64,000 nucleotides of DNA from Brevibacterium sp. ZH18 (GTDB lineage: Bacteria; Actinomycetota; Actinomycetes; Actinomycetales; Brevibacteriaceae). The stretch's first letter is position 1. Each line of letters begins with the position of its first letter. Where the stretch lies: NCBI RefSeq assembly GCF_022748595.1, contig NZ_JALDSX010000007.1, forward strand, positions 1-64,000, written 5' to 3'. This document shows positions 1 to 64,000 of the stretch, piece by piece. Both the position numbers and the translations under genes were made by a program. The notes beneath the pieces are model-generated. The model saw only the letters and a list, made by a program, of their open reading frames with translations. It had not been told where the DNA came from and did no database searches.

Positions 1-40
1 GGTTATAACTGGTCCGCTCGACGGTAAGTGGTCCGCTCGA
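1..40. repeat. Half copy of a nested palindromic element
   Basis: These 40 bases match the reverse complement of one half of the palindrome at 35187-35256 with three mismatches, including the loop, the GGTCC(G/C)CTCG inner arm and the GTGGTCCGCTCGA outer arm. The other half would lie left of the window. It sits in apparently non-coding DNA upstream of the MFS gene. No coding role is seen here. Confidence 0.75.
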
Positions 41-86
41 TGTTGTTTCGTGCAGGCTGGCGCGGAGGCGCGCCCACGCGCGGTTC

Positions 87-115
87 CATCTAGGATGCAA
101 CATGTATCCTAGATG
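87..115. promoter_or_regulatory. Palindromic operator candidate upstream of the MFS gene
   Basis: CATCTAGGAT (87-96) and ATCCTAGATG (106-115) form a perfect 10-bp inverted repeat around a 9-base spacer, about 60 bases before the MFS start. No T-tract follows, so an operator is more likely than a terminator. The GntR-family gene downstream (1591-2241) is a plausible ligand-responsive binder, by inference only. Confidence 0.5.
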
Positions 116-174
116 CGGAGCGCTCACTGAAGGGCGACCAGACACAGTCGTCTGACGAGAGGGAATCTCAGGCA

Positions 175-1506
175 GTGAAGTACTCGCGGGTGGGATCGCA
201 GCTCAAACTCATCATCGCCCAGCTCTTCGCTGGAGCCGGGATCGCCTCCGGCTACGCGGTGGGCGGCCTGCTCGCTGAGCAGATTACGGGCAAGACGGCG
301 ATGGCCGGCTTCGCCCAGATGAGCGTCATCCTCGGCGCCGGCCTCATCGCCTATCCGCTTGCCGTGTTGGCCGGAAAGCGCGGTCGACGTACGGCTCTGA
401 CCTTGGGCTTCAGCATCGGTGCGGCGGGTGCACTCGTCGTCCTCCTCGGAGTCACCCTCCAGCTGCTGCCGATCTTCATGCTGGGGATGATGATGTGCGG
501 CTCGGCCACCGCCTCGGGTCTGCAGGCTCGCTACGCCGCCGCCGAGCTCGCGTCCTCGGCCCACTCCGGTCGCGCGATGTCACTGGTCGTCTGGGCCACG
601 ACCGTCGGTTCGGTGCTGGGCCCCAGCTTCACTGCTCCCGGCGCTCACTTGGGTCAGGCGTTGGGTCTCAACTCCTTGGTCGGCCCCTACCTCATCTCGA
701 TGGTGGCGTTCCTCCTCGCCATGTTTGCCGCCTCAACGTTCGTGAACGCGCCGAAGCAGCTCGAGGCCTCGGGGGCAGACCCGTCACCGGCCGATTCGTC
801 ACCGACGGATTCGTCACCGACGGATTCGTCACCCGATGAGCCGACACTGCGTCTGGGCCCGGCACTGCGCCTTGCCCTGTCCCACCCACTGCCGCGGCTG
901 GCCATGATCACGATCATCGCGGGCCAGATGATGATGACCAACGTCATGGTCATGACCCCGGTGCACATGGATCATCAGCACTTCGATCTGCGCATCATCG
1001 GCATCGTTGTCAGCGTCCACATCGCCGGCATGTACGCCCTGTCGCCCCTCTTCGGGTGGGTCGCCGACCGGTGGGGCGCGGCCACCGTGATTCTCGGCGG
1101 CATCGTCGTCTTCGCCGCCAGCATCACCCTGGGCATGATCGCGGCCGTGGGGCCCGAGGATTCCATGGTCCTGCTGAGTCTGGCCCTGCTGCTCCTGGGC
1201 ATCGGATGGTCGATGTTCCTCATCGGGGGCTCCGCGCTGCTGTCGTCATCGGTGCCGAAGCCGGCCCGCGTTCCGCTGCAGGGAGCCTCGGACGCTGCGA
1301 TGAACCTCGGCGGCGCGCTGATGGCGGCCATGGCGGGAACGGTGCTCGGCGCCGGGGGCTTCCTGGCCATCAATTTCATGGCCACCGGCGTCCTGGTGAT
1401 CACGGTGATCGTCTTCGCAAGCGCTGCCCGCTCGATCCGTTGGCCATGGCAGTCACCCGCCGAGGTTGTCGACCGTGACCGTGTCAGCGCCGGAGCGTCG
1501 GACTGA
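175..1506 (+). CDS. MFS transporter, 12 TM
   Basis: A 443-residue polytopic protein with about twelve hydrophobic segments and the loop KRGRRTAL after the second helix, which is the typical position of the major facilitator signature. It starts with GTG behind a GAGAGGGA ribosome site. The central cytoplasmic loop (about residues 196-223) is a low-complexity stretch of Asp-Ser-Ser-Pro-Thr repeats coded by a 15-bp tandem repeat. The substrate cannot be read from sequence; drug efflux or metabolite export are both possible. A GntR-family gene lies convergent downstream and a palindrome lies upstream, so the gene may be inducible. Confidence 0.85.
   Translation: MKYSRVGSQLKLIIAQLFAGAGIASGYAVGGLLAEQITGKTAMAGFAQMSVILGAGLIAYPLAVLAGKRGRRTALTLGFSIGAAGALVVLLGVTLQLLPIFMLGMMMCGSATASGLQARYAAAELASSAHSGRAMSLVVWATTVGSVLGPSFTAPGAHLGQALGLNSLVGPYLISMVAFLLAMFAASTFVNAPKQLEASGADPSPADSSPTDSSPTDSSPDEPTLRLGPALRLALSHPLPRLAMITIIAGQMMMTNVMVMTPVHMDHQHFDLRIIGIVVSVHIAGMYALSPLFGWVADRWGAATVILGGIVVFAASITLGMIAAVGPEDSMVLLSLALLLLGIGWSMFLIGGSALLSSSVPKPARVPLQGASDAAMNLGGALMAAMAGTVLGAGGFLAINFMATGVLVITVIVFASAARSIRWPWQSPAEVVDRDRVSAGASD
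793..833 (+). repeat. 15-bp tandem repeat in the MFS central loop
   Basis: About 2.7 copies of GATTCGTCACCGACG, preceded by degenerate copies. The unit length keeps frame and encodes DSSPT repeats in the loop between the two six-helix halves. Confidence 0.85.
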
Positions 1507-1590
1507 GAGGACCGAACTTTCCGGCTGAGGTCGCCGGTCAAATGGCAACTTCGCCAACTTCGCCAGCTGCGCCAGGTTCGGCGTTCGACC

Positions 1591-2241
1591 TCAGTCTCGC
1601 GGACCTCCGTGGTACGTGTTCGTCAGGTGACCCTCGAGCAGATCGCGGAACTCGTCGGCATTGCCCGCGGTGACCGCGGCGAGAAGCTCCCGGTGCTCGT
1701 CGACGATGGACGCAGAGCGCTCGAGGAGCCTGTCGCCGAAGCTGTAGAGCAGGAACCGCTGCCGGTCGGCCAGGCGGTCGTAGAGCTCGAGGACCACTGA
1801 GTTTCCGGCCGCGGTGACGAACGACCGGTGAAACGAGACGCTGAGTTCGACGAAGGTCCCGACATCACCCGTCTCGAGTGCGGTCTGCTGCTCGTCCAAA
1901 TGCGATTCGAGCTCGCGCGCAAGCCTGACCAGGGCCGAGTCCGCTGTCCGGCGCACCGAGTTCGACTCGATCATGGTCTTCGCCTCGGCGAGCTCATCGA
2001 TGTCGCGCTCACTGAGCGTACGCACCAGTGCTCCGCGCTTGGGGAAGATCGTCAGCCAGCCCTCGTCCTGCAGTCGAGCCAGAGCCGATCGCACGGGGGT
2101 GCGGCTGACGCCGAGCTTTGCCGCGAGCTCCGATTCGCTGAGCATCGTGCCGCTGAGCAGGTCGCCGCTGAGGATTCCGTGACGGATGTGGCCATAGGCC
2201 CGTTCGACCGCCGAGGTGGTGCCGGCGTCCGCGTTCGCCAT
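1591..2241 (-). CDS. GntR/FCD-family transcriptional regulator
   Basis: About 216 residues. The N-terminal winged helix-turn-helix includes AYGHIRHGILSG and LGVSRTPVRSALARLQDEG, the hallmark of the GntR family; the C-terminal half is an all-helical FCD effector domain with spaced His and Asp residues (SFHRSF, EHREL). I place the start at 2241 because GGAGGAG lies 9 bases upstream; an ATG at 2247 is too close to it. It follows the decarboxylase gene on the same strand by about 105 bp and faces the MFS gene tail to tail. FCD proteins usually sense small carboxylates or amino acids; the target here is unknown. Confidence 0.85.
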   Translation of the reverse strand: MANADAGTTSAVERAYGHIRHGILSGDLLSGTMLSESELAAKLGVSRTPVRSALARLQDEGWLTIFPKRGALVRTLSERDIDELAEAKTMIESNSVRRTADSALVRLARELESHLDEQQTALETGDVGTFVELSVSFHRSFVTAAGNSVVLELYDRLADRQRFLLYSFGDRLLERSASIVDEHRELLAAVTAGNADEFRDLLEGHLTNTYHGGPRD

Positions 2242-2346
2242 GGTCATCTCCTCCTCCCGCGCTTCAGTCGCTGCCGCGCTCAGTCGCAGCTCGTGGGCCG
2301 GGTGCGTGCTCGTCCGGTGACGACGACACATCTTCTCAGTCTGTCG

Positions 2347-3957
2347 TCACCTCAGATTACGGTACCCGGAATCGTGGGCGACGATGCGGAACGTGTCCAT
2401 CGTCGAGTCCTGGGCTCCGCGGACGTAGCCCGACGGAGCATCGGCGGTCATGCGGAGGAAGGAGACCACTTCGGCGCTGAGGACCTCACCGGGCAGGACG
2501 TTCGGAACTCCGGGCGGGTACGCGGCCAAAGAATCAGCGGAGACCCGGCCGATCGCCTCGGCGAAGGGAACCGTCCGGGTCTGGGCGAAGTACGCATCGC
2601 TGATCTCCATGGCCTTCTCGCAGCTGCCGGGCAGCACGATGGGACGCTCCGGCTCGACCTCGGACTGCGGGAGCGACTGAAGCGCAGTCCAGAAGCGATC
2701 GACGTCGACCGGCGAGGTCGCGCCGATGAGCAGCAGCAGCGCCGAGGGGGTCGCGAGTTCGCAGTAGATCCGGTGATCGCGGATGAGCTGGTACTGCGCC
2801 TCGGACCCGGTGATCCCGGCGCCGCGGGTGTCGATGACGACCTTGAACGGGTCGTTGGCGATCGCATCATGGCCGTCGAGGATGTCAGGGGTCGCGTCGC
2901 GGAACCGGGCGTCGTTCTGGACTCGGGTGCGGATCTCCTCGGCGGTGTTCAGCGCTGCCTCGATGGCTTCGGGGTGGGTGACGAGATGACGTCGTGCTTC
3001 GTCGAGGGAGGCCAGCAGCAGGGCACTCGTCGAGGTCGACTGGTAGGACTTGACTACCCGATCGACGAGGGTCTCGATGCGCTGGGCCTGCGGTCCGTGG
3101 CCCAGCTGAACCATCGCGGATTGGGTGAGTGAGCCGGCGCCCTTGTGCGTGCTCGAGATGACGAGGTCGGCGCCGCAGCGCACGGCATTGACGGGCAGCC
3201 GAGAGTGCATGCCCAGGTGGGAGCCCCAGGCCTCGTCGACGATGAGGGGAACATCGTGGCGGTGGGCCACCTCGGCGATGGCGGCGATATCGGCCACCGC
3301 ACCGAAGTAGCTGGGGGAGACGAGGTAGACGGCAGAGCTGTCCGGGTGCTCGGTCAAGGCGGCCTCGACCTGATCCGGGGTGACGCCGTGGGAGGAGCCG
3401 AGTCCGGCATCGACGCGACCGTGGACGAAGTGCGGGCGCAGGTCTGCGTGGGTGATGCCGTCGATGACCGAGGAGTGGACGCTGCGCTGGAGGACGAATT
3501 CGCGGCCGAGCCCACGCACGACGGTCGTCGCAATGTGGTTGCCGCCCGAGGCGCCGTTCGTGATGAACCAGGCGCGCGACGCACCCCAGGCCTCGGCGGC
3601 GAGCTGCTGAGCTTGGACGATCGGAGTCTGGCGTGAGTGGTTGACCATCCGCCAGTTGTCCTGGTCGATGCCGCTGAAGAGCATGGGAAAGTCGATGCGC
3701 AGGGCGTCCTCGCCGACGACACCGCCCAAGCCCGGTGCATGGTCACTGCTGCCCTGATGGGCGGGCACGTGCAATCGCAGCCAGTCCTCGTTTGCCAGGG
3801 AGCGCACGGCATCTGCGTAGGGCGCAGTGTGCTGGCGGGGGTCGATGGCGCTGCCCGCCTGTGCAGGTGCAGGTGCCTGTGCAAGTGCAAGTGCAGGTGC
3901 AAGTGCAGGTGTAGAGTCGATCGTGGTGTCTGGGTGCAGGTGAGTTTCGGCGAGCAT
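2347..3957 (-). CDS. Orn/Lys/Arg decarboxylase-type PLP enzyme
   Basis: A fold-type I PLP enzyme of about 536 residues of the ornithine/lysine/arginine decarboxylase group. It shows the conserved N-terminal H(V)PAHQG motif, the Asp of VDEAWGSH, and the Schiff-base lysine in SSTHKGAG (about Lys272). The C-terminal substrate-binding domain carries YPPGVPNVLPGE. Start: the open frame reaches 4011, but 3957 leaves room for the divergent promoter. Residues after the start contain an Ala-Pro/Ala-Leu run coded by a 6-bp repeat (3861-3911). It probably makes a polyamine or consumes a basic amino acid; the exact substrate is not evident. It is divergent from a LysR regulator. Confidence 0.8.
   Translation of the reverse strand: MLAETHLHPDTTIDSTPALAPALALAQAPAPAQAGSAIDPRQHTAPYADAVRSLANEDWLRLHVPAHQGSSDHAPGLGGVVGEDALRIDFPMLFSGIDQDNWRMVNHSRQTPIVQAQQLAAEAWGASRAWFITNGASGGNHIATTVVRGLGREFVLQRSVHSSVIDGITHADLRPHFVHGRVDAGLGSSHGVTPDQVEAALTEHPDSSAVYLVSPSYFGAVADIAAIAEVAHRHDVPLIVDEAWGSHLGMHSRLPVNAVRCGADLVISSTHKGAGSLTQSAMVQLGHGPQAQRIETLVDRVVKSYQSTSTSALLLASLDEARRHLVTHPEAIEAALNTAEEIRTRVQNDARFRDATPDILDGHDAIANDPFKVVIDTRGAGITGSEAQYQLIRDHRIYCELATPSALLLLIGATSPVDVDRFWTALQSLPQSEVEPERPIVLPGSCEKAMEISDAYFAQTRTVPFAEAIGRVSADSLAAYPPGVPNVLPGEVLSAEVVSFLRMTADAPSGYVRGAQDSTMDTFRIVAHDSGYRNLR
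3861..3911. repeat. Hexanucleotide GTGCAR repeat in decarboxylase N-terminus
   Basis: About eight copies of the hexamer GTGCAG/GTGCAA. Read on the minus strand it encodes alternating Ala with Leu, Pro or Gln, a low-complexity lead before the conserved enzyme starts. Confidence 0.75.
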
Positions 3958-4031
3958 GTGTCCCACGTTAGGGACTCGAATCGATCTACGATATAGCAAG
4001 AAATCGTTCACGTTGACATAGTCTCTATATC
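3958..4031. promoter_or_regulatory. Divergent decarboxylase/LysR control region
   Basis: An AT-rich 74-bp gap between divergent genes. ATATAG (3991-3996) and CTATAT (4025-4030) form an inverted pair, and TTGACA is at 4013-4018. LysR proteins usually bind such divergent regions and control both genes; assignment of individual promoter boxes is uncertain. Confidence 0.4.
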
Positions 4032-4946
4032 ATGATGAACCTGCAGCAGTTCCGCGTCCTGCTGGCCATTCGGGACGAAGGAAGCCTCAACCGCGCCGCC
4101 GAGGCGCTCGGCTTCGGAGTGCCGACCGTGACCCATCATCTGCGCACGCTCGAATCGCATCTGCGGGTCAGGCTGGTCGAACGAGCGCGCAGCGGGACCC
4201 GTCTGACGCCGCTGGGAGAGTCCTTCGTGGAGGAGATCGCGCCCGTGCTGGAGCGCATCGACCGCGCAGAGAAGATCGTCACCGCCCAACGCGATGCCGG
4301 TGTCGTGTCATTGCGGATCGGATCGTTCGCCTCGCTCGGCTCACGTCTGCTGCCAGCCGCCATCGCCGAGCTGCAGCATCGGACATCCGTGCGAGTCGAG
4401 GTCGTCGAGGCTGAGCCGAGTGAGGTGGTGCGCATGCTCCACACCGGCGAAGTCCATGCCGGCATCATCTACGACATTCCCGATCTCCCCGAATTCACCG
4501 GACCTGACCTGCGGCTGCGCACTCTCCTCGAGGAGCCCTATCGGGTCATGGTCGCCCGTGACGGGGAGCTCGCCGCCCACGACATCCTCGATTTCGAGGA
4601 CATGAGCATGATCGATTGGGTGCTCAGCCGCAGCGAATCCGAAGCCTCGGTGCGGGTGCTGCGCCGGATCTACGGGGCGCTGGGCTTCGAGCTGCGCGAG
4701 CTCATGCGCAGTGACGACCTCTATATGATCCACGGGCTCGTGGCCGAAGGCCTTGGTTGCGCCCTGACCACCGAGGCTGCTGTCGACACGGACTTCGACG
4801 TGGTCCTCAGGCCGGCGAAGCAGGACCTGGGCCAGCGGCGGGTGTCGTTCGTGAAACGGTCCGGGGCAGTGCCTGCCGCCGTGAACTGGTTGGGGACGAT
4901 TCTGGAATCGGTTGCTGCGGGACGGGGAGCCGCCTCGGCGAAATGA
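4032..4946 (+). CDS. LysR-family transcriptional regulator
   Basis: A 304-residue LysR-type regulator. The N-terminal helix-turn-helix is clear (LAIRDEGSLNRAAEALGFGV, PTVTHHLRTLESHL), followed by a linker helix and the periplasmic-binding-like effector domain (LRIGSFASLGSRLLPAAI onward). Two adjacent ATGs at 4032 and 4035 can both start it; neither has a clear ribosome site, so the transcript may be leaderless. It is divergent from the PLP decarboxylase with a short shared control region, the classic arrangement for a LysR regulator and its target. The helix-turn-helix has THH where many LysR proteins have SRQ, which suggests unusual DNA specificity. Confidence 0.87.
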   Translation: MMNLQQFRVLLAIRDEGSLNRAAEALGFGVPTVTHHLRTLESHLRVRLVERARSGTRLTPLGESFVEEIAPVLERIDRAEKIVTAQRDAGVVSLRIGSFASLGSRLLPAAIAELQHRTSVRVEVVEAEPSEVVRMLHTGEVHAGIIYDIPDLPEFTGPDLRLRTLLEEPYRVMVARDGELAAHDILDFEDMSMIDWVLSRSESEASVRVLRRIYGALGFELRELMRSDDLYMIHGLVAEGLGCALTTEAAVDTDFDVVLRPAKQDLGQRRVSFVKRSGAVPAAVNWLGTILESVAAGRGAASAK

Positions 4947-4992
4947 GGGTGCGGGCCGGTGGCGGTGCGCGCCGCCACGATGACTGTGCGGT

Positions 4993-5940
4993 TCAGAGCT
5001 GTTCGTCCGTGACCGGGGTGTCGTCGGTGAAATCCGGCTCGGAGTCCTCGATCGGATCCTCGTGGTCGCTCTGCGCCTCGGCGATGGCCTTGGCTTCGCG
5101 GCGGAGCAGGGCGACGAGGCGTTCGACGCGGGCGCCGGTGACACGGTCGGCGATGCTCGCGATCGACAGGGCGGCGCGGGGACGGCTGCCGCGAATCCTC
5201 AGCGGCACGCCCACGGCCCATGACCCCTGGGCGAAGAGGCCGGGGTTGTGCACGAATCCGTCGATGCGGGCCTGGTCGATGACGTCGCGGAGCTGTGTGA
5301 CCGAGACCTTCGGGTAGCGCTCGGCGTAGATCTGCGCGTTCGCGTCGAACTGCGCATCTACCTCGGCGGGGGAAAGCTCCGAGAGGATCGCGAGGCTGCC
5401 GGCGCCGATGCCCAGCGGGTGGCGATCACCCACGGACAGGGCGTTGTTCAGGATCTTGCCGAAGCCCTCCTCGCGGCGGGCGCAGATCGAATAGCTGCCC
5501 GTACGTAGGGTGAGGAACGCGGTGTCCTGGCTGAGTTCGGCCAGTCGCAGAAGGCTCGACTCCGACTCGGTGACCAAGGGGTCGACCGATTTCTGCGCAA
5601 GCTGACCCAAGATCTGGGACTGCACGCCGAGGCGGTAGCCACCCTCGTCGAAGCGTTCCACGTAGCCCATGGCGATGAGTGCCTGGAGCATTCGGTGGAC
5701 GCTGGCCTTGGGGCGGCCGCTGATGGAGGCGACCTCGGACAGGCTGGCCCCGCTGCTGCGCTCGCCGGCGATGAGGCCAACGAGGTTGAGCAGGGTGAGG
5801 GCGCGCTGGATGCTCTGGGCACCGGTGCCCGGCTCGAGGTCGTCGACGGCGTGGGCGACATTGAACGACGCCGAGCGGCGCAGAATCTTCCCGCGCATCT
5901 TCACGCGGTGTTCGTCAGTGGGATCAGCGCGGTTGTGCAT
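4993..5940 (-). CDS. IclR-family transcriptional regulator
   Basis: About 315 residues. The N-terminal winged HTH (SIQRALTLLNLVGL, LSEVASISGRPKASVHRMLQALIAMGYVER) and the C-terminal GAF-like effector domain (NNALSVGDRHPLGIGAGSLAIL, GSWAVGVPLR) define the IclR family. The start at 5940 follows a short GGAG; the frame is open further upstream, but that extension has no family match and would run into the divergent gene relic. An acidic tail of about 25 residues follows the domain. It probably once controlled the GMC oxidoreductase gene whose relic lies divergent at 6132. Confidence 0.85.
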   Translation of the reverse strand: MHNRADPTDEHRVKMRGKILRRSASFNVAHAVDDLEPGTGAQSIQRALTLLNLVGLIAGERSSGASLSEVASISGRPKASVHRMLQALIAMGYVERFDEGGYRLGVQSQILGQLAQKSVDPLVTESESSLLRLAELSQDTAFLTLRTGSYSICARREEGFGKILNNALSVGDRHPLGIGAGSLAILSELSPAEVDAQFDANAQIYAERYPKVSVTQLRDVIDQARIDGFVHNPGLFAQGSWAVGVPLRIRGSRPRAALSIASIADRVTGARVERLVALLRREAKAIAEAQSDHEDPIEDSEPDFTDDTPVTDEQL

Positions 5941-6024
5941 GACTCCATTATGGGCCAGCGCTCGGCGCTTGAGCGCACCTTGCTGGGAAACGGAGTCGAA
6001 GGGCTGAATGCAAGGTCCGCTTGT

Positions 6025-6060
6025 GGTCCAGCCACAATCGTGTGTCGAAAAATCTGGACC
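6025..6060. promoter_or_regulatory. Inverted repeat in IclR/relic intergenic region
   Basis: GGTCCAG (6025-6031) and CTGGACC (6054-6060) are perfect 7-bp inverted repeats with a 22-base spacer between the IclR gene and the divergent relic. A binding site for the adjacent IclR regulator is possible, by position only. Confidence 0.35.
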
Positions 6061-6131
6061 CGTCCACGAAGCTGGGCGTATGTGTCGCAGGTCACACTCG
6101 AAGGACATGCACAAGCGATAGTGAGGAAACC

Positions 6132-6572
6132 ATGTACGACTACATCGTTGTAGGAGCAGGTTCTGCCGGATGTGTGATGGCCGCACGGCTGACCGAGGAC
6201 CCGAACATTCACGTGGCGCTGATCGAGGCAGGAGCGCCCGACACCGCCGATGAGATCCACATCCCGGCGGCCTTCGGCTCTCTGTTCAAGAGTGAGTGGG
6301 ACTGGGACCTGGACACAGAGCCCGAACCCTACTGGGAACGAGAGGACGCGACGAAGGAGAGCATCCGTGACGGGTGGTTGCTCTCTGGCGACCTGGCCCA
6401 GCAGGACGAGGACGGCTACTACTTCATCGTCGACAGGAAGAAGGACCTCATCATCCGCGGTGGCTGCAACGCCTATCCGCGCGCCATCTGGATCGTAGAC
6501 GTGCTCCCCAAGGGGCCTACCGGCAAGATTCTGCGTCGCGAGATCTCCGCACCGGAGGACGAGGACTGGTGA
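6132..6572 (+). pseudogene. Chimeric relic: GMC oxidoreductase start joined to acyl-CoA synthetase pieces
   Basis: An intact 146-residue ORF made of parts of two unrelated enzymes. Residues 1 to about 65 are the FAD-binding start of a GMC (choline dehydrogenase-like) oxidoreductase: [19 protein letters not shown], then [17 protein letters not shown]. From about residue 68 it becomes the C-terminal part of an acyl-CoA synthetase ([34 protein letters not shown]), then skips to the very end of that family ([13 protein letters not shown]) at a shared Tyr-Pro-Arg. Neither catalytic core is present. It has a GAGGAAA ribosome site 3 bases before ATG. I read it as a double in-frame deletion of a former two-gene operon; expression as a small protein is not excluded. 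Confidence 0.75.
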
Positions 6573-6671
6573 GCACACTCGTGCGATCCAGGATGTGGAA
6601 CATGCTTCTGCCCGGGATCGCCCACCTCGGTGCGGACGCGGCCTAGAATCGGATCGGCCCAAAGCCCTCGA

Positions 6672-6708
6672 CCCCTCGCCGAGGGGCCTGCCTGAGCGAG
6701 GGGCAGGC
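6672..6708. terminator. Tandem hairpins after the relic
   Basis: CCCCTC-gcc-GAGGGG (6672-6686) is followed directly by GCCTGCC (6686-6692) pairing with GGCAGGC (6702-6708). There is no T-run. They lie between the relic and the ABC ATPase start and could terminate or attenuate transcription. Confidence 0.4.
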
Positions 6709-6730
6709 GGCCACGATGAGGAAAGCGAGT

Positions 6731-7543
6731 GTGAACGAGGTGGACACGACGGTTCTGCAGCTAGACGATGTGACCTTCCGACGTGGGGAGACGAAGATCC
6801 TCCACGGCATCAATCTGACAATCGGACAGGGCGAGCATTGGGTCCTCATCGGACCGAACGGTGCCGGCAAGTCCACGATCCTCAGCTTCGCCTCGGCGCA
6901 GGTCTTCCCCACCTCGGGAACGGTGGACATCCTTGGTCAGCGCATGGGCCGCGTCGAACTCCAGGCCCTGCGTCGCCACATCGGACACGTCAATCCGCGT
7001 CACCCTCTGCGCTCAAATCTGTCCGCGCGCGAGGTCGTCCTCACCGGCCTGACCGGCACGATCGAACGCCCCCTCCGGTGGGAGCCTGCACCGGACGAGA
7101 TCGCGAAGGCCGACGATCTCATCGCCGAGGTGGGGCTGAGCGCCCGTGCGGATGCGGGTTGGAAGGTGCTGTCCCAGGGGGAGCGGGGACGGGCGCTCGT
7201 TGCCCGATCCCTCATCGCCGATCCGGAGCTCCTCCTCTTCGACGAGCCGACCACCGGCCTCGACGTGGCCGCCCGCGAACAGCTGCTCGAGACCATCGAT
7301 TCGCTGTCCGTGACCTCACCTCAGCTGACGACGCTGCTGGTGACCCATCATCTCGAGGAGATCCCGGAGTCCACATCCCACGCCATGCTGATCTCCCACG
7401 GTCGACTCACCGCGGCAGGTGAGATCGCCGAGGTGCTCACCACCGACCAGGTCAGTGCTGCCTTCGAGCACCCGATCGACGTCGGTTTCGCCGACGGCCG
7501 CTTCTCGGCCCGCGCGATTCGTCCGCGGGCAGCAGCGGTGTAA
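6731..7543 (+). CDS. ABC transporter ATP-binding protein (orphan)
   Basis: About 270 residues with a complete ABC ATPase: Walker A GPNGAGKST, Q-loop region, signature LSQGERGRALVARSL, Walker B LLLFDEPTTGLD and the switch His in LVTHHLEEI. A GTG at 6731 has GAGGAAAG 5 bases upstream; the in-frame ATG at 6716 lacks a site. The signature is LSQGE, not LSGGQ, as in ATPases of the YlmA/ModF-like group. No membrane or solute-binding partner is adjacent, so the partner is elsewhere or the protein is a stand-alone ATPase. The substrate is unknown. Confidence 0.8.
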   Translation: MNEVDTTVLQLDDVTFRRGETKILHGINLTIGQGEHWVLIGPNGAGKSTILSFASAQVFPTSGTVDILGQRMGRVELQALRRHIGHVNPRHPLRSNLSAREVVLTGLTGTIERPLRWEPAPDEIAKADDLIAEVGLSARADAGWKVLSQGERGRALVARSLIADPELLLFDEPTTGLDVAAREQLLETIDSLSVTSPQLTTLLVTHHLEEIPESTSHAMLISHGRLTAAGEIAEVLTTDQVSAAFEHPIDVGFADGRFSARAIRPRAAAV

Positions 7544-7624
7544 GTGGCGGCGACGGTCTGAGGGAATCTGTCAGCCGTTCAGCTACGCAGCCGCCTCGGC
7601 GAAGACCTGCCTGACCGGGCTCTG

Positions 7625-7664
7625 GCGGGTCGGCCGCTTCGGCCGGTTCGATTCCGGGACCCGC
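7625..7664. terminator. Nested hairpin after the ABC ATPase
   Basis: Outer arms GCGGGTC (7625-7631) and GACCCGC (7658-7664) enclose a second hairpin GGCCG-ctt-CGGCC (7632-7644). It lies 80 bp after the ATPase stop and before the next gene; no U-tract follows. Confidence 0.4.
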
Positions 7665-7703
7665 GTCATTGCGCACTCACACCACGCGGCATAGTCTTGA
7701 AGC

Positions 7704-7898
7704 ATGAAGATGAGTACCGTATGGAGCATCGTTGGCGCGATCATCGCCATCATCATCGCGTGGTGGGTGGTCAACGTCGCGTTCTCAATCGCGTGGTTCC
7801 TCGTCAAGGCGATCATCGCCGTCGTCGTCGCGGCCGTCATCTTCGCCCTCATCAAGCAGGCCTTCCGGTCCAAGGACAAGCAGCGCACCCGCGACTGA
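7704..7898 (+). CDS. Small two-helix membrane protein
   Basis: A 64-residue hypothetical protein. Two hydrophobic segments are evident (about residues 6-27, rich in Ile and Ala, and 30-51, rich in Val and Ala), with a basic C-terminal tail (KQAFRSKDKQRTRD). No enzymatic or binding motif is seen. It starts with ATG at 7704 (a second ATG two codons later) behind a weak site. The neighbours on both sides are transcribed separately, so there is no operon clue. Codon use resembles the surrounding genes, with strong third-position GC, which supports a real gene. The function is unknown. Confidence 0.6.
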   Translation: MKMSTVWSIVGAIIAIIIAWWVVNVAFSIAWFLVKAIIAVVVAAVIFALIKQAFRSKDKQRTRD

Positions 7899-7954
7899 CT
7901 CTGCGCGCCGGTACGCATCAACCGCTGCGTCGGCGCACGTGAAGCGAAAGTGCT

Positions 7955-8965
7955 TCAGAGATCGCCGAGGCTGGTGTTCGCTCCGCACAGCACGACGCAG
8001 ACCTTCTCATCTGGTGCCGGCACATAGCTCCCGGAGCCGGCTGAACCGTGGATCCCCGCCAGTGCAGTCGCGGCGGCATGCTCGACGGCCAATCGGTGTT
8101 CGCCCCACAGATGACGGCGAGCGGAGATGATCTGCTCGTCATCGACCAGCACCGAGGTGACCAGGTCGTTCTGCGCTGCAGCCACAGCCAGGGGCGTCGC
8201 CCGACGTGCACCCAGAGAGTCCGCGGCCACCGAATCGACCGGAACGTCGACGGGCTCGCCGGCCTCCAGTGCAGCATTCAACGCTCGACAGTTCCTCGGT
8301 TCCACCGCGACGGTGCGCACCCCATGGAAGGTGGCGGCCGTTGCCACGCCGGCGAACAGCCCGCCTCCGCCGACGGAGACGACAACCGTGTCGAGGTCGG
8401 GGATCTGGGACAGGATCTCGGTCATCATCGTCCCGGCACCGGCGGCGATGAGCGGATGATCGTAGGCATGCGAAGCCAACGCCCCTGAGGACTCGGCGAA
8501 TTCCTGGCAGGCCAGGGCCGCCTCGGCGAATTCCGATCCGATCAGACGCACATCGGCACCGTAGCTGCGCAGCCGCTCGACCTTGACGGCGGGAGCGTTG
8601 GCCGGCAGGAACACGGTCGCCGGAACACCAGCGTCCCGAGCAGCCCAGGCGCAGGCCAAGCCCGCGTTGCCGCCGGATGCGATGGTCACACCCGCCTCGG
8701 GGAAGGTGCCCTCGGTGAGGTGGGTTTGGATGAAGTTCTGCGCTCCGCGGGCCTTGAATGTGCCCGTGTACTGCATGAACTCAAGGGCGAAGTGGACGCC
8801 CGAACCTGCGGGGTCGTCTGCTGGCGGGGCACTCCAGGTGGCGGCCGTCGGCGTCGGTGCCTCTGGGCGATTCCCGGGCTGGGCCGAGGCGACCGTGACC
8901 GGACGGACGCGTCCGGCGATCCGTGCGGCGGCCGCTTCGATATCGGGATAGGACAACTCTGTCAC
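7955..8965 (-). CDS. Serine/threonine dehydratase-like PLP enzyme
   Basis: A 336-residue fold-type II PLP enzyme like threonine/serine dehydratase or serine racemase. The PLP lysine is in TGTFKARGA (Lys71; the usual motif is S-F-K-x-R-G), the substrate-binding loop is SGGNAG and the phosphate loop is SVGGGGLFAG. There is no ACT domain, so it is of the catabolic, not the isoleucine-biosynthetic, type. Residues about 27-56 are a Pro/Ala-rich insertion absent from usual family members. GTG start at 8965 with CAGGAGG well placed. The MHS carrier gene ends about 60 bp upstream on the same strand, so transport and deamination of a hydroxy amino acid may be linked. Confidence 0.8.
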   Translation of the reverse strand: MTELSYPDIEAAAARIAGRVRPVTVASAQPGNRPEAPTPTAATWSAPPADDPAGSGVHFALEFMQYTGTFKARGAQNFIQTHLTEGTFPEAGVTIASGGNAGLACAWAARDAGVPATVFLPANAPAVKVERLRSYGADVRLIGSEFAEAALACQEFAESSGALASHAYDHPLIAAGAGTMMTEILSQIPDLDTVVVSVGGGGLFAGVATAATFHGVRTVAVEPRNCRALNAALEAGEPVDVPVDSVAADSLGARRATPLAVAAAQNDLVTSVLVDDEQIISARRHLWGEHRLAVEHAAATALAGIHGSAGSGSYVPAPDEKVCVVLCGANTSLGDL

Positions 8966-9027
8966 TGGTGCCTCCTGAGGTTTGCGGTTCGGCTGTTCCT
9001 CCAGCCTAGACCCCTTGGGCTGCCCGC

Positions 9028-10380
9028 TCAGCTCGTGTGCTTGGCGATGCCCAGCGACACGCCCTTCGTCTCCTTAACCAGGCTGACGGCGATGAGCGAG
9101 ATGACGCAGACGATGATCATGTAGACCGCGATCGACAGTGACGACCCGGTGCGTGCCAGCAGGGTCTCGGCGATGGTCGGAGCGAAGGCGCCGCCGAGGA
9201 TCGCACCCAATGCGTAGCCGATCGAGACCCCGGAGTAGCGGACCTGGGCTGGGAACATCTCCGCATACATCGCGGACATCGGGCCGTAGGACAGGCCCAT
9301 GCCGACGGTGAGGACGAAGATGCCGATGCCGTACATCCAGATGCTGCCGGTGTCGATCATGAGGAACGTGGGGACCAGCCACAGGATGAGGAAGATGTAG
9401 CCGATCTGGAAGGTCCGCACGCGGCCGAGCTTGTCCGACAGGGCTCCGCCCCACATCGTGAAGATCAGCCAGCCGAAGCTCGCCAGCGTGGTCGCCAGCA
9501 GTACGGGAGCTCGGTCGAGGCCGACCATCCCGCCCTCTTCGATAGGCCGCGAGGCGTAGGCGGCGAAGAACGCGATGATCATGTAGCCGACGGCGTTGTT
9601 GCCGATGAAGATCAGTGCCGAGAGGACGACTTCCTTCGTGTTCTTCCGAAACAGCGTCGACAGTGGGGCTGAGGATTCTGCGCGGCGTTCGGCGAGCTCC
9701 GCGAAGATGGGGCTTTCCTCGACCTGGCGGCGAATGTAATAGCCGACGACGACCAGCACCACCGAGAACAGGAACGGGATCCTCCAGCCGAAGCTCGCGA
9801 ACTGCTCAGGGGTGAGGATCGTGGTGAGGATCCAGATCACGCCGGTCGCGAGGATCATGCCGACGGGCACGCCGATCTGCGGGTAGGCGCCGAAGAGTCC
9901 GCGCTTGTTCACGGGTGCGTGCTCGACGGAGAGAAGGGCCGCGCCGCCCCATTCTCCGCCCGCGGAGAAGCCCTGCAGGATCCGCAGCAGCGTCAACAGG
10001 ATGGGTGCGCCGATTCCGATGGCCGCATAGTTCGGCAGGAGCCCGATGAGCGAAGTCGCCAGACCCATGAGGATGAGTGTGAGGACCAGCATCTTCTTGC
10101 GTCCGATGCGGTCGCCGAGGTGGCCGGCGATGATCGCGCCCAGTGGCCTGAACAGGAAGGAGATTCCGAGAGAGGCCCAGGCCATGATCTGGGCGAGAGC
10201 TGGGTTGTCGGAGGCGAGAGGACCGAAATACTGGACCGAGAGGATGAGTCCCGCAGCCTGAGCGTATATGAAGAAGTCGTACCACTCGATGGTGGTGCCG
10301 ACGAGGGTCCCGGCCAGAACTTTGCGTTCCTCGCGGGTGATCGAAGTGGGAGCCGCCGCGGCAGGCGTTGCTGAAGTCAT
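9028..10380 (-). CDS. MHS-family MFS transporter
   Basis: About 450 residues with 12 predicted TM helices. Residues GTTIEWYDFFIYA in TM1, the loop GDRIGRKKMLV and LRILQGFSAGGEWGGA mark the metabolite:H+ symporter (MHS, ShiA/ProP) branch of the MFS. The start is placed at the ATG at 10380 (SATPAAAAPTSITREERKV follows), with GGAAAG about 11 bases upstream; the longer frame has no family match and overlaps the paaZ promoter region. MHS carriers take up organic acids or amino acids. The dehydratase gene lies downstream on the same strand; the paa genes are divergent, so an aromatic acid is also possible. Confidence 0.83.
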   Translation of the reverse strand: MTSATPAAAAPTSITREERKVLAGTLVGTTIEWYDFFIYAQAAGLILSVQYFGPLASDNPALAQIMAWASLGISFLFRPLGAIIAGHLGDRIGRKKMLVLTLILMGLATSLIGLLPNYAAIGIGAPILLTLLRILQGFSAGGEWGGAALLSVEHAPVNKRGLFGAYPQIGVPVGMILATGVIWILTTILTPEQFASFGWRIPFLFSVVLVVVGYYIRRQVEESPIFAELAERRAESSAPLSTLFRKNTKEVVLSALIFIGNNAVGYMIIAFFAAYASRPIEEGGMVGLDRAPVLLATTLASFGWLIFTMWGGALSDKLGRVRTFQIGYIFLILWLVPTFLMIDTGSIWMYGIGIFVLTVGMGLSYGPMSAMYAEMFPAQVRYSGVSIGYALGAILGGAFAPTIAETLLARTGSSLSIAVYMIIVCVISLIAVSLVKETKGVSLGIAKHTS

Positions 10381-10457
10381 GGGTGAACTTTCCGTCGCTG
10401 GTGCTGTGCTGTGCTGTGTTGTGTGGTGCTGTGCTGAGCTCTGCGCTGCGGCTGTGG

Positions 10458-10491
10458 TGATCCTCGACTCTGAGTGATCCTCGACTCTGAG
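10458..10491. repeat. 17-bp direct repeat, two copies
   Basis: TGATCCTCGACTCTGAG occurs twice head to tail (10458-10474 and 10475-10491) in the intergenic region upstream of paaZ. No function is evident. Confidence 0.85.
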
Positions 10492-10515
10492 TGATCGCCG
10501 CTGTCTCCGCCCGGG

Positions 10516-10529
10516 TGACCGAACGGTCA
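10516..10529. promoter_or_regulatory. PaaR-type operator, site 1
   Basis: TGACCG-aa-CGGTCA is a perfect 6-bp inverted repeat followed by GTAA. The same GGTCAGTAA string appears upstream of paaA at 15684-15692. This spacing is typical of TetR-family operators, and the TetR gene within the cluster is the likely binder. Confidence 0.6.
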
Positions 10530-10586
10530 GTAATTGGTTTCGAGCATAGTGCAGATGGTGACTGCTGTCACTCGATCTCTCGATCA

Positions 10587-10615
10587 ATGACATTAACCGA
10601 CCAAGTGGTTAGTAT
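10587..10615 (+). promoter_or_regulatory. paaZ promoter with overlapping dyad
   Basis: ATGACA (10587-10592) and TAGTAT (10610-10615) are separated by 17 bases, a good sigma-70-type promoter. The spacer holds TAACC (10594-10598) and GGTTA (10607-10611), a dyad similar to the other candidate PaaR sites, so bound repressor would block polymerase. paaZ starts about 77 bases downstream. Confidence 0.6.
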
Positions 10616-10691
10616 TGCAGTCAGGAATCGGCAGCGGTGCCGAAGATGGCCGCCGTGCACCGGGAGACATCGTTGAACAGGGAGACCAGAC

Positions 10692-12728
10692 ATGACCGAG
10701 ATTCTCAGTTCGTATGTGGCAGGCGACTGGCACACCCCCAGTGGGAGCCCGGACAGCGCTCGGGCGGTCCACGACGCAACCAACGGGCAGCTCCTCCACT
10801 ACGTCTCCTCGGCTGACGTCGACTTCGCCGCCGTCGACGAGTACGCCCGGACCACCGGTGTCACCGAACTGCAGAAGCTGACCTTCCACCAGCGCGGCGT
10901 CATCCTGAAGAAGCTCGGCACCTACCTGATGGAGCGCGCGAAGCACTACCACGAGATCTCGTTTTCCACCGGCACCACGAAGCGCGATGGCTTCGTCGAC
11001 ATCGAAGGCGGCATCGGCACCCTCTTCACCTACTCCGGCGTCGCCCGCCGGCAGATGCCCAACTCCACGGTCCACCTCGACGGGGGAGTCGAGCGTCTGT
11101 CGAAGAACGGCACTTTCGTCGGCCGCCATATCCTCACCTCCAGGCAGGGCCTGGCGGTCCAGATCAACGCCTTCAACTTCCCCGTCTGGGGCATGCTGGA
11201 GAAGTTCGGTCCCATGTTCGTCGCCGGTGTCCCCGTCGTCGTCAAACCTGCTACCGACACCGCCCACCTGACCCGCGCGGTGGTTGCCGACATGATCGAA
11301 TCTGGCCTTCTGCCGGCTGGCGCCATCCAGCTCATCAGCGGCGACGTCACCCCGCTCTTCGACCAACTGGCTGAACAGGATGCGATCGCCTTCACGGGTT
11401 CCGCTGCTACGGCGAAGCACCTCGGCGGCCTGGACTGCGTGCGCGATCGCGGCACGCGCTTCTTCGCCGAGGCTGACTCCCTGAACTTCTCCCTGCTCGG
11501 TCCCGATGCCGCTCCCGGCACCGAGGAATTCGACCTCTTCGTCTCCGGGGTCGTTGACGAGATGACGATCAAGGCGGGCCAGAAGTGCACGGCGATTCGC
11601 CGTGCGTTCGTGCCTGAACAGCACAAAGAGGCCGTTGCCGAGGCCCTCATCGCCAAGCTGGAGACTCAGGGCGTCGGTGACCCCCGCGAGAAGTCCACCC
11701 GCCTGGGACCGCTCGTGTCGACCAAACAGCGCTCCGACGTTCTCGATGCCATCGATGAGATCATCGCCGGCGGTGCGCATCTGCTCACCGGCGGCCGCGA
11801 AGCCTCCGACAGACTGGCCAGTGATCTTGGCGGAGCCTACGTCGCCGCGACCGTCCTCCAGGCCGATGATCCGTGGGCCGACGCCGTCCACGACGTCGAG
11901 GCCTTTGGCCCCGTGACCTCGATCATCACCTATTCCTCCACCGCCGAGGCGGTCGAACTCGCCGCTCTCGGGCGCGGTTCCCTGGTCGGCTCGGTCGTCA
12001 CCCATGACCGTGAGTTCGCCACCGAGTTCGTCCGCCAGGTCGCCCCTTGGCACGGACGCATCCTCGTCCTCGACCGCGACGACGCCGGTGAGTCGACCGG
12101 GCACGGTTCGCCCCTGCCCACTCTCATCCACGGCGGCCCCGGACGTGCCGGCGGCGGCGAGGAGATGGGCGGGCTGCGCGGCATCGAGCACTTCATGCAG
12201 CGCACCGCGATCCAGGCCTCCCCGGACATGCTCACCGCGATCGGCGGCGAATGGGTCGCCGGCGCCGAACGTCGGACAGGACAGCATCCGTTCACGAAGA
12301 CGCTGGCCGATCTGCGCGTCGGCGATGCCCTCGAATCCGAACGGCGGACGGTGACACTCGAGGACATTTCGCACTTCGCCGAGTTCACCGGAGACACCTT
12401 CTACGCCCACACCGATGAGGAGGCGGCGGCCGCGAACCCGTTCTTCCCCGGACGCGTGGCTCACGGCTACCTGATCGTGTCCTTCGCCGCGGGTCTCTTC
12501 GTCCAGCCCGACCCCGGCCCGGTCCTCGCGAACTACGGCCTCGAAGGACTGACCTTCATCACGCCCGTCTCACCAGGCGATTCGCTCAAGGTAACCCTGA
12601 CAGCCAAGCGCATCACTCCCCGTGAGACCGATGAGTACGGCGAGGTCCGTTGGGACGCCGAGGTGGTCAACCAGAAGGACGAGCCGGTCGCGAAGTACGA
12701 CGTGCTCACGCTCGTCGCGAAGGAGTAG
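10692..12728 (+). CDS. paaZ: Oxepin-CoA hydrolase / semialdehyde dehydrogenase
   Basis: A 678-residue bifunctional PaaZ. The N-terminal aldehyde dehydrogenase domain (about 1-520) has the catalytic Cys299 in IKAGQKCTAIRR and the general-base Glu in FFAEADSLN; the C-terminal MaoC hot-dog domain (about 540-678) has TDEEAAAANPFFPGRVAHGYLI. It opens the oxepin-CoA ring and oxidises the resulting semialdehyde to 3-oxo-5,6-dehydrosuberyl-CoA in aerobic phenylacetate degradation. The length matches the known bifunctional form. ATG at 10692 follows GGGAG. It is transcribed towards the convergent repressor gene and divergently from the MHS carrier, with its own promoter and operator-like sites. Confidence 0.96.
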   Translation: MTEILSSYVAGDWHTPSGSPDSARAVHDATNGQLLHYVSSADVDFAAVDEYARTTGVTELQKLTFHQRGVILKKLGTYLMERAKHYHEISFSTGTTKRDGFVDIEGGIGTLFTYSGVARRQMPNSTVHLDGGVERLSKNGTFVGRHILTSRQGLAVQINAFNFPVWGMLEKFGPMFVAGVPVVVKPATDTAHLTRAVVADMIESGLLPAGAIQLISGDVTPLFDQLAEQDAIAFTGSAATAKHLGGLDCVRDRGTRFFAEADSLNFSLLGPDAAPGTEEFDLFVSGVVDEMTIKAGQKCTAIRRAFVPEQHKEAVAEALIAKLETQGVGDPREKSTRLGPLVSTKQRSDVLDAIDEIIAGGAHLLTGGREASDRLASDLGGAYVAATVLQADDPWADAVHDVEAFGPVTSIITYSSTAEAVELAALGRGSLVGSVVTHDREFATEFVRQVAPWHGRILVLDRDDAGESTGHGSPLPTLIHGGPGRAGGGEEMGGLRGIEHFMQRTAIQASPDMLTAIGGEWVAGAERRTGQHPFTKTLADLRVGDALESERRTVTLEDISHFAEFTGDTFYAHTDEEAAAANPFFPGRVAHGYLIVSFAAGLFVQPDPGPVLANYGLEGLTFITPVSPGDSLKVTLTAKRITPRETDEYGEVRWDAEVVNQKDEPVAKYDVLTLVAKE

Positions 12729-12803
12729 AGGCGACGCGACCTCGGGGTGGGTGCTGGCAGCCGTCGAGCAGGAGCCTATCGTCTTGAGCGGAAGCCCGGT
12801 GCT

Positions 12804-13541
12804 TTAGGCCTCCAGGCCGTTGAAGGCCATCGAAGTGACTGCGTCGGCGATGGTTTCGGGGTCGACGGGGTAGCCCGGGCGATACCACTCGGTGATGGAG
12901 TTGACCATGCCGAAGAGCAGGCGGGTGATCAGGCCGGGCGTGAAGTCCGAGCGCAGACCGCCCTCGGCGATCGCTTCCTTGACGAGGACCCTGATCTTGT
13001 CGTCGATCATGCGGCGCTGCTCGAGAGCTTCGCGTTCGACGTCCGAGTTTCCGCGGACCCGCAGCAGCAGGGTCACGGAGTGGTGGTATTCGATGAGGAT
13101 GACAACGCTGGCATGGACGGCCGCGCGCAGGCGCTCGAGCGCGGTGAGTCCGGTGCGTTGGCGTTCGTCCTCGACCGCGGAGTCCAGGGCGCTGATGCCG
13201 CGATTGATCGCCAGGTGCAGCAGCTCCTCCTTCGACTTCACGTGATGGTAGATCGCGGACTTCGTGATCCCGAGTTCGCGGGCGACGGTGTCCATCGAGG
13301 TTCCGTCGTAGCCGCGGGCCACGAACACCTCGGTGGCCTTGTTGATGAGCGTCTCCCGGTCGTAGCCCGGGCGCCCGCGACGATTGCGCTTGGGCTGGTC
13401 CGATGCGTTCGCCTCGGGCCCAGCGCCTGCCTCGGACCCAGCGCTCGCCTCGGCGCCGGTGGCTCCAGTTTGTGCGCCCACGGCAGCATCAGCACCTGAC
13501 TCAAGGTCAGGTGTCGGCGCAGGTGAAGTCGTTTTCGGCAT
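12804..13541 (-). CDS. paaR: TetR-family repressor of the paa genes
   Basis: About 245 residues. After a 45-residue Ala/Gly/Glu-rich N-terminal extension comes a standard TetR HTH (RETLINKATEVFVARGYDGT, ARELGITKSAIYHHVKSKEEL) and a helical ligand domain. Its place between paaZ and paaK, and repeated TGACC/GGTCA dyads in the paa control regions, fit PaaR of actinobacteria, which is released by phenylacetyl-CoA; assignment is by context. ATG at 13541 is preferred over a GTG two codons upstream; no ribosome site is seen, so the mRNA may be leaderless. The low-complexity leader is unusual for the family. Confidence 0.8.
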   Translation of the reverse strand: MPKTTSPAPTPDLESGADAAVGAQTGATGAEASAGSEAGAGPEANASDQPKRNRRGRPGYDRETLINKATEVFVARGYDGTSMDTVARELGITKSAIYHHVKSKEELLHLAINRGISALDSAVEDERQRTGLTALERLRAAVHASVVILIEYHHSVTLLLRVRGNSDVEREALEQRRMIDDKIRVLVKEAIAEGGLRSDFTPGLITRLLFGMVNSITEWYRPGYPVDPETIADAVTSMAFNGLEA

Positions 13542-13598
13542 GCGCACCAGTCTAGCCAGCCTGCAGTGCGGGGCCCGCAGCCCGCGTCACGAGGTCGA

Positions 13599-14894
13599 TC
13601 ACCGGATGCCTTCGCGGTGGTCGATGATGCGCTTGAGCTTGCCCACCGAGCGGGGCAGCTCGCCCGGTGCCATGACGGACACGGTCGATGAGACGCCGAG
13701 GCGCTCCTTGATCCGTGCGGCGACCTGCTGGCCCAGCCCCTCGAGCTCGACAGCGCCGGCACCTTCGCGGGACTCGACCTCGACGGTGACCTCGTCCATG
13801 CGGCCGGGGCGGGTGAGCACGAGCTGGAAGTGCGGGCTGAGGTGCTCGAACTCGAAGAGCACGGACTCGATGTTCGCCGGATAGACGTTGACACCGCGGA
13901 TGATGATGAGGTCGTCGGAGCGGCCGGTGATGCGCGAGATCCGGCGGAAGTTCGGGTTTGCAGTCCCGGGCAGCAGGCTCGCCAGATCGTGCGTGCGGTA
14001 GCGGATGATCGGCAGCGCTTCCTTCGTCAGCGAGGTGAAGACGAGTTCGCCCTCCTCGCCGTCGGGAAGGACTTCGCCGGTGAAGGGGTCGACGATCTCG
14101 GGGTAGAAGTGGTCCTCCCAGATTGTCGGACCGTCCTTGGTCTCGACGGATTCGCTGGCCACGCCGGGGCCCATGACCTCGGACAGTCCGTAGATGTCGA
14201 CGGCGTTGATGTTGAAGGACTTCTCGATCTCCTTGCGCATCTCATCGGTCCACGGCTCGGCACCGCAGATCGCGGTCTGCAGGCTCGTCGTGGTGGGGTC
14301 GACGCCCTGTTTGTGGAACTCGTCGAGGATCGTGAGCAGATAGGTCGGCGTGGCCGTGATGATCTCGGGCTTGAAGTCCTGGATCAGCTGCACCTGGCGC
14401 TGCGTCTGCCCGCCGGAGATCGGGATGACGGTGAACCCGTGGCGTTCCGCCCCGTGGACGCCCAGGCCGCCGGTGAACAGCCCGTAGCCGTAGGCATTGT
14501 GCATCATCTGGCCGCGCTTGCCGCCTGCGCCGCGGATCGAGCGTGCGATGAGACTGCCCCAGGTGTCGAGGTCGCCCAGCGTGTACCCGACGACGGTCGG
14601 CAGTCCGGTCGTGCCCGAGGATGCGTGGACCCGGGCGACCTCTTCGCGGGGAACGGCGAACATCCCGAATGGGTAGTTGTCGCGCAGGTCCTGCTTGTTC
14701 GTGAATGGCAGCTTCGCGATGTCGTCGAGGCTGGTGATGTCCGCCGGAGTCACACCGAGGTCGTCGAAGGCCTTCCGGTAGAACGGCACCTTCTCGTAGA
14801 CCTTCGTGACGGTCGACTTGAGGTTGGCGAGCTGATCGGCGCGCAGCTCATCGAGGCTCATGCGCTGGCCGGCGTCGAGATCATTGGCAGTCAT
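13599..14894 (-). CDS. paaK: Phenylacetate-CoA ligase
   Basis: A 431-residue adenylate-forming enzyme that converts phenylacetate, ATP and CoA to phenylacetyl-CoA, the first step of the pathway. The ATP loop is SSGTTGLPTVVGYT, the adenylate motif is YGLSEVMGPG, and the C-terminal hinge motif is TGRSDDLIIIRGVNVYP. Length and motifs match PaaK and not the longer general acyl-CoA synthetases. The start at 14894 has AAGGAG 7 bases upstream. The gene is in a minus-strand unit with paaI ahead of it and paaR after it, opposite to paaABCDE. Confidence 0.95.
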   Translation of the reverse strand: MTANDLDAGQRMSLDELRADQLANLKSTVTKVYEKVPFYRKAFDDLGVTPADITSLDDIAKLPFTNKQDLRDNYPFGMFAVPREEVARVHASSGTTGLPTVVGYTLGDLDTWGSLIARSIRGAGGKRGQMMHNAYGYGLFTGGLGVHGAERHGFTVIPISGGQTQRQVQLIQDFKPEIITATPTYLLTILDEFHKQGVDPTTTSLQTAICGAEPWTDEMRKEIEKSFNINAVDIYGLSEVMGPGVASESVETKDGPTIWEDHFYPEIVDPFTGEVLPDGEEGELVFTSLTKEALPIIRYRTHDLASLLPGTANPNFRRISRITGRSDDLIIIRGVNVYPANIESVLFEFEHLSPHFQLVLTRPGRMDEVTVEVESREGAGAVELEGLGQQVAARIKERLGVSSTVSVMAPGELPRSVGKLKRIIDHREGIR

Positions 14895-14954
14895 CGTTGT
14901 CTCCTTGGTCGAACCTGGTGTGCTTCGCAATTCTTAGGGCGCCGAGGTGGGGCG

Positions 14955-15413
14955 TCATTTCGGCGGGGGCAGAGTGCGGGAACGGCCGCGGTAGACCGCG
15001 ACGATCTCGTCCCCGCGGGAGACTTCGATGTCGTAGATGCCCGAGCGGCCCTGCTTGACGATCTCCTTGCCGCGGGCGACGAGCTCATCGCCGACGTAGG
15101 TCGGCGTGAGGAAGTCGATGTCACCGCCGGAGGCGACGGTGATCGAACCCGGATAGTTGCAGGCCATCGCGAAGGTGGTGTCGGCGAAGAGGAAGACGTA
15201 GCCGCCGTGGGTGATGTCGTGTCCGTTGGCCATGATGTCGGTGATGGTCATCGAGCACTGCGCCCAGCCGGGACCGTGGTCGTCGACGGTGATGCCCAAG
15301 TGCTGTGAGGCGCGATCATTGGCGAACATCGCAGCGGCCCCGGTGGCAGGTTCACTGCCGGCGCTTTCCGCAGTTCGAGTGGTCGTCGTTGCCTCGGGAC
15401 TGGGTTCTCCCAT
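14955..15413 (-). CDS. paaI: Hydroxyphenylacetyl-CoA thioesterase
   Basis: A 152-residue hot-dog thioesterase. The motif NGHDITHGGYVFLFADTTFA contains the conserved HGG and the Asp that make up the PaaI active site. PaaI removes CoA from dead-end hydroxyphenylacetyl-CoA or unused epoxide products and so rescues the CoA pool. The start at 15413 has GAGGAGC 6 bases upstream; the longer open frame is not family-like. An acidic, Thr-rich N-terminal lead of about 28 residues precedes the fold. It lies first in the paaI-paaK unit and is divergent from paaA across a 373-bp control region. Confidence 0.92.
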   Translation of the reverse strand: MGEPSPEATTTTRTAESAGSEPATGAAAMFANDRASQHLGITVDDHGPGWAQCSMTITDIMANGHDITHGGYVFLFADTTFAMACNYPGSITVASGGDIDFLTPTYVGDELVARGKEIVKQGRSGIYDIEVSRGDEIVAVYRGRSRTLPPPK

Positions 15414-15530
15414 GTCAGGCTCCTCTTCGAGTCGCTGATTGCTGTGGTGATCACTCGCTCGGCAGTGGTGACCGCATGTTGACGATGGCAGTTGAGCGCC
15501 CGAAGATCCCGGCGTCGGCACCTTCGGAGA

Positions 15531-15554
15531 ATAAACGACCGTCTGGTCAATAAA
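15531..15554. promoter_or_regulatory. PaaR-type operator, site 3 (paaI side)
   Basis: GACC-gtct-GGTC (15537-15548) within AT-rich flanks. Its reverse complement reads TGACCAGACGGTCG and matches site 1 (TGACCGAACGGTCA) at 11 of 14 positions. Confidence 0.5.
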
Positions 15555-15673
15555 TATCGTAGTGATCGGCGTCTCTGTCAAGTCCGGTGCAGGCACTGAG
15601 CGTCCTGTGCGCTTCGCCGCGGCGGGTGCATTGCACCTCGGCGTGCGGTATGCCACACTGAGAGTGAACAATA

Positions 15674-15710
15674 CAGAACAAATGGTCAGTAAATGATGGT
15701 CAGTGGATGG
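15674..15710. promoter_or_regulatory. PaaR-type operator, site 4 (paaA side)
   Basis: Two direct half-sites, GGTCAGTAA (15684-15692) and GGTCAGTGG (15698-15706), 14 bases apart. The first is identical to the right arm of site 1. The left arms are degenerate, so this may be a weaker or cooperative site. Confidence 0.45.
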
Positions 15711-15786
15711 TTCGCCGGTGCGTCGGTCGTACGGTGGGCGGACCGAACGCAGGAGCCGGAAGGGCACATCCAAGGGTGGAGTGGTC

Positions 15787-16755
15787 ATGACAACGCAGGT
15801 CAATGAGAACCAGTTCGACGAAGCGCAGCTCGAAGGGCAGTTCGCGTCGACGATCAAAGCCAAGGACCGCATCGAGCCGCGCGACTGGATGCCGGAGAAG
15901 TACCGCAAGACCCTCGTGCGGCAGGTTGCGCAGCACGCTCACTCGGAGATCATCGGCATGCAGCCCGAGGGCAACTGGATCTCGCGGGCACCCTCGCTGC
16001 GCCGCAAGGCGATCCTGCTCGCGAAGGTCCAGGACGAAGCCGGTCACGGTCTCTACCTGTACTCGGCCGCAGAGACTCTGGGCACGACTCGCAACGAGCT
16101 CACCGAGAAGCTCATCGCCGGCAAGCAGAAGTACTCTTCGATCTTCAACTACCCGACGCTGTCTTACACAGATGTCGGCACGATCGGCTGGCTGGTCGAC
16201 GGCGCCGCGATCTGCAACCAGGTGCCCCTGTGCCGGACCTCCTTCGGCCCCTATTGTCGGGCGATGATCCGCGTCTGCAAGGAAGAGTCCTTCCATCAGC
16301 GTCAGGGTTACGAACTGTTGATGACGATGATGCGCGGCACCGACGAACAGCGCGCCTCGGTCCAGGAATCGGTCAACCGCTTCTGGTGGCCCTCGCTCAT
16401 GATGTTCGGCCCGCCCGATGACGACTCCCCGAACACCGAGCAGTCGATGGAGTGGGGCATCAAGACCCACACCAACGACGAGCTGCGCCAGAAGTTCGTC
16501 GACATGTCCGTCCCGCAGGCAGAGGCACTGGGGGTGACGTTCCCCGACGACGGTCTGAAATGGAACGAGGAACGCGGTCACTACGACTTCTCGACCCCGG
16601 ACTGGGACGAGTTCTGGGCCGTCGTCAAGGGCAACGGCCCCTGCAACGAACAGCGCCTCGCCCACCGCAAGCGCGCCTGGGACGAGGGTGCCTGGGTCCG
16701 CGAAGCCGCACTCGCCTTCGCCGACAAATCCGCCGCTGAGGAGGCCACGAAATGA
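15787..16755 (+). CDS. paaA: Phenylacetyl-CoA epoxidase catalytic subunit
   Basis: A 322-residue diiron oxygenase subunit. Two E-x-x-H iron-ligand motifs are visible, in [12 protein letters not shown] and [13 protein letters not shown]. With PaaB, C, D and E it forms the membrane-free multicomponent epoxidase that turns phenylacetyl-CoA into the 1,2-epoxide. The start at 15787 ([17 protein letters not shown] follows) has GGTGGAG upstream. It is the first gene of the paaABCDE operon and overlaps paaB by ATGA. Conserved regions such as [20 protein letters not shown] match the PaaA family closely. Confidence 0.97.
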
Positions 16756-17054
16756 CACAGACACCAGCGACTCGCGGCGAATGGCCCCTCTATGAGGTCT
16801 TCGTGCGCGGCAAGCGCGGACTCAACCACGTTCACGTCGGATCGCTGCACGCGCCCGACGATCAGATGGCGCTGCGCCATGCCCGCGACGTCTACACCCG
16901 GCGCAACGAAGGTGTGAGCCTGTGGGTCGTCCGCTCCTCGGACATCACGGCCTCGAGCCCCGACGAGAAGGACCCGATGTTCGCCCCTGCCGGCGACAAG
17001 GTCTACCGCCACCCCACCTTCTACGACATCCCCGACGATGTCCCCCACATGTGA
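16752..17054 (+). CDS. paaB: Phenylacetyl-CoA epoxidase subunit B
   Basis: A 100-residue PaaB with the family pattern [20 protein letters not shown] and [20 protein letters not shown]. PaaB is the small bridging subunit of the phenylacetyl-CoA epoxidase and has no cofactor of its own. Its start codon overlaps the paaA stop (ATGA), so the two are translationally coupled. The length is the usual family length, and no key region is missing. Confidence 0.95.
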
Positions 17055-17067
17055 GAAGGGCCTGACG

Positions 17068-18029
<962 letters not shown>

Positions 18030-18036
<7 letters not shown>

Positions 18037-18623
18037 CTGCAGCTCTCGATACCCGCACCCCCGCCACCCCCGACGGCCGCGACATTCATCGCACCGACGC
18101 CGAGGTGCTCGATCGTGCCCGTGCCGCCGAGGTGCTCGATCGTGCCCGTGCCGCCGCCGCTCGCGTCACCGATCCGGAGATGCCGATGCTCACGCTCGTC
18201 GACCTCGGCGTGCTCCGCGATGTCGCGATCGAGGACGGCCGCGTCGTCACGACCATCACCCCCACCTACTCGGGATGCCCGGCGATGGCGACGATGCGCG
18301 ATGACCTGCAGCGTGAACTCCAGGACGCCGGATTCTCCGACGCCGAGGTGCGGGTGTCTCTGACACCAGCCTGGACCAGTGATTGGATCACCGAAGAGGG
18401 GCGGAAGGCACTCAAAGGTGCCGGGATCTCCCCACCCGGGCAGGCGCCTCGGCGGGAGGGGCCTGTGGCTCTGACTCTGATGCCCACCAAGCGGGCCCTG
18501 ACATGCACCCTGTGCGGATCGACGAATGTGCGCCTGTCCTCGGAATTCGGACCGACGGCGTGCAAGGCGATGTATCAGTGCCGTGACTGTCTCGAGCCGT
18601 TCGAACACGTGAAGGAGATCTGA
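18030..18623 (+). CDS. paaD: PaaD, iron-sulfur assembly-type subunit (MIP18 family)
   Basis: A 197-residue PaaD. The MIP18/DUF59 domain has the conserved DPEMPMLTLVDLGVLR and TPTYSGCPAM motifs; the C-terminus is a zinc-ribbon-like CTLCGSTN ... CRDCLEPF. PaaD is needed for a working epoxidase, probably in Fe-S or diiron maturation. The start is ATG at 18030 or GTG at 18033, both overlapping the paaC stop, with GGAAGG just upstream. Before the domain an exact 27-bp tandem duplication (18099-18152) repeats the nonapeptide AEVLDRARA, a recent expansion. Confidence 0.94.
18099..18152 (+). repeat. Exact 27-bp tandem duplication inside paaD
   Basis: Two identical 27-bp copies (18099-18125 and 18126-18152) duplicate nine codons (AEVLDRARA) without changing frame, in the helix before the MIP18 domain. 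Sequence identity of the copies suggests a recent event. Confidence 0.95.
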
Positions 18624-18624
18624 G

Positions 18625-19761
18625 ATGACCGAAACGATCGATCAGAGCGCCGAGGCGGCTCCCACGACCCAGCCGAGCGCCCCGACCGTTTCCGGCGTGG
18701 GTGCCTCCCGGTCGAGCTTCTACCCGTTGACCGTGAAGTCCGTCGACCATCTCACCGAGGACTCGGCGGCAGTGACCTTCGACGTCCCGGATGAGTACGC
18801 GGAGCTCTTCGACTTCGCCGCAGGGCAGTCCCTGACTCTGCGTCGGATGATCGAGGGTGCCGAGCACCGCCGCTCCTATTCCATCTGCGCCCCGGCCGGA
18901 ACGGACCCGCGCATCGGTGTCCGCGAGATCCCCGAGGGGCTCTTCTCCAGGTGGCTCGTCCGCGACGTCCGTCCGGGTGAGACCATTGAGGTCCAGCCAC
19001 CCAGCGGCAGCTTCCAAGCCGACCCCAACCTCGGCGGGCGACATCTGTGCATCGCCGCAGGATCGGGCATCACCCCGATGCTCTCGATCGCCACGACCGT
19101 GCTGTCCAATCCGGACGCCTCGGTCACCCTGCTCTACGGCAACCGGAACACGAACACCGTGATGTTCGCCGAGGAGCTCGCGGACCTCAAAGATGCCCGC
19201 AACCAGCAGCTCGACCTCATCCACGTCCTCTCCCGCGAACCCCGGGAGGTTGAACTCTTCTCCGGTCGACTCGACGAGGCAAAGCTGCGCGCGCTGCTGA
19301 CCTCGCTGGTGCCCATCGGCGACATGGACCATGTGTGGCTGTGCGGTCCCTTCGGCATGCTCAGCGACGCCCGCGCGGTCCTCGCCGAATTCGGAGTGGC
19401 CAAGGACAAGGTCCACTTCGAGCTCTTCTACGTCGACGAACCGCCGCCGGAGGTCGTCCACGCGGACAAGGTACTCGAGGGTGCCACCAGCGACGTCACG
19501 ATCGTGCTCGACGGACGGCGGACCACCTCGGCGATGTCGCAGGGCAAGACGATCCTCGACTCCGCACAGGAATCGCGCTCGGATCTGCCCTTCGCCTGCA
19601 AAGGCGGCGTGTGCGGGACCTGCCGGGCCAAGATCTGCGGCGGCGAAGTCGACATGGTGCGCAACTACGCCCTCGAGGACAGCGAGGTCGCGGACAACTT
19701 CGTGCTCACCTGCCAGACGTTCCCTGTCAGCGACGAGGTCACGGTCGACTACGACTCGTGA
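18625..19761 (+). CDS. paaE: Phenylacetyl-CoA epoxidase reductase
   Basis: A 378-residue reductase: an FNR-type FAD domain (HRRSYSIC), an NAD(P) domain (IAAGSGITPMLSI, VWLCGPFGML) and a C-terminal plant-type [2Fe-2S] ferredoxin (CKGGVCGTCRAKICGG ... VLTCQ). It passes electrons from NADPH to the PaaAC diiron site. The N-terminal 30 residues are Ala/Thr-rich and variable. It follows paaD by one base and closes the epoxidase operon. All cofactor-binding residues are present. Confidence 0.96.
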   Translation: MTETIDQSAEAAPTTQPSAPTVSGVGASRSSFYPLTVKSVDHLTEDSAAVTFDVPDEYAELFDFAAGQSLTLRRMIEGAEHRRSYSICAPAGTDPRIGVREIPEGLFSRWLVRDVRPGETIEVQPPSGSFQADPNLGGRHLCIAAGSGITPMLSIATTVLSNPDASVTLLYGNRNTNTVMFAEELADLKDARNQQLDLIHVLSREPREVELFSGRLDEAKLRALLTSLVPIGDMDHVWLCGPFGMLSDARAVLAEFGVAKDKVHFELFYVDEPPPEVVHADKVLEGATSDVTIVLDGRRTTSAMSQGKTILDSAQESRSDLPFACKGGVCGTCRAKICGGEVDMVRNYALEDSEVADNFVLTCQTFPVSDEVTVDYDS

Positions 19762-19848
19762 TCAGCGAGACTTCCGAGCGCTCGCCGGCCTCGGTCGCTA
19801 GGATCGGGAATCACCGACACCGCCTGCACACCACTACTGAGGAGACTC

Positions 19849-20001
19849 ATGCCAGAGGCATTCATCCTGGACGGACTGCGCCCACCCATCGGTCGCTGCG
19901 GCGCAATCCTTGCTGATCAGCGACCTGATGACGTAGTTGCGACCACGCTCAAGGCCGTCGGCGTCGGCCAGGGTTCGGCACTGCTGTTGGAGCGTGCATG
20001 A
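19849..20001 (+). pseudogene. Thiolase reduced to its two ends by internal deletion
   Basis: A 50-residue ORF with a perfect ribosome site (GAGGAGACTC). The first 38 residues are a thiolase start (PEAFILDGLRPPIGR, then RPDDVVATTLKAV); the last 12 are the universal thiolase end (GVGQGSALLLERA, with the GVGQG motif). About 350 residues, with both active-site Cys residues and the His, are missing in frame. Its stop overlaps the next ATG (ATGA), as an intact gene in this operon would. It is most likely a relic of paaJ, the beta-ketoadipyl/3-oxo-dehydrosuberyl-CoA thiolase. Confidence 0.85.
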
Positions 20002-20867
20002 GCGCGGGCGCCGCCGCAGCGTCGTCCCCGGTCGTCGTCGAGCGCCTTGCCGATCGCGTGATCATCCGGCTCAACCGTCCCGAGGTGCGCAACGCCATCG
20101 ACCAGTCGATGGTCGATGCCCTGCACGCGGTGTGCGCTGAGCTTGAAGCCGACCCGAAGGTCGCGATCCTCACCGGCTCGAGCGGCGTTTTTGCTGCCGG
20201 AGCCGACATCGAGCAGCTGCGCAACCGCGGTCGCGACGAGGCTCTGGCCGGAATCAACTCGAAGCTCTTCACCCGTATCCAGGAACTGCCGATGCCGGTC
20301 ATCGCGCTCGTCGACGGCTTCGCCCTAGGTGGTGGGGCTGAGCTCGCGTTCGCCTGTGACTTCCGGATCGGCACGCCGACGACGAAGATCGGCAATCCCG
20401 AGGCCGGGTTGGGCATCCTCGCCGCAGCCGGTGCCGCGTGGCGCCTGCGCGAACTCATCGGCGAACCGCGGGCGAAGGAGATCCTGCTCGCGGGCCGGAC
20501 TCTCCAGGCCGAGGAGGCCAAGGCCATCGGACTGCTCAACGACGTCGTCGATCCCGAGGACCTCGAGCTCGCCGGTGGGGCACTGGCCGACCGGATCGCG
20601 AGCTTCGCGCCGTTGGCTGTGCGGTTGAGCAAATCAGCGTTCCACGCACCGAAGGACGCTCACCCGCTCATCGACAACCTGGCCCAGGCCGTGCTGTTCG
20701 AGACCGAGGAGAAGTACGCCCGGATGGATGCGTTCCTCGCGAAGAGGGAAGTGAAGAAGCGGGCGAAGGCCCACGCCGCGGCGACCGAGGCGATGGCCCA
20801 GCAGGCCGATCCCCGTGCCACTTCCAGTACCGATCCCCGTGCCGATCAGGAAGGTCGCACCGAATGA
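19998..20867 (+). CDS. paaF: Enoyl-CoA hydratase, paa operon
   Basis: A 289-residue crotonase-family enzyme. The oxyanion-hole motifs are SSGVFAAGADI and ALGGGAELAFACD, and the catalytic Glu is in GNPEAGLGI. In the pathway PaaF hydrates 2,3-dehydroadipyl-CoA. The C-terminal 35 residues after KREVKKRAKA are Ala/Gln-rich with a repeated DPRA(T/D) motif and have no family counterpart. The start overlaps the thiolase relic (ATGA), and the stop overlaps the next gene. PaaF against PaaG assignment is by order and by the Glu residue, so it is provisional. Confidence 0.82.
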   Translation: MSAGAAAASSPVVVERLADRVIIRLNRPEVRNAIDQSMVDALHAVCAELEADPKVAILTGSSGVFAAGADIEQLRNRGRDEALAGINSKLFTRIQELPMPVIALVDGFALGGGAELAFACDFRIGTPTTKIGNPEAGLGILAAAGAAWRLRELIGEPRAKEILLAGRTLQAEEAKAIGLLNDVVDPEDLELAGGALADRIASFAPLAVRLSKSAFHAPKDAHPLIDNLAQAVLFETEEKYARMDAFLAKREVKKRAKAHAAATEAMAQQADPRATSSTDPRADQEGRTE

Positions 20868-21703
20868 GTGAGCAGATCGCACAGGTGCCCGACACTGTCG
20901 GCGTCTATGGCGGCGGCCGGATGGGCGCGGGCATCGCCCACGCCTTCGCGGTGGCCGGCGCCCGAGTCATCGTCATCGAGAACACCGACGACACCGTGGC
21001 AGCCGCCGAGGAGCGCATTGACGCCTCGATCGAGAAATCGAAATCCAAAGGCATCGTCGTGTCCGGCACCGTCGAAGTCGTCCGCGACCCGACCCTGCTC
21101 GACCAGGCACTCCTCGTCGTTGAGGCGGTGCCGGAGATCGTCGAACTCAAGCAGGAAGTCCTCGCCGGAATCGCGAAGTACGCTCCGGCCGCAGCCATCG
21201 GCACGAACACGAGCGCACTGTCGATCGACGAGCTCGCCGCAGCCCTGCCCAGGCCCCAAGCGCTCATCGGCATGCACTTCTTCAACCCGGTCCCGGTTAG
21301 CGACCTCGTCGAGGTCGTCGTCGGCACGCATACAGCACCGCCCCTCGTCGATGCCGCGAAGAACTGGGTGGCGGGTCTGGGGAAGACGGCGATCACGGTC
21401 AGGGATTCGCCCGGATTCGCGTCGAGCCGCCTCGGCGTGGCCCTTGCTTTGGAAGCGATTCGGATGGTCGAGGACGAGGTCGCCGAGCCTGCGGACATCG
21501 ATCGGGCGATGACCCTGGGCTACCGGCATCCGGCCGGGCCGCTGAAGACCACGGACATCGTCGGCCTCGACGTGCGTCTCGGAATCGCTGAGCACCTCGA
21601 ACGCGAACTCGGCCCCCGATTCGCCCCGCCGCAGCTGCTCAAGGACAAAGTCGCCGCAGGTCAGCTGGGCCGTAAGTCCGGCCAGGGATTCTATACGTGG
21701 TGA
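20864..21703 (+). CDS. paaH: 3-hydroxyacyl-CoA dehydrogenase
   Basis: A 279-residue dehydrogenase. The N-terminal NAD-binding Rossmann motif is VGVYGGGRMGAGIAHAF; the catalytic region has the conserved IGMHFFNPVP (with the active-site His) and the C-terminal dimer domain has RDSPGFASSRLGVAL. PaaH oxidises 3-hydroxyadipyl-CoA to 3-oxoadipyl-CoA. The length fits the single-domain paaH/fadB2 type. Its ATG overlaps the paaF stop. The paaH product would normally feed a thiolase, but the one in this operon is deleted. Confidence 0.93.
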   Translation: MSEQIAQVPDTVGVYGGGRMGAGIAHAFAVAGARVIVIENTDDTVAAAEERIDASIEKSKSKGIVVSGTVEVVRDPTLLDQALLVVEAVPEIVELKQEVLAGIAKYAPAAAIGTNTSALSIDELAAALPRPQALIGMHFFNPVPVSDLVEVVVGTHTAPPLVDAAKNWVAGLGKTAITVRDSPGFASSRLGVALALEAIRMVEDEVAEPADIDRAMTLGYRHPAGPLKTTDIVGLDVRLGIAEHLERELGPRFAPPQLLKDKVAAGQLGRKSGQGFYTW

Positions 21704-21742
21704 CCGTTCGGACCCGGTGAACCGTCCTCAGGGTCCCGCCCC

Positions 21743-21814
21743 GACCATCCCATCAGTTCCGCGCCCGACCATCCCATCAGTTCCGCGCCTGACGATCCCA
21801 TCAGTTCCGCGCCC
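21743..21814. repeat. Three 24-bp tandem repeats between paaH and paaG
   Basis: Three copies of a 24-bp unit (GACCATCCCATCAGTTCCGC plus GCCC) at 21743-21766, 21767-21790 and 21791-21814, differing at two bases. They lie in the 144-bp gap before the next hydratase. Nothing else is seen in this gap. Confidence 0.9.
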
Positions 21815-21847
21815 GACCGCCGCGTCATCATCTGCAGAGGAGCACGC

Positions 21848-22624
21848 ATGACCGAGATCAGACTGACCAGCCGTGACCGCATCGCCGAGATCATCCTCGA
21901 CGGGCCCGAGTCCCGCAACGCGCTCGACGCCGATGACCTCCGGGACATCGCGGCGGCCGTGGCCAAGGTCGCCGAGGCGATCCCCACCGTGCGCGCGCTC
22001 CTGATCAGGGCAGAGGGCAAGGTCTTCAGCTCTGGTCGCGACATCTCGGCCGTCGACGTCGACACCGATGATGCGCACGCGTTCCTCGCCGAGATCTTTA
22101 CACCTGTCTTCAACGCCATCCGTGCCCTGCCGATCCCGGTGATCGCGCAGGTCCAAGGGGCCGCGCTGGGGCTGGGCTTCGGGATCGCGGCCGCCGCGGA
22201 CATCATCTATGCCGCCGACAACGCGAAGTTCGGCTCGCCGTTCGCCGCGATCGGAGCGATGCTCGACTCCGGTGCGCACCACGTGTTCCTCGACCGGTTG
22301 GGCTACCACCGGACGATGGACCTCATCATCACCGGGGATTTCATGACCGGCGCCGAGGCGGCTGCTGCGGGCATCGTGTCCCGTGCAGTTCCTGCCGAGG
22401 ACCTGTCCGAATTCGTCGAGGCGAAGCTCGCGAAGATCGTCAGCGGACCCGCCGAAGCCTTCGCCATGGAGAAGGGTTTCGTGCAGGAGCTCGCCGACGA
22501 GCGACCGACTCTGGGGCAGGTGCTGGCAAAGGAGGCCGACCTGCAGGAGACCGCGCGTCAGACCCCGGACTATGCCGAGGGGTTCAAGGCTTTTCAGGAG
22601 CGTCGGACGCCGAACTTCGGGTGA
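21848..22624 (+). CDS. paaG: Enoyl-CoA hydratase/isomerase
   Basis: A 258-residue crotonase-fold protein. The oxyanion motifs are KVFSSGRDIS and QGAALGLGFGIAAAADI; the position of the first crotonase Glu is not occupied, and an Asp occurs in GAMLDSGAHH, the pattern expected of PaaG, which isomerises the epoxide to oxepin-CoA. ATG at 21848 has AGAGGAGC 4 bases upstream. It lies at the end of the paa cluster, separated from paaH by a tandem repeat, and is followed by a hairpin. Confidence 0.85.
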   Translation: MTEIRLTSRDRIAEIILDGPESRNALDADDLRDIAAAVAKVAEAIPTVRALLIRAEGKVFSSGRDISAVDVDTDDAHAFLAEIFTPVFNAIRALPIPVIAQVQGAALGLGFGIAAAADIIYAADNAKFGSPFAAIGAMLDSGAHHVFLDRLGYHRTMDLIITGDFMTGAEAAAAGIVSRAVPAEDLSEFVEAKLAKIVSGPAEAFAMEKGFVQELADERPTLGQVLAKEADLQETARQTPDYAEGFKAFQERRTPNFG

Positions 22625-22637
22625 GCCGCCGTGGGGG

Positions 22638-22656
22638 CTCAGCCTCCAATGCTGAG
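22638..22656. terminator. Hairpin between paaG and the convergent lipoprotein gene
   Basis: CTCAGC (22638-22643), a 7-base loop and GCTGAG (22651-22656) form a 6-bp stem in the 33-bp convergent gap. It may serve both directions, though no T-run is present. Confidence 0.45.
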
Positions 22657-22657
22657 A

Positions 22658-23251
22658 TCACTTGACTGGCTGGACCTCGTCCTCGGTGACCCATTTGTGG
22701 TTCGTCATCGTCATGCCATCCATGTCGATATCGACCATGTAGACGGTATCCTCGGTCGAGCTGTCGATCGTTGCTTCGGCGCCCTTCATCCCGGGCATGT
22801 GGTCTGCTTTGAGAATCACCTTTGCGCCGTCTTTGAGGGGAGCCTTGCCGGGGTTCTTCAGTTCTTCTTGGACGACCCATTTGTGGTCTTTGACCGGGTC
22901 GCCGCCGTCGGTGGGCGTGTAGCTGACCGAATATGTGGTGGTCTCGAAGGCGCCCGAGATCGTCGCCTTCGCGCCCTTCATTCCGGGCATATGGTCAGCG
23001 GCGAGAGTGACCTCATCTCCAACGGCGTATGTGGGATCGGATGCCTTTTCGATGCCTTTGGGCGGCTGGCCGCCGTCCGCGGCGTGCTCATGGCTTTCTC
23101 CGTGGTTCTCACTCGATGCCGACTCGGACTGTTTCTCATGCTGTGAATGCTGAGCAGCCTCGTCGCCTTCAGAGCTGGCACATCCCGACAGTACCAGCGC
23201 CGATGCGGCTGCAATCGCAACGATGGTCGTCGACAGAGTGGATGTATTCAT
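22658..23251 (-). CDS. YdhK-like lipoprotein with two DUF1541 repeats
   Basis: A 197-residue lipoprotein. The signal peptide ends in the lipobox VLSGC (Cys24). A His/Ser/Glu-rich linker (HSQHEKQ, HEHAADGG) leads into two tandem DUF1541 modules, each with the motif ADHMPGMKGA and TT/MTNHKWV. Such proteins are surface-anchored and often found beside copper-resistance genes; the His and Met residues of the HMPGM motif suggest metal binding. The divergent gene is CueP and the shared control region carries a CsoR-like dyad, so copper induction is likely. ATG at 23251 follows GGAGAG. Confidence 0.87.
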   Translation of the reverse strand: MNTSTLSTTIVAIAAASALVLSGCASSEGDEAAQHSQHEKQSESASSENHGESHEHAADGGQPPKGIEKASDPTYAVGDEVTLAADHMPGMKGAKATISGAFETTTYSVSYTPTDGGDPVKDHKWVVQEELKNPGKAPLKDGAKVILKADHMPGMKGAEATIDSSTEDTVYMVDIDMDGMTMTNHKWVTEDEVQPVK

Positions 23252-23321
23252 TTCTCTCCTGCAATTTCCTTGGCCATTGCGGTCCGATCGCGGGCTGCAC
23301 GGGGGCGCCCGACGCCGACGA

Positions 23322-23340
23322 TATACCTAGAGGGGGTATA
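23322..23340. promoter_or_regulatory. CsoR-like operator between ydhK and cueP
   Basis: TATACC (23322-23327) and GGTATA (23335-23340) form a perfect dyad with a 7-base G-rich spacer, similar to copper-responsive CsoR sites (TACCC-type arms). TATAGT at 23337-23342 could be the cueP -10 box, so a bound repressor would overlap the promoter. Confidence 0.6.
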
Positions 23341-23367
23341 GTTGTCAACGTGATTCAGATAGAAACG

Positions 23368-23958
23368 ATGCGTGTGGCGATGCTAAGGCGAGCCATCGCC
23401 ATCGCGGCTCTGACCTTGCTCTTGGCAGCTTGTGGGACCGACGATTCGGGCTCTGGGCCACGCCGCGATCAGGTATCGACGGAAGAGTTCCTCTCCGAAC
23501 ACGGATTGGATGGGATGGACGCCGTTGAAGCCATTGACCATCTTGACCGACTTGCAGTGGCTGATCGCCCGAGTGATCTCATGGCATCGGTCTACCCCGA
23601 TGAGCTGGTGCTGGCCGGTGAAGCGCAAGAGGTGACTTTCGATCTTCCGGAGGAGACAGCGTATGTCTCGATTGCTCCGTACGTGAACACCACTCATGAC
23701 TGCTTCTACCACAGCCTGACAACCTGTCGCGGAGAGCTCGGAAACGAGGAACTCGACGTGAAGATCACTGACAGCGCCACTGGCGAACGTGTCGTCGACG
23801 ATCAGGTAACCACGTTCGACAACGGCTTCGTTGGGTTCTGGGTTCCAAGCGACATCGAAGGAACCATTGGGATCACCTATGAAGGAAAATCCGGTTCTGT
23901 CGAATTCTCAACTGCGGATGACGGTGCGACCTGCATCACCGATCTTCGGCTCAGCTGA
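23368..23958 (+). CDS. cueP: CueP-family copper-binding lipoprotein
   Basis: A 196-residue lipoprotein with lipobox LLAAC. It matches CueP throughout: HGLDGMDAVEAIDHLDRL, RPSDLMASVYPDELVL, then the signature YVNTTHDCFYHSLTTCRGEL with the paired Cys and His residues, FDNGFVGFWVP and a terminal TCITDL. CueP is an extracytoplasmic copper-binding protein that protects against copper and can reduce it. Start codons at 23350 (GTG), 23368 and 23380 (ATG) are all possible; if TATAGT is the -10 box, GTG 23350 could be a leaderless start. It is divergent from the YdhK-like gene. Confidence 0.88.
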   Translation: MRVAMLRRAIAIAALTLLLAACGTDDSGSGPRRDQVSTEEFLSEHGLDGMDAVEAIDHLDRLAVADRPSDLMASVYPDELVLAGEAQEVTFDLPEETAYVSIAPYVNTTHDCFYHSLTTCRGELGNEELDVKITDSATGERVVDDQVTTFDNGFVGFWVPSDIEGTIGITYEGKSGSVEFSTADDGATCITDLRLS

Positions 23959-23985
23959 TCTGAAGCCTCAGCCATCTGGGCCGGA

Positions 23986-24786
23986 TCAGCCCTCGGGCTT
24001 CGCCTTGGACTCGCCCTCGACGTCGGGCCCGTCCTCGATCTCATACGCGTCCTCGACTTCGGATGCGCCTTTGGTCTCTGTTTCTTTCGAGCTCTTTCGG
24101 GTCAACTTCCAGCGGCGGAAGGTGATGATCGTCAGCACGATGACCAGTGCCCAGGAGATGCCGACGGCGATGCCGTTGACGATTCCCGGATTTCCGATGA
24201 AGGCTCCCACTGCCACGAGGGAGAGCTGGCCTGGAAGGGCCGAGACGACGGTGGCGAAGAGGAATGTGCGGCTCTTGATGCCCAGCGCCCCGCTGCCGTA
24301 GTTCACCGGCCAGTAGGGGAAGCCCGGCATGAGGCGCAGCATGCACACCGCGTAGAAGCCGCCGTTGGTCAGTCGTGATTCGATCGCCTCGGCGTGACTG
24401 CCCAGCAGCTTCATCACCGTGTCGCGGCCCAGGCCGCGGGAGATCCAGTAGCCGCCATAGCAGCCGGCGACCACGCCGATCATCGACAGCAGAGTGCCGA
24501 ACGGCAAGCCGAAGACGAGGCCTCCGGCGACGGCCATGATGGTCACCGGTATCGGGGTGGCGGCGACAACGGCGTAGAGGCCGATGAAGATGCTGAAGCC
24601 CCAGAACCCTGCCTGGGCGATCTCGTCTTGCAGTGAGTCGAGTGAAGGCAGGCGCACGTTGAAGACCAGCCAGAGGCAGACGAGGATCACCAGGGCGAGT
24701 GCGACATTGCGCAGAATCGACGAGACGGGCATGCGTCCGGAGCCCTCAGGCTTCGGGCGCGGGTCGGAGTTCTCGTCGTTCGGCAT
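23986..24786 (-). CDS. TVP38/TMEM64 (DedA-like) membrane protein
   Basis: A 266-residue membrane protein with about six hydrophobic segments. The VTT/SNARE-associated domain is recognised by VVAATPIPVTIMAVAGGLVFG, GVVAGCYGGYWISRGLGRD and RLMPGFPYWPVNYGSGALGI. Family members are thought to scramble or transport lipids, but the exact role of TVP38 proteins in bacteria is not settled. The C-terminal 45 residues are an acidic low-complexity tail (ETETKGASEVEDAYEIEDG). It converges with cueP; the protease gene lies upstream behind a strong hairpin, so it has its own promoter. Confidence 0.85.
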   Translation of the reverse strand: MPNDENSDPRPKPEGSGRMPVSSILRNVALALVILVCLWLVFNVRLPSLDSLQDEIAQAGFWGFSIFIGLYAVVAATPIPVTIMAVAGGLVFGLPFGTLLSMIGVVAGCYGGYWISRGLGRDTVMKLLGSHAEAIESRLTNGGFYAVCMLRLMPGFPYWPVNYGSGALGIKSRTFLFATVVSALPGQLSLVAVGAFIGNPGIVNGIAVGISWALVIVLTIITFRRWKLTRKSSKETETKGASEVEDAYEIEDGPDVEGESKAKPEG

Positions 24787-24838
24787 GGCTTGATCCTACT
24801 TGTCTGCCCGCACTGGCCGGCCACTGCCACCACGACAG

Positions 24839-24874
24839 GATCGCGCCACACAGTGGTGACTGTGCGGCGCGATC
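24839..24874 (-). terminator. Strong hairpin after the HtrA-like gene
   Basis: GATCGCGCC (24839-24847) pairs with GGCGCGATC (24866-24874), and inside it CACAGT pairs with ACTGTG around a GGTG loop, giving about 15 bp of stem with one mismatch. It lies 56 bp beyond the stop of the protease gene. Confidence 0.65.
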
Positions 24875-24929
24875 AGTGCTTCTGCGTCTTTTCGTCCGGA
24901 ACGATGGGTGCCGGTCCGATGCGACTCGT

Positions 24930-26513
24930 TCAGGAGGCGGGCCCCTCGGTGAGGGTCACGGTTGCCGAATGGCTCTGTCCGGACGCGTCAATCCAGGTCA
25001 GCCCCACCTTGTCGCCCGGGTTGTGCTTGGCGATGACGTCCGAGAGCGTGGTGGGGTCGGAGATCGTCGTCGAGTCGATCGACGTGATCGTGTCGCCGGC
25101 CGTCAGACCCGCCTTCGCCGCAGGAGTGTTCTCATAGACGCCGGAGACCACGGCACCTGAGGAGCTGGTGCGTGCAGATCCGCTGGAGGCACCGGAGGAG
25201 TCTTGGCCGCTGCTCTGGTCACTGCCCTGTCCGCCCGGGGTCATAGTGCTTCCGGATTGGGAATCGGTCGCCGACTGGACGCCGATGCCCAGGAATGCCG
25301 GATAGCCCAAGGTGTTCGTCTGCGTCTGCTCGCCGCTGACGATGCTCTTGGCTGTGGCCAGTGCGCTGTCGATGGGGATCGCGTAGCCGGTGATGTTCGC
25401 CGAGCCCGAGGACGCGGCGGTATCGATGCCGATCACGTCGCCGTCGCTGTCGAGCAGTGCTCCGCCGGAGTCACCTGCGACGATGTCCGCGTCGACCTCG
25501 ATCATGTTGTTCAGTGACTCGGAGTCAGCGGAGGACTCAGCGGTGGTCGTGACCGAGGCGTTGAGGTCGGTGACAGTTCCGTCGGCAGCCGCCAGCTGGC
25601 CGGTTCCGCCGGCATTGCCGACTGCCGTCACATCGGCACCGACCTTGACGTCACCGTTGTCGACCTTCGCAGTCTGCAGCCCGGAGGCGTCCTTGAGCTG
25701 GAGAACGGCCACGTCCTTCGTCGAATCTGAGCCGAGAACCTTCGCCGTGTAGGTCTTGCCCGTGGTGGCCACGGTGACCTTGATCTCCGTCGAGTCGGCG
25801 ATGACGTGATTGTTCGTGAGGATGAGTCCGTCACTGCTGAGCACGATGCCGGTGCCCGCCGCCTCGGCGCTCTGGTAGCCGAGTTTCGTGTCGATGAGCA
25901 CGACCCCGGTCGATTCCTTCGCACTCGCGGGGGTTGCATCGGTCTGCGTCGAATCGGCGCCCGGCATCGTTCCATCGGCTCCGCCGCCGGAGCCATTGCT
26001 TGTGCCTCCGGAACTGCCTGTCCCACCATTCGCGCCGTTTCCGAAGCCGCCGGCTGAGCCGTTGCCGCCACCCGTGCTGCCGCCGGTGCTGCCACCGGTC
26101 TGGCCCTGGAGCGGAGCCGATCCGCCGTTGCCAGCGGCCGACAGCGGTGCCTCCTGCGCAGTGATCGCCGAGACGGCATTCGCACCGAACTGAGCGGCGA
26201 ATCCGCCGCCGACGAGCATGAGGGAGAGTCCGGCCGCCGTGCCCAGAGCAATGAGTCCGCGCCTGCGTGCCCGAGAACGGTGGGACGTGGCGTTCGCCTG
26301 TCCGTTCGCCTGAGCGACCGCTGCTCCGAATGCCGACGCCGAGGTTGTCGCCTCGTTCATCGGCGACTGACCTGACGCGGACGTGAAGTTCATCCCGGGG
26401 TGCGGGGGCTGGTTGGGGGCCTGCGGGGAGTTGACGGCGGGGTACGGGGAAACGGAGGGCCGCCTCGGCGTCGGGTTCTGGTTGGATTCGGGATTCTGCT
26501 GTGGATGATTCAT
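24930..26513 (-). CDS. HtrA/DegP-like serine protease with PDZ domain
   Basis: A 527-residue membrane-anchored trypsin-fold protease. Order: Pro/Gln/Asn-rich cytoplasmic region (1-85), one TM helix (about 86-110), a Gly/Ser-rich extracytoplasmic linker (about 125-185), the protease domain with triad His236 (ILTNNHVIAD), Asp267 (STKDVAVLQL) and Ser349 (AGDSGGAL), and a C-terminal PDZ domain (YENTPAAKAGLTAGDTITSID). It likely degrades or repairs misfolded secreted proteins. The catalytic core is complete. A Ser/Gly-rich insert separates protease and PDZ domains. It is a single-gene unit with a hairpin terminator downstream. Confidence 0.92.
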   Translation of the reverse strand: MNHPQQNPESNQNPTPRRPSVSPYPAVNSPQAPNQPPHPGMNFTSASGQSPMNEATTSASAFGAAVAQANGQANATSHRSRARRRGLIALGTAAGLSLMLVGGGFAAQFGANAVSAITAQEAPLSAAGNGGSAPLQGQTGGSTGGSTGGGNGSAGGFGNGANGGTGSSGGTSNGSGGGADGTMPGADSTQTDATPASAKESTGVVLIDTKLGYQSAEAAGTGIVLSSDGLILTNNHVIADSTEIKVTVATTGKTYTAKVLGSDSTKDVAVLQLKDASGLQTAKVDNGDVKVGADVTAVGNAGGTGQLAAADGTVTDLNASVTTTAESSADSESLNNMIEVDADIVAGDSGGALLDSDGDVIGIDTAASSGSANITGYAIPIDSALATAKSIVSGEQTQTNTLGYPAFLGIGVQSATDSQSGSTMTPGGQGSDQSSGQDSSGASSGSARTSSSGAVVSGVYENTPAAKAGLTAGDTITSIDSTTISDPTTLSDVIAKHNPGDKVGLTWIDASGQSHSATVTLTEGPAS

Positions 26514-26714
26514 CGTCGCTCACCTTGTCAATGTCGGTCTGTGGTGCTTTCCTCTATTGACTCTCCGCATCCTGTGGCAGGGCTGTGCCGTTGCTGGTTC
26601 TGTGCTTCGAGTGAGCACTCAACTCGCCGAGACGCTGTGTGCCCGAACCCTCACAGCCTCATCGCTCTGGTGATTCTGCGGTCCTGTGGTTCTGCGGTTC
26701 TGCGCCGCGAAGCG

Positions 26715-27326
26715 TCAGTGTGCGGCGATGATCATGATGCCGGCGGCGACGCCGATGTAGAAGAGGTTGACGGCGAGGATGAAGACCCGCTCGGAGATGC
26801 CGAAGACCTTCGGGCGCAATTTGGTGATGATGAGGACGATGACGCTGATTACGAGGGCGACGAGAGCGATCCACGAGAGCGCGTTGAGGATGCCGGCCAG
26901 GGGCTGGACCGCCTCGGCGGTGAAGAGGCGAACGAAGTTGCCCATGCAGGCATAGCTGAGGGCGAACCAGGCGATCGCGAACAGGTAGTGAAGTCGGCCG
27001 ATGCGAGTGAGCTTCTGCCCTTCGAGGTTCGTGGGCGCGAAGGGCAGGACGAGGAAGATCAGCGCCAGCGCCCCCAGGGCGATCGTTACCCAGGTGGCAT
27101 CCGACCAGGACGAGAGCCCGGTGGCCACAGCCGCGGCGAGGAGTGCCCAGAAGGGGACGGTCAGCCAGGTCATGATGTTGCTCAGACGCCGAGTGCTGCC
27201 GACAGCGTAGTCGCTGACGGCGTGCTCGACGATGCCGTACTCGCTCTTGACGACGTGAAGGCTGATGAAGACAACGAGACGGGCAAGACCGAAGACGAGT
27301 GCGAGGGCGGCGAGGACGGAAGTCAT
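26715..27326 (-). CDS. DUF998 membrane protein
   Basis: A 203-residue integral membrane protein with six hydrophobic helices. The segment EHAVSDYAVGSTRRLSN after the first helix resembles the conserved SD(L/Y)xVG loop of DUF998 proteins, whose function is unknown. It is preceded on the same strand, 86 bp upstream, by a MarR-family gene, so the two probably form one regulated unit. Start ATG at 27326 with AAGGAGC upstream. The family name is from motif similarity only; other small polytopic families are possible. Confidence 0.7.
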   Translation of the reverse strand: MTSVLAALALVFGLARLVVFISLHVVKSEYGIVEHAVSDYAVGSTRRLSNIMTWLTVPFWALLAAAVATGLSSWSDATWVTIALGALALIFLVLPFAPTNLEGQKLTRIGRLHYLFAIAWFALSYACMGNFVRLFTAEAVQPLAGILNALSWIALVALVISVIVLIITKLRPKVFGISERVFILAVNLFYIGVAAGIMIIAAH

Positions 27327-27412
27327 GAGTGCTCCTTGAAGAAGGCGATGAACGTGAAGATGTGTGGAGGGATGGAATGCGAAAGTGCGTCCGGGGGAGT
27401 GGAAGGCGACGT

Positions 27413-27856
27413 CTACGGGGCCGGGTCAGCATGTTCGCCCGGGTGGCGAACCGTGCGCACTTCGTCGTGCAGGGAGCGGACGGTCGCGGCCAACCCGCTG
27501 GGGTCGAGGCCGATCGCGCGCGCGTTGTCGTCGAGTGAATGGCCGAGTAGGTGCCCGCAGCGGTCGGTCTTCTCCTGACCTGCAGGCGTGATGTGGAGTT
27601 CGCGCCGATTGCCCGAGCCGATCGCCGCGTGGTTGGTGACGAAGTCCTTCGTCAGCAGAACTTTGACGATGCCGCTGCCGGCCGCCTCGGTGACTCCGAG
27701 CGATTTGGCGAGCAGGCGGCCGGTGATCCCCGGGTGCTGGGAAAGGATGACCAGAGCCACGTACTGGTTGTAGGTCAGGCCCTCGGGGCGGAGGATTTTC
27801 TCTGCCCATTTATCAAGGGTGCGTACCAGATCGTGGAGTTCATGTGCCAGGTCCAT
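27413..27856 (-). CDS. MarR-family transcriptional regulator
   Basis: A 147-residue winged-helix protein. Family features: LTYNQYVALVILSQHPGITGRLLAKSLGVTEAAGSGIVKVL as the HTH, then the wing region GSGNRRELHITPAGQEK. MarR proteins are usually autoregulated repressors that respond to phenolic or other small ligands. The only gene clearly under its reach is the DUF998 membrane protein downstream. A TTAAG-N2-CTTAA palindrome lies just 9 bases upstream of its start codon and probably is its own operator. Confidence 0.85.
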   Translation of the reverse strand: MDLAHELHDLVRTLDKWAEKILRPEGLTYNQYVALVILSQHPGITGRLLAKSLGVTEAAGSGIVKVLLTKDFVTNHAAIGSGNRRELHITPAGQEKTDRCGHLLGHSLDDNARAIGLDPSGLAATVRSLHDEVRTVRHPGEHADPAP

Positions 27857-27861
27857 GAAGT

Positions 27862-27880
27862 AAGTTAAGCACTTAAGTTA
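27862..27880. promoter_or_regulatory. MarR-type palindrome at the regulator start
   Basis: TTAAG (27865-27869), two bases, CTTAA (27872-27876), in an AT-rich island unlike its surroundings. The AAGTTA repeats on both sides extend the dyad imperfectly. The distance to the ATG suggests autorepression. Confidence 0.5.
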
Positions 27881-27959
27881 GTCGAGGGCAAGAGCCGCGT
27901 GAGACTTCTCTGCAGCGCGTGGTGATGATTCCGCCCAGGGTGGACCGAGGCGATTCGCG

Positions 27960-28649
27960 TCAGCGGAAGGTGACGACGATGGCGCTGCGCTTGGGCAGGC
28001 GTGCGGGATCGAAATGAACCCGGCAGGTGTCGCCGACCTGCACGTTGGAGGAACGGAACGGGATCCTCACGACGTGCCAACGCTGACGACCGGCATCGTC
28101 GTGGAACGTGACGGTGGTCTTGTACTTGTAGACGTCCATCTCGTGGACCAGCTTCATGTTCGTCACTGTGCCCGTCACCGGCGAGAACTCCGACTGGACG
28201 CGCGCCCGCTCGACTTCGCGTCGCTGGATGCGGTACGCGGTTGCCTGCGGGAGGAACAGCACCCCGATGGCGAGGACGAAGGCGATCATCCAGCCCCAGG
28301 TAGGGGCATCTCCAAGGGTGATGGCAAACGCGCACGCACCTGCGGCCAGGCCGAGGACGACGTATCCGAGGAACCGGGTCGCGCCCCACCCTGCCAGGTC
28401 ATCACGTACCTCGGCGGTGAAGAAGTCGAACACCATTGCGCCGAAGCCGAGGGTGAACGCGCCGACCGTCAGGAAGGGCAGAGCCGGGGCCCGGTCCGCG
28501 CCTGTTCCGCCCGTGCCGGTCGAGGCTACGCCGGCCATCCACGTGGTGAGGAATGCGAGCAGGATGACCAGGCACCACAGGGCAATGGAAACGACCCTGA
28601 CCTTGGACTTCTGTTTGAAGAAGCCGAGGTCAGGGTCGTTGAGGCTCAT
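27960..28649 (-). CDS. Hypothetical membrane protein with soluble C-terminal domain
   Basis: A 229-residue protein that I do not recognise with certainty. It has four hydrophobic helices (about 20-42, 58-75, 88-110, 114-135), then a basic helix (RIQRREVERARVQSEF) and a beta-rich domain of about 75 residues (TGTVTNMKLVHEMDVYKYKTTVTF, RSSNVQVGDTCRVHFDP) that resembles DUF3592-type domains. The ending pattern of V-G-D and H-F-D-P suggests a small barrel. The neighbour upstream on the same strand is the MFS small partner, 26 bp away, so it might be co-transcribed with the OFA transporter. Confidence 0.6.
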   Translation of the reverse strand: MSLNDPDLGFFKQKSKVRVVSIALWCLVILLAFLTTWMAGVASTGTGGTGADRAPALPFLTVGAFTLGFGAMVFDFFTAEVRDDLAGWGATRFLGYVVLGLAAGACAFAITLGDAPTWGWMIAFVLAIGVLFLPQATAYRIQRREVERARVQSEFSPVTGTVTNMKLVHEMDVYKYKTTVTFHDDAGRQRWHVVRIPFRSSNVQVGDTCRVHFDPARLPKRSAIVVTFR

Positions 28650-28675
28650 GTGAGTCCTGTTCGCCGAGGCTGTGT

Positions 28676-28846
28676 TCAGCCGGTGAAGATCGCGATGGCT
28701 TTGATGACCGTCAGGGACAGGCCCCAGACGAGTCCGCCGACAACGACGACGGACAGGGTCGTGCCGACGGCTCTGTACGCTCCGCCGACGGGCGACTGCG
28801 GTGAGCCTTCGGGCGGGATCTGGGCGATGTGTGTGCTGCTGCTCAT
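28676..28846 (-). CDS. 56-residue MFS transporter small partner
   Basis: A short gene not easily found by length cut-offs. Translation starts with MSSSTHIAQIPPEGSPQ and continues with one hydrophobic helix (GTTLSVVVVGGLVWGLSL, about residues 28-54). It has GGGAAGAC before the ATG and follows the OFA-family transporter by 17 bases. Small single-helix proteins directly after OFA-family MFS genes are a recurrent arrangement and are annotated as MFS transporter small subunits; function is unproven. Confidence 0.75.
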   Translation of the reverse strand: MSSSTHIAQIPPEGSPQSPVGGAYRAVGTTLSVVVVGGLVWGLSLTVIKAIAIFTG

Positions 28847-28863
28847 GATGTCTTCCCTATCCT

Positions 28864-30237
28864 TCAGTCGTTGCCTTTGAGGGCGGCAGCCTGCTCGGCC
28901 TTGACGGACTCTTCGCGTTCGAAGTACTTCTCCTTGACCGGGCGGACGAGGAGGTTCGCGATGAAGCCGATGGCCAGGGCGCCGACCATGATGTACATGC
29001 CGGGTGTGTAGAGCTCAGGGCCCGACTTGCCGGCCTTCTCGCCGGCCTCGACGACCGAGTTGACGATGAGCGGTCCGGCCACGCCTGCTGCCGACCATGC
29101 GGTGAGCAGAGCGCCGTGGATGGCGCCGACCTGGTAGACGCCGAAGAGATCCTTGAGGTAGGCGGGAATGGTCGAGAATCCGCCGCCGTAGAACGAGATG
29201 ATGACCAAGGTGGCGAGAATGAACAGGACGATGGAGCTGCCGCCGAAGAGTGCCACGATCAGATAGAGCACCAGTCCGACGCCGAGATACATCATGTAGT
29301 TGTTCTTCCGGCCCAGGTAGTCCGAGGTCGTCGACCAGATGAAGCGGCCGCCCATATTGCCGATCGACAGCAGTCCCACGAAACCGGCGGCAGCCGCGGC
29401 CGTGATGCCGAAGTAGGCCTGGATCATCGGAGCGGCGTTCTCGAGGATGCCGATGCCGGCAGTGACGTTGAGGAACAGGACGACCCACAGGAACCAGAAC
29501 TGCGGCGTCCGGATCGCATTGCGCACCGAGACATTGCCCTTGGTCTGCATGGGCTTGGTCGTCGCTTTGGCGGGGTCGAAGTTCTTGGGCGTCCACTCGG
29601 GGTGTGGGACTCGGATGACGAAGGCGCCGGCGGCGATGACCACGGCGTAGACGATGCCGAGGGTGACGAATGTCGGAGTCAGTCCGGCCACGAGGTTCTC
29701 AGGATCCTGACCGCCGCCGTAGAAGCTCATCAGCTGGTTCGACATCGGGCTGGCGATGAGTGCACCGCCGCCGAATCCCATGATCGCCAGGCCGGTGGCC
29801 AGGCCCGGACGGTCCGGGAACCACTTCATCAGGGTCGAGACCGGGGAGATGTAGCCGATGCCCAGGCCGATTCCGCCGATGACGCCGTAACCGAGGTAGA
29901 CGAGCCAGAGCTGGCCGGACATGATGCCGAGCGAGGCGATGAAGAACCCGACGACCCAGCAGATGCCGGCGGCGACCATCGAGGCGCGCGGCCCATTCTT
30001 CTCGACCCAAGGGCCGAAGACGGCCGAGGAGATGCCGAGCATGAGGATCGCGATCGAGAAGATCCAGCCGATCGAGACCTCGCCCGCATCGAAGTGCGCC
30101 ATGAACGGGATCTTGAACACGCTGAAGGCGTAGACCTGGCCGATGCACAGATGGATGGCCAGGGCAGCCGGTGGGATCAGCCACCGGTTGAAGTTCTTCG
30201 GCGCGACGATCGCCGATCGTGTGAGCACGGGGGCCAT
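28864..30237 (-). CDS. OFA-family MFS transporter (oxalate/formate-antiporter-like)
   Basis: About 457 residues and 12 TM helices. Family features include RWLIPPAALAIHLCIGQVYAFSVF at the start, ASMVAAGICWVVGFF, GIGLGIGYISPVSTLMKWFPDRPGLATGLAIMGFGGGA (quoted in parts; continuous in the protein), and the late motif DYLGRKNN. OFA carriers exchange small carboxylates such as oxalate and formate, or pyruvate. The ATG at 30237 is chosen over a GTG at 30252. A basic C-terminal tail with KEKYFEREESVKAEQ follows. It forms a unit with the 56-residue partner. Confidence 0.87.
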   Translation of the reverse strand: MAPVLTRSAIVAPKNFNRWLIPPAALAIHLCIGQVYAFSVFKIPFMAHFDAGEVSIGWIFSIAILMLGISSAVFGPWVEKNGPRASMVAAGICWVVGFFIASLGIMSGQLWLVYLGYGVIGGIGLGIGYISPVSTLMKWFPDRPGLATGLAIMGFGGGALIASPMSNQLMSFYGGGQDPENLVAGLTPTFVTLGIVYAVVIAAGAFVIRVPHPEWTPKNFDPAKATTKPMQTKGNVSVRNAIRTPQFWFLWVVLFLNVTAGIGILENAAPMIQAYFGITAAAAAGFVGLLSIGNMGGRFIWSTTSDYLGRKNNYMMYLGVGLVLYLIVALFGGSSIVLFILATLVIISFYGGGFSTIPAYLKDLFGVYQVGAIHGALLTAWSAAGVAGPLIVNSVVEAGEKAGKSGPELYTPGMYIMVGALAIGFIANLLVRPVKEKYFEREESVKAEQAAALKGND

Positions 30238-30415
30238 GGAGGTTCCTAACACTGAGGGCTCGCCGTGGCGCCATCAGCGGCGGCACCGGTCGAGTGGATG
30301 AGCGCCTCTGTCAGAAGCGCTTATGTTCCCCTATAGAGTAGAGCCCTCCCAGTGTTTTCGCGACAATTTCCCAGAAATTCCTCGCAGTCGGGAGCCCCAT
30401 GGCCGGTGGGCTTCG

Positions 30416-31213
30416 TCAGAGGTTGATCGTGACGTCGCCCTGCTTACGCAGTTTCTCTGCGTACTTCTGGGTCGCCTCGGTGGACTTCTGGCTCTTGACC
30501 TGCTTCTCGAGCTGGGGGCGCATCTTCTCGATCGGCGGCATCTCCTGGGCCTGCTGACCGCCCTGTTGGGCCTGCTGCTCCTGCTGGGTCTTCGCCTGTT
30601 CGTAGGCCTGTCCGATCTCTTCGCCGGAGACCTTGAACTCGCCGTACTCGTCCTTGATCAGATCTTCGATCTCAAGCTGGGTCTTCAGCTCGGAATGGAC
30701 CTTCTTCTCGTCCATTCCCTGCTTCTCCATCGCTGCGAGGAAGTCCTTCTTGCTCATCTGGCTCGACTCGGCCGACTCACCGAGTGCCTTATCGATGTCC
30801 TTGTCCGAGACCTTGATGTCGCGCTTCTGGGCTTCCTGGCTCAGCAGCTTGGTGCTGACGAGGTTCTCAACAGTCTGCTTCTTGAGCTGGTCGTCATCGA
30901 CCTGCTGGCCTGACTGCTGTGACTGCATCTGCATCTGCATCTGCTGGTACTGGGTTTCGTAAAGAGGGATGAAGTCGTCCTTCGTGATCTCCTCGCCGTT
31001 GACCTTGGCAACGACATCAGGGATGTTGTCGGTGTTCGGCTTGCCCTGCTGGGAGTCCTGACCCTGGCCTTGTTCCTGACCGGGACTCTGCTCGGCTGCG
31101 GCCGAGGTCTCCGGGGACTTGGATTCGCCCTGGGGCGAACCGCAGGCGGCGACGCTCAGCATGGATACGGACACGGTGAGGCCCAGCAGCCACTTGCTCT
31201 TCTGCACATTCAC
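30416..31213 (-). CDS. SurA N-terminal-domain lipoprotein
   Basis: A 265-residue lipoprotein with lipobox SVAAC (Cys24), a Gln/Ser/Gly-rich linker, and a SurA/PrsA-type N-terminal domain: VVAKVNGEEITKDDFIPL, TVENLVSTKLLSQEAQKR, and a long helical region to the end. The parvulin-type PPIase domain present in PrsA and SurA is missing, so it would act as a holdase chaperone or be a partial foldase for secreted proteins. The protein is very rich in Gln and Lys, and coiled-coil-like stretches occur near 60-100 and 200-250. It is a single-gene unit. Confidence 0.8.
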   Translation of the reverse strand: MNVQKSKWLLGLTVSVSMLSVAACGSPQGESKSPETSAAAEQSPGQEQGQGQDSQQGKPNTDNIPDVVAKVNGEEITKDDFIPLYETQYQQMQMQMQSQQSGQQVDDDQLKKQTVENLVSTKLLSQEAQKRDIKVSDKDIDKALGESAESSQMSKKDFLAAMEKQGMDEKKVHSELKTQLEIEDLIKDEYGEFKVSGEEIGQAYEQAKTQQEQQAQQGGQQAQEMPPIEKMRPQLEKQVKSQKSTEATQKYAEKLRKQGDVTINL

Positions 31214-31406
31214 TCCTGATATCGGGATCAGCCTGTCAGGCTAACAGTCCGATGTCACCGGAGTATGTGTGGAGTATGAATGTCGCTTGGCAAGCGGGGT
31301 GCGACGGTCGATGACGCCGAGGTCGGAAGGTCATGTTCGGTACGGAGTGAGATGACCGATGCGGTTCGAGTCCCGTATGACCAGGTGCATTCATTAGGTG
31401 CATTCT

Positions 31407-31979
31407 TTAGGTGCGTGAGTCGCTTCGCGCCTGTGGGCTGTAGGCCGAATAGACGATGCTGCTGACAAAGGACTTCGAGTCGAGCAGCTGCAGTCGGGGG
31501 TGGGTGACATCAGTGTCATCAGGGAAGAAGCCGCGGCCACGTCCCTGCCACACCGGGTAGGTGAACATCCGGTACTCATCGACCACCTCGGCGGTGATGA
31601 GCGCATGCGCCAGGGTGATGCTGCCGGTGACGATCACATCGCGTCCGGGCTCCTCGCGCAGGGCGGCGACCGCGTCGACGGGATCGCCGTCGATGATGCT
31701 CGAGTTCTCCCAATCGGGTTCGGTCAGGGTGGTCGAGACGACGCGTTTGTCGATCCGGTTGAGATGATCGGCGACCCCGGTGACGTCATCGGTCTGCAGC
31801 GGCCAGTAGCCACGGAAATCCTCGAAGGTCTGCCGACCCAGCAGCAGCACATCCTCGTTGGCCGACTGCCGCATGAGCTCGGCGGAGAGCTCCTCGTCCT
31901 GGGCCTGTGGATCGAACCAGTCGTCGAGCATTTCGACTCGACCATCAAGTGTCATGTTCTGGGTGATGATGATGCGCAC
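31407..31979 (-). CDS. Dihydrofolate reductase-fold (RibD_C) protein
   Basis: A 190-residue protein of the broad dihydrofolate reductase/RibD C-terminal family: RIIITQNMTLDGRVE at the start, DVLLLGRQTFEDFRGYWP as the NADPH-binding segment, and VIVTGSITLAHALI as the second nucleotide loop. These stand-alone proteins are NADPH-dependent reductases of unknown substrate and are not the housekeeping DHFR. GTG at 31979 is chosen because GAGGAG lies 6 bases upstream; an ATG at 32009 would lack a site. Divergent from the M20D amidohydrolase. Confidence 0.83.
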   Translation of the reverse strand: MRIIITQNMTLDGRVEMLDDWFDPQAQDEELSAELMRQSANEDVLLLGRQTFEDFRGYWPLQTDDVTGVADHLNRIDKRVVSTTLTEPDWENSSIIDGDPVDAVAALREEPGRDVIVTGSITLAHALITAEVVDEYRMFTYPVWQGRGRGFFPDDTDVTHPRLQLLDSKSFVSSIVYSAYSPQARSDSRT

Positions 31980-32152
31980 GGCGGGCTCCTCGTTGAGTGG
32001 CGGTGTCACCGACCACGCTACGCACGGAGGGGCTCGAGGTCCATGGTTCGATGCTCGCGCTCGGCTCTGGCGTCGAAACCCCAGGGCACGGCCGTGGCTT
32101 TCTCAGTAGAGTCGGACTCACAGCACTCTCGGCCCGAAGGAGAACCGTGTCC

Positions 32153-33367
32153 ATGCCCGCAACACCTGCCGCACCTGCCCCCGATTTCCGCACCGAAGCG
32201 CAGAGCCTCCAAGACGATCTCGTCACCCTGCGCCGCACCCTGCACCAGAATCCGGAACTCGGCTACCAACTGCCCTTCACGCAGAAGACTGTTCTGGATG
32301 AGCTGGCTGGCTTGGGTTTGGAGATCACGACGGGGGAGTCGCTGACCTCAGTCGTCGCCGTACTCAAGGGCGGTCGTCCCGGCCCGGCAGTGCTGCTGCG
32401 CGGGGACATGGATGCCCTGCCCGTGGTCGAGGACACCGGACTCGACTTCGCCTCGACGAACGGCAACATGCACGCCTGCGGCCATGACATGCACACCGCA
32501 GGCCTCGTCGGTGCCGCTCGTCTCCTCGCCGCGCACAGGGATGAGCTGCCCGGCTCGATCATCTTCATGTTCCAGCCGGCCGAAGAGGTCGATGGTGGTG
32601 CGCAGCCGATGATCGACGAAGGTCTGCTCGATGCTGCCGGTGTGCCGGTCGTCGCGGCCTACGGCATCCACGTCGAGGCCGATGAGCGCGGACGATTCAG
32701 CACCAAGGGCGGGCCGCTTATGGCCGGATTCGCCGACCTCTACCTCACGGTCCACGGCGCCGGCGGCCACAGCTCCCAGCCGCAGGCCACCCGCGACCCA
32801 GTTCCGGCAGTCGCCGAGATTGCCTTGGCGCTCAACACCATGACGACACGGTCCTTCGACATCTTCGACCCGGTCGTCGTCTCAGTCACCCAGCTCGAGG
32901 GATCCCAGGCGAGCAACATCATCCCAGACACGGCGAAGCTCGTCGCCTCGATCCGGTTCCTCTCTCCCAACTCGATCGCCCTGCTGCAGGAACGTGTGCC
33001 CGAAATCGCTGAGAACATCGCGCGGGCACACCGGTGCACCGCCGAGGTGGACTTCCAGGTCGGCTTCCCCGTGACCATGAATAACCCTGCCGAAACGAGG
33101 ACGGCCATCGACCGCCTCGGCGAGGTGTTCGGCAGTGACCGGGTGCAGGAGATGGAGGTGCCGCGGATGGGTTCGGAGGACTTCTCCTTCGTCCTCGAGA
33201 AGGTGCCGGGTACGTTCGTGTTCCTCGGCGCGACCCCCGAAGGCATCGACCCGAACGCTGAGACGAACCATTCGCCCCGAGTCCAGTTCGACGACGGTCT
33301 CCTCGGCGATCAGGCCGCGGCGCTCGCCCACCTCGCGTTCGCGCGGCTGCTGGATGAGGTGGGCTGA
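32153..33367 (+). CDS. M20D amidohydrolase (IAA-amino acid/hippurate hydrolase-like)
   Basis: About 404 residues. Metal and catalytic motifs of the M20D family are present: LRRTLHQNPELGYQ, LLRGDMDALPV, NGNMHACGHDMHTAGLVGAA, FQPAEEVDGGAQPM and the late MGSEDFSFVLEKVPG. Such enzymes hydrolyse N-acyl or aryl-acyl amino acids, releasing a free amino acid. ATG at 32153 has AGGAG 10 bases upstream; GTG at 32147 is an alternative. It precedes the thiolase operon by about 180 bp, and could supply an acid for that pathway, but co-transcription is not shown because a promoter-like sequence lies in the gap. Confidence 0.9.
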   Translation: MPATPAAPAPDFRTEAQSLQDDLVTLRRTLHQNPELGYQLPFTQKTVLDELAGLGLEITTGESLTSVVAVLKGGRPGPAVLLRGDMDALPVVEDTGLDFASTNGNMHACGHDMHTAGLVGAARLLAAHRDELPGSIIFMFQPAEEVDGGAQPMIDEGLLDAAGVPVVAAYGIHVEADERGRFSTKGGPLMAGFADLYLTVHGAGGHSSQPQATRDPVPAVAEIALALNTMTTRSFDIFDPVVVSVTQLEGSQASNIIPDTAKLVASIRFLSPNSIALLQERVPEIAENIARAHRCTAEVDFQVGFPVTMNNPAETRTAIDRLGEVFGSDRVQEMEVPRMGSEDFSFVLEKVPGTFVFLGATPEGIDPNAETNHSPRVQFDDGLLGDQAAALAHLAFARLLDEVG

Positions 33368-33433
33368 GCCTGGCGGAGCGTTGTAACTCGCCTGATGTCG
33401 CGAGGCTGCCTCGTCGAGCACACACCCTCGCGC

Positions 33434-33491
33434 ACTCATCGTTCCATATGGTGGATTCGTTTTGACCAATAGCTGGGACTGGGGAAAGTAT
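33434..33491 (+). promoter_or_regulatory. Promoter and palindrome upstream of the thiolase operon
   Basis: TTGACC (33462-33467) and AAGTAT (33486-33491) are 18 bases apart. Upstream, CCATATGG lies within GTTCCATATGGTGGAT, which resembles an IclR-type box. A CCCGCCGAGGCGGG hairpin follows (33518-33531), just before the ribosome site. Confidence 0.45.
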
Positions 33492-33549
33492 GGCAAGGAG
33501 AGTTTCATCACAGACATCCCGCCGAGGCGGGTGAACCGAAGGAGTTTCC

Positions 33550-34713
33550 ATGCCCAAGCCTGCGATCATCGGCTGGTCCCACGGGAAGTTCGGGCGCTCC
33601 GAATCACCGCTTCCGGAGATGATGGCCGACGTCGCACGCGGCGCGATCGCAGATGCCGGGCTCGAACCTTCCGACATCGACGTCATCCATGTCGGTGTCT
33701 ACAACAATGGTCTCTACCGCCAGGGATTCGAAGCAGCACTGCCTGGCGTCATCTTCCCCGAACTCGCTCTCACTCCGGCCCACCGCCACGAGAACGCTTG
33801 CGCCACCGGCTCCACCGCAGTCTTCGCCGCGCACGACTCCATCGCTGCCGGACGCCATAAGACCGCTCTGGTCATCGGGGCCGAGCGTATGACCCAGGTC
33901 TCCGGCCATGAAGTCAATGAAGTCCTCCTCAGTGCCAGCTATCGGGAAGAGGAAGAGCACTACAAATCCTTCGCCGGCGTCTTCGGCGAGATCGCCCGCC
34001 AGTACTTCGACCGCTACGGCGACCACTCGGAAACCCTGGCCAGGATTGCCGCAAAGAATCATGCAAACGGCTCACACAACCCGCTCGCCCACATGCAGAA
34101 GGACCTCGGTTTCGAGTTCTGCAACACGGTCTCTGAAAAGAACCCCTACGTTGCCGAACCCCTGCGCCGCACGGACTGCTCGATGGTCTCCGACGGGGCT
34201 GTCGCCCTGGTCATGGCCGCCGAGGATGTCGCCGCCTCCGCGCCCCAGGCCGTGACCTGGCGCGGCATGGGAAATGCCAACGACGTGTTGCCCCTGTCGA
34301 GGCGTGACCCGTTGGAATTCGCCGGCAGCCGCGCCGCCATGAACCAAGCACTGACTGCTGCGGGCATCGGCATCTTCGACCTCGACCTGCTGGAGACCCA
34401 CGACTGCTTCACCATCGCCGAACTCCTCGAATACGAGGCCTTCGGTCTCGCCGAACCCGGCCAGGGTCACCGCCTCCTCGCCGAAGGAGCCACCGAAGTC
34501 GGCGGCCGCCTTCCGGTCAACGCCTCCGGCGGACTCAAAGCCAAGGGCCACCCGATCGGCGCCACCGGAGTCTCCATGCACGCACTCGCCGCTGCCCAGC
34601 TCACTGGCCGCTCACCTGGCATCCAGATCCAAGACGCCGAACTCGCCGGCGTGTTCAACATGGGCGGAGCCGCCGTGTCCAACTTCGCCTCCATCCTCGA
34701 GCGCACGCGCTGA
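33550..34713 (+). CDS. SCP-x-type thiolase (acetyl-CoA acetyltransferase-like)
   Basis: A 387-residue thiolase of the SCP-x/non-canonical branch. The nucleophilic Cys lies in ENACATGSTAV, the second active-site region is ETHDCFTIAE and the His-containing motif is GGLKAKGHPIGATG; the ending has FNMGGAAVSNF. It would cleave a 3-oxoacyl-CoA to acetyl- or propionyl-CoA. It is the first gene of an operon with an acyl-CoA ligase, SDR enzymes and a TRAP importer; its stop overlaps the ligase start (TGATG). It is not of the PaaJ type, so it cannot simply be taken to replace the deleted paa thiolase. Confidence 0.9.
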   Translation: MPKPAIIGWSHGKFGRSESPLPEMMADVARGAIADAGLEPSDIDVIHVGVYNNGLYRQGFEAALPGVIFPELALTPAHRHENACATGSTAVFAAHDSIAAGRHKTALVIGAERMTQVSGHEVNEVLLSASYREEEEHYKSFAGVFGEIARQYFDRYGDHSETLARIAAKNHANGSHNPLAHMQKDLGFEFCNTVSEKNPYVAEPLRRTDCSMVSDGAVALVMAAEDVAASAPQAVTWRGMGNANDVLPLSRRDPLEFAGSRAAMNQALTAAGIGIFDLDLLETHDCFTIAELLEYEAFGLAEPGQGHRLLAEGATEVGGRLPVNASGGLKAKGHPIGATGVSMHALAAAQLTGRSPGIQIQDAELAGVFNMGGAAVSNFASILERTR

Positions 34714-36470
34714 TGCGGGCCATCTCCCCGGCGTCGCCGGCGAAGGGCTTCACTCCAACGCCTCGGCGCGGAGTCAACGTCGCCCACTTCCTCACCCAGA
34801 CCGCCCGCCGAATCCCCGATCACACAGCAGTCATCGACGACGACCACGGCGTGCGCTGGACCTGGAAAGACCTCGAAGAGCGCGCCGAAGCACTGGCTCT
34901 CGAACTCCAGTCGAGTGGCGTGGGCCGCCGCGACACGGTCCTTCTCGTCTCGGCCAACCACGCTGAGGTGATCCAATCGTTCTGGGGCATCATCCGTTCC
35001 GGAGCCGTCATCGCCCCACCCAATGCCGCTCTGTCGAACGAAGAGCTGCTGAGCATCTGCGCCGATGTCGCCCCTGCAGCCGTCATCGCGGATCGGGCGC
35101 ATGCTGACTTCGTCGAAGAGCTGCAGAGTGCTGGATTTACGGGAGCAGTCCTGTGGATCGGCGACCTGCCACATGAGCCGTCTTCATCGAGCGGACCACT
35201 TACCGCCGAGGGGACCAGTTATAGCCGGTCCCCTCGACGAGAAGTGGTCCGCTCGACGGGCGCTGCGGGAGACTTCGCGGTCGAGGAGGATGATCCCTGC
35301 TGGTACTTCTTCACCTCGGGGTCCACGGGCAAACCGAAGGCGGCGACGTTCACGCACCGCCACCTCGGCGCCGTGCTAATGAATCATCGCTGCGATCTCT
35401 TCCCCACCGAGGATGAGAATGGTGCCTCGCTCGTGCTGGCGCCGCTCTCGCACGGGGCCGGCATCCACATGCTGGGGCAGGTCTTCGGCGGCACTCCCTC
35501 GGTCATCCACCCTGGTGGCAAGGTCGACCCGACCACGCTGTGGGACTCGATCGACGACTACGGGATCACCAATGCGTTCACCGTCCCGACCATCCTCAAC
35601 CGCATCGTCGCAGGCTACCCGGCTGATCGCGGCCCCGACGATCACACCCTCAATCGGGTCATCTACGCGGGCGCTCCGATGCTCGCCGCCGACCAGGCCC
35701 GGGCGCTCGATCGGCTGGGTCCCTGCTTGGTGCAGTACTTCGGACTCGCCGAGGTGACCGGTGCGATCACGATCCTGCGCCCCGAGGAGCACGGGATGAT
35801 TCCGGTCGACTCGGCCGGCATCGGCACGTGCGGTCGCGCCCGGACCGGGGTCGAGATCATCATCCTCGACGATGCCGGCACCGAGCAGGCAGCAGGTGAG
35901 CAGGGCGAGGTCTGCGTCGCGGGACCCACCGTCTGCTCCGGCTATTTGGGGCGGGCCGACGCGAACACCGAATCGTTCGCCCACGGGGTCTTCCACACCG
36001 GCGACATCGGCTACCTCGACGAGCGCGGCTTCCTGTTCCTCACCGGGCGCAAGTCCGACATGTACATCTCCGGCGGGTCGAACGTGTACCCCCGCGAGAT
36101 CGAGGAGCTCCTCCTCACCGACACCGAGGTGGCTCAGGCCGTTGTTGTGGGTGTGCCCGATGCGCAGTGGGGAGAGATCGGCGTGGCCGTGATCGAGGCG
36201 ATCGTGCCTGGAACCGCAGGGGCGTCGTCGAAGGGAGGCCAGCCGAGCGAGCGCACCTCCGTTGAAGGTGCAGACGGACAGGCAGTTGCGGAGCCGGTCG
36301 CCGAAGAGCGTCGGCAGAGGTTGCGGGCACTGTGCAAGTCCGCGTTGGCACCGTACAAAGTGCCCAAGGAAATCCACTTCGTCGAGGAGATGCCGGTGAC
36401 GGCGTACGGGAAGCTCGCTCGCAAAGAGATCAAAGCTGAATACTCACAGGGACGAGGGACCGCACGATGA
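34713..36470 (+). CDS. Acyl-CoA ligase (class I adenylate-forming) with in-frame palindrome insert
   Basis: A 585-residue acyl-CoA synthetase. P-loop YFFTSGSTGKPKAA (about residues 198-211), adenylate-binding YFGLAEVTGAI, hinge TGRKSDMYISGGSNVYPREIE and the catalytic Lys in TAYGKLARKEIK are all present. Residues 159-182 (SSGPLTAEGTSYSRSPRREV and flanks) are encoded by a 70-bp nested palindrome in the loop before the P-loop; this stretch has no family counterpart. A second low-complexity insert (about 505-530) sits in the C-terminal domain. All catalytic motifs survive, so the enzyme may be active. It likely activates the acid imported by the TRAP system. Confidence 0.9.
   Translation: MRAISPASPAKGFTPTPRRGVNVAHFLTQTARRIPDHTAVIDDDHGVRWTWKDLEERAEALALELQSSGVGRRDTVLLVSANHAEVIQSFWGIIRSGAVIAPPNAALSNEELLSICADVAPAAVIADRAHADFVEELQSAGFTGAVLWIGDLPHEPSSSSGPLTAEGTSYSRSPRREVVRSTGAAGDFAVEEDDPCWYFFTSGSTGKPKAATFTHRHLGAVLMNHRCDLFPTEDENGASLVLAPLSHGAGIHMLGQVFGGTPSVIHPGGKVDPTTLWDSIDDYGITNAFTVPTILNRIVAGYPADRGPDDHTLNRVIYAGAPMLAADQARALDRLGPCLVQYFGLAEVTGAITILRPEEHGMIPVDSAGIGTCGRARTGVEIIILDDAGTEQAAGEQGEVCVAGPTVCSGYLGRADANTESFAHGVFHTGDIGYLDERGFLFLTGRKSDMYISGGSNVYPREIEELLLTDTEVAQAVVVGVPDAQWGEIGVAVIEAIVPGTAGASSKGGQPSERTSVEGADGQAVAEPVAEERRQRLRALCKSALAPYKVPKEIHFVEEMPVTAYGKLARKEIKAEYSQGRGTAR
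35187..35256. repeat. Nested palindromic element inserted in a coding region
   Basis: Outer arms TCGAGCGGACCACTT (35187-35201) and AAGTGGTCCGCTCGA (35242-35256) are a perfect 15-bp inverted repeat. Inner arms CGAGGGGACC (35207-35216) and GGTCCCCTCG (35227-35236) are a perfect 10-bp inverted repeat around a 10-base loop. One half recurs at 1-40. The ORF reads through it without a stop. It resembles small palindromic mobile elements found in genes of other bacteria in principle, but no family match was checked. Confidence 0.9.
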
Positions 36471-37303
36471 GCGATCTGAGCGGAAAAGTCATCATGGCCA
36501 TCGGCTGCGGCACGCCTGACGGGCAGGTCAACAACGGCTTCGCCGCAACTCAGGCATTCCTTGCCGCCGGTGCGCGCGTGTGCATCGTCGACCGGGACGC
36601 CAACGCCCTCGACCAGGCTCGGGCGGCACTTACCTCGGACCGCCTCGGCGAAGGTGATGGCGCTGATCTGGGCTCACGGCTGACCACGGTCGTCGCCGAC
36701 GTCGGGGACGAGGACTCGCTCTCGGCGGCCTTCGGCCACTGCGCGCGGACCTTGGGTGATCCGACTGTCCTGCACTACAACGTCGGGATCGTCGTCAACG
36801 GCGGCCTCGATGTCCTCGAGACGACTGCCTTCGCCACGGCCCTCGACATCAACCTCACCGGGGCGTTCTCCGCGATGAAGCAGGCTCTGCCCTACATGCG
36901 AAAGGCCGGCGGCGGGTCGATCATCACGGTCTCCTCGGTGGGCGGGATGCGCTACATGGGCTATGACTATCCGGCCTATGCCGCGTCGAAGGCGGGGCTG
37001 ATCGAACTGACGAAGGTTGTCGGTGCGCAGTACGCGTCCGAGGGCATCCGGGCGAATTCGATTGCTCCCGGGCTCATCGAAACTCCGCTCATCCACAACT
37101 CGATCAGCGGTCACTACGGCTCGGTCGAGGAGATGCTCGCGGCGCGGCACGCACTCTCACCGACAGGGAAGATGGGCCAGCCCGAGGATGTTGCGAAGCT
37201 CGCGGTCTTCCTCGCCTCCGAGGACTCGAGCTACATCAACTCCACGCTCATCCCGGTCGACGGGGGACTCGTGCACTTCGCCGGCTCGCCGCCGAAAGGA
37301 TGA
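36467..37303 (+). CDS. Short-chain dehydrogenase/reductase, variant cofactor loop
   Basis: A 278-residue SDR with catalytic residues Ser (TVSSVGG), Tyr and Lys (YPAYAASKAG). The N-terminal cofactor loop reads GCGTPDGQVNNG, not the usual TGxxxGIG, and the NNAG motif is replaced by YNVG. The C-terminus has the typical PEDVAKLAVFLASEDSSYINS and VDGGL. It would oxidise a hydroxyacyl intermediate. The start overlaps the ligase stop (ATGA). It lies in the operon between the ligase and the TRAP genes, and a second, canonical SDR follows the transporter. Confidence 0.87.
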   Translation: MSDLSGKVIMAIGCGTPDGQVNNGFAATQAFLAAGARVCIVDRDANALDQARAALTSDRLGEGDGADLGSRLTTVVADVGDEDSLSAAFGHCARTLGDPTVLHYNVGIVVNGGLDVLETTAFATALDINLTGAFSAMKQALPYMRKAGGGSIITVSSVGGMRYMGYDYPAYAASKAGLIELTKVVGAQYASEGIRANSIAPGLIETPLIHNSISGHYGSVEEMLAARHALSPTGKMGQPEDVAKLAVFLASEDSSYINSTLIPVDGGLVHFAGSPPKG

Positions 37304-37364
37304 TTGGCCAACCGCGACGACAGACACATAACTCAGCAAGAAAAACAGAATGAAGGAGGCAATG

Positions 37365-38402
37365 GTGCCGATAACGGTAACGAAGAGGACAGTGCTCAGC
37401 TGGCTCGCCGTGCTGATGACACTGGCCCTGCTGTTGAGCGGGTGCGGAACGAACTTCGGCACCACCGACGACGGCAAGCAGCGCTATCGGTGGAAGATGA
37501 CGGTGACCACCGGCTCTACGAGCACGTGGTACCTCGCAGCCGAGAAGTTCGCGAAGGACCTCGAAGACGAGACCGACGGTCGCATCACGATGAAGGTCTT
37601 TGGCAACGAACGACTCTCCGCAGGTGAGGCCACCGCAGGAGTCGAACAGCTCATGGATGGGGCGAAGGACTTCTCCTACAACTCGCCGATCATCTACTCC
37701 GGCGTCGATCCGCGCTTCGGTGCGGTCACAGCTCCCTTCATCTTCGACTCCGTCGAGGACGGGCAGAAGGCGCTCGCCGGTGAGGGCGGCAAGGTCTACG
37801 CGAAATACCTGTCCGAGCGCGGTGTCCACCTCCTGGGCTTCGGCGAGTCGGGCATGCGACAGCTGACCAACACGCACCGCCCCATCCACACTCCCGACGA
37901 TCTGCACGGGCTGAAGTTCCGCATTCCCGGATTCGGCCTCTACACCGACCTGTATCGGACGCTCGGGGCGAACCCGACGACGATGCCGTTCGGCGAAGTC
38001 TTCACAGCACTTCAACAGGGCGCCATCGACGGCCAGGAGAACCCCCTCGACGTCATCTACTCGTCCAATCTGCAGGAGGTCCAGCCGTACCTGACCATGT
38101 GGGATTACTCCTACGACCCGCTGGTCCTGGGCATCAACCAAAAGCTCTACGACTCGCTCGATCAAGAGGACCAGAAGCTCGTCAGCCGACTGGCCGCTGA
38201 CGCCAACAAGTTCCAGATCAAATCGAACCGCGACGGAGCGGAGAAGATCATCGGCGAGCTCAAGGACTCCGGCATGGAGATCAACAAGCTCAGCGACTCG
38301 GAGAAGGACGCTTTCCGCAGCGACCTCAAACCGCTGTACAAGAAATATCGCGCTGTCTGGGGCAAAGACATGTCCGACGCATTCATCCCGGAAGGACTCT
38401 GA
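37365..38402 (+). CDS. TRAP transporter solute-binding protein (DctP type)
   Basis: About 345 residues, a DctP-family lipoprotein with lipobox LLLSGC and a mature domain starting YRWKMTVTTGSTSTWYLAAEKFA. The conserved Arg that binds carboxylates is in LHGLKFRIPG, and PFGEVFTALQQGAIDGQENPL is the family signature. It captures an organic acid outside the cell and delivers it to the TRAP permease. GTG at 37365 with GGAGG 5 bases upstream is the likely start. It is followed by the small and large permease genes in order. Confidence 0.9.
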   Translation: MPITVTKRTVLSWLAVLMTLALLLSGCGTNFGTTDDGKQRYRWKMTVTTGSTSTWYLAAEKFAKDLEDETDGRITMKVFGNERLSAGEATAGVEQLMDGAKDFSYNSPIIYSGVDPRFGAVTAPFIFDSVEDGQKALAGEGGKVYAKYLSERGVHLLGFGESGMRQLTNTHRPIHTPDDLHGLKFRIPGFGLYTDLYRTLGANPTTMPFGEVFTALQQGAIDGQENPLDVIYSSNLQEVQPYLTMWDYSYDPLVLGINQKLYDSLDQEDQKLVSRLAADANKFQIKSNRDGAEKIIGELKDSGMEINKLSDSEKDAFRSDLKPLYKKYRAVWGKDMSDAFIPEGL

Positions 38403-38403
38403 C

Positions 38404-39009
38404 ATGAAGATCGTCAAATGGTTCGAAGACTGGGTCGTGATCTTGTCGTTCATGGTGATCGTGATCGTCACCTTCATCAACGTCCTCTCCCGCTACATCT
38501 TCCAAGCCTCGCTGGCCTTCACCGAGGAGATCACGATCAACCTCCTCGTCGTCCTGACGATGATGGGCGCGGTCGTGGGGATCCGCCTCGGCGCGCATCT
38601 GGGTTTCACCTACATCGTCGAGAACGTCAAAGGCAGCGCCCGCAAAAGCCTCATCATCATCGGCTCGGCGCTCATGATCGTCTTCCTTGCCGTCCTCCTG
38701 ATCTGGGGCGGAGAGATGATGATCAACCAGGCGATCCGCGGCCGAGCCACCCCGTCGCTGGGCATCCCGCAGTGGCTATTCACGCTCTCCATTCCGCTGG
38801 CAGGGCTGCTTGGAATCATTCGCAGCATCCAGGCCGCACGCGAATCCCTACACGAGGACACCTCCGCCGAGGCGGTCGCTGCGCGCCTGGCACAGGAAGC
38901 AGTTCCAAACATTGACGACGCTGAGCTGCACACGTCCTCACACACGTCCTCGCACACGGCGACCGCCGCCGGAAGTGCCAGTATCGACCACAAGGGAGGC
39001 CGCAAATGA
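38404..39009 (+). CDS. TRAP transporter small permease (DctQ type)
   Basis: A 201-residue protein with four TM helices (about 14-36, 46-65, 86-108, 124-146), the size and layout of DctQ. It follows the solute-binding gene by one base. The C-terminal tail from about residue 155 is soluble and unusually long, with a Ser-His-Thr-rich repeat (HTSSHTSSHTA) that has no family counterpart. DctQ forms a complex with DctM. The start ATG at 38404 directly follows the DctP stop, and the stop overlaps dctM. Confidence 0.9.
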   Translation: MKIVKWFEDWVVILSFMVIVIVTFINVLSRYIFQASLAFTEEITINLLVVLTMMGAVVGIRLGAHLGFTYIVENVKGSARKSLIIIGSALMIVFLAVLLIWGGEMMINQAIRGRATPSLGIPQWLFTLSIPLAGLLGIIRSIQAARESLHEDTSAEAVAARLAQEAVPNIDDAELHTSSHTSSHTATAAGSASIDHKGGRK

Positions 39010-40484
39010 TCGAGCTACTGCTGTTCGGAAGCTTCTTCCTGTTCCTCGCCCTGGGCATCCCGGTGGCGTTCTCACTTGGCCTGTCCGCGGTCACCGTCCT
39101 CATCACCACCGATGGGCTGCAGGTTCTCGACGTGGTGCCCTCGGTGATGTTCCCGTCGATGAGCTCGGGCACGCTGCTGGCGATCCCGTTCTTCGTCCTC
39201 GCGGGCATCATCATGCAGTACACGGGCATCTCGCAACGCCTCATCGACCTCGCGTTCCTCGTCTTCGGCAGGTTCAGCCACGGTCTGGCAGCGGTGACGA
39301 TCATCTCCGCGTTCTTCTTCTCCGCGATCTCCGGATCCGGACCGGCCACCGTCGCCGCGATCGGTGCCATCCTCATCCCCGCACTCGTGCGCAACGGCTA
39401 CCAGAAGAAGCATGCGGTCTCCCTTGTTGCGGCCTCGGGTTCGATGGGAATCGTCGTGCCGCCGTCGATCGCGTTTATCATCTTCGCGGTCGTCGCCTCC
39501 GAGTTCGGGTCGATCTCGATCTCGCGACTCTTCATCGCCGGCATCGTGCCCGGCGTGATCATGGCCGTCGCGTTCTTCGTCGCGGCCCTGTTCGTCCCGC
39601 GTGTTCGTGAGCTGGCGGGCCTGCCGACGAAGGCGAAGTCCGGCACGTCCGATTCGGGTCTGTTGACCAAGGGCCAGAAGCCCACCGCCGAGGCGGCCGT
39701 GACCTCGGGCGCGTCCGTCGGGGCCACCGCCGGTGACGGTTCTACAACGACTCAGTTGCTCGCCGTCGGCACCGGTGCTGCGGATCCGACGGAAACGGTC
39801 GATCCGGAGGGCGGGTTCGGAGAGTTCCTGTCCGCGCTGGTCAAAGCCATCCCGGGTCTGCTGATTCCGGTCATCATCCTCGGCGGCATCTACGGCGGAA
39901 TCTTCACTCCCACCGAGGCGGGAGCCGTGGCGTCGGTGTTCGCCCTGCTGGTAGGACTCTTCGTCTACCGCGAACTGAAGTGGACCGATCTGCCGAAGGT
40001 GTTCCTCGAATCGGGAGTCTCGACGGCGGTCATCATGTTCATCGTCGGCGTGGCCAGCCTCTTCTCCTACGTCATCACGGTCGAAGGCATCGCGGAGCGG
40101 GTCTCGACCGCGGTGCTCGGGGTCACGGACAACAAGTTCGTCATCCTCGCGGTGATCACGGTCATCCTGCTCATCGTCGGTGCCTTCGTCGATGCGATCA
40201 GCGCATTTTACCTGTTCATCCCGATCCTCGTCCCGATCCTGCTGGGCGTGGGCGTCGACATGACGACGATCGGCGTGTTCATGACCGTCAACCTCGCGAT
40301 CGGACTGTTCACGCCGCCGGTGGGACTTAACCTCTACGTGGGTGCCGGCATCGGCAAGGTCAAGCTCGAGGAAGTGGTGCGCGGCATCATGCCGTTCCTC
40401 ATCTGCGCGATCATCGCCCTGCTGTTCATCACCTACATCCCGGCGATCTCGAACTGGCTGCCTGACCTCCTCGGGGTCGGATAG
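39006..40484 (+). CDS. TRAP transporter large permease (DctM type)
   Basis: A 492-residue DctM with about 12 TM helices. Recognisable segments: IPFFVLAGIIMQYTGISQRLIDL, AISGSGPATVAAIGAILIPAL, SGSMGIVVPPSIAFIIFAV and GGIYGGIFTPTEAGAVASVFAL (each in parts). It uses the sodium or proton gradient to move the acid delivered by DctP. Between the two halves is a low-complexity insertion of about 65 residues (near 210-275, TKAKSGTSDSGLLTKGQKP and on), which most DctM proteins lack. It overlaps dctQ by ATGA and is followed by an SDR. Confidence 0.92.
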   Translation: MIELLLFGSFFLFLALGIPVAFSLGLSAVTVLITTDGLQVLDVVPSVMFPSMSSGTLLAIPFFVLAGIIMQYTGISQRLIDLAFLVFGRFSHGLAAVTIISAFFFSAISGSGPATVAAIGAILIPALVRNGYQKKHAVSLVAASGSMGIVVPPSIAFIIFAVVASEFGSISISRLFIAGIVPGVIMAVAFFVAALFVPRVRELAGLPTKAKSGTSDSGLLTKGQKPTAEAAVTSGASVGATAGDGSTTTQLLAVGTGAADPTETVDPEGGFGEFLSALVKAIPGLLIPVIILGGIYGGIFTPTEAGAVASVFALLVGLFVYRELKWTDLPKVFLESGVSTAVIMFIVGVASLFSYVITVEGIAERVSTAVLGVTDNKFVILAVITVILLIVGAFVDAISAFYLFIPILVPILLGVGVDMTTIGVFMTVNLAIGLFTPPVGLNLYVGAGIGKVKLEEVVRGIMPFLICAIIALLFITYIPAISNWLPDLLGVG

Positions 40485-40530
40485 GCGCAGTGCTGCTCAC
40501 TGACCATTTTTCACACATCACAGGAGAACC

Positions 40531-41298
40531 ATGGAACCCTATCTGCTGACGAACAAATCGGCCCTGGTCACGGGTGCCGCCCAGGGCATCGGGCTGGCCA
40601 TCGCAACCTCGCTGGCACTGCGCGGAGCCTCGGTCGGCATCGTCGACCTCAAGGGCGCCGAGGCGGCAGCCGAATCCCTGTCGAAGCAGTTCCCGGAGCA
40701 GTCGTTCTCCGGGTTCGAACTCGACGTCCGGGACGCCGAGGCGGTCACCGCTGCCGTCGCCTCGTTCGCGAAGGCTCGCGGCGGGATCGACATCCTCGTC
40801 AACAATGCTGGCACGGCTGCTCGAGTCGGGATCGATGAGATCACCGCCGAGCAGTGGCAGCGCGACCTCGAGACCAACCTCGGCGGGACGTTCAACTTCA
40901 TCAAGGCCGCCATCCACCCGCACATGCTCGACGCGGGGACCGGATCGATCGTCAACATCTCCTCGATTTCGGGCATCAACGGCGGCGCCGTGTCCGAGGG
41001 TGATGCGGGAGCTCGGTCCGGGCCTGCCTATGCGGCGAGCAAGGGCGGGATCATCGCGCTGACGAAATGGGTGGCCAAGGAGTACGGACGGCAGGGGATC
41101 CGCTGCAACTCGGTGGCGCCGGGCCCGGTCGAATCCGCGCTCACCGCCGGACAGTCCTATGACACGTCCGGTCAGGCGCTCGACCGGATGGGTCAACCCA
41201 GTGAGATCGCCGAGGCGGTCGCCTACCTGGCCAGCGATGGTGCCGCATTCACGACGGGTCAGATCCTGCGCATCGACGGCGGGGCCGTGATGTCGTGA
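40531..41298 (+). CDS. Short-chain dehydrogenase/reductase
   Basis: A 255-residue classical SDR. The cofactor loop is TGAAQGIGLAIA, with the NNAG motif (LVNNAGTA), catalytic Ser in NISSISGI and YAASKGG with Tyr and Lys. The ending SDGAAFTTGQILRIDGG is canonical. Asp in VDLKGAEAA at the end of the second strand favours NAD. It probably oxidises an alcohol or hydroxyacyl group in the pathway of the upstream operon, 47 bp after the TRAP permease. The substrate is not known. Confidence 0.9.
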   Translation: MEPYLLTNKSALVTGAAQGIGLAIATSLALRGASVGIVDLKGAEAAAESLSKQFPEQSFSGFELDVRDAEAVTAAVASFAKARGGIDILVNNAGTAARVGIDEITAEQWQRDLETNLGGTFNFIKAAIHPHMLDAGTGSIVNISSISGINGGAVSEGDAGARSGPAYAASKGGIIALTKWVAKEYGRQGIRCNSVAPGPVESALTAGQSYDTSGQALDRMGQPSEIAEAVAYLASDGAAFTTGQILRIDGGAVMS

Positions 41299-41325
41299 CC
41301 GCAGGCTGATCGGTAGTCTGAGCAG

Positions 41326-42105
41326 ATGGAGAATCGAGGCTGGGCGTCGGCTGCCGTTCTTGACGTCCTCTGCGTCGGCTTCACTCCGGTCAAAGGGATG
41401 CGGCATCGTTCCCAGCCAGATGCCGAGTTCGACGAGCACGGTCCCGTCGGCGATCGCCGCTTCTGCCTCATCGACGCTGAGCAGCGTCGGGTCCTCAGAA
41501 CTGTCCAAAATCCCTCGCTGGTTGCGGTGGCCGCCCAGTTGAGTGGTGATCAGCTGGAGATGGCGCTGCCTGACGGTCGGTCGGTCAGCTCGGCCCCGGA
41601 GCCTTCTGGTGACGTGCTGACCTGCGAATACTGGGGAAGGCCTCTGGAGATGTCGCTCCTGAACGGACCGCATTCTGAGTTGATGTCCTCGTGGCTCGGC
41701 ACGCCCGTGCGTCTGGCTGCGGCCCCGCGCGGGGGCGTCGTCTTCGGAGACCCGATTTCACTCGTGGCCACCGCCTCGATCCGCGATCTCGGGGTTCGAA
41801 TGGGGCGCCCTGATCTCCTCGCCGAGGCGTCGAGGTTCCGAGCGACTCTGCTCGTCGACACCGACGTCCCCTATATAGAGGAGACATGGTTCGGCCGCGA
41901 GATGACATACGGCGGCACCCGCATTCGGATCGGAGAGCCGATCCCGCGCTGCGCGGTCATGGACCTCGACCCGATCACGGGTGAGCGCAATTCGCGAGTC
42001 ATGAAGTCCCTCGCCGCCTACCGTCCCAGGAACAAGTCGGGTGAACCTCATTTCGGCATGTATGCGCAGGTCGTGAACAGGACAGAGGAACCGCTCGTGG
42101 TCTAG
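41326..42105 (+). CDS. MOSC-domain protein
   Basis: A 259-residue MOSC-domain protein (N-terminal beta-barrel plus MOSC). Features include FTPVKGMRHRSQPDA, GPVGDRRFCLID, the region RFRATLLVDTDVPYIEETWF and the conserved Cys in EPIPRCAVMDLDPITGER. MOSC proteins bind molybdenum cofactor and act as reductases or sulfur carriers; the partner is not known here. It starts 27 bp after the SDR stop, so it may belong to the same transcript, and ends 4 bases inside the convergent PPC gene. Confidence 0.85.
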   Translation: MENRGWASAAVLDVLCVGFTPVKGMRHRSQPDAEFDEHGPVGDRRFCLIDAEQRRVLRTVQNPSLVAVAAQLSGDQLEMALPDGRSVSSAPEPSGDVLTCEYWGRPLEMSLLNGPHSELMSSWLGTPVRLAAAPRGGVVFGDPISLVATASIRDLGVRMGRPDLLAEASRFRATLLVDTDVPYIEETWFGREMTYGGTRIRIGEPIPRCAVMDLDPITGERNSRVMKSLAAYRPRNKSGEPHFGMYAQVVNRTEEPLVV

Positions 42106-43082
42106 ACCCGCCGCACGAGGAGCTCGAACGTCACGGCCACCGGATTCGCGCCGGCAGCCAACTGACCCGAGCGAATCTCACCGGCAACGTCGGCGACCTC
42201 ACCCTCGAGCTGCACGCTCGGGTCATCGCTCATCGCACCCGACACAGTGCCTTTGAGGTGGGTGAATTCGACGGCAGGCCATGGCGCGGTTCCGTCGGTG
42301 AACACGGCACCGGTGGTGCTGCCGAGACTGGCCCGCACCTCGGCGGAATCGAATCTGGCGTCTCGGCACACGCATACGACCGCCTCGTCGAGGATCTCAC
42401 CGGGACGCACCCGTGAGATGACTGCATCGAATTCGCGGGGCAGATCGGCCGCGCCGCCGTCGGAGGATGCATCGGCCGCGTCAACCTCGGCCGCGTCGAC
42501 GTTGGGGGAGTCGCCGTCGGTTGCCCTCGGTGCAGGCGCGAAGGCGGAGAACCCGGTCTCGGGATCGTGGTCGCTGAGCAGCCGAGCGTCGTGGAGCGCG
42601 AAGACGCGCAGTCGCAGACCGGTAGGTCCGGCAAGAGTTCCCGGCAGCAGGTGTCCGCCACGGATACGACCGTCCTCCTCATCCCAGGAGGCATGGATGT
42701 GGCTGAATGGGCCACCGTCCTTGAACCCCACGGTCGCCGAGGCATGACGCAGCCGCGCTGGACCGGGGGACTCGAACTCGGAGGTGAACGACATCGGATG
42801 CTCGGCGTCGGGACCATAGGCCGGGTGAACAAAGCTGATGTGTCCGAACTCGCCGGCGAGAAACTCCACCATGAGCCCTTCAGCACCGAGCGAGCCGAGC
42901 AGGCCGGCGATCGACTCGACCAGGTCGGTGCCCTCGGGAAGGTCGATTTCGTGCACCGAATGTCGGGTCGGCACCGACACGATCCTGGGCTTCAACTGTG
43001 GCCCGACATGGACAACGGCTTGGCCAGGTCCGCCGAGCGGGTAGCCGGGGTCAAGGTTCTGCGATTCGGCTCCGTTGCTCAT
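42102..43082 (-). CDS. Protein with two PPC/DUF296-like domains
   Basis: A 326-residue protein that appears to hold two plant/prokaryote-conserved (PPC, DUF296) modules. The first (about 15-160) has HEIDLPEGTDLVESIAGLL, FGHISFVHPAYGPDAEHP and HIHASWDEEDGRIRGGHLL, which matches the metal-binding His pattern of PPC proteins; the second (about 210-326) has RVRPGEILDEAVVCVC and GSTTGAVFTDG. A low-complexity acidic linker (residues about 180-205) joins them. PPC proteins are metal-binding trimers of unclear function, sometimes with AT-hook DNA binding, but no AT hook is seen. It ends tail to tail with the MOSC gene. Confidence 0.65.
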   Translation of the reverse strand: MSNGAESQNLDPGYPLGGPGQAVVHVGPQLKPRIVSVPTRHSVHEIDLPEGTDLVESIAGLLGSLGAEGLMVEFLAGEFGHISFVHPAYGPDAEHPMSFTSEFESPGPARLRHASATVGFKDGGPFSHIHASWDEEDGRIRGGHLLPGTLAGPTGLRLRVFALHDARLLSDHDPETGFSAFAPAPRATDGDSPNVDAAEVDAADASSDGGAADLPREFDAVISRVRPGEILDEAVVCVCRDARFDSAEVRASLGSTTGAVFTDGTAPWPAVEFTHLKGTVSGAMSDDPSVQLEGEVADVAGEIRSGQLAAGANPVAVTFELLVRRV

Positions 43083-43166
43083 ATTTTTCAGTATTGCCCA
43101 GGTCAGCGGGGTGGCGAACGGAAATCCATGATGTGGAACGAGATTCGGTGAGCTCTCCGGTCGCCG

Positions 43167-44075
43167 CTACCCGGCCGCCAAATGCCGGCGCAGGGCATCG
43201 ATGGTCAGATCGATTCCCTGCGACTCTCGCTGGGGATCAGCCGCGAGGATCTGGATGTATCTGGCGTCGATGCCGGGGTCGTCGATGGCAACGGCGGTGC
43301 ACCCCACCTCGGCGAGGTTGTCCGGGATCGTCCGTTCGGCCATCATCGCGATCATCGTCGTCCCCGCGACAGCCCTGATGTGCAGGACGGGGCAGGTGGC
43401 CTCGACGGTGGGCGCGAACACCTGCCCTTGGGCGCGGACTGCCTGCTCGATGCGTATCCGTGCGGTGTTCCCGGCGGGCAGAGTGGCGATCGGGTAGTCG
43501 GCCATCTCGCGGATGTGGAGGCTGGCCCGGCCGGCAAGAGGATGGTTCCGGTCCATGACCGCGAGGTTCCTGGCCTCGACCTGATCGATGCGCCTGACCC
43601 CGGGAACAGAGACGTGATCGTGGCCGCCGACGGAGAAGTTGACGCACAGGTCAGCCTGCCGGTTCTTCAGCACCTGCAGTGCCTCGAGCGATCCTCGATC
43701 CAGAATGGAGAACTGCACGCGATCGCTGACCCTGATCACGTCATTGATGGCGTCGGCGACGAGCGTCTGGCCCAGACCGGTGCTCGTGACGATGGTGATG
43801 GTCTCAACCGCGTGAGAGTAGCCGCCGAAGGAGTCTGCGAGGAGTTCGGATTCGACGATGGTTCGACGTGCGAAATCAGCGAGAGCCAGACACGGCCCTG
43901 TCGGAGTGACCCCCGTGGTTGAGCGGTCGAACAGTGCAGTGCCGTAGTCGTCCTCGAGTGTGCGGATCTGGCGGCTGGCCGTTGAGTGGGAGACGAAGAG
44001 CGCTCGCGCAGCCAGATGGATTGAACCGTACTCGATGACGGCGAGCAGTGTCTTGAAGCTGCGGAGATCGGTCAT
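43167..44075 (-). CDS. LysR-family transcriptional regulator
   Basis: A 302-residue LysR protein. The HTH is LAVIEYGSIHLAARALFVSHSTASRQIRTLEDDYGTALFDRS (quoted in pieces: SIHLAARALFVSHSTASRQI is the core); the effector domain follows from ETITIVTSTGLGQTLV. It is divergent from the M20 dipeptidase and MHS carrier, across a gap that contains a perfect 9-bp dyad at 44092-44114. LysR proteins bind such divergent sites and usually activate the target when a pathway metabolite is present. The likely coinducer is a peptide or amino acid linked to the dipeptidase, by context. Confidence 0.88.
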   Translation of the reverse strand: MTDLRSFKTLLAVIEYGSIHLAARALFVSHSTASRQIRTLEDDYGTALFDRSTTGVTPTGPCLALADFARRTIVESELLADSFGGYSHAVETITIVTSTGLGQTLVADAINDVIRVSDRVQFSILDRGSLEALQVLKNRQADLCVNFSVGGHDHVSVPGVRRIDQVEARNLAVMDRNHPLAGRASLHIREMADYPIATLPAGNTARIRIEQAVRAQGQVFAPTVEATCPVLHIRAVAGTTMIAMMAERTIPDNLAEVGCTAVAIDDPGIDARYIQILAADPQRESQGIDLTIDALRRHLAAG

Positions 44076-44091
44076 GGGGCCATGCTATGTC

Positions 44092-44114
44092 TGTGGTGCA
44101 TAATCTGCACCACA
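44092..44114. promoter_or_regulatory. Perfect LysR operator between regulator and dipeptidase
   Basis: TGTGGTGCA (44092-44100), five bases, TGCACCACA (44106-44114). It has the T-N11-A architecture of LysR sites and is the best dyad in the gap. It starts 17 bp upstream of the regulator ATG, so autorepression is likely. Confidence 0.7.
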
Positions 44115-44188
44115 TCCGTGCGGCATCCGCACCGGAAGCTGGACGGATCGGGCTTCCTGTGCGGAGCGCGCTCGGACACGCTGGACCC

Positions 44189-45832
44189 ATGACCACTGAC
44201 AGCACCGCCCGCGACGTCGCGCCAGAGCCCACCCGTCACTCCATCACCCGCGCCGCCGGTGAGTTCGTTCGCACTGATGCGTTCTTCGATCGTCTCGCCG
44301 CACGTGTCGCGCGCCGAACGGAGAGTCAGGCCGACGGCAATGAGGCGGCCGAACGGGCATACCTCGCCGAGGAGGTCGTTCCCGAGCTTGCCTCGCTCGG
44401 CTTCGAATCGGTGATCCACGACAATCCCGAATCCGCTGAGCACCCGCTGCTCATCGCGACCCGCACCGAATCCCCGGACCTGCCGACCGTCCTCCTCTAC
44501 GGTCACGGAGATGTCCAGTTCGCCCATGATTCGCAATGGGCCGAAGGTCTCGACCCGTGGGTGCTCACCCGCGATGGCGACCGGCTCTACGGGCGAGGGA
44601 GTGCAGACAACAAGGGTCAGCACACGGTGAACTCGCTTGCCCTGGCGACGGTGCTCGAGGTGCTGGACGGGGCCGGTGCCGGTGACGGTGCTGGTGCTGG
44701 CGCTGGTGCCGGTGACGGTGCTGGTGCTGGCGCTGGTGCTGCCAAGCTCGGCTACAACGTCACGATCCTCATGGAGACAGCAGAAGAAGCGGGTTCGCGG
44801 GGACTGCGGACCTTCGCGGCCGAGCACAAGGGCGAACTCGACGCCGATCTCTTCCTCGCCTCAGACGGACCGCGGATCGCTGCCGAGGTTCCCACACTCT
44901 TCCTCGGCTCCCGCGGCGCACTGAACTTCCGCCTCGTCGCCGATGATCGTGACGGCGACCATCACTCAGGAAACTGGGGCGGCAAGCTGCGCAACTCCGC
45001 CACCGTCATCGCCGCCGCGGTCAACGCACTCGTCGACGGCAACGGAGTCATCCGGATCCCAGCGCTGCGACCGGAGGCTTCACCCGCCTCGGTGCTCGAA
45101 GCCGTCGCGAAACTGCCGGAGGTCGTCGAAGCCGGATCACCCGACGTCGACCCCGAGTGGGGCGAGCCCGGGCTGACCCCGGCAGAGAAAATCTTCGCCT
45201 TCAACGTCATCGAGGTGCTCGCGCTCGAGGCGGGAAACCCCGAACAGGTCGTCAACGCGATCCCGGGGAAGGCCCAGGCGCACATGCAGCTGCGGTTCGT
45301 CGTCGGCACGGACGTCAGCGATTTCGAGAACCGAGTGCGCACCTACCTCGAGGGGCAGGGGATCCACGGAGTCGACGTCGTCGCCGAGCACTGCATGCCG
45401 GCCACCCGTCTGGACCCGAGCGCGCGGGTGGTCGCAGCGGCCGCCGAGTCGATCAAGGCCACGACCGGAATCGACGCGGCGATCGAACCGAATCTGGGCG
45501 GAACCATTCCCAACGACGTCTTCGCCGAGGTGCTGGGCCTGCCGACCGTATGGGTGCCGCACTCGTACCCCGGCTGCAACCAGCACGCCCCGAACGAACA
45601 CGCCCTGTCATCGATCCTCGATCAGGGTGCCCAGATCATGGCCGGAATGTTCTGGGACATGAGCGCGAACCCCGACGACTGGTTCACCTCGAAGAACAGT
45701 GACGCAGGAACAGATAACGCAGGAACAGATAACGCAGGAACAGATAACGCAGGAACAGATGACGCAGGAACAGATGACGCAGGAACAGATGGCGCAGGAA
45801 CAGATGGCGCAGGCAAAGGAGCCGCGAAATGA
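44189..45832 (+). CDS. M20 family dipeptidase
   Basis: About 547 residues. M20 motifs: LLYGHGDVQFAHDSQWAEG (metal His and Asp), YGRGSADNKGQHT, LMETAEEAGSRGL (catalytic Glu) and PEVVHSYPG-like GLPTVWVPHSYPGCNQHAPNE. It would hydrolyse a dipeptide or carbamoyl derivative. Two repeat-derived inserts are present: a Gly-Ala run (near residue 165-184) from two exact 30-bp copies, and a C-terminal NAGTD tail from a 15-bp repeat. No ribosome site is seen at ATG 44189. The stop overlaps the MHS carrier start, so importer and peptidase are co-translated. Confidence 0.87.
   Translation: MTTDSTARDVAPEPTRHSITRAAGEFVRTDAFFDRLAARVARRTESQADGNEAAERAYLAEEVVPELASLGFESVIHDNPESAEHPLLIATRTESPDLPTVLLYGHGDVQFAHDSQWAEGLDPWVLTRDGDRLYGRGSADNKGQHTVNSLALATVLEVLDGAGAGDGAGAGAGAGDGAGAGAGAAKLGYNVTILMETAEEAGSRGLRTFAAEHKGELDADLFLASDGPRIAAEVPTLFLGSRGALNFRLVADDRDGDHHSGNWGGKLRNSATVIAAAVNALVDGNGVIRIPALRPEASPASVLEAVAKLPEVVEAGSPDVDPEWGEPGLTPAEKIFAFNVIEVLALEAGNPEQVVNAIPGKAQAHMQLRFVVGTDVSDFENRVRTYLEGQGIHGVDVVAEHCMPATRLDPSARVVAAAAESIKATTGIDAAIEPNLGGTIPNDVFAEVLGLPTVWVPHSYPGCNQHAPNEHALSSILDQGAQIMAGMFWDMSANPDDWFTSKNSDAGTDNAGTDNAGTDNAGTDDAGTDDAGTDGAGTDGAGKGAAK
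44675..44740 (+). repeat. Two exact 30-bp tandem repeats in the dipeptidase
   Basis: 44675-44704 and 44705-44734 are identical (30 bp, ten codons, GAGDGAGAGA), with a further 6 bases. The repeat adds a Gly/Ala loop between two conserved segments of the enzyme without changing frame. Confidence 0.95.
45701..45805 (+). repeat. 15-bp tandem repeat in the dipeptidase C-terminus
   Basis: Seven copies of RACGCAGGAACAGAT (45701-45805), with only the first codon varying (Asp, Asn or Gly), encode an (N/D/G)AGTD tail of about 35 residues that lies beyond the enzyme domain. Confidence 0.97.
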
Positions 45833-47124
45833 CTGAACAGCTGATACCGAAGACCGCCGCCGAGGCGAAACCGATCAAGACGTGGAAGGTGATCGCCGCC
45901 GCGTCGATCGGCAACGCTCTCGAGTGGTATGACATCTCCGTCTACGCCTATTTCTCCGTGTACATCTCCGTCGCCTTCTTCCCGGCGGAGAGCCACTCGG
46001 TGTCGATGATGCTGGCTCTGGGGACCTTCGCGCTGTCGTTCTTCATCCGGCCGCTTGGCGCCATCGTGCTCGGCAGCTTCGCTGACCGGAAGGGGCGCAA
46101 ACCGGCACTGACGATGACGATCGGGCTGATGTTCCTCGGCACGCTCATGATCGTCGTGATGCCTCCTGCCCATGTCATCGGCTTGGCTGCACCGCTGCTC
46201 ATCCTCCTCGCCCGTCTGATCCAGGGCTTTGCCGCTGGCGGGGAATTCGGATCAGCCACCTCGCTCATGGTCGAGCACCTCCCCCAGAAGCGCGGATTCG
46301 CCGCCAGTTGGCAGTTCACTTCACAGGCGATGTCGACGGTTCTCGCCTCGGTCATCGGAGTCGCGCTGACGACGAACCTCAGTCAGGAGCAGCTTGAGAC
46401 CTGGGGATTCCGTTTGCCCTTCATCGTCGGTCTGCTCGTCGGACCGGTCGGGCTCTACATTCGCCGCCATGTGCCGGAATCACCGGCCTTCAAGGCAGCA
46501 CAGGCTGAAGTTCCGAAGGAATCGGCTGCCATCGGAGGCATCCTCCGGCACCATAAGGTGGCCGTGCTCCTCGCCATCGGCCTGATCGCCGTCTCGACGT
46601 GCCTCAACTACTTCATCACCTACGTGCCGACCTATGCGATCGACAATCTGGGCATGACCAGTTCGGCCGGATTCTGGGCCACACTGGTCTCCGGCATCGT
46701 CCTGCTGCTGTGCACCCCCATCGTCGGGTACTTCTGCGACAAGTTCGGACGGCTGACCTTCATGATCCCTGCTGTCATTGCCGTGATGGTGCTGACGTGG
46801 GTGCTCTTCACCTGGGTCGTCGCCGTCAATGCACTCTCCGTGCTCATCGTCGCCGTTGCCATCTTCTCGATCTGCAAAGCCGCCTACTACGGGCCGCTGG
46901 CCAGCGTCATGGGAGACATCTTCCCAACCGAGGTCCGCGGCACCGGACTGTCGCTGGGCTACAACGTCGGCGTCGCGATCTTCGGTGGGCTCACCCCGCT
47001 GGTTGCCGCATGGCTCATCGGCATCACCGGCGACGCCAAAGCGCCCGCCTACTGGGTGCTGCTGGCGGGAGCGCTGAGCGTGAGTGCGATTCTCGTGGCG
47101 TGGAAGAAGCTCGGAGTGCGCTGA
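45829..47124 (+). CDS. MHS-family MFS transporter
   Basis: A 431-residue carrier with 12 TM helices and metabolite:H+ symporter features: AASIGNALEWYDISVYAYFSVY, GSFADRKGRKPALTM and LLARLIQGFAAGGEFGSA. Its start overlaps the dipeptidase stop (ATGA), so the two genes are co-translated; the carrier probably takes up the peptidase substrate or a related acid. It is distinct from the MHS carrier at 9028-10380. A strong bidirectional terminator follows about 25 bp after its stop. Confidence 0.9.
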   Translation: MTEQLIPKTAAEAKPIKTWKVIAAASIGNALEWYDISVYAYFSVYISVAFFPAESHSVSMMLALGTFALSFFIRPLGAIVLGSFADRKGRKPALTMTIGLMFLGTLMIVVMPPAHVIGLAAPLLILLARLIQGFAAGGEFGSATSLMVEHLPQKRGFAASWQFTSQAMSTVLASVIGVALTTNLSQEQLETWGFRLPFIVGLLVGPVGLYIRRHVPESPAFKAAQAEVPKESAAIGGILRHHKVAVLLAIGLIAVSTCLNYFITYVPTYAIDNLGMTSSAGFWATLVSGIVLLLCTPIVGYFCDKFGRLTFMIPAVIAVMVLTWVLFTWVVAVNALSVLIVAVAIFSICKAAYYGPLASVMGDIFPTEVRGTGLSLGYNVGVAIFGGLTPLVAAWLIGITGDAKAPAYWVLLAGALSVSAILVAWKKLGVR

Positions 47125-47147
47125 GCCAAGCGCGGTCAATGCTCTTC

Positions 47148-47198
47148 ATCGAAAACCGGGTGCCCCGTCGAGCTTCGGCGGGGCACCCGGTTTTCGAT
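47148..47198. terminator. Strong bidirectional intrinsic terminator
   Basis: A perfect 20-bp inverted repeat: 47148-47167 (starting ATCGAAAACCGGG) with 47179-47198 (ending CGGTTTTCGAT), around an 11-base loop. The stem carries AAAA on one side and TTTT on the other, which serves both directions. It lies between two convergent genes (MHS carrier and the YoaK-like protein). Confidence 0.93.
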
Positions 47199-47280
47199 GC
47201 TCAGACCTTGCCCCGCCGGACATCGCCTTCGACGCCACCCTGCTCAGCACACGCAGACAGCGTGTCTGCCGATGCGAGGT

Positions 47281-47976
47281 TCAGGCGTTCGTAGGGGTGG
47301 CATCCGCCTCGGCGAGGGCGCGCTTCTTGGCTCCGCGATGACCGATCACGGTCGCGACGGCGATCGCCACGGCCACGAACGCGATGCCGATCCACTGATT
47401 GAGCAGCAGCGTCGCGGCCCCGCTCACTGCGCCGATGAGGATGAGGACCACAGCGAGCAGGCGGCGGACCCAACGGGTGCTGTCGCCACCGGCCAACCGT
47501 GAGTCCGAGGCCAGACCGACGATCGTCGAGGTGACCACCACGGTGGTCACGTCGGCGATCTTCATTCTTCTGGCAGCAGCCGCCTGGGCACCCATCAGCG
47601 CCGACAGCGCCGAGGTGAAGATCGTGCCGGTGATGCCGATCTCCGGGTCGGGCACGACGGCGACGTAGATGGACAGTGCGGCACAGCCGGCAGCCACGAT
47701 CGAGAAGATGATGGTGGTCCGCTTGTGCCAGTCCTCGCCGATGGTCCCGAGGATGCGACCGCCGAGGGCAGCGCCGATCATGAAGAAGACCAGCGCCAGC
47801 GCGGGGCGGAGGACTGGGACGTCGTCGGCCCCGGCCAAGCCCATGCCGAGGACGACGACGTTGCCCGTCATGTTCCCGGTGAACACCTTGTCGAAGCCGA
47901 GGTAGCCGATCGCATCGACCATGCCGGTCGAGAACGTCAGCACCAGCAGCATGGCCAGGTCGAGTCGACGTGTCAT
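47281..47976 (-). CDS. YoaK/DUF1275-family membrane protein
   Basis: About 231 residues and six TM helices. The family pattern is visible in LTFSTGMVDAIGYLGFDKVFTGNMTGNVVVLG, read in parts (GYLGFDKVFTGNMTGNV is the core), and in QAAAARRMKIADVTTVVVTSTI. The function of DUF1275 proteins is unknown. The ATG at 47976 has AAGGAA upstream; the longer frame is not family-like. It converges with the MHS carrier over the terminator and is divergent from the ABC solute-binding gene, with a 206-bp gap. Confidence 0.85.
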   Translation of the reverse strand: MTRRLDLAMLLVLTFSTGMVDAIGYLGFDKVFTGNMTGNVVVLGMGLAGADDVPVLRPALALVFFMIGAALGGRILGTIGEDWHKRTTIIFSIVAAGCAALSIYVAVVPDPEIGITGTIFTSALSALMGAQAAAARRMKIADVTTVVVTSTIVGLASDSRLAGGDSTRWVRRLLAVVLILIGAVSGAATLLLNQWIGIAFVAVAIAVATVIGHRGAKKRALAEADATPTNA

Positions 47977-48103
47977 CGCGTTCCTTTCGCAGGTCAAGCG
48001 CAAGTGGAGGCCTCAGAGGCTTAACCGCACGAGTGTATGTCGCTGCGTTTCGCTGAGGTGACTGTGTGCTCGAACGATCCCAGAATTCGATATTTCCTGA
48101 GAG

Positions 48104-48115
48104 TTTGTATACAAA
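48104..48115. promoter_or_regulatory. GntR-type operator A upstream of the peptide ABC operon
   Basis: TTTGTATACAAA is a perfect 12-bp palindrome of the FCD-GntR type (TTGTATACAA). It lies about 70 bp before the solute-binding gene in a locally AT-rich stretch. The operon-encoded GntR protein is the likely binder. Confidence 0.65.
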
Positions 48116-48133
48116 ACGATAGGCAACAGATAG

Positions 48134-48146
48134 ATTGTATGCAAAT
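48134..48146. promoter_or_regulatory. GntR-type operator B upstream of the peptide ABC operon
   Basis: ATTGTATGCAAAT resembles operator A (TTGTATRCAAA). Its centre lies about 30 bp from that of site A, close to three helical turns, so both sites could face the same side of the DNA. Confidence 0.55.
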
Positions 48147-48182
48147 ATCGATGAATGACCTGCTGCTCGTATGGGAGTGCGC

Positions 48183-49796
48183 GTGAAGAAACGGATAATG
48201 GCGGTGCTTGCCAGCGTCGTCCTGCTGGCCGGATGTGTGCCAGTCCAACCTTTGGAAGACCCTCCCGAACGAGTCGATGTGAAGTCGGTGAGTGGTGAGG
48301 GCAAGACATTCGAAGACGGTGGAGACCTCGTCATGGCGCTGTCGTCGGAGCCTGATCGGCTCGACCCGACGACCTCTTCTTCGCTCTACACCCGGTACGT
48401 CATGCAGACGATGTGTCAGAAGCTCTACGACATCGATGCCAACGGTGAGATCACACCGATGCTCGCCACCGCGATGCCTTCCATCTCGAAAGACGGGAAG
48501 ACAGTGCGAATCCCGGTCAAGGACGGCGTGAAGTTCGCTGACGGCACCGACTTCAACGCCGAGGCGGTCAAGACGACCATCGAACGCGGGCTCAATCTGG
48601 AGGAATCCTCACGGTCTGCGGAGCTCGGGCCGATCAATACGGTCAAAGCCGTTGACGATCAGACGCTCGAAGTCACCTTCGACCAGCCATTTGCTCCGTT
48701 CACCGCAGCCTTGGCCGACCGTGCCGGGATGATCATGTCGCCGACGGCGCTGAAGAAGGAAGGCGACGATTTCGGGGATGCGCCGGTGTGCGTCGGTCCT
48801 TTCAAGTTCCAGAAGCGAATCGCTCAGACCTCGATCAAAGTCGTGAAGGATTCGAACTATTACGACGCCGACTCGGTGCATCTCGACTCGATCACCTATC
48901 AGATCATGAGTGACGCCAACATTCGAGCGGCCAACATCCGCTCCGGCGATGTGCAGGTCGCGGACACCATCTCCCCGCAGGACGTCGACGCGCTGCAGGA
49001 GGAGAAGGGCATCGGCTTGCTGCAGTCGAACTCCTTGGGGTACCAGGGACTGACCGTGAACATGGGCTTCGGCGACAACCCGGACAACTTCAAGACCCCG
49101 CTGGGGCAGGATCCGAAGGTGCGCGAAGCTCTGTCGATGGCCATCGATCGCAAAGCGCTGGTCAACACGGTCTTCAATGGGTGGTTCTCACCCGCATGCT
49201 CAGGTATCGCCCCTGACAGTCCGTTCGCCTCGAAGGCCAGCAACGAATGCGTCGACTACGATCCCGAAGGAGCGAAGAAGCTCCTCAAGGACGCCGGCGT
49301 TGAGTTGCCGTTGAAAGTGAATATGAAGGTCTCGAACACGCAGGACACCCTTCGATTCGCCCAAGCGATCCAAGCTGCCACGAAAGAGGCAGGATTCGAG
49401 ATCTCCGTTCAGCCGATGGAATACACCGCTCTTCTCGACGCGCAGGATCGCGGCGATTACGAACTGCTCCAGCTTGGCTGGTCCGGTCGCGTCGATCCGC
49501 ACGGAAACCTCTACACGTTCCACTACCCGGGGGCCGGCAACAACGTCACCGGCGAAGACGACGACAAGCTCAGTGATCTGCTCACTCGGGCTGGTGAAGC
49601 CACAGATATGAAGGAACGCAAGGACCTCTACGGGCAGGCCTCGCAGAGGATCGCTGAGATCAATTCGATCATCTATCTCTACCGGCAGAAGAACCTCACT
49701 GCCTATACCGACGATGTCGCCGGCATCGAGGTCTACTCCGACGGCGTCGTTCACCTCTCTGGAGCTGGCTTCCTGACAACTGGAGGAAAGCGATGA
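48183..49796 (+). CDS. ABC transporter solute-binding protein, family 5 (peptide/glutathione type)
   Basis: A 537-residue SBP_bac_5 lipoprotein, lipobox VLLAGC. The mature part shows the family pattern DLVMALSSEPDRLDPTTSS, KDGVKFADGTDFNAEAVK, PFKFQKRIAQTS and LQLGWSGRVDPHGN. Family members bind peptides, nickel chelates, dipeptides, haem or glutathione. GTG at 48183 with GGGAG 5 bases upstream is the likely start. It leads an operon with two permeases, a gamma-glutamyltransferase, a fused ATPase and a GntR regulator, which points to gamma-glutamyl peptides such as glutathione. Confidence 0.88.
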   Translation: MKKRIMAVLASVVLLAGCVPVQPLEDPPERVDVKSVSGEGKTFEDGGDLVMALSSEPDRLDPTTSSSLYTRYVMQTMCQKLYDIDANGEITPMLATAMPSISKDGKTVRIPVKDGVKFADGTDFNAEAVKTTIERGLNLEESSRSAELGPINTVKAVDDQTLEVTFDQPFAPFTAALADRAGMIMSPTALKKEGDDFGDAPVCVGPFKFQKRIAQTSIKVVKDSNYYDADSVHLDSITYQIMSDANIRAANIRSGDVQVADTISPQDVDALQEEKGIGLLQSNSLGYQGLTVNMGFGDNPDNFKTPLGQDPKVREALSMAIDRKALVNTVFNGWFSPACSGIAPDSPFASKASNECVDYDPEGAKKLLKDAGVELPLKVNMKVSNTQDTLRFAQAIQAATKEAGFEISVQPMEYTALLDAQDRGDYELLQLGWSGRVDPHGNLYTFHYPGAGNNVTGEDDDKLSDLLTRAGEATDMKERKDLYGQASQRIAEINSIIYLYRQKNLTAYTDDVAGIEVYSDGVVHLSGAGFLTTGGKR

Positions 49797-50749
49797 CTCG
49801 GTTCGTACTGACGAAGATCCTTCATGCGATCATCACGTTCGTTCTCTCTGGGATCGTCATCTTCTTCGGGGTGAGAATGCTCCCCGGTGATCCCGCCCTG
49901 GCAATGGCCGGTGAAGAAGCGACTCCGGAAAGGCTCGAGGCGATCCGCTCCGGGCTGGGACTCGATCAGCCTCTGCTCGTCCAGTTCTTCAAATTCCTCG
50001 GCTCCATCGTCACCGGTGACCTGGGAGATTCGACCCGGACGGGAATTCCGGTCACGGAGATGATCGCTACGACCCTGCCGGTGACTCTGTGGCTGGCGCT
50101 CTATGCGATTGTCGTTGCGGTCATCGTCGGCATCGCTTTGGGAATGATCGCCGAGCGCTTCCGAGGAAAGTGGCCGGAGCTCGGCAGCAACTTCATTGCG
50201 CTGCTCGGTCTCTCGGTGCCGAACTTCTGGCTTGGCCTTCTCGCCATCCTCGGGCTGGCGGTCGGCCTCGGCTGGTTCCCCGCTTCCGGGTATGTCGATG
50301 TCGTGTCCGACCCGCTCCGAGGCCTCTATTACCTGACCCTGCCTGCAGTGATATTGGGCACGAGCCTCGCGGCGGTCATCACCCGGCAGACAAGAGCCTC
50401 GATGATCGAGAGCATGGGCACCGACTATGTTCGAATGGCCAGAGCCAAAGGGCTGTCCAGGCCGAGAGTTCTCTTCCGCTACGGACTGCGGAACTCACTC
50501 ATCGTCCTCGTGACGATCATCGGCCTGCAGCTGGGCGGGCTGATCTCCGGGGCAGTCGTCACCGAGCGGATCTTCGCCTTGCCGGGGCTGGGCAAACTGA
50601 CACTTGACGCCGTATTCTCCCGCGACTACCCGGTCATCCAAGCCGTTGTCCTCGTCATCACGGCGTCCTACATCCTCATCAACCTGGCCGTCGACATCCT
50701 CTATTCGGTCATCAACCCGCAGATCCGAGTGAGCGAGGACGCATCATGA
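49793..50749 (+). CDS. ABC permease, DppB type
   Basis: A 318-residue membrane permease with six TM helices. The N-terminal region FGVRMLPGDPALAMAGEEATPER and the EAA motif region GTDYVRMARAKGLSRPRVLFRYGLRNSL (read from parts) match the DppB/GsiC family. It forms the channel with the next gene. It overlaps the solute-binding gene by ATGA and the next permease by ATGA, a tightly packed operon. No unusual feature is seen. Confidence 0.93.
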   Translation: MTRFVLTKILHAIITFVLSGIVIFFGVRMLPGDPALAMAGEEATPERLEAIRSGLGLDQPLLVQFFKFLGSIVTGDLGDSTRTGIPVTEMIATTLPVTLWLALYAIVVAVIVGIALGMIAERFRGKWPELGSNFIALLGLSVPNFWLGLLAILGLAVGLGWFPASGYVDVVSDPLRGLYYLTLPAVILGTSLAAVITRQTRASMIESMGTDYVRMARAKGLSRPRVLFRYGLRNSLIVLVTIIGLQLGGLISGAVVTERIFALPGLGKLTLDAVFSRDYPVIQAVVLVITASYILINLAVDILYSVINPQIRVSEDAS

Positions 50750-51660
50750 CCACTCCCATCATCACCAACACCGACAAGAACACCCAAGGGCTCGATCCTG
50801 CTTTCCAGGCTTCGAACAACCGGGCGTGGTGGCTGCTCCGATCGATCCTGTCCAACCCTCTCGGACTCATCGGGTCCGTCATGGTCCTCATCGTCGTTCT
50901 GATCGGAATCTTCGCCCCGCTCATCGCCCCCTATGGCTTCGCTCAGACCAACTTCGACACCCCGTTCCAGGTGCCCGGCACGGTCGGCTTCGTCTTCGGC
51001 ACCGATGATCTGGGCCGTGACATTCTGTCCAGATTGGCCTTCGGTGTTCGAGCCTCGCTCGAGGTGGGACTCCTGGCTGTGGCTCTCGCCGTGGTCGTCG
51101 GCACTCCGCTGGGGCTCCTGGCGGGATACTTCCGTGGACTCGACTCAGTCATCTCGCGGCTGACCGATGTGACTCTGGCATTCCCGTTCCTCATCATCGC
51201 GGTCGGCCTGGCAGCGATCACCGGTCCCAGCCTCTCGAACGCCGCCATTGCGCTGGGGATCTCGCAGGTGCCCACAATGATCCGCGTCGTCAGAGGTGAG
51301 ACGATGCGTCTGAAGTCGGCGGACTTCGTCAAGGCCGCCATCGCAACGAACGCCTCCAAGGCACGTATTCTGGGCATGCACATCCTGCCCAACGCTGCGT
51401 CGGCGATCATCGTTCAGGCGACTGTCATCATTCCCACCGCAGTCATCGGCGAATCGATGCTCTCGTTCCTGGGGCTGGGTATCCAACCTCCTTCCCCCAG
51501 CTTGGGCATCATGCTCTCCGACGCGCAGCAGTACATCTTCCGTGCACCGTCGACCGCGCTGTTCCCCGGACTCGCGATCCTTTTCATCTGCTTGGCCTTC
51601 AACCTCTTCGGGGACGCTCTCCGCGACGCCCTCGACCCCAACTCGAAGAAGGGACACTGA
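50746..51660 (+). CDS. ABC permease, DppC type
   Basis: A 304-residue membrane permease with six TM helices. DppC features include the N-terminal helix LSNPLGLIGSVMVLIVVLIG, GTDDLGRDILSRLAFGVRASLEVG, and the EAA region KSADFVKAAIATNASKARIL, followed by ESMLSFLGLGIQPPSPSLG. It partners with the DppB-type permease. The stop is followed by the gamma-glutamyltransferase start after one base. The sequence is conserved and complete. Confidence 0.93.
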   Translation: MTTPIITNTDKNTQGLDPAFQASNNRAWWLLRSILSNPLGLIGSVMVLIVVLIGIFAPLIAPYGFAQTNFDTPFQVPGTVGFVFGTDDLGRDILSRLAFGVRASLEVGLLAVALAVVVGTPLGLLAGYFRGLDSVISRLTDVTLAFPFLIIAVGLAAITGPSLSNAAIALGISQVPTMIRVVRGETMRLKSADFVKAAIATNASKARILGMHILPNAASAIIVQATVIIPTAVIGESMLSFLGLGIQPPSPSLGIMLSDAQQYIFRAPSTALFPGLAILFICLAFNLFGDALRDALDPNSKKGH

Positions 51661-51661
51661 C

Positions 51662-53491
51662 ATGTCTTTCACTCCACCCGCGAACTTCACCACCAGGCCG
51701 ACCTTGGAAGGGCACTTCGGAATGGCGGCCTCCACACATTGGCTGGCCACGGCCGCCTCGCAGGCTGTCCTCGAACGCGGCGGCAACGCCTTCGACGCTG
51801 CCGTCGCCGGAGCATTCCTCCTCCATGTCGTCGAACCGCACCTCAACGGCCCGGGCGGTGACATGACCGGGGTCTTCGCCACGGCCGAAGACCCGAGCAA
51901 TCCGCAGATCATGATGGGACAGGGCCCAGCACCGGCAGCCGCGACCATCGAGCAGTACCGCAGCGAGGGCCTCGACATGGTTCCCGGTGCCGGAGCGCTC
52001 GCCGCGGCCGTGCCCGGTGCCGTCGACTCCTGGCTCAATCTCCTCGAACACCATGGAACCTGGGAGCTCGCGGACGTCCTCGACTTCGCGATCGACTACG
52101 CGGAGAACGGACATCCCGCCCTGGGCCGAGTCGTGGGCACCATCGAACGCGTCCAGGAGCTCTTCACCGAACACTGGCCGACCTCTGCGGCGCAGTGGAT
52201 GCCCGAAGGTAAGATCCCCAAGGCTGGAGATCTGATCTACAACCGCCCCTACGCCGAGGTGCTGAAGAGGCTCATCGCCGCTGGTGAGGGTGTCGACGAA
52301 ACGACGTCGAACGGCACCGACGGACGCACTGCACGGATCCGGGCTGCCCGCACAGCGTGGAAGTCCGGATTCGTCGCCGAGGCGATCGCGAAGTTCATCG
52401 CCGCCCCACATCGCCATTCCACCGGAGGGGACCATGCCGGGGTGATGACTGCCGAGGACATCGCCGGATTCGATGCCCATTTCGAAGATCCCGTCACGAT
52501 CGACTTCCGCGGATACTCCGTCGCGAAGATCGGGGCATGGGGTCAGGGGCCGGTTCTGCTACAGGCCCTGAAGATCCTCGAAGGCTTCGACGACGAACGA
52601 CTCGATCCTTCGACCGAACTCGGTGCGCACACCATCCTGGAGGCGCTCAAGCTGGCCATGGCGGATCGCGACACCTACTACGGTGATGCCGATGTCGACC
52701 TCGACTGGCTGCTCAGCGAGGACTACGCCGCCAGCCGGCGGGCACTGATCGCGGAGACGGCTTCGCTCGAATTCCGTCCGGGAGCCGACCGCACCGGGGC
52801 CGGTTCAGACTTCGTCCCGCCGCTCGTGCTCGAGGGGGCGGACAAGGATGCGATGGCCAAGGCGGGCATCGGCGAGCCGACTGTGCAGAAGAACGGTGTG
52901 AACAACGGCGACACATGCCACATCGACGTCGTTGACCGGTGGGGCAATATCATCTCTGCCACGCCCTCAGGAGGGTGGCTGCAGTCTTCGCCGATCATCC
53001 CTGAGCTCGGTTTCTGCCTGGGCACGCGTCTGCAGATGATGTGGCTCGACGAATCGGCACCTTCGGCGCTGATTCCGGGCAAGCGCCCGCGCACCACGCT
53101 GACGCCGACCCTGATCTCGAAGGACGGTCAGCCCGTGATCGCACTTGGTTCACCGGGCGGCGACCAGCAGGAGCAGTGGCAGCTGCTGCTGATTCTGCGC
53201 ATGCTCGTCGGCGGATACGCACCGCAGCAGGCCATCGACGCGCCTGCTCTGCACACCACGTCGTTGGCGGGGTCCTTCTGGCCCCGCACCTGGGTTCCGG
53301 GTGGCGCAGTCGTGGAGGACCGCCTCGGCGAGGACGTCATCAACGGGCTCATCGCTCGTGGTCACGTGGTGACGAAGGCCGGCGATTGGGAGCTGGGACG
53401 ACTGTCCTGTGTCACCCGGGATCCCGCAACCGGGCGGGTCACGGCGGGGGCAAACCCGCGTGGTGCCCAGGGATATGCGGCAGGCAGATGA
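51662..53491 (+). CDS. Gamma-glutamyltransferase
   Basis: A 609-residue Ntn-hydrolase. The N-terminal ATASQAVLERGGNAFDAAVAGAFLLHVVEPHLNGPGGDMTGV (read in parts) and the small-subunit start at the nucleophile Thr418 in NNGDTCHIDVVDRWGN are typical. The usual TTH motif here is TCH (Thr418-Cys419-His420). The motif GSPGGDQQEQW replaces GSPGGSRI, as in the YwrD-like branch. It lacks a clear signal peptide, so it may act inside the cell on imported gamma-glutamyl peptides. It lies between the permease and ATPase genes of the operon. Confidence 0.9.
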   Translation: MSFTPPANFTTRPTLEGHFGMAASTHWLATAASQAVLERGGNAFDAAVAGAFLLHVVEPHLNGPGGDMTGVFATAEDPSNPQIMMGQGPAPAAATIEQYRSEGLDMVPGAGALAAAVPGAVDSWLNLLEHHGTWELADVLDFAIDYAENGHPALGRVVGTIERVQELFTEHWPTSAAQWMPEGKIPKAGDLIYNRPYAEVLKRLIAAGEGVDETTSNGTDGRTARIRAARTAWKSGFVAEAIAKFIAAPHRHSTGGDHAGVMTAEDIAGFDAHFEDPVTIDFRGYSVAKIGAWGQGPVLLQALKILEGFDDERLDPSTELGAHTILEALKLAMADRDTYYGDADVDLDWLLSEDYAASRRALIAETASLEFRPGADRTGAGSDFVPPLVLEGADKDAMAKAGIGEPTVQKNGVNNGDTCHIDVVDRWGNIISATPSGGWLQSSPIIPELGFCLGTRLQMMWLDESAPSALIPGKRPRTTLTPTLISKDGQPVIALGSPGGDQQEQWQLLLILRMLVGGYAPQQAIDAPALHTTSLAGSFWPRTWVPGGAVVEDRLGEDVINGLIARGHVVTKAGDWELGRLSCVTRDPATGRVTAGANPRGAQGYAAGR

Positions 53492-55140
53492 TGAGCGCTT
53501 CGAATAGGGGCGACGTGACGCCATCTGAATTCGTGCTCGAGGTCTCCGCGCTTGAGGTCTCCTACGAAAGCCCCGTGCTTCACGATGTGGGCTTCATACT
53601 CGCACCAGGGGAGCGCCTGGCCCTCGTCGGGCAGTCCGGATCCGGCAAGTCGACGACTATCGGCGCGATCCTCGGGCTGCTGCCAGGAGCAGGTCGGGTC
53701 AGCTCAGGATCGGTGAAGTATCGCGGCGAGGAACTTGTCGACGCCGATCCTCAGCGTCTGCAGACTCTGCGCGGGCGCTCAATCGCGCTTGTTCCGCAGG
53801 ACCCGATGGCCAGCCTCAACCCGAGCATGCGAGTGGGCGACCAGATCGCGGATGCTCTGCGGACCTATGGGATGAAGGACTCTGCCGAAGTGACTCGAAA
53901 TGTCACTCGGCTGATGACCGAGGCTGGGATCCCCGATGCCGAGAACAGGCGTCGGTCCTATCCGCACGAATTCTCGGGCGGCATGCGGCAGAGAGTTCTC
54001 ATCGCGATCGCGCTGTCCGGGGAGCCCGACCTCATCATCGCTGACGAGCCGACCTCCGCGCTGGATGTGACGGTGCAGAAGCAGATCCTCGATCATCTGC
54101 AGGAGTTGGTCACCGAACGAGGAACCTCACTGCTCTTCGTCACCCATGACCTGGGCGTTGCAGGCGAGCGAACCGACACCATCCTCGTCATGCACGAAGG
54201 CCGTGTGGTTGAGCGGGGAACACCGGAACAGGTGCTCGGCAGTCCGCAGGACGACTACACGAAAGCCCTGGTCAAGGCTGCTCCCAGCATCGTGGTGGAG
54301 CGGGAGGCGAAACCGGCAGAGAACGCCTCGGACGAGTCCGAGGGTGAGGCCGCCTCGGCGAATGTCCTTGAGATCAAGGACCTGCACAAGGTGTACAAGC
54401 TTCGCGGGCGTGGCAGAGAAGTCCATGCCCTCAAGGGAGTCAGCTTCGCGGCCAAGCGCGGCCAGACGACCGCGGTGATCGGCGAATCAGGGTCGGGGAA
54501 GTCGACCGTTGCGAAGATCGTGCTCGGCCTGGAGAAGGCCACAAGCGGAACGGTCCTGGCAGGCGGACGCAACGTGGATGCCACCTCGCGTGCTGAACGC
54601 AGCATCCTGCGGCGATTCAGCCAGCCGGTGTTCCAGGACCCGTACTCATCGCTGAATCCGATGTGGAGTATCGAGCGGATCATCCGAGAACCGCTCGACG
54701 TGTTCAAGATCGGCACTCGATCGGAACGGGAGAAGAAGGTCGCGGAGGTGCTCGACCAGGTGGCCTTGCCCGCATCGATGCTCGAACGGCGACCTGCGGA
54801 TCTGTCGGGCGGACAGCGGCAGAGAATCGCGATCGCCCGTGCGCTCATCAGCGAACCGGAGCTCCTCATCTGCGACGAGGCGGTATCCGCCCTCGACGTG
54901 CTGGTGCAGGAGCAGATCTTGGATCTGCTCCGGGACCTGCAGGTGGGACTCGGTGTGAGCTGCCTGTTCATCACACACGATCTTGCAGTTGTCGCGAACT
55001 TGGCAGACGATGTTGTTGTGATGAAGAGCGGAGAAGTCGTCGAGGCCGGCGCAACGAAGGATGTCATCGATCATCCGGCAGCGGATTACACGCAGAAGCT
55101 CCTGGCCGCAGTGCCCGGTTCCGGTCTGCTCAATGTCTGA
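53488..55140 (+). CDS. Fused two-domain ABC ATPase (DppD-DppF type)
   Basis: About 550 residues with two complete ATPase domains. Domain 1: Walker A GQSGSGKST, signature SGGMRQRVLIAIAL, Walker B LIIADEPTSALDV. Domain 2 (from about 290): GESGSGKST, SGGQRQRIAIARAL, LLICDEAVSALDV; the second Walker B ends in EAVS, not EPTS. Fusion replaces the separate DppD and DppF ATPases. It energises the DppB/C-type permeases. ATG at 53488 overlaps the transferase stop; an ATG three bases on is also possible. The linker contains an acidic stretch near residue 270-288. Confidence 0.93.
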   Translation: MMSASNRGDVTPSEFVLEVSALEVSYESPVLHDVGFILAPGERLALVGQSGSGKSTTIGAILGLLPGAGRVSSGSVKYRGEELVDADPQRLQTLRGRSIALVPQDPMASLNPSMRVGDQIADALRTYGMKDSAEVTRNVTRLMTEAGIPDAENRRRSYPHEFSGGMRQRVLIAIALSGEPDLIIADEPTSALDVTVQKQILDHLQELVTERGTSLLFVTHDLGVAGERTDTILVMHEGRVVERGTPEQVLGSPQDDYTKALVKAAPSIVVEREAKPAENASDESEGEAASANVLEIKDLHKVYKLRGRGREVHALKGVSFAAKRGQTTAVIGESGSGKSTVAKIVLGLEKATSGTVLAGGRNVDATSRAERSILRRFSQPVFQDPYSSLNPMWSIERIIREPLDVFKIGTRSEREKKVAEVLDQVALPASMLERRPADLSGGQRQRIAIARALISEPELLICDEAVSALDVLVQEQILDLLRDLQVGLGVSCLFITHDLAVVANLADDVVVMKSGEVVEAGATKDVIDHPAADYTQKLLAAVPGSGLLNV

Positions 55141-55912
55141 TTCGGACACCACCGCGGATTCTTCTTCCGATGCCTCGGCCGAGGCTTCACCGAGTGTCGG
55201 GGGACTGTCGGGTCATGCCGGCACGTCCACGACGTCGAGCAGCGTGAGCGTCGGCGCGCAGATCCGCAACGACATCATCAAGGGCATCCATCCGCCAGGT
55301 GGCAAACTGCGCGAGGCTGCCCTGGCCAAGCAGTACGCGGTCTCGCGGATTCCGATCCGGGAGGCGCTGCGATCACTGGAGGCTGAAGGGCTCGTCGAGT
55401 CCCGGCCCTACAGCGGCAGCATGGTCGCGCCGTCACCGGTCGAGGACGCCGAAGACCTGTTCGAGATCCGCATCGTCCTCGAATCTGCGACTGCGAAACG
55501 AGCGGCGAAGCGGGCCGCTGAGCAGAGGAACAGGGAGGTGCCGGACAGTCGGTGGCGGGGCGTACGGAGAGAGATCAACACGATCCTCGACGAAGGCGAC
55601 GACGTTATCGAGCAGGAGCGGTACGAAGACCTCGCGGTGCTCAACATGCGCTTCCACTTCGCTGTCGCCGAGCTCAGCGGCAGCCTCTCCCTCGTCAGCC
55701 TCCTGCGCCAGATCTCTGGCAAGATCGAGTGGCTGTATTCGCTCAATGTGACTCGTCGTGGGCCTCAGGCGTGGCCCGAGCACCGCGACATCATCGCCGC
55801 CATCGATGCCGGGCAGCAGGCGAAAGCCGCCGAGGTGATGGCCGGCCACGTCCGCCGCAGTCGCGACTCGTACTTCGCCATGATGGCCGAGACGTCGACT
55901 CAGACCGACTGA
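55133..55912 (+). CDS. GntR/FCD-family transcriptional regulator
   Basis: About 259 residues. A 40-residue Ser/Thr-rich leader precedes the HTH (AQIRNDIIKGIHPPGGKLREAALAKQYAVSRIPIREALRSLEAEG, read in parts), and the FCD helical domain follows with the metal/ligand His residues in MRFHFAVAEL and WPEHRDI. ATG at 55133 overlaps the end of the ATPase gene by 8 bases. As the last gene of the operon it is likely an autoregulated repressor acting at TTTGTATACAAA upstream of the solute-binding gene, released by a product of peptide breakdown. Confidence 0.88.
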   Translation: MSDSDTTADSSSDASAEASPSVGGLSGHAGTSTTSSSVSVGAQIRNDIIKGIHPPGGKLREAALAKQYAVSRIPIREALRSLEAEGLVESRPYSGSMVAPSPVEDAEDLFEIRIVLESATAKRAAKRAAEQRNREVPDSRWRGVRREINTILDEGDDVIEQERYEDLAVLNMRFHFAVAELSGSLSLVSLLRQISGKIEWLYSLNVTRRGPQAWPEHRDIIAAIDAGQQAKAAEVMAGHVRRSRDSYFAMMAETSTQTD

Positions 55913-55962
55913 TCTCGTTTCGGCAGGATCCGGCGTCGTTGGCCGGGGGATCGGTCCGCCGG

Positions 55963-57075
55963 TCAGTCCAGGATGCCGGTGGTCATGAACTCGTCGAGGC
56001 GAGCCCGGTAGCCGGTGGTGTCGAGACCGGCCTCGGTGAGCCAGTCCTGCGAGTAGTACTTGTCGAGATAGCGCTCGCCGGGGTCGCAGATCAGCGACAC
56101 CAGACTACCCTTCTCGCCGGCCGCCTTCATCTGGGACACGATGCGGAAAGCGGCCCACAGGCTCGTGCCCGTCGAAGCCCCCGCGCGACGCCCGATGAGT
56201 TTCTCAAGGAGCTGGATCGATGCGATTGAGGCCGCGTCGGGTACGTGCATCATCCGGTCGATGCTGGAAGCGATGAAGCTCGCTTCGACCCGCTGCCGCC
56301 CGATGCCTTCGATCCGGGAGCCGGTGTCGGTCGCGGCTGCCGGGTCGTGGTCGCGCCAGCCTGCGAAGAACGCGGAGTTGTCGGGATCTGCCACGCAGAT
56401 GCCGGTGGCTCGTCCGGTGTAGCGGACATAGCGGGCCAAGGTCGCCGAGGTTCCGCCTGTGCCCGCCGTCGCGATGATCCAGGACGGTTCGGGGTGCTGT
56501 TCGAACGACATCTGCTCGAAGATCGACTCGGCGATGTTGTTGTTGCCTCGCCAGTCGGTGGCGCGCTCGGCGTAGGTGAACTGGTCCATGTAGTGACCGC
56601 CGGACTCCTCAGCGAGCCCTGCTGCAACCTCGTAGACCTCGTTCGCGTTGTCGACGAAATGGCATTGACCGCCGTAGAACTCGATGAGCTCGATCTTCTG
56701 CGCACTCGTGGATCGCGCCATGACGGCGATGAACGGGACACCGATGAGCTGAGCGAAATAGGCTTCGGAGACTGCTGTCGACCCGCTCGAGGCTTCCACG
56801 ACAGGGCGTCCCGGACGGATCCACCCGTTGCACAGGGCGTGAAGGAACAGTGACCTGGCCAGGCGGTGTTTGAGCGAACCGGTCGGGTGGCTCGACTCGT
56901 CCTTGAGATAGAGGTCGATGCCCCATTCTGTGGGGAGGGGAACACGCAGCAAGTGGGTGTCAGAGGACCTTTTGGCATCCGCCTGCACTGCTGTGACCGC
57001 TTCAGTCAGCCAGCGACGAGCCTGGGGATCGTAGCGGTTGATGTCCTCACCGGTCGGTGCGGTCGTGTCAGTCAT
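55963..57075 (-). CDS. Cds1-like PLP-dependent L-cysteine desulfhydrase
   Basis: A 370-residue fold-type II PLP enzyme that matches the mycobacterial Cds1 pattern strongly: [38 protein letters not shown] with PLP Lys69, [32 protein letters not shown]-type [29 protein letters not shown] and [12 protein letters not shown]. Cds1 breaks L-cysteine into pyruvate, ammonia and hydrogen sulfide. GAGGAGC lies 5 bases before the ATG at 57075. It converges with the peptide ABC operon, so it could use cysteine released from imported glutathione-like peptides. Cysteine synthase activity is an alternative. Confidence 0.88.
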
Positions 57076-57156
57076 GTCTGCTCCTCATCGAACCGATGCC
57101 TCATCTCGTCAAGATTTTCACACATTGCAGAAGTCCTCTAATTCACTTCAGATACA

Positions 57157-57195
57157 GCTCAGCGCGGCCACGAACAGTCCGTGGTCGCGCTGAGC
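57157..57195 (-). terminator. Hairpin after the ArsR/SRPBCC unit
   Basis: GCTCAGCGCGGCCACG (57157-57172) pairs with CGTGGTCGCGCTGAGC (57180-57195), giving a 16-bp stem with one G-T wobble and a 7-base loop. It lies between the end of the SRPBCC gene and the start of the desulfhydrase gene on the same strand. No T-run is present. Confidence 0.6.
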
Positions 57196-57230
57196 GCAAT
57201 CATGCCTCAATCGTGCCGGATCCGGAGCCC

Positions 57231-57280
57231 GAATCGCGCTGGAATCGCGCTGGAACCGCGCTGGAACCGCGCTGGAACCG
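57231..57280. repeat. 11-bp tandem repeat in the intergenic region
   Basis: Four complete copies and a partial one of GAAYCGCGCTG (57231-57241, 57242-57252, 57253-57263, 57264-57274) just after the SRPBCC stop. The unit is not a multiple of three, as expected outside a gene. Confidence 0.9.
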
Positions 57281-57287
57281 GAGTGCT

Positions 57288-57782
57288 TCAGCCTTCCGCG
57301 AGCAGTCTGTCGAGCTTGTCGTAGCCCTCGGTGATTCCGTGCTCCATGCCCGAGGCGACCATGCCGTCGCGGGATTCGACCGAGTCGAAGATCGACGTCG
57401 AGGTCAGACGGGTGCGTCCATCTCCAAGGTCGGTCAGGGTGAGGATCTCGAGGTTCACGGCATCCGGGAAGCCCTCGAAGGTGAAGGTCTGAACGATGCG
57501 TTCGTTGTCCCGGATCTCATGGAACGAGCCGAAGAATCCGTACTCGCCATCGTCGTCGTTCGAAACGTAGCTCCACTTCCCTCCGGTCTGCGCATCCCAC
57601 TCGCGGACCGTGTTGGTGATCGAATCTGGCCCGCACCACTTGACGAAGAGTTCGGGATCGGTGTGGGCTCGGAACACTTTGTCCGGGCTGGCTGCGAAGT
57701 CCCGGGTGATCGAGACGGTCTGGGTGCCCTCGGGTACGTCGAGCTTCACGGTGTCGTAGGTGGTGTCGTTCGTGGTGGTCAT
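57288..57782 (-). CDS. SRPBCC/AHSA1-family protein
   Basis: A 164-residue START-like protein of the AHSA1 group. The pattern SITRDFAASPDKVFRAHTDPELFVKWCGPDSI, and later WDAQTGGKWSYVSNDDDGEYGFFGSFHEI and SIFDSVESRDGMVASGMEHGITEGYDKLDRLL (read in parts) is diagnostic. Such proteins bind hydrophobic ligands or lipids. The start at 57782 has AAGGGAG upstream, and an ArsR gene ends just 2 bases before it, so both are one transcript, a very common pairing. The ligand is unknown. Confidence 0.88.
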   Translation of the reverse strand: MTTTNDTTYDTVKLDVPEGTQTVSITRDFAASPDKVFRAHTDPELFVKWCGPDSITNTVREWDAQTGGKWSYVSNDDDGEYGFFGSFHEIRDNERIVQTFTFEGFPDAVNLEILTLTDLGDGRTRLTSTSIFDSVESRDGMVASGMEHGITEGYDKLDRLLAEG

Positions 57783-57783
57783 G

Positions 57784-58260
57784 TCATGCTCCCTTGCGTG
57801 ATTTCTGTTCCGTTGTGCCGGTGGTGCCGGATTCTCGCGCCGAGGTGGCCGCGGAGTCCGCTGTGTTCGTGTCCTCGTCCGCATCCATCGTTTCCAGGAC
57901 CGCATCGAGGCGTTGGTAGCGTGCTTCTGCCTGTCGCTGGTATCTCTCGATCCATTTAGTCATCAGGTCGAACACATTGTCTTCGAGGTGGACCGGTCGT
58001 CGTTGAGCGTCCCGAGAGCGAGTGACCAGTCCGGAATCCTCGAGCACTTTGAGGTGCTTTGAGACCGCCTGGAGGCTGACGTCATAGGGCTCGGCGAGCT
58101 CGTTGACCGTCGCATCGGCGATGCTCAGTCGGGCGACCATGTCTCTGCGGGTGGGGTCCGCCAGTGCGGCGAACACCTTTGTCAGCGGGTCCGAGATCTG
58201 CCGATCCGGACCGTGTGAGTGCTGTTCCTGTGCCTCGGTCACTCGATCATCTCTCTTCAT
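57784..58260 (-). CDS. ArsR-family transcriptional regulator
   Basis: About 158 residues. The winged HTH is KVFAALADPTRRDMVARLSIADATVNELAEPYDVSLQAVSKHLKVLEDSGLVTRSRDAQRRPVHLE, read in parts; no metal-binding Cys motif (such as ELCVCDL) is seen, so it is probably not a metal sensor. The C-terminal 40 residues are low-complexity Thr/Ala-rich. It forms a unit with the SRPBCC gene. The start at 58260 directly abuts the first of two AACC/GGTT dyads, which suggests autorepression. Confidence 0.87.
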   Translation of the reverse strand: MKRDDRVTEAQEQHSHGPDRQISDPLTKVFAALADPTRRDMVARLSIADATVNELAEPYDVSLQAVSKHLKVLEDSGLVTRSRDAQRRPVHLEDNVFDLMTKWIERYQRQAEARYQRLDAVLETMDADEDTNTADSAATSARESGTTGTTEQKSRKGA

Positions 58261-58322
58261 TAACCAATAGGTTGAATACAACTCTAAACCTGTTCTGGTT
58301 ATTGTCAACCCATTGGTTGAAT
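58260..58322 (-). promoter_or_regulatory. Promoter flanked by two ArsR dyads
   Basis: Two 18-bp dyads of the form (T/C)AACC-N4-GGTTGAA: 58260-58277 and 58305-58322. Between them on the minus strand, TTGACA (plus-strand complement 58303-58308) and TAGAGT (58281-58286) are 16 bases apart, a sound promoter. Bound repressor would cover both sides. Confidence 0.65.
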
Positions 58323-58495
58323 AAGGCCGGGAAAGCTCCTGTCCAATACTTGAACAATTCCAACCTGGAGTGTGAGACGCGACTACCGTGGCACCAGCGG
58401 GCAACGAGGCCAGCTGTCAGGTTGGGTGCATGACGATTCGCGTTCATCGTGCTTCACGCGAGTGCCGCTCAGCTTGGATGAAGGAGAGGAGCCAT

Positions 58496-59347
58496 ATGGA
58501 ATTGCTGCGATTGGGCCCCATCGGCCAAGAGATCCCAGTGGTCCGCGTCGACGACGAATTCTTCGATCTGCGGCCGCTGACTGATGATATCGACGGGAAC
58601 TTCTTCGCCGAGGACGGCATCGGCGCGGTCCGTTCCGCGCTGGACAACGGCGAACTCGAGCCACTCGACGGTGCTGAAGAACTGCGCATCGGTGCGCCGG
58701 TCGCCCGACCATCTTCTGTTGTTTGCGTGGGCATGAACTATGCAGCACATGCCAGAGAAGCCGGGGCCGAACCGCCTGAGCGCCCTGTCATCTTCTTCAA
58801 AATGCCCTCGACGATCGTCGGCCCCAACGACCCGCTGGAGCTGCCGCCGTACGCGACGAAGGCCGATTGGGAGGTCGAGTTGGGACTCGTCATCGGCATG
58901 CGGGCCTTCAGAGTCGCCTCGGCGGATGATGCCTACGACCACGTGGCCGGCTATGTGCTCGGCAATGATCTGTCAGAACGCCGGCTCCAGCTCGAGGAGT
59001 CCGGTGGGCAGTGGTCGAAGGGCAAGAACCTGCCGGGATTCACGCCGTTGGGCCCGTGGATCACCCCCGCCGCCGAGGTGGACCCGGGGTCCCTGGGCAT
59101 CCGCAGTTGGGTCAACGGCGAGGTTCGCCAGGATTCGTCGACTGCCGACCTGATCTTCGACGTCGGCGAGATCATCTTCCAGCTCAGCCAGTCGATGGCC
59201 TTCGAGCCCGGCGACGTCATCCTCACCGGGACCCCGCAGGGCGATGCGCTGTCGGGGATGTATCCCTATCTGGCCGACGGTGACCTCGTTGAGACCGAGA
59301 TCGACGGCCTTGGCCGGCAGCGACAGGTTGTGACCGTCACCGACTGA
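58496..59347 (+). CDS. Fumarylacetoacetate hydrolase (FAH)-family protein
   Basis: A 283-residue FAH-family protein. The metal-binding pattern is intact: VGMNYAAHAREAG, then E...E...D in ADWEVELGLVIGMRAF and GYVLGNDLSERRLQ, with WSKGKNLPGFTPLGPWI and TGTPQGDALSG at the active site. Members hydrolyse or decarboxylate acylpyruvates, oxaloacetate or ring-opened dicarboxylates. ATG at 58496 has GGAGAGGAG upstream. It may belong to the downstream CoA-transferase cluster, 293 bp away, but that gap is long enough for its own promoter. Confidence 0.88.
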   Translation: MELLRLGPIGQEIPVVRVDDEFFDLRPLTDDIDGNFFAEDGIGAVRSALDNGELEPLDGAEELRIGAPVARPSSVVCVGMNYAAHAREAGAEPPERPVIFFKMPSTIVGPNDPLELPPYATKADWEVELGLVIGMRAFRVASADDAYDHVAGYVLGNDLSERRLQLEESGGQWSKGKNLPGFTPLGPWITPAAEVDPGSLGIRSWVNGEVRQDSSTADLIFDVGEIIFQLSQSMAFEPGDVILTGTPQGDALSGMYPYLADGDLVETEIDGLGRQRQVVTVTD

Positions 59348-59572
59348 TGCCGCTGTGACTGGCGACTCTGAGCCGCCCCTCTTCGATTACTGCGAGATGC
59401 TGAGGGAATCAGCGTTGCTGGTCGAAGCCGCCGCCCTGATGGCCCTTCGCCTGGCAGCTGCTTGTCTGATGCCGCTCTGGGCAGTGAAATGTCGCGGCTA
59501 ACCCTACGGGGCTGGCACTATTGCACACAGGCACGGCTCCGTACTGGCCGGCACAGGCAACCGAGACCGATA

Positions 59573-59636
59573 GACGAACAAGCCCAGTGACAAACAAGCT
59601 GATTGACGAACAAGCCGATTGACGAACAAGGAGCAT
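59573..59636. repeat. 16-bp tandem repeat ending in the ribosome site of the CoA-transferase
   Basis: Units starting GACGAACAAG or GACAAACAAG at 59573, 59589, 59605 and 59621 (16-bp period). The last copy reads GACGAACAAGGAGC and thus provides the AAGGAG ribosome site for the gene starting at 59641. Confidence 0.85.
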
Positions 59637-59640
59637 CGAC

Positions 59641-60921
59641 ATGACGACGCGTCGCCTTCCGCTGACAGGGGTGCGAGTCCTCGAACTCGGCAATTACATC
59701 GCAGCGCCGACTGCCGGACGGATGCTCGCCGACTTCGGAGCCGAGGTCATCAAGGTTGAGCGCCCCGGCACCGGCGACGAGCTGCGCAACTGGCGACTCA
59801 AAGAGGGCACCACATCGATGCTCTACCGCACGATCAACCGCAACAAGAAGTCCGTCGTGCTCGATCTCCGCTCCGAGGAGGGAAAGACGGCGGCTCTCGA
59901 ACTCGTCCGTCGGTCCGACATCGTGCTCGAGAACTTCCGGCCCGGCACTCTCGAGAAGTGGGGGATGGGCCCGGATGTCCTCGAGGAGGCCAATCCCGAC
60001 ATCATCCTCGTGCGCATCTCCGCGTTCGGCCAGACCGGGCCGATGTCCGAGCGCCCCGGCTTCGCCGCCGTGGCTGAGGGCTACTCAGGCTTCCGCGAAC
60101 TCGTCGGCGACCCTGACCGGCCCCCGGTGCGCGTGGGCATCTCGATCGGCGATTCGATCGCGGGCATGCAGGCCGCCTTCGGTGCGGTGATGATGCTCTT
60201 CGATCGGCAGCGACAGAGGATCATGGGCGCCGCCGAGGCGGTCGTCGGTTCCGATCACAGCTTCGAAGGGGAGGGCCCGTTGGCCGACCGCACGGTCGAC
60301 GTCGCCCTCAACGAAGCCATGTTCTCTGTGATGGAGTCCCTGGTCCCGGACTTCTCCGCGTTCGGTGAGACCCGTACACGCACCGGCGGCCGGATGGAGG
60401 GCATCGCCCCGTCGAACGGCTACATGTGCGCCGGTGGCAAGTCCGTCGTCATCGCCGGCAACGGCGACGGGATCTTCAAACGACTCATGTCCGCCATCGA
60501 CCGGCCTGACCTGGGCGACGACCCTGAACTGCAGTCCAATGCCGGACGCTGGGACCGACGCGAGGAACTCGACGAAGCGATCGGCGCGTGGTGCGCCGAA
60601 CGCGACGTCGACGAGGTCACCGCGGCTCTCGAAGCCGCAGGTGTGCCTGCCGGCCCGATCTACACCGCCGAGGATCTCGTCGCCGACGAACAGCTCGCCG
60701 CCCGCGGAATGATCCAGCACCTCGACGTCTCGACCGGCGAATCGATCCTGCCCGATGTCGCCTTCCCTGGAATCACCCCGGTCATCGGCGGCTCATCACT
60801 GCCGATCGATCATCTGGGTCCTGACCTGGGTGAACACACTACCGAAATCTTTGAATGGCTGGGCCTCGATGCACCGGACGACACACCGGAGGGCGCACCG
60901 GGGGGTTCCGCAGGCGAATGA
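59641..60921 (+). CDS. CaiB/BaiF (class III) CoA-transferase
   Basis: A 426-residue class III CoA-transferase. N-terminal motifs LTGVRVLELGNYIAAPTAGRMLADFGAEVIKVERPGTGDELR (read in parts) and ENFRPGTLEKWGMGPD carry the conserved Asp used as acyl carrier (DILENFRPG-type). It would exchange CoA between succinyl-CoA or another donor and a carboxylate. The C-terminal tail is Gly/Pro/Glu-rich. The gene precedes an HMG-CoA-lyase-like gene and a second CoA-transferase, so the first may activate and the second recycle CoA. Confidence 0.88.
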   Translation: MTTRRLPLTGVRVLELGNYIAAPTAGRMLADFGAEVIKVERPGTGDELRNWRLKEGTTSMLYRTINRNKKSVVLDLRSEEGKTAALELVRRSDIVLENFRPGTLEKWGMGPDVLEEANPDIILVRISAFGQTGPMSERPGFAAVAEGYSGFRELVGDPDRPPVRVGISIGDSIAGMQAAFGAVMMLFDRQRQRIMGAAEAVVGSDHSFEGEGPLADRTVDVALNEAMFSVMESLVPDFSAFGETRTRTGGRMEGIAPSNGYMCAGGKSVVIAGNGDGIFKRLMSAIDRPDLGDDPELQSNAGRWDRREELDEAIGAWCAERDVDEVTAALEAAGVPAGPIYTAEDLVADEQLAARGMIQHLDVSTGESILPDVAFPGITPVIGGSSLPIDHLGPDLGEHTTEIFEWLGLDAPDDTPEGAPGGSAGE

Positions 60922-61192
60922 TGCGGCTTGGGGAGCCGGACGACTGACGAAAGATCTGGCTGTGTCCGTGTAGCCCTTCCAGGTTGCCAGGACTTTCATT
61001 CCCATTAAATGGGAGTCATGGTCTGCACTTCTCAGCCTCTTCTCACATTCCGAACATTTCCTGTTCAGAGCGCTTGTGCTGATCTGCTGAAACGCTATCT
61101 TGTGAGTAGTAGGTAGCATGCAACGCCGCGTGCAGCCGACGTCGTCCCGGTGGCCGGGAACACGGGCAGTGGCCACAGAAGGAGCTCACACC
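60922..61192. other. Gap between the first CoA-transferase and the lyase gene
   Basis: A 271-bp non-coding stretch. Contains a perfect 7-bp-arm palindrome (61000-61014) and several smaller dyads, and the ribosome site of the lyase gene (AGAAGGAG 61177-61184). No gene is apparent. It probably holds a promoter for the downstream genes. Confidence 0.55.
61000..61014. promoter_or_regulatory. Palindrome upstream of the lyase/CoA-transferase operon
   Basis: TCCCATT (61000-61006), A, AATGGGA (61008-61014) is a perfect palindrome with a 1-base centre. It is the clearest dyad between the CoA-transferase and lyase genes. No cognate regulator is in the visible neighbourhood. Confidence 0.45.
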
Positions 61193-62113
61193 ATGGTTCG
61201 GCCTACATCGGTTCACATCCTCGACACGACGCTGCGCGACGGTCTGCAAATTGAAGACGCGATTGTTCCCACCGACGACAAAGTGGCGCTGGCCGAGAAG
61301 CTCATCGCCGCGGGTCTCAAGGAGATCGAGGTCGGATCTTTCGTCAATCCGAAGAAGGTCCCGCAGATGGCTGACACGGACCAAGTCCTGCGCCGCCTGC
61401 AGCCCTATGAGGACCAGGGGATCGAGTTCTTCACCCTCGTGTTCAACCTCAAGGGAGCCCAGCGTGCCGTCGAAGCGGGCGCGAAGAACGTCAAACTCGT
61501 GCTCTCAGCCTCCGAAGGACACTCCCAGGCGAACTCCGACGCCTCGATCGCGAAGGCCACCGAACGTCTCCTCGAAGCCGCCGCATACGTTCGTGACCAC
61601 GGTCTTCGCTTCGACATCACGACCGCTGTCAGCTTCATCTGTCCCTTCGACGGCATCACCGACGCCGACCACCTCGTCGAGGTCCTCCGGCCCTTCGTCG
61701 CTGCCGGGGCACACGCGATCGGGGTCGCCGACACCATCGGAAATGCCAACCCGTCGCTGGTGCGCCGGAACACCTCGGCGGTCATCGAGGCCTTCCCGGA
61801 TACCCCGGTCGGCCTGCATCTGCACGATACGTACAACTTCGGAATGGCCAACGTCATCGCGGCCCTCGACCTGGGGATCTCCTCGTTCGACTCGGCCATG
61901 GGCGGGCTGGGCGGCTGCCCGTTCGCGCCGGGAGCCGCAGGCAACATCGGCACCGATGACCTCGTCCACCTCCTTCATCGGGAGGGCGTGGCCACCGGGG
62001 TCGACGTCGAAGCCCTCGCCGAGGTGCGCGGCCCCTTGACCGCCGCCGTCGGCCACGATCTGACGTCGAGTCTGTCCCAGATTCCAGCGGTCCCAGCGGC
62101 CTACCATGCTTGA
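61193..62113 (+). CDS. HMG-CoA lyase-like enzyme
   Basis: A 306-residue HMGL/DRE-TIM-barrel protein. Metal and catalytic motifs: ILDTTLRDGLQIEDA, HLHDTYNFGMAN and the HMG-CoA lyase signature GGLGGCPFAPGAAGNIGTDDL with its Cys. It would cleave a 3-hydroxy-3-methylglutaryl-CoA-like substrate into acetyl-CoA and a keto acid, in keeping with the flanking CoA-transferases. ATG at 61193 has AGAAGGAG 8 bases upstream. The stop overlaps the next start by 8 bases. Substrate could be HMG-CoA, citramalyl-CoA or a relative. Confidence 0.88.
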   Translation: MVRPTSVHILDTTLRDGLQIEDAIVPTDDKVALAEKLIAAGLKEIEVGSFVNPKKVPQMADTDQVLRRLQPYEDQGIEFFTLVFNLKGAQRAVEAGAKNVKLVLSASEGHSQANSDASIAKATERLLEAAAYVRDHGLRFDITTAVSFICPFDGITDADHLVEVLRPFVAAGAHAIGVADTIGNANPSLVRRNTSAVIEAFPDTPVGLHLHDTYNFGMANVIAALDLGISSFDSAMGGLGGCPFAPGAAGNIGTDDLVHLLHREGVATGVDVEALAEVRGPLTAAVGHDLTSSLSQIPAVPAAYHA

Positions 62114-63350
62114 GCAGAACGCAGCCGCTGCCGCATCGGGCGCCGCTGTGAAGCCGCTGCCGCTGGAGGGCATCCGGGTCATCGAGTTCTCCCATATGGT
62201 CATGGGGCCGAGCTGCGGGATGATCCTCGCCGATCTGGGCGCCGAGGTGATCAAGGTCGAACCGCGCGGAGCCGGGGACAAGACCCGCTACCTGCCGGGG
62301 TCCGGGTCGGGGCTCTTCCCCGCCTTCAATCGCAACAAAATGAGCGTCCAGCTCGACATCGCCGAGGCGGCCGACCGTGACATGGTCCTCGACCTCATCG
62401 ACTCCGCCGACGTCCTCCTCGAGAATTTCCGGGTCGGGAAGATGGAGTCGATGGGCTACGGGTACGAGGAGCTCGCCGCGCGGAATCCGCGGCTCATCTA
62501 CTGCTCGCTCAAGGGTTTCCTATCGGGCCCCTATGGTGAGCGCGCCGCCCTCGACGAAGTGGTGCAGATGCTCGGCGGCCTGGCCTTCATGACCGGTCTG
62601 CCGGGTCAGCCGCTGCGGGCAGGCGCGAGCGTCAACGACATCATGGGTGGCATGTTCGGCGTCATCGGCGTCCTCTCGGCACTGCGGACCAGGGAGCGCA
62701 CGGGCCAGGGCGAGATCATCAACTCGGCCCTGTTCGAGAACAATGCGTTCCTCGTCGGCACCCACATGGCGCAGGCCCAGATCAGTGGAGAACCGCTGCG
62801 GCCCATGCCGACCCGCCGCGCCACCTGGGCCGTCTACGACATCTTCCGCGACGCCGAAGACAAGCAGGTCTTCGTCGCAGCCGTCAGCGACGGCCAGTGG
62901 CGTGACCTCTGCGACGAGTTCGGTCTCATCGAGCTCTCGATGGACGAGGACCTCAACAATAATCAGGGCCGAGTCGATCAGCGCGATCGGATCCACCGGG
63001 TGCTGCAGGCTGCGCTGTCACAGCTGAGTCTGACCGAGATCGAAGAGAAGTGCACCCGTCGCGGATTGCCGGTGGCACCGGTCAACACTCCCGCTGACCT
63101 CACCACCGACGCCCACCTCGTCGCTTCGGGCGCACTGGCCGCAACGGGACTGCCGACCGGTGAGAGCGTCGACCTGCCGCTGCTGCCGCTGACATTCGAC
63201 GGGCACCGGCTTGGGCTGCGTTCCGATGTGCCGGCTCCCGGCCAGCACAACGCTCAGTTCCGTGATGACTTCGCGACCCACGTCGCCGAGGACGTCGGTG
63301 TGGCTGAGGCGGACGTCCACCTCGGCGACGAACGAACCCAGTCGCAGTAG
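62106..63350 (+). CDS. CaiB/BaiF (class III) CoA-transferase
   Basis: A 414-residue class III CoA-transferase with IRVIEFSHMVMGPSCGMILADLGAEVIKVEPRGAGDKTR (read in parts) and LLENFRVGKMESMGYGYEELAARNPRLIYCSLKGF with the acyl-carrier Asp in VLLENF region. It differs from the first transferase in this cluster by sequence, so they probably act on different partners. It overlaps the lyase gene by 8 bases. The catalytic residue itself should be confirmed in alignment. Confidence 0.88.
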   Translation: MLEQNAAAAASGAAVKPLPLEGIRVIEFSHMVMGPSCGMILADLGAEVIKVEPRGAGDKTRYLPGSGSGLFPAFNRNKMSVQLDIAEAADRDMVLDLIDSADVLLENFRVGKMESMGYGYEELAARNPRLIYCSLKGFLSGPYGERAALDEVVQMLGGLAFMTGLPGQPLRAGASVNDIMGGMFGVIGVLSALRTRERTGQGEIINSALFENNAFLVGTHMAQAQISGEPLRPMPTRRATWAVYDIFRDAEDKQVFVAAVSDGQWRDLCDEFGLIELSMDEDLNNNQGRVDQRDRIHRVLQAALSQLSLTEIEEKCTRRGLPVAPVNTPADLTTDAHLVASGALAATGLPTGESVDLPLLPLTFDGHRLGLRSDVPAPGQHNAQFRDDFATHVAEDVGVAEADVHLGDERTQSQ

Positions 63351-63359
63351 GACCGAACA

Positions 63360-63393
63360 GCACCACGCACCACGCACCACGCACCACGCACCA
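63360..63393. repeat. 7-bp tandem repeat between CoA-transferase and TctC
   Basis: GCACCAC repeated almost five times (63360, 63367, 63374, 63381, 63388). It lies in the 120-bp gap before the solute-binding gene; nothing else is seen there except the AAGGAG ribosome site at about 63460-63465. Confidence 0.92.
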
Positions 63394-63470
63394 TCAGCAC
63401 CACCGGCACTGCCGCAGTGAGCACTACCGCAATGACCAGGCACCACTCAGGCACATTCGAAGGAGAAGCA

Positions 63471-64000
63471 ATGCGATCAACGGCGATCACACGCAATGGA
63501 CGGGCCACCTCGGCGACGGGGAACCCCTCATCCTCACCCCGCAGATTCCGCTCGGGCTCGCTCAAGGTCGGTGCGGTGCTCGCATCCCTGGCGCTCGTCG
63601 TCTCGGGCTGCTCGGGCAAGGCCAAGGCCCCGGGGGAGGGTGAGGACTACCCGAAGGGCCCAGTCACGGTCACGGCACCGGCCGAACCCGGATCCGGCTG
63701 GGACACGACGGCGCGCGCCCTCGTCGAAGCCCTGCAGAAAGAGGACATCGTCTCCACCCCGCTGCCCGTGCAGAACCGCCCCGGCGGCACCGGCTGCTCA
63801 TGGATCACGTCGATGATGCAGCAGGAGAAGGGCAAAGACGACCAGATCGCCATCACCTCCCTGGCCAGCCAGACGATGAAGGCCCGCGGCCTGTGCAAGT
63901 ACGGCCCGCAGGACACCACGCTGATCGCGACCCTCTACGTCGAGGACTTCATGGTCGTGACCCCCAAAGGCGGCGACTTCAAGGATCTCGACTCCCTGGT
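63471..64000 (+). CDS. TctC-family solute-binding lipoprotein (cut by window end)
   Basis: The first 176 residues of a tripartite tricarboxylate transporter (TctC) binding protein. Lipobox VVSGC follows a basic signal peptide; the mature part has GPVTVTAPAEPGSGWDTTARAL and VQNRPGGTG, the family's glycine-rich and Asp-binding regions. The rest and the TctA/TctB permease genes lie beyond the window. It would bind a di- or tricarboxylate for the CoA-transferase/lyase pathway. ATG at 63471 has AAGGAG upstream. A CACCACG repeat precedes it. Confidence 0.87.
   Translation, partial: MRSTAITRNGRATSATGNPSSSPRRFRSGSLKVGAVLASLALVVSGCSGKAKAPGEGEDYPKGPVTVTAPAEPGSGWDTTARALVEALQKEDIVSTPLPVQNRPGGTGCSWITSMMQQEKGKDDQIAITSLASQTMKARGLCKYGPQDTTLIATLYVEDFMVVTPKGGDFKDLDSL

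Follow-up and report, generated by a model that had tools for sequence, protein, structure and literature searches.

An in-frame palindrome in a Brevibacterium acyl-CoA ligase gene, probably a solo member of a REPIN-like family whose partner protein is unrelated

An acyl-CoA ligase gene of Brevibacterium sp. ZH18 is read through a long nested palindrome, which raises the question of what this element is and what has kept it inside an enzyme gene. The window analyzed here is the whole stretch of 64,000 nucleotides from this strain (contig NZ_JALDSX010000007.1, positions 1 to 64,000). The complete palindromic element occupies positions 35183-35260 (no strand is assigned to it or to its parts) and was matched by model R1, built without any ligase copy, over 78 positions, scoring 83 bits on each strand (E = 1.4e-18 and 1.5e-18). 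On direct reading, the 15-bp left outer arm (box A, 35187-35201) is the perfect complement of the right outer arm (35242-35256) and the 10-bp left inner arm (box A', 35207-35216) that of the right inner arm (35227-35236), the start of which was also seen as repeat D1; the nested palindrome of the preliminary description (35187-35256) is thus real. Over their full 35 nt, the two arms (35187-35221 and 35222-35256) are 86% complementary. RNA folding of the region yielded -60 kcal/mol for the plus strand and -67.8 kcal/mol for the minus strand (z = -8.5 and -12.1). As none of 200 dinucleotide shuffles was as stable, the palindrome is not a chance product.

The ligase gene (34713-36470, plus strand) encodes 585 amino acids with an AMP-binding domain (E = 2.7e-66). 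Its reading frame stays open through the palindrome, as had been claimed, and the element sits immediately before the YFFTSGSTG motif. Orthologues without the insert, which the preliminary description had proposed to align, do exist: the loop measures 180 nt in G052, where the element is present, vs 108 nt in G045 and G005, where it is absent, a difference of 72 nt.

A second copy of the element was located at positions 1-44, corresponding to model positions 35-78. Base 1 of the window is base 1 of contig C104 of the source genome (G000; 126 contigs, 3.8 Mb). This copy had been described as half an element in opposite orientation; it is indeed the same element, but appears as a half only since the contig end cuts off its 5' part, and its orientation carries little meaning because the element is nearly symmetrical. 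That the palindrome is repeated rather than a one-off insertion was borne out by further copies in the source genome, where 12 untruncated copies were placed, the window copy among them. Five other contigs (C76, C32, C100, C61 and C53) likewise start within such palindromes, so that the draft assembly was probably broken at the hairpins. A TPP riboswitch (RF00059, E = 1.6e-9) adjoins one solo palindrome, at L112:1831-1934 on the minus strand, near G000:C22:93966.

By DNA search, copies were detected in 16 of 57 Brevibacterium genomes. Using a covariance model made from 35 copies, ligase copies excluded, the family was recovered from 38 of the 57; matches were counted on both strands, copy number being about half the number of matches. 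Following a pattern search, 10 of 11 matching stretches were Brevibacterium records. Each element consists of four boxes, a direct pair followed by an inverted pair, every arm thus carrying two direct YCGAG-headed boxes. The conserved ends read C[AG][TC]CGAG and sequence conservation dies out some 2-3 nt beyond them. Paired cells had changed on both sides in 81 cases vs 48.6 in shuffles, and the covariation score was 0.208 vs 0.136, with 0/500 shuffles as high for either measure; covariation collapsed when the partner column was slid by 1-3. Pairing is kept through compensatory changes across the copies of the family.

No palindrome family was matched in an Rfam scan of five loci; two matches to mir-5880, far below the gathering score, were discarded as hairpin look-alikes. 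A pattern match in an Opitutus MAG was rejected as a family member, being an unrelated array of tandem and inverted repeats (L159:5239-5822) that contains GGACCACTT and AAGTGGTCC by chance or convergence. Viral contigs gave no match for the palindrome pattern. Among the listed titles and abstracts of open-licence papers, no description of this Brevibacterium palindrome family was found, and the available sections of a paper on the mobilome of Brevibacterium aurantiacum treat IS elements and islands and mention no such palindromes (PMC6579920).

The placement of copies was determined using a home-made codon-bias gene caller. The first 57 copies, orthologous ones included, comprised 31 in convergent gaps, 17 in tandem gaps, none in divergent gaps and 7 inside a gene, with 2 unassigned. 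A census of 49 copies from five genomes, leaving out G017 (a near-copy of G016) and copies truncated at contig ends, gave 30 convergent, 16 tandem, 0 divergent and 3 inside-gene positions; all 16 tandem copies were closer to the upstream stop codon. Other gaps of at least 80 bp at the same loci (n = 70) were convergent in 16, tandem in 32 and divergent in 22 cases, and divergent gaps therefore account for 22/70 of these vs 0/46 for the intergenic copies (Fisher p = 4e-6). Another palindrome family accounts for an R1 match in G017 (L220, E about 1e-5), so that matches weaker than about 1e-6 are unsafe; with the eight copies weaker than approximately 1e-6 removed, the census retained 25 convergent, 13 tandem and 0 divergent copies. 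All inside-gene copies lie in this ligase (7/7 of the 57, from different species, and 3/3 of the 49). With the usual position being just after genes, the coding ligase copy is an exception, and the earlier likening to a rickettsial-type family of coding palindromes did not hold: a single host gene is known.

In 11 single-chromosome genomes, copies leaned towards dnaA and were scarce near the terminus, 3 of 42 lying past 0.7 of the dnaA-to-terminus distance (KS p = 9e-5, in a test that counted orthologous sites more than once and used five rounded chromosome lengths). Neither target-site duplications nor a clean occupied/empty pair were found, and the empty-looking ligase sites may be deletions. 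In a comparison of G017 (L218:1541) with G016 (L236:1550), homology begins exactly at the palindrome, at 98.7% to its right and without alignment over 300 bp to its left; a rearrangement breakpoint thus falls on the palindrome.

The palindromes might be bidirectional transcription terminators or hairpins that protect the 3' ends of mRNAs, as their position just after genes and their very stable folds would allow; the gene lying between some palindrome pairs (see below) would then be incidental. We consider such a role unlikely. The canonical intrinsic terminator was rejected for want of a T-tract after the stem: the 10 nt outside both ends of 57 copies contain 254 T in 1140 bases, and no terminator-like site was detected in 34600-36600. 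An RNA hairpin under selection is expected to tolerate GU pairs and not AC mispairs. On the transcript strand, however, 43 GU pairs and 46 AC mispairs were counted in 21 tandem copies, and 9 and 16, respectively, in eight ligase copies. GU being about as frequent as AC, together with the missing T-tract, favours recognition or correction that acts on DNA rather than RNA. In addition, the boxes are alike in sequence between copies, for which a plain terminator has no need.

The history of the ligase copy was followed in 30 ligases from the 57 genomes. An intact palindrome is present at the same place in seven (G000, G056, G052, G028, G041, G047 and G002); that of G024 is altered but carries compensatory changes, 27 of 35 pairs being retained. 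Four are decayed (G021, G003, G019 and G039), G007 is doubtful and the remaining 17 lack the palindrome. A ligase tree built without the loop has insert-bearing genes on the deepest branch of each of its two main clades (G000 and G041), so that an ancient gain followed by repeated in-frame loss is likely, as is a single origin of the palindrome in the ligase. At least eight changes are required on this tree when G007 is omitted.

Within the seven intact copies, amino-acid identity is lower in the insert than in the gene (0.71 vs 0.89), while identity at fourfold sites is higher (0.92 vs 0.65). Of the codons with a fourfold site in every one of the seven, 8/8 are invariant in the insert vs 61/210 in the gene (p = 5e-5, or 0.04 once the choice of 7 of 12 is allowed for). 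The five altered copies, among them G024, showed no such extra conservation (0.58 vs 0.69); for all twelve insert-bearing ligases, the values are 0.73 vs 0.64. Paired positions covary in these twelve orthologues (0.169 vs 0.096 when shuffled, 0/500 as high). Taken together, high fourfold identity, lower peptide identity and covariation indicate that, where the palindrome is intact, it was maintained by selection on, or copying of, the nucleic acid, the peptide being less well kept. Genomes with an intact ligase copy also hold more family matches than those with a decayed one (Mann-Whitney p = 0.04; p = 0.0016 for intact vs decayed, G024 and absent pooled, three outgroup ligases left out).

A candidate driver was found outside the window, where palindromes 1.08-1.36 kb apart (start to start) flank members of one gene family. 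Partner-gene loci were those fetched for containing palindromes. Leaving out the G017 orthologue of the G016 unit, twelve non-redundant palindrome-gene-palindrome units were obtained (G035, G043, G006, G003, G041, G049, G056, G016, G047, G000a, G000b and G017b), which by their neighbours represent five genomic sites. Both palindromes are complete in 11 of the 12, the second palindrome of G000a being cut by a contig start; G032 has a broken partner gene with 243 readable amino acids and one palindrome seen. The partner proteins are 318-333 amino acids long and 47-93% identical, with many invariant residues. In six unit pairs, identity is higher at codon positions 1 and 2 (0.76-0.96) than at fourfold sites (0.41-0.85), which indicates purifying selection on the frame.

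All 12 partner proteins are matched by PADLOC AbiEi models (best E = 3.4e-13); the match in G035 spans residues 85-194. Pfam, NCBIfam, PHROGs and PDB sequences gave no significant match; Pfam DUF559 was hit at E = 0.13, below the cut-off, on one partner fragment. The C-terminal region contains many invariant polar residues, and its motif order (E..GE, PQ, RxDF, VEFHG..KY, LVWxDL) is one that we take, by eye, to be DUF559/Vsr-like; in G017b, one motif residue is changed. With no significant database match, the putative nuclease assignment depends on this motif order. AbiEii or any other second gene was not called inside the units read. Partner genes were not encountered in the window, at the ligase loci, at the loci of other genera, on viral contigs or on the plasmids searched. 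From these sequences, the driver of the family is probably this small gene between two palindromes, likely encoding a DNA-binding nuclease.

In 11 units, the 5' palindrome ends 64-145 nt upstream of the partner start codon, a position that also speaks against terminators. The 3' palindrome starts 4-182 nt past the stop codon, unless the partner frame enters it, as in 5 of 12 units (L179, L260, L079, L214 and L219), where the final codons of the gene lie within the palindrome. At G035 (L260:2518-4514), four palindromes of the CGAGACC type, unlike that of the window, lie within 2 kb around the partner gene. Close pairs without a partner gene were seen in G056 and G047, around a gene judged MFS-like by eye, and in G004 (L063, 1.5 kb). 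Pairs with similar flanks, 1.5-1.74 kb apart, are situated at L061:2371-4183, L062:2271-4077 and L063:2178-3766; in L061 and L062, the MFS-like gene stands between IclR-like and BCCT-like genes, an arrangement suggestive of a segment that was duplicated or that inserted at the palindrome.

Protein and palindrome have diverged together. Across the twelve units, partner-protein identity is correlated with palindrome-arm identity (Mantel r = 0.81, p = 2e-4), shared descent accounting for part of this correlation since the units come from five sites. Stronger evidence is provided by the source genome itself, in which two partner proteins sharing 58% identity go with two palindrome types (arm identity 0.52); a pair of the second kind (b) also occurs in G017. 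Solo palindromes were assigned to the best-fitting of all twelve units. Five of nine solos of the source genome, including the window copy, fit unit a best and two unit b, while one fits the b-type unit of G017 and one none well. In G035, three additional copies match the G035/G043 type, and the single further copy in G006 matches its own unit. A finer fit is not supported: in G016, G056, G041, G047 and G049, only 2 of 34 solos are closest to the unit of their own genome and many are nearer to unit a of G000. Solos of the b type also occur in G021, G028 and G056, with no b-type gene in the loci examined.

Unit and solo are alternative states of one gene gap. Between convergent genes judged by eye to encode a decarboxylase-like protein and an ABC transporter, a whole unit is present in G003 and G041, the broken unit in G032, a single palindrome in G016 and G017, and a single palindrome with one extra gene in G028. 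Loss of the gene through recombination between the palindromes on either side, or its insertion at a palindrome, would account for these states.

Our preferred explanation, to which we assign a probability of roughly 0.6, is that the window element belongs, as a solo copy, to a REPIN-like four-box family whose partner is an AbiEi-like gene with a DUF559/Vsr-type (PD-(D/E)XK)-looking C-terminus. The AbiEi-like part would bind the CGAG-headed boxes, in the way AbiEi antitoxins bind inverted repeats, and the nuclease-like part would act on the bound palindrome, as duplex or extruded hairpin. Repair or copying could then spread and homogenize solo palindromes, insertions persisting mainly right after stop codons. 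The ligase copy may owe its survival to one open frame in the element and to its location in a loop of variable length. For this putative system as a whole, we infer mobility, DNA binding and catalysis.

Two further explanations were considered. The palindromes might be immobile operators of an AbiEi-like protein that does no more than bind DNA, dispersed to serve a regulon or chromosome organization. AbiEi antitoxins bind several inverted repeats upstream of their own genes, and one of them binds as many as four (PMC7319586), so that DNA binding is a plausible property of the partner; the position of the 5' palindrome and the lean towards dnaA would also suit operators. Solos, however, shun divergent, promoter-bearing gaps (0/46), presence varies between related genomes, as in the ligase, and an operator-only role leaves the invariant polar C-terminal residues unneeded, so that we regard it as quite improbable. 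Even less credence is given to a MITE derived from a classical IS with its two ends joined: although the pair of direct boxes in each arm is reminiscent of multi-site IS ends, seven genomes showed no facing arms around a transposase-sized gap besides the units, and the enclosed gene matches no transposase family. Single-arm matches were noted at G047:C23:48579 and G052:C23:4480, and IstB gave four matches in the source genome, one of which, within a 551-aa frame, exceeded the cut-off.

Taking the REPIN-like reading, the nearest known system in kind is REPIN-RAYT. REPINs are symmetrical extragenic palindromes with compensatory changes, accompanied by a single-copy partner flanked by repeats (PMC3116915). 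The Brevibacterium palindromes are similarly dispersed, mostly extragenic and symmetrical, with compensatory changes and a repeat-flanked partner gene (12 units), but the protein is unrelated, boxes begin with CGAG instead of GTAG and placement at gene ends is strong. RAYT/Y1_Tnp (PF01797) was found in 0/57 Brevibacterium genomes, with matches in 5/14 control genomes; the family is hence not a member of REPIN-RAYT, though it works like one. In-gene repeats are known in the GTAG and CGTC classes of REP, the latter, with 8-9 bp stems and CGTC tags, having no known transposase (PMC3733652). As with CGTC REPs and rickettsial elements, the palindromes are short and some lie in frame inside genes. 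Unlike CGTC REPs, they have 35-nt arms, four boxes and no CGTC tag; unlike rickettsial elements, they occupy one host gene rather than many unrelated ones, apart from partner frames entering the 3' palindrome (5/12). The partner protein resembles type IV toxin-antitoxin AbiEi in its PADLOC matches, but differs in the lack of AbiEii inside the units read, the extra C-terminal domain and the dispersal of palindromes. Its C-terminal motif order recalls DUF559/Vsr endonucleases, and a DUF559 protein has been placed in the PD-(D/E)XK superfamily (PMC12907096).

REPINs with their tyrosine transposase give an outline understanding of how short palindromes persist. What is unusual here, judged from sequence comparison, is a REPIN-like family with an unrelated partner that is probably DNA-binding and possibly nucleolytic. 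If so, the REPIN life style would have arisen more than once as a strategy, seemingly agentless repeats such as CGTC REPs would gain a testable agent, AbiEi-like proteins that carry an additional C-terminal domain would have a suggested role, and a conserved in-frame enzyme insert would be explained as the fossil of such a system. More tentatively, and at somewhat less than even odds, CGAG four-box palindromes may form a third tagged class beside GTAG and CGTC. They would be kept and dispersed by a resident AbiEi-like nuclease of the Vsr type, itself derived from an antitoxin-like, self-binding regulator, and other Micrococcales-type genera would be expected to have related families, each with its own box sequences.

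In an order-wide sample of 297 genomes, the model matched 23, comprising 14 Brevibacterium and 9 of other genera. G257 and G177 contain several copies each, of like build, with their own box sequences and CGAG starts; as the model favours CGAG, this likeness is partly ascertainment. No relative of the partner gene was found in 19 stretches of 20 kb around other-genus palindromes. The 21 copies from other genera were convergent in 10 cases, tandem in 10 and divergent in none, with 1 not placed.

The other palindrome family mentioned above, of the CTCGGTTTGCAGACGAGG type, is situated at L220:1513-1590 (G017:C32:353312), and further matches occur in G016 and G017. At one such site, the flanks are 44 bp apart in G016 (C1:229521-229565) vs about 200 bp in G017, so that one genome looks empty there.
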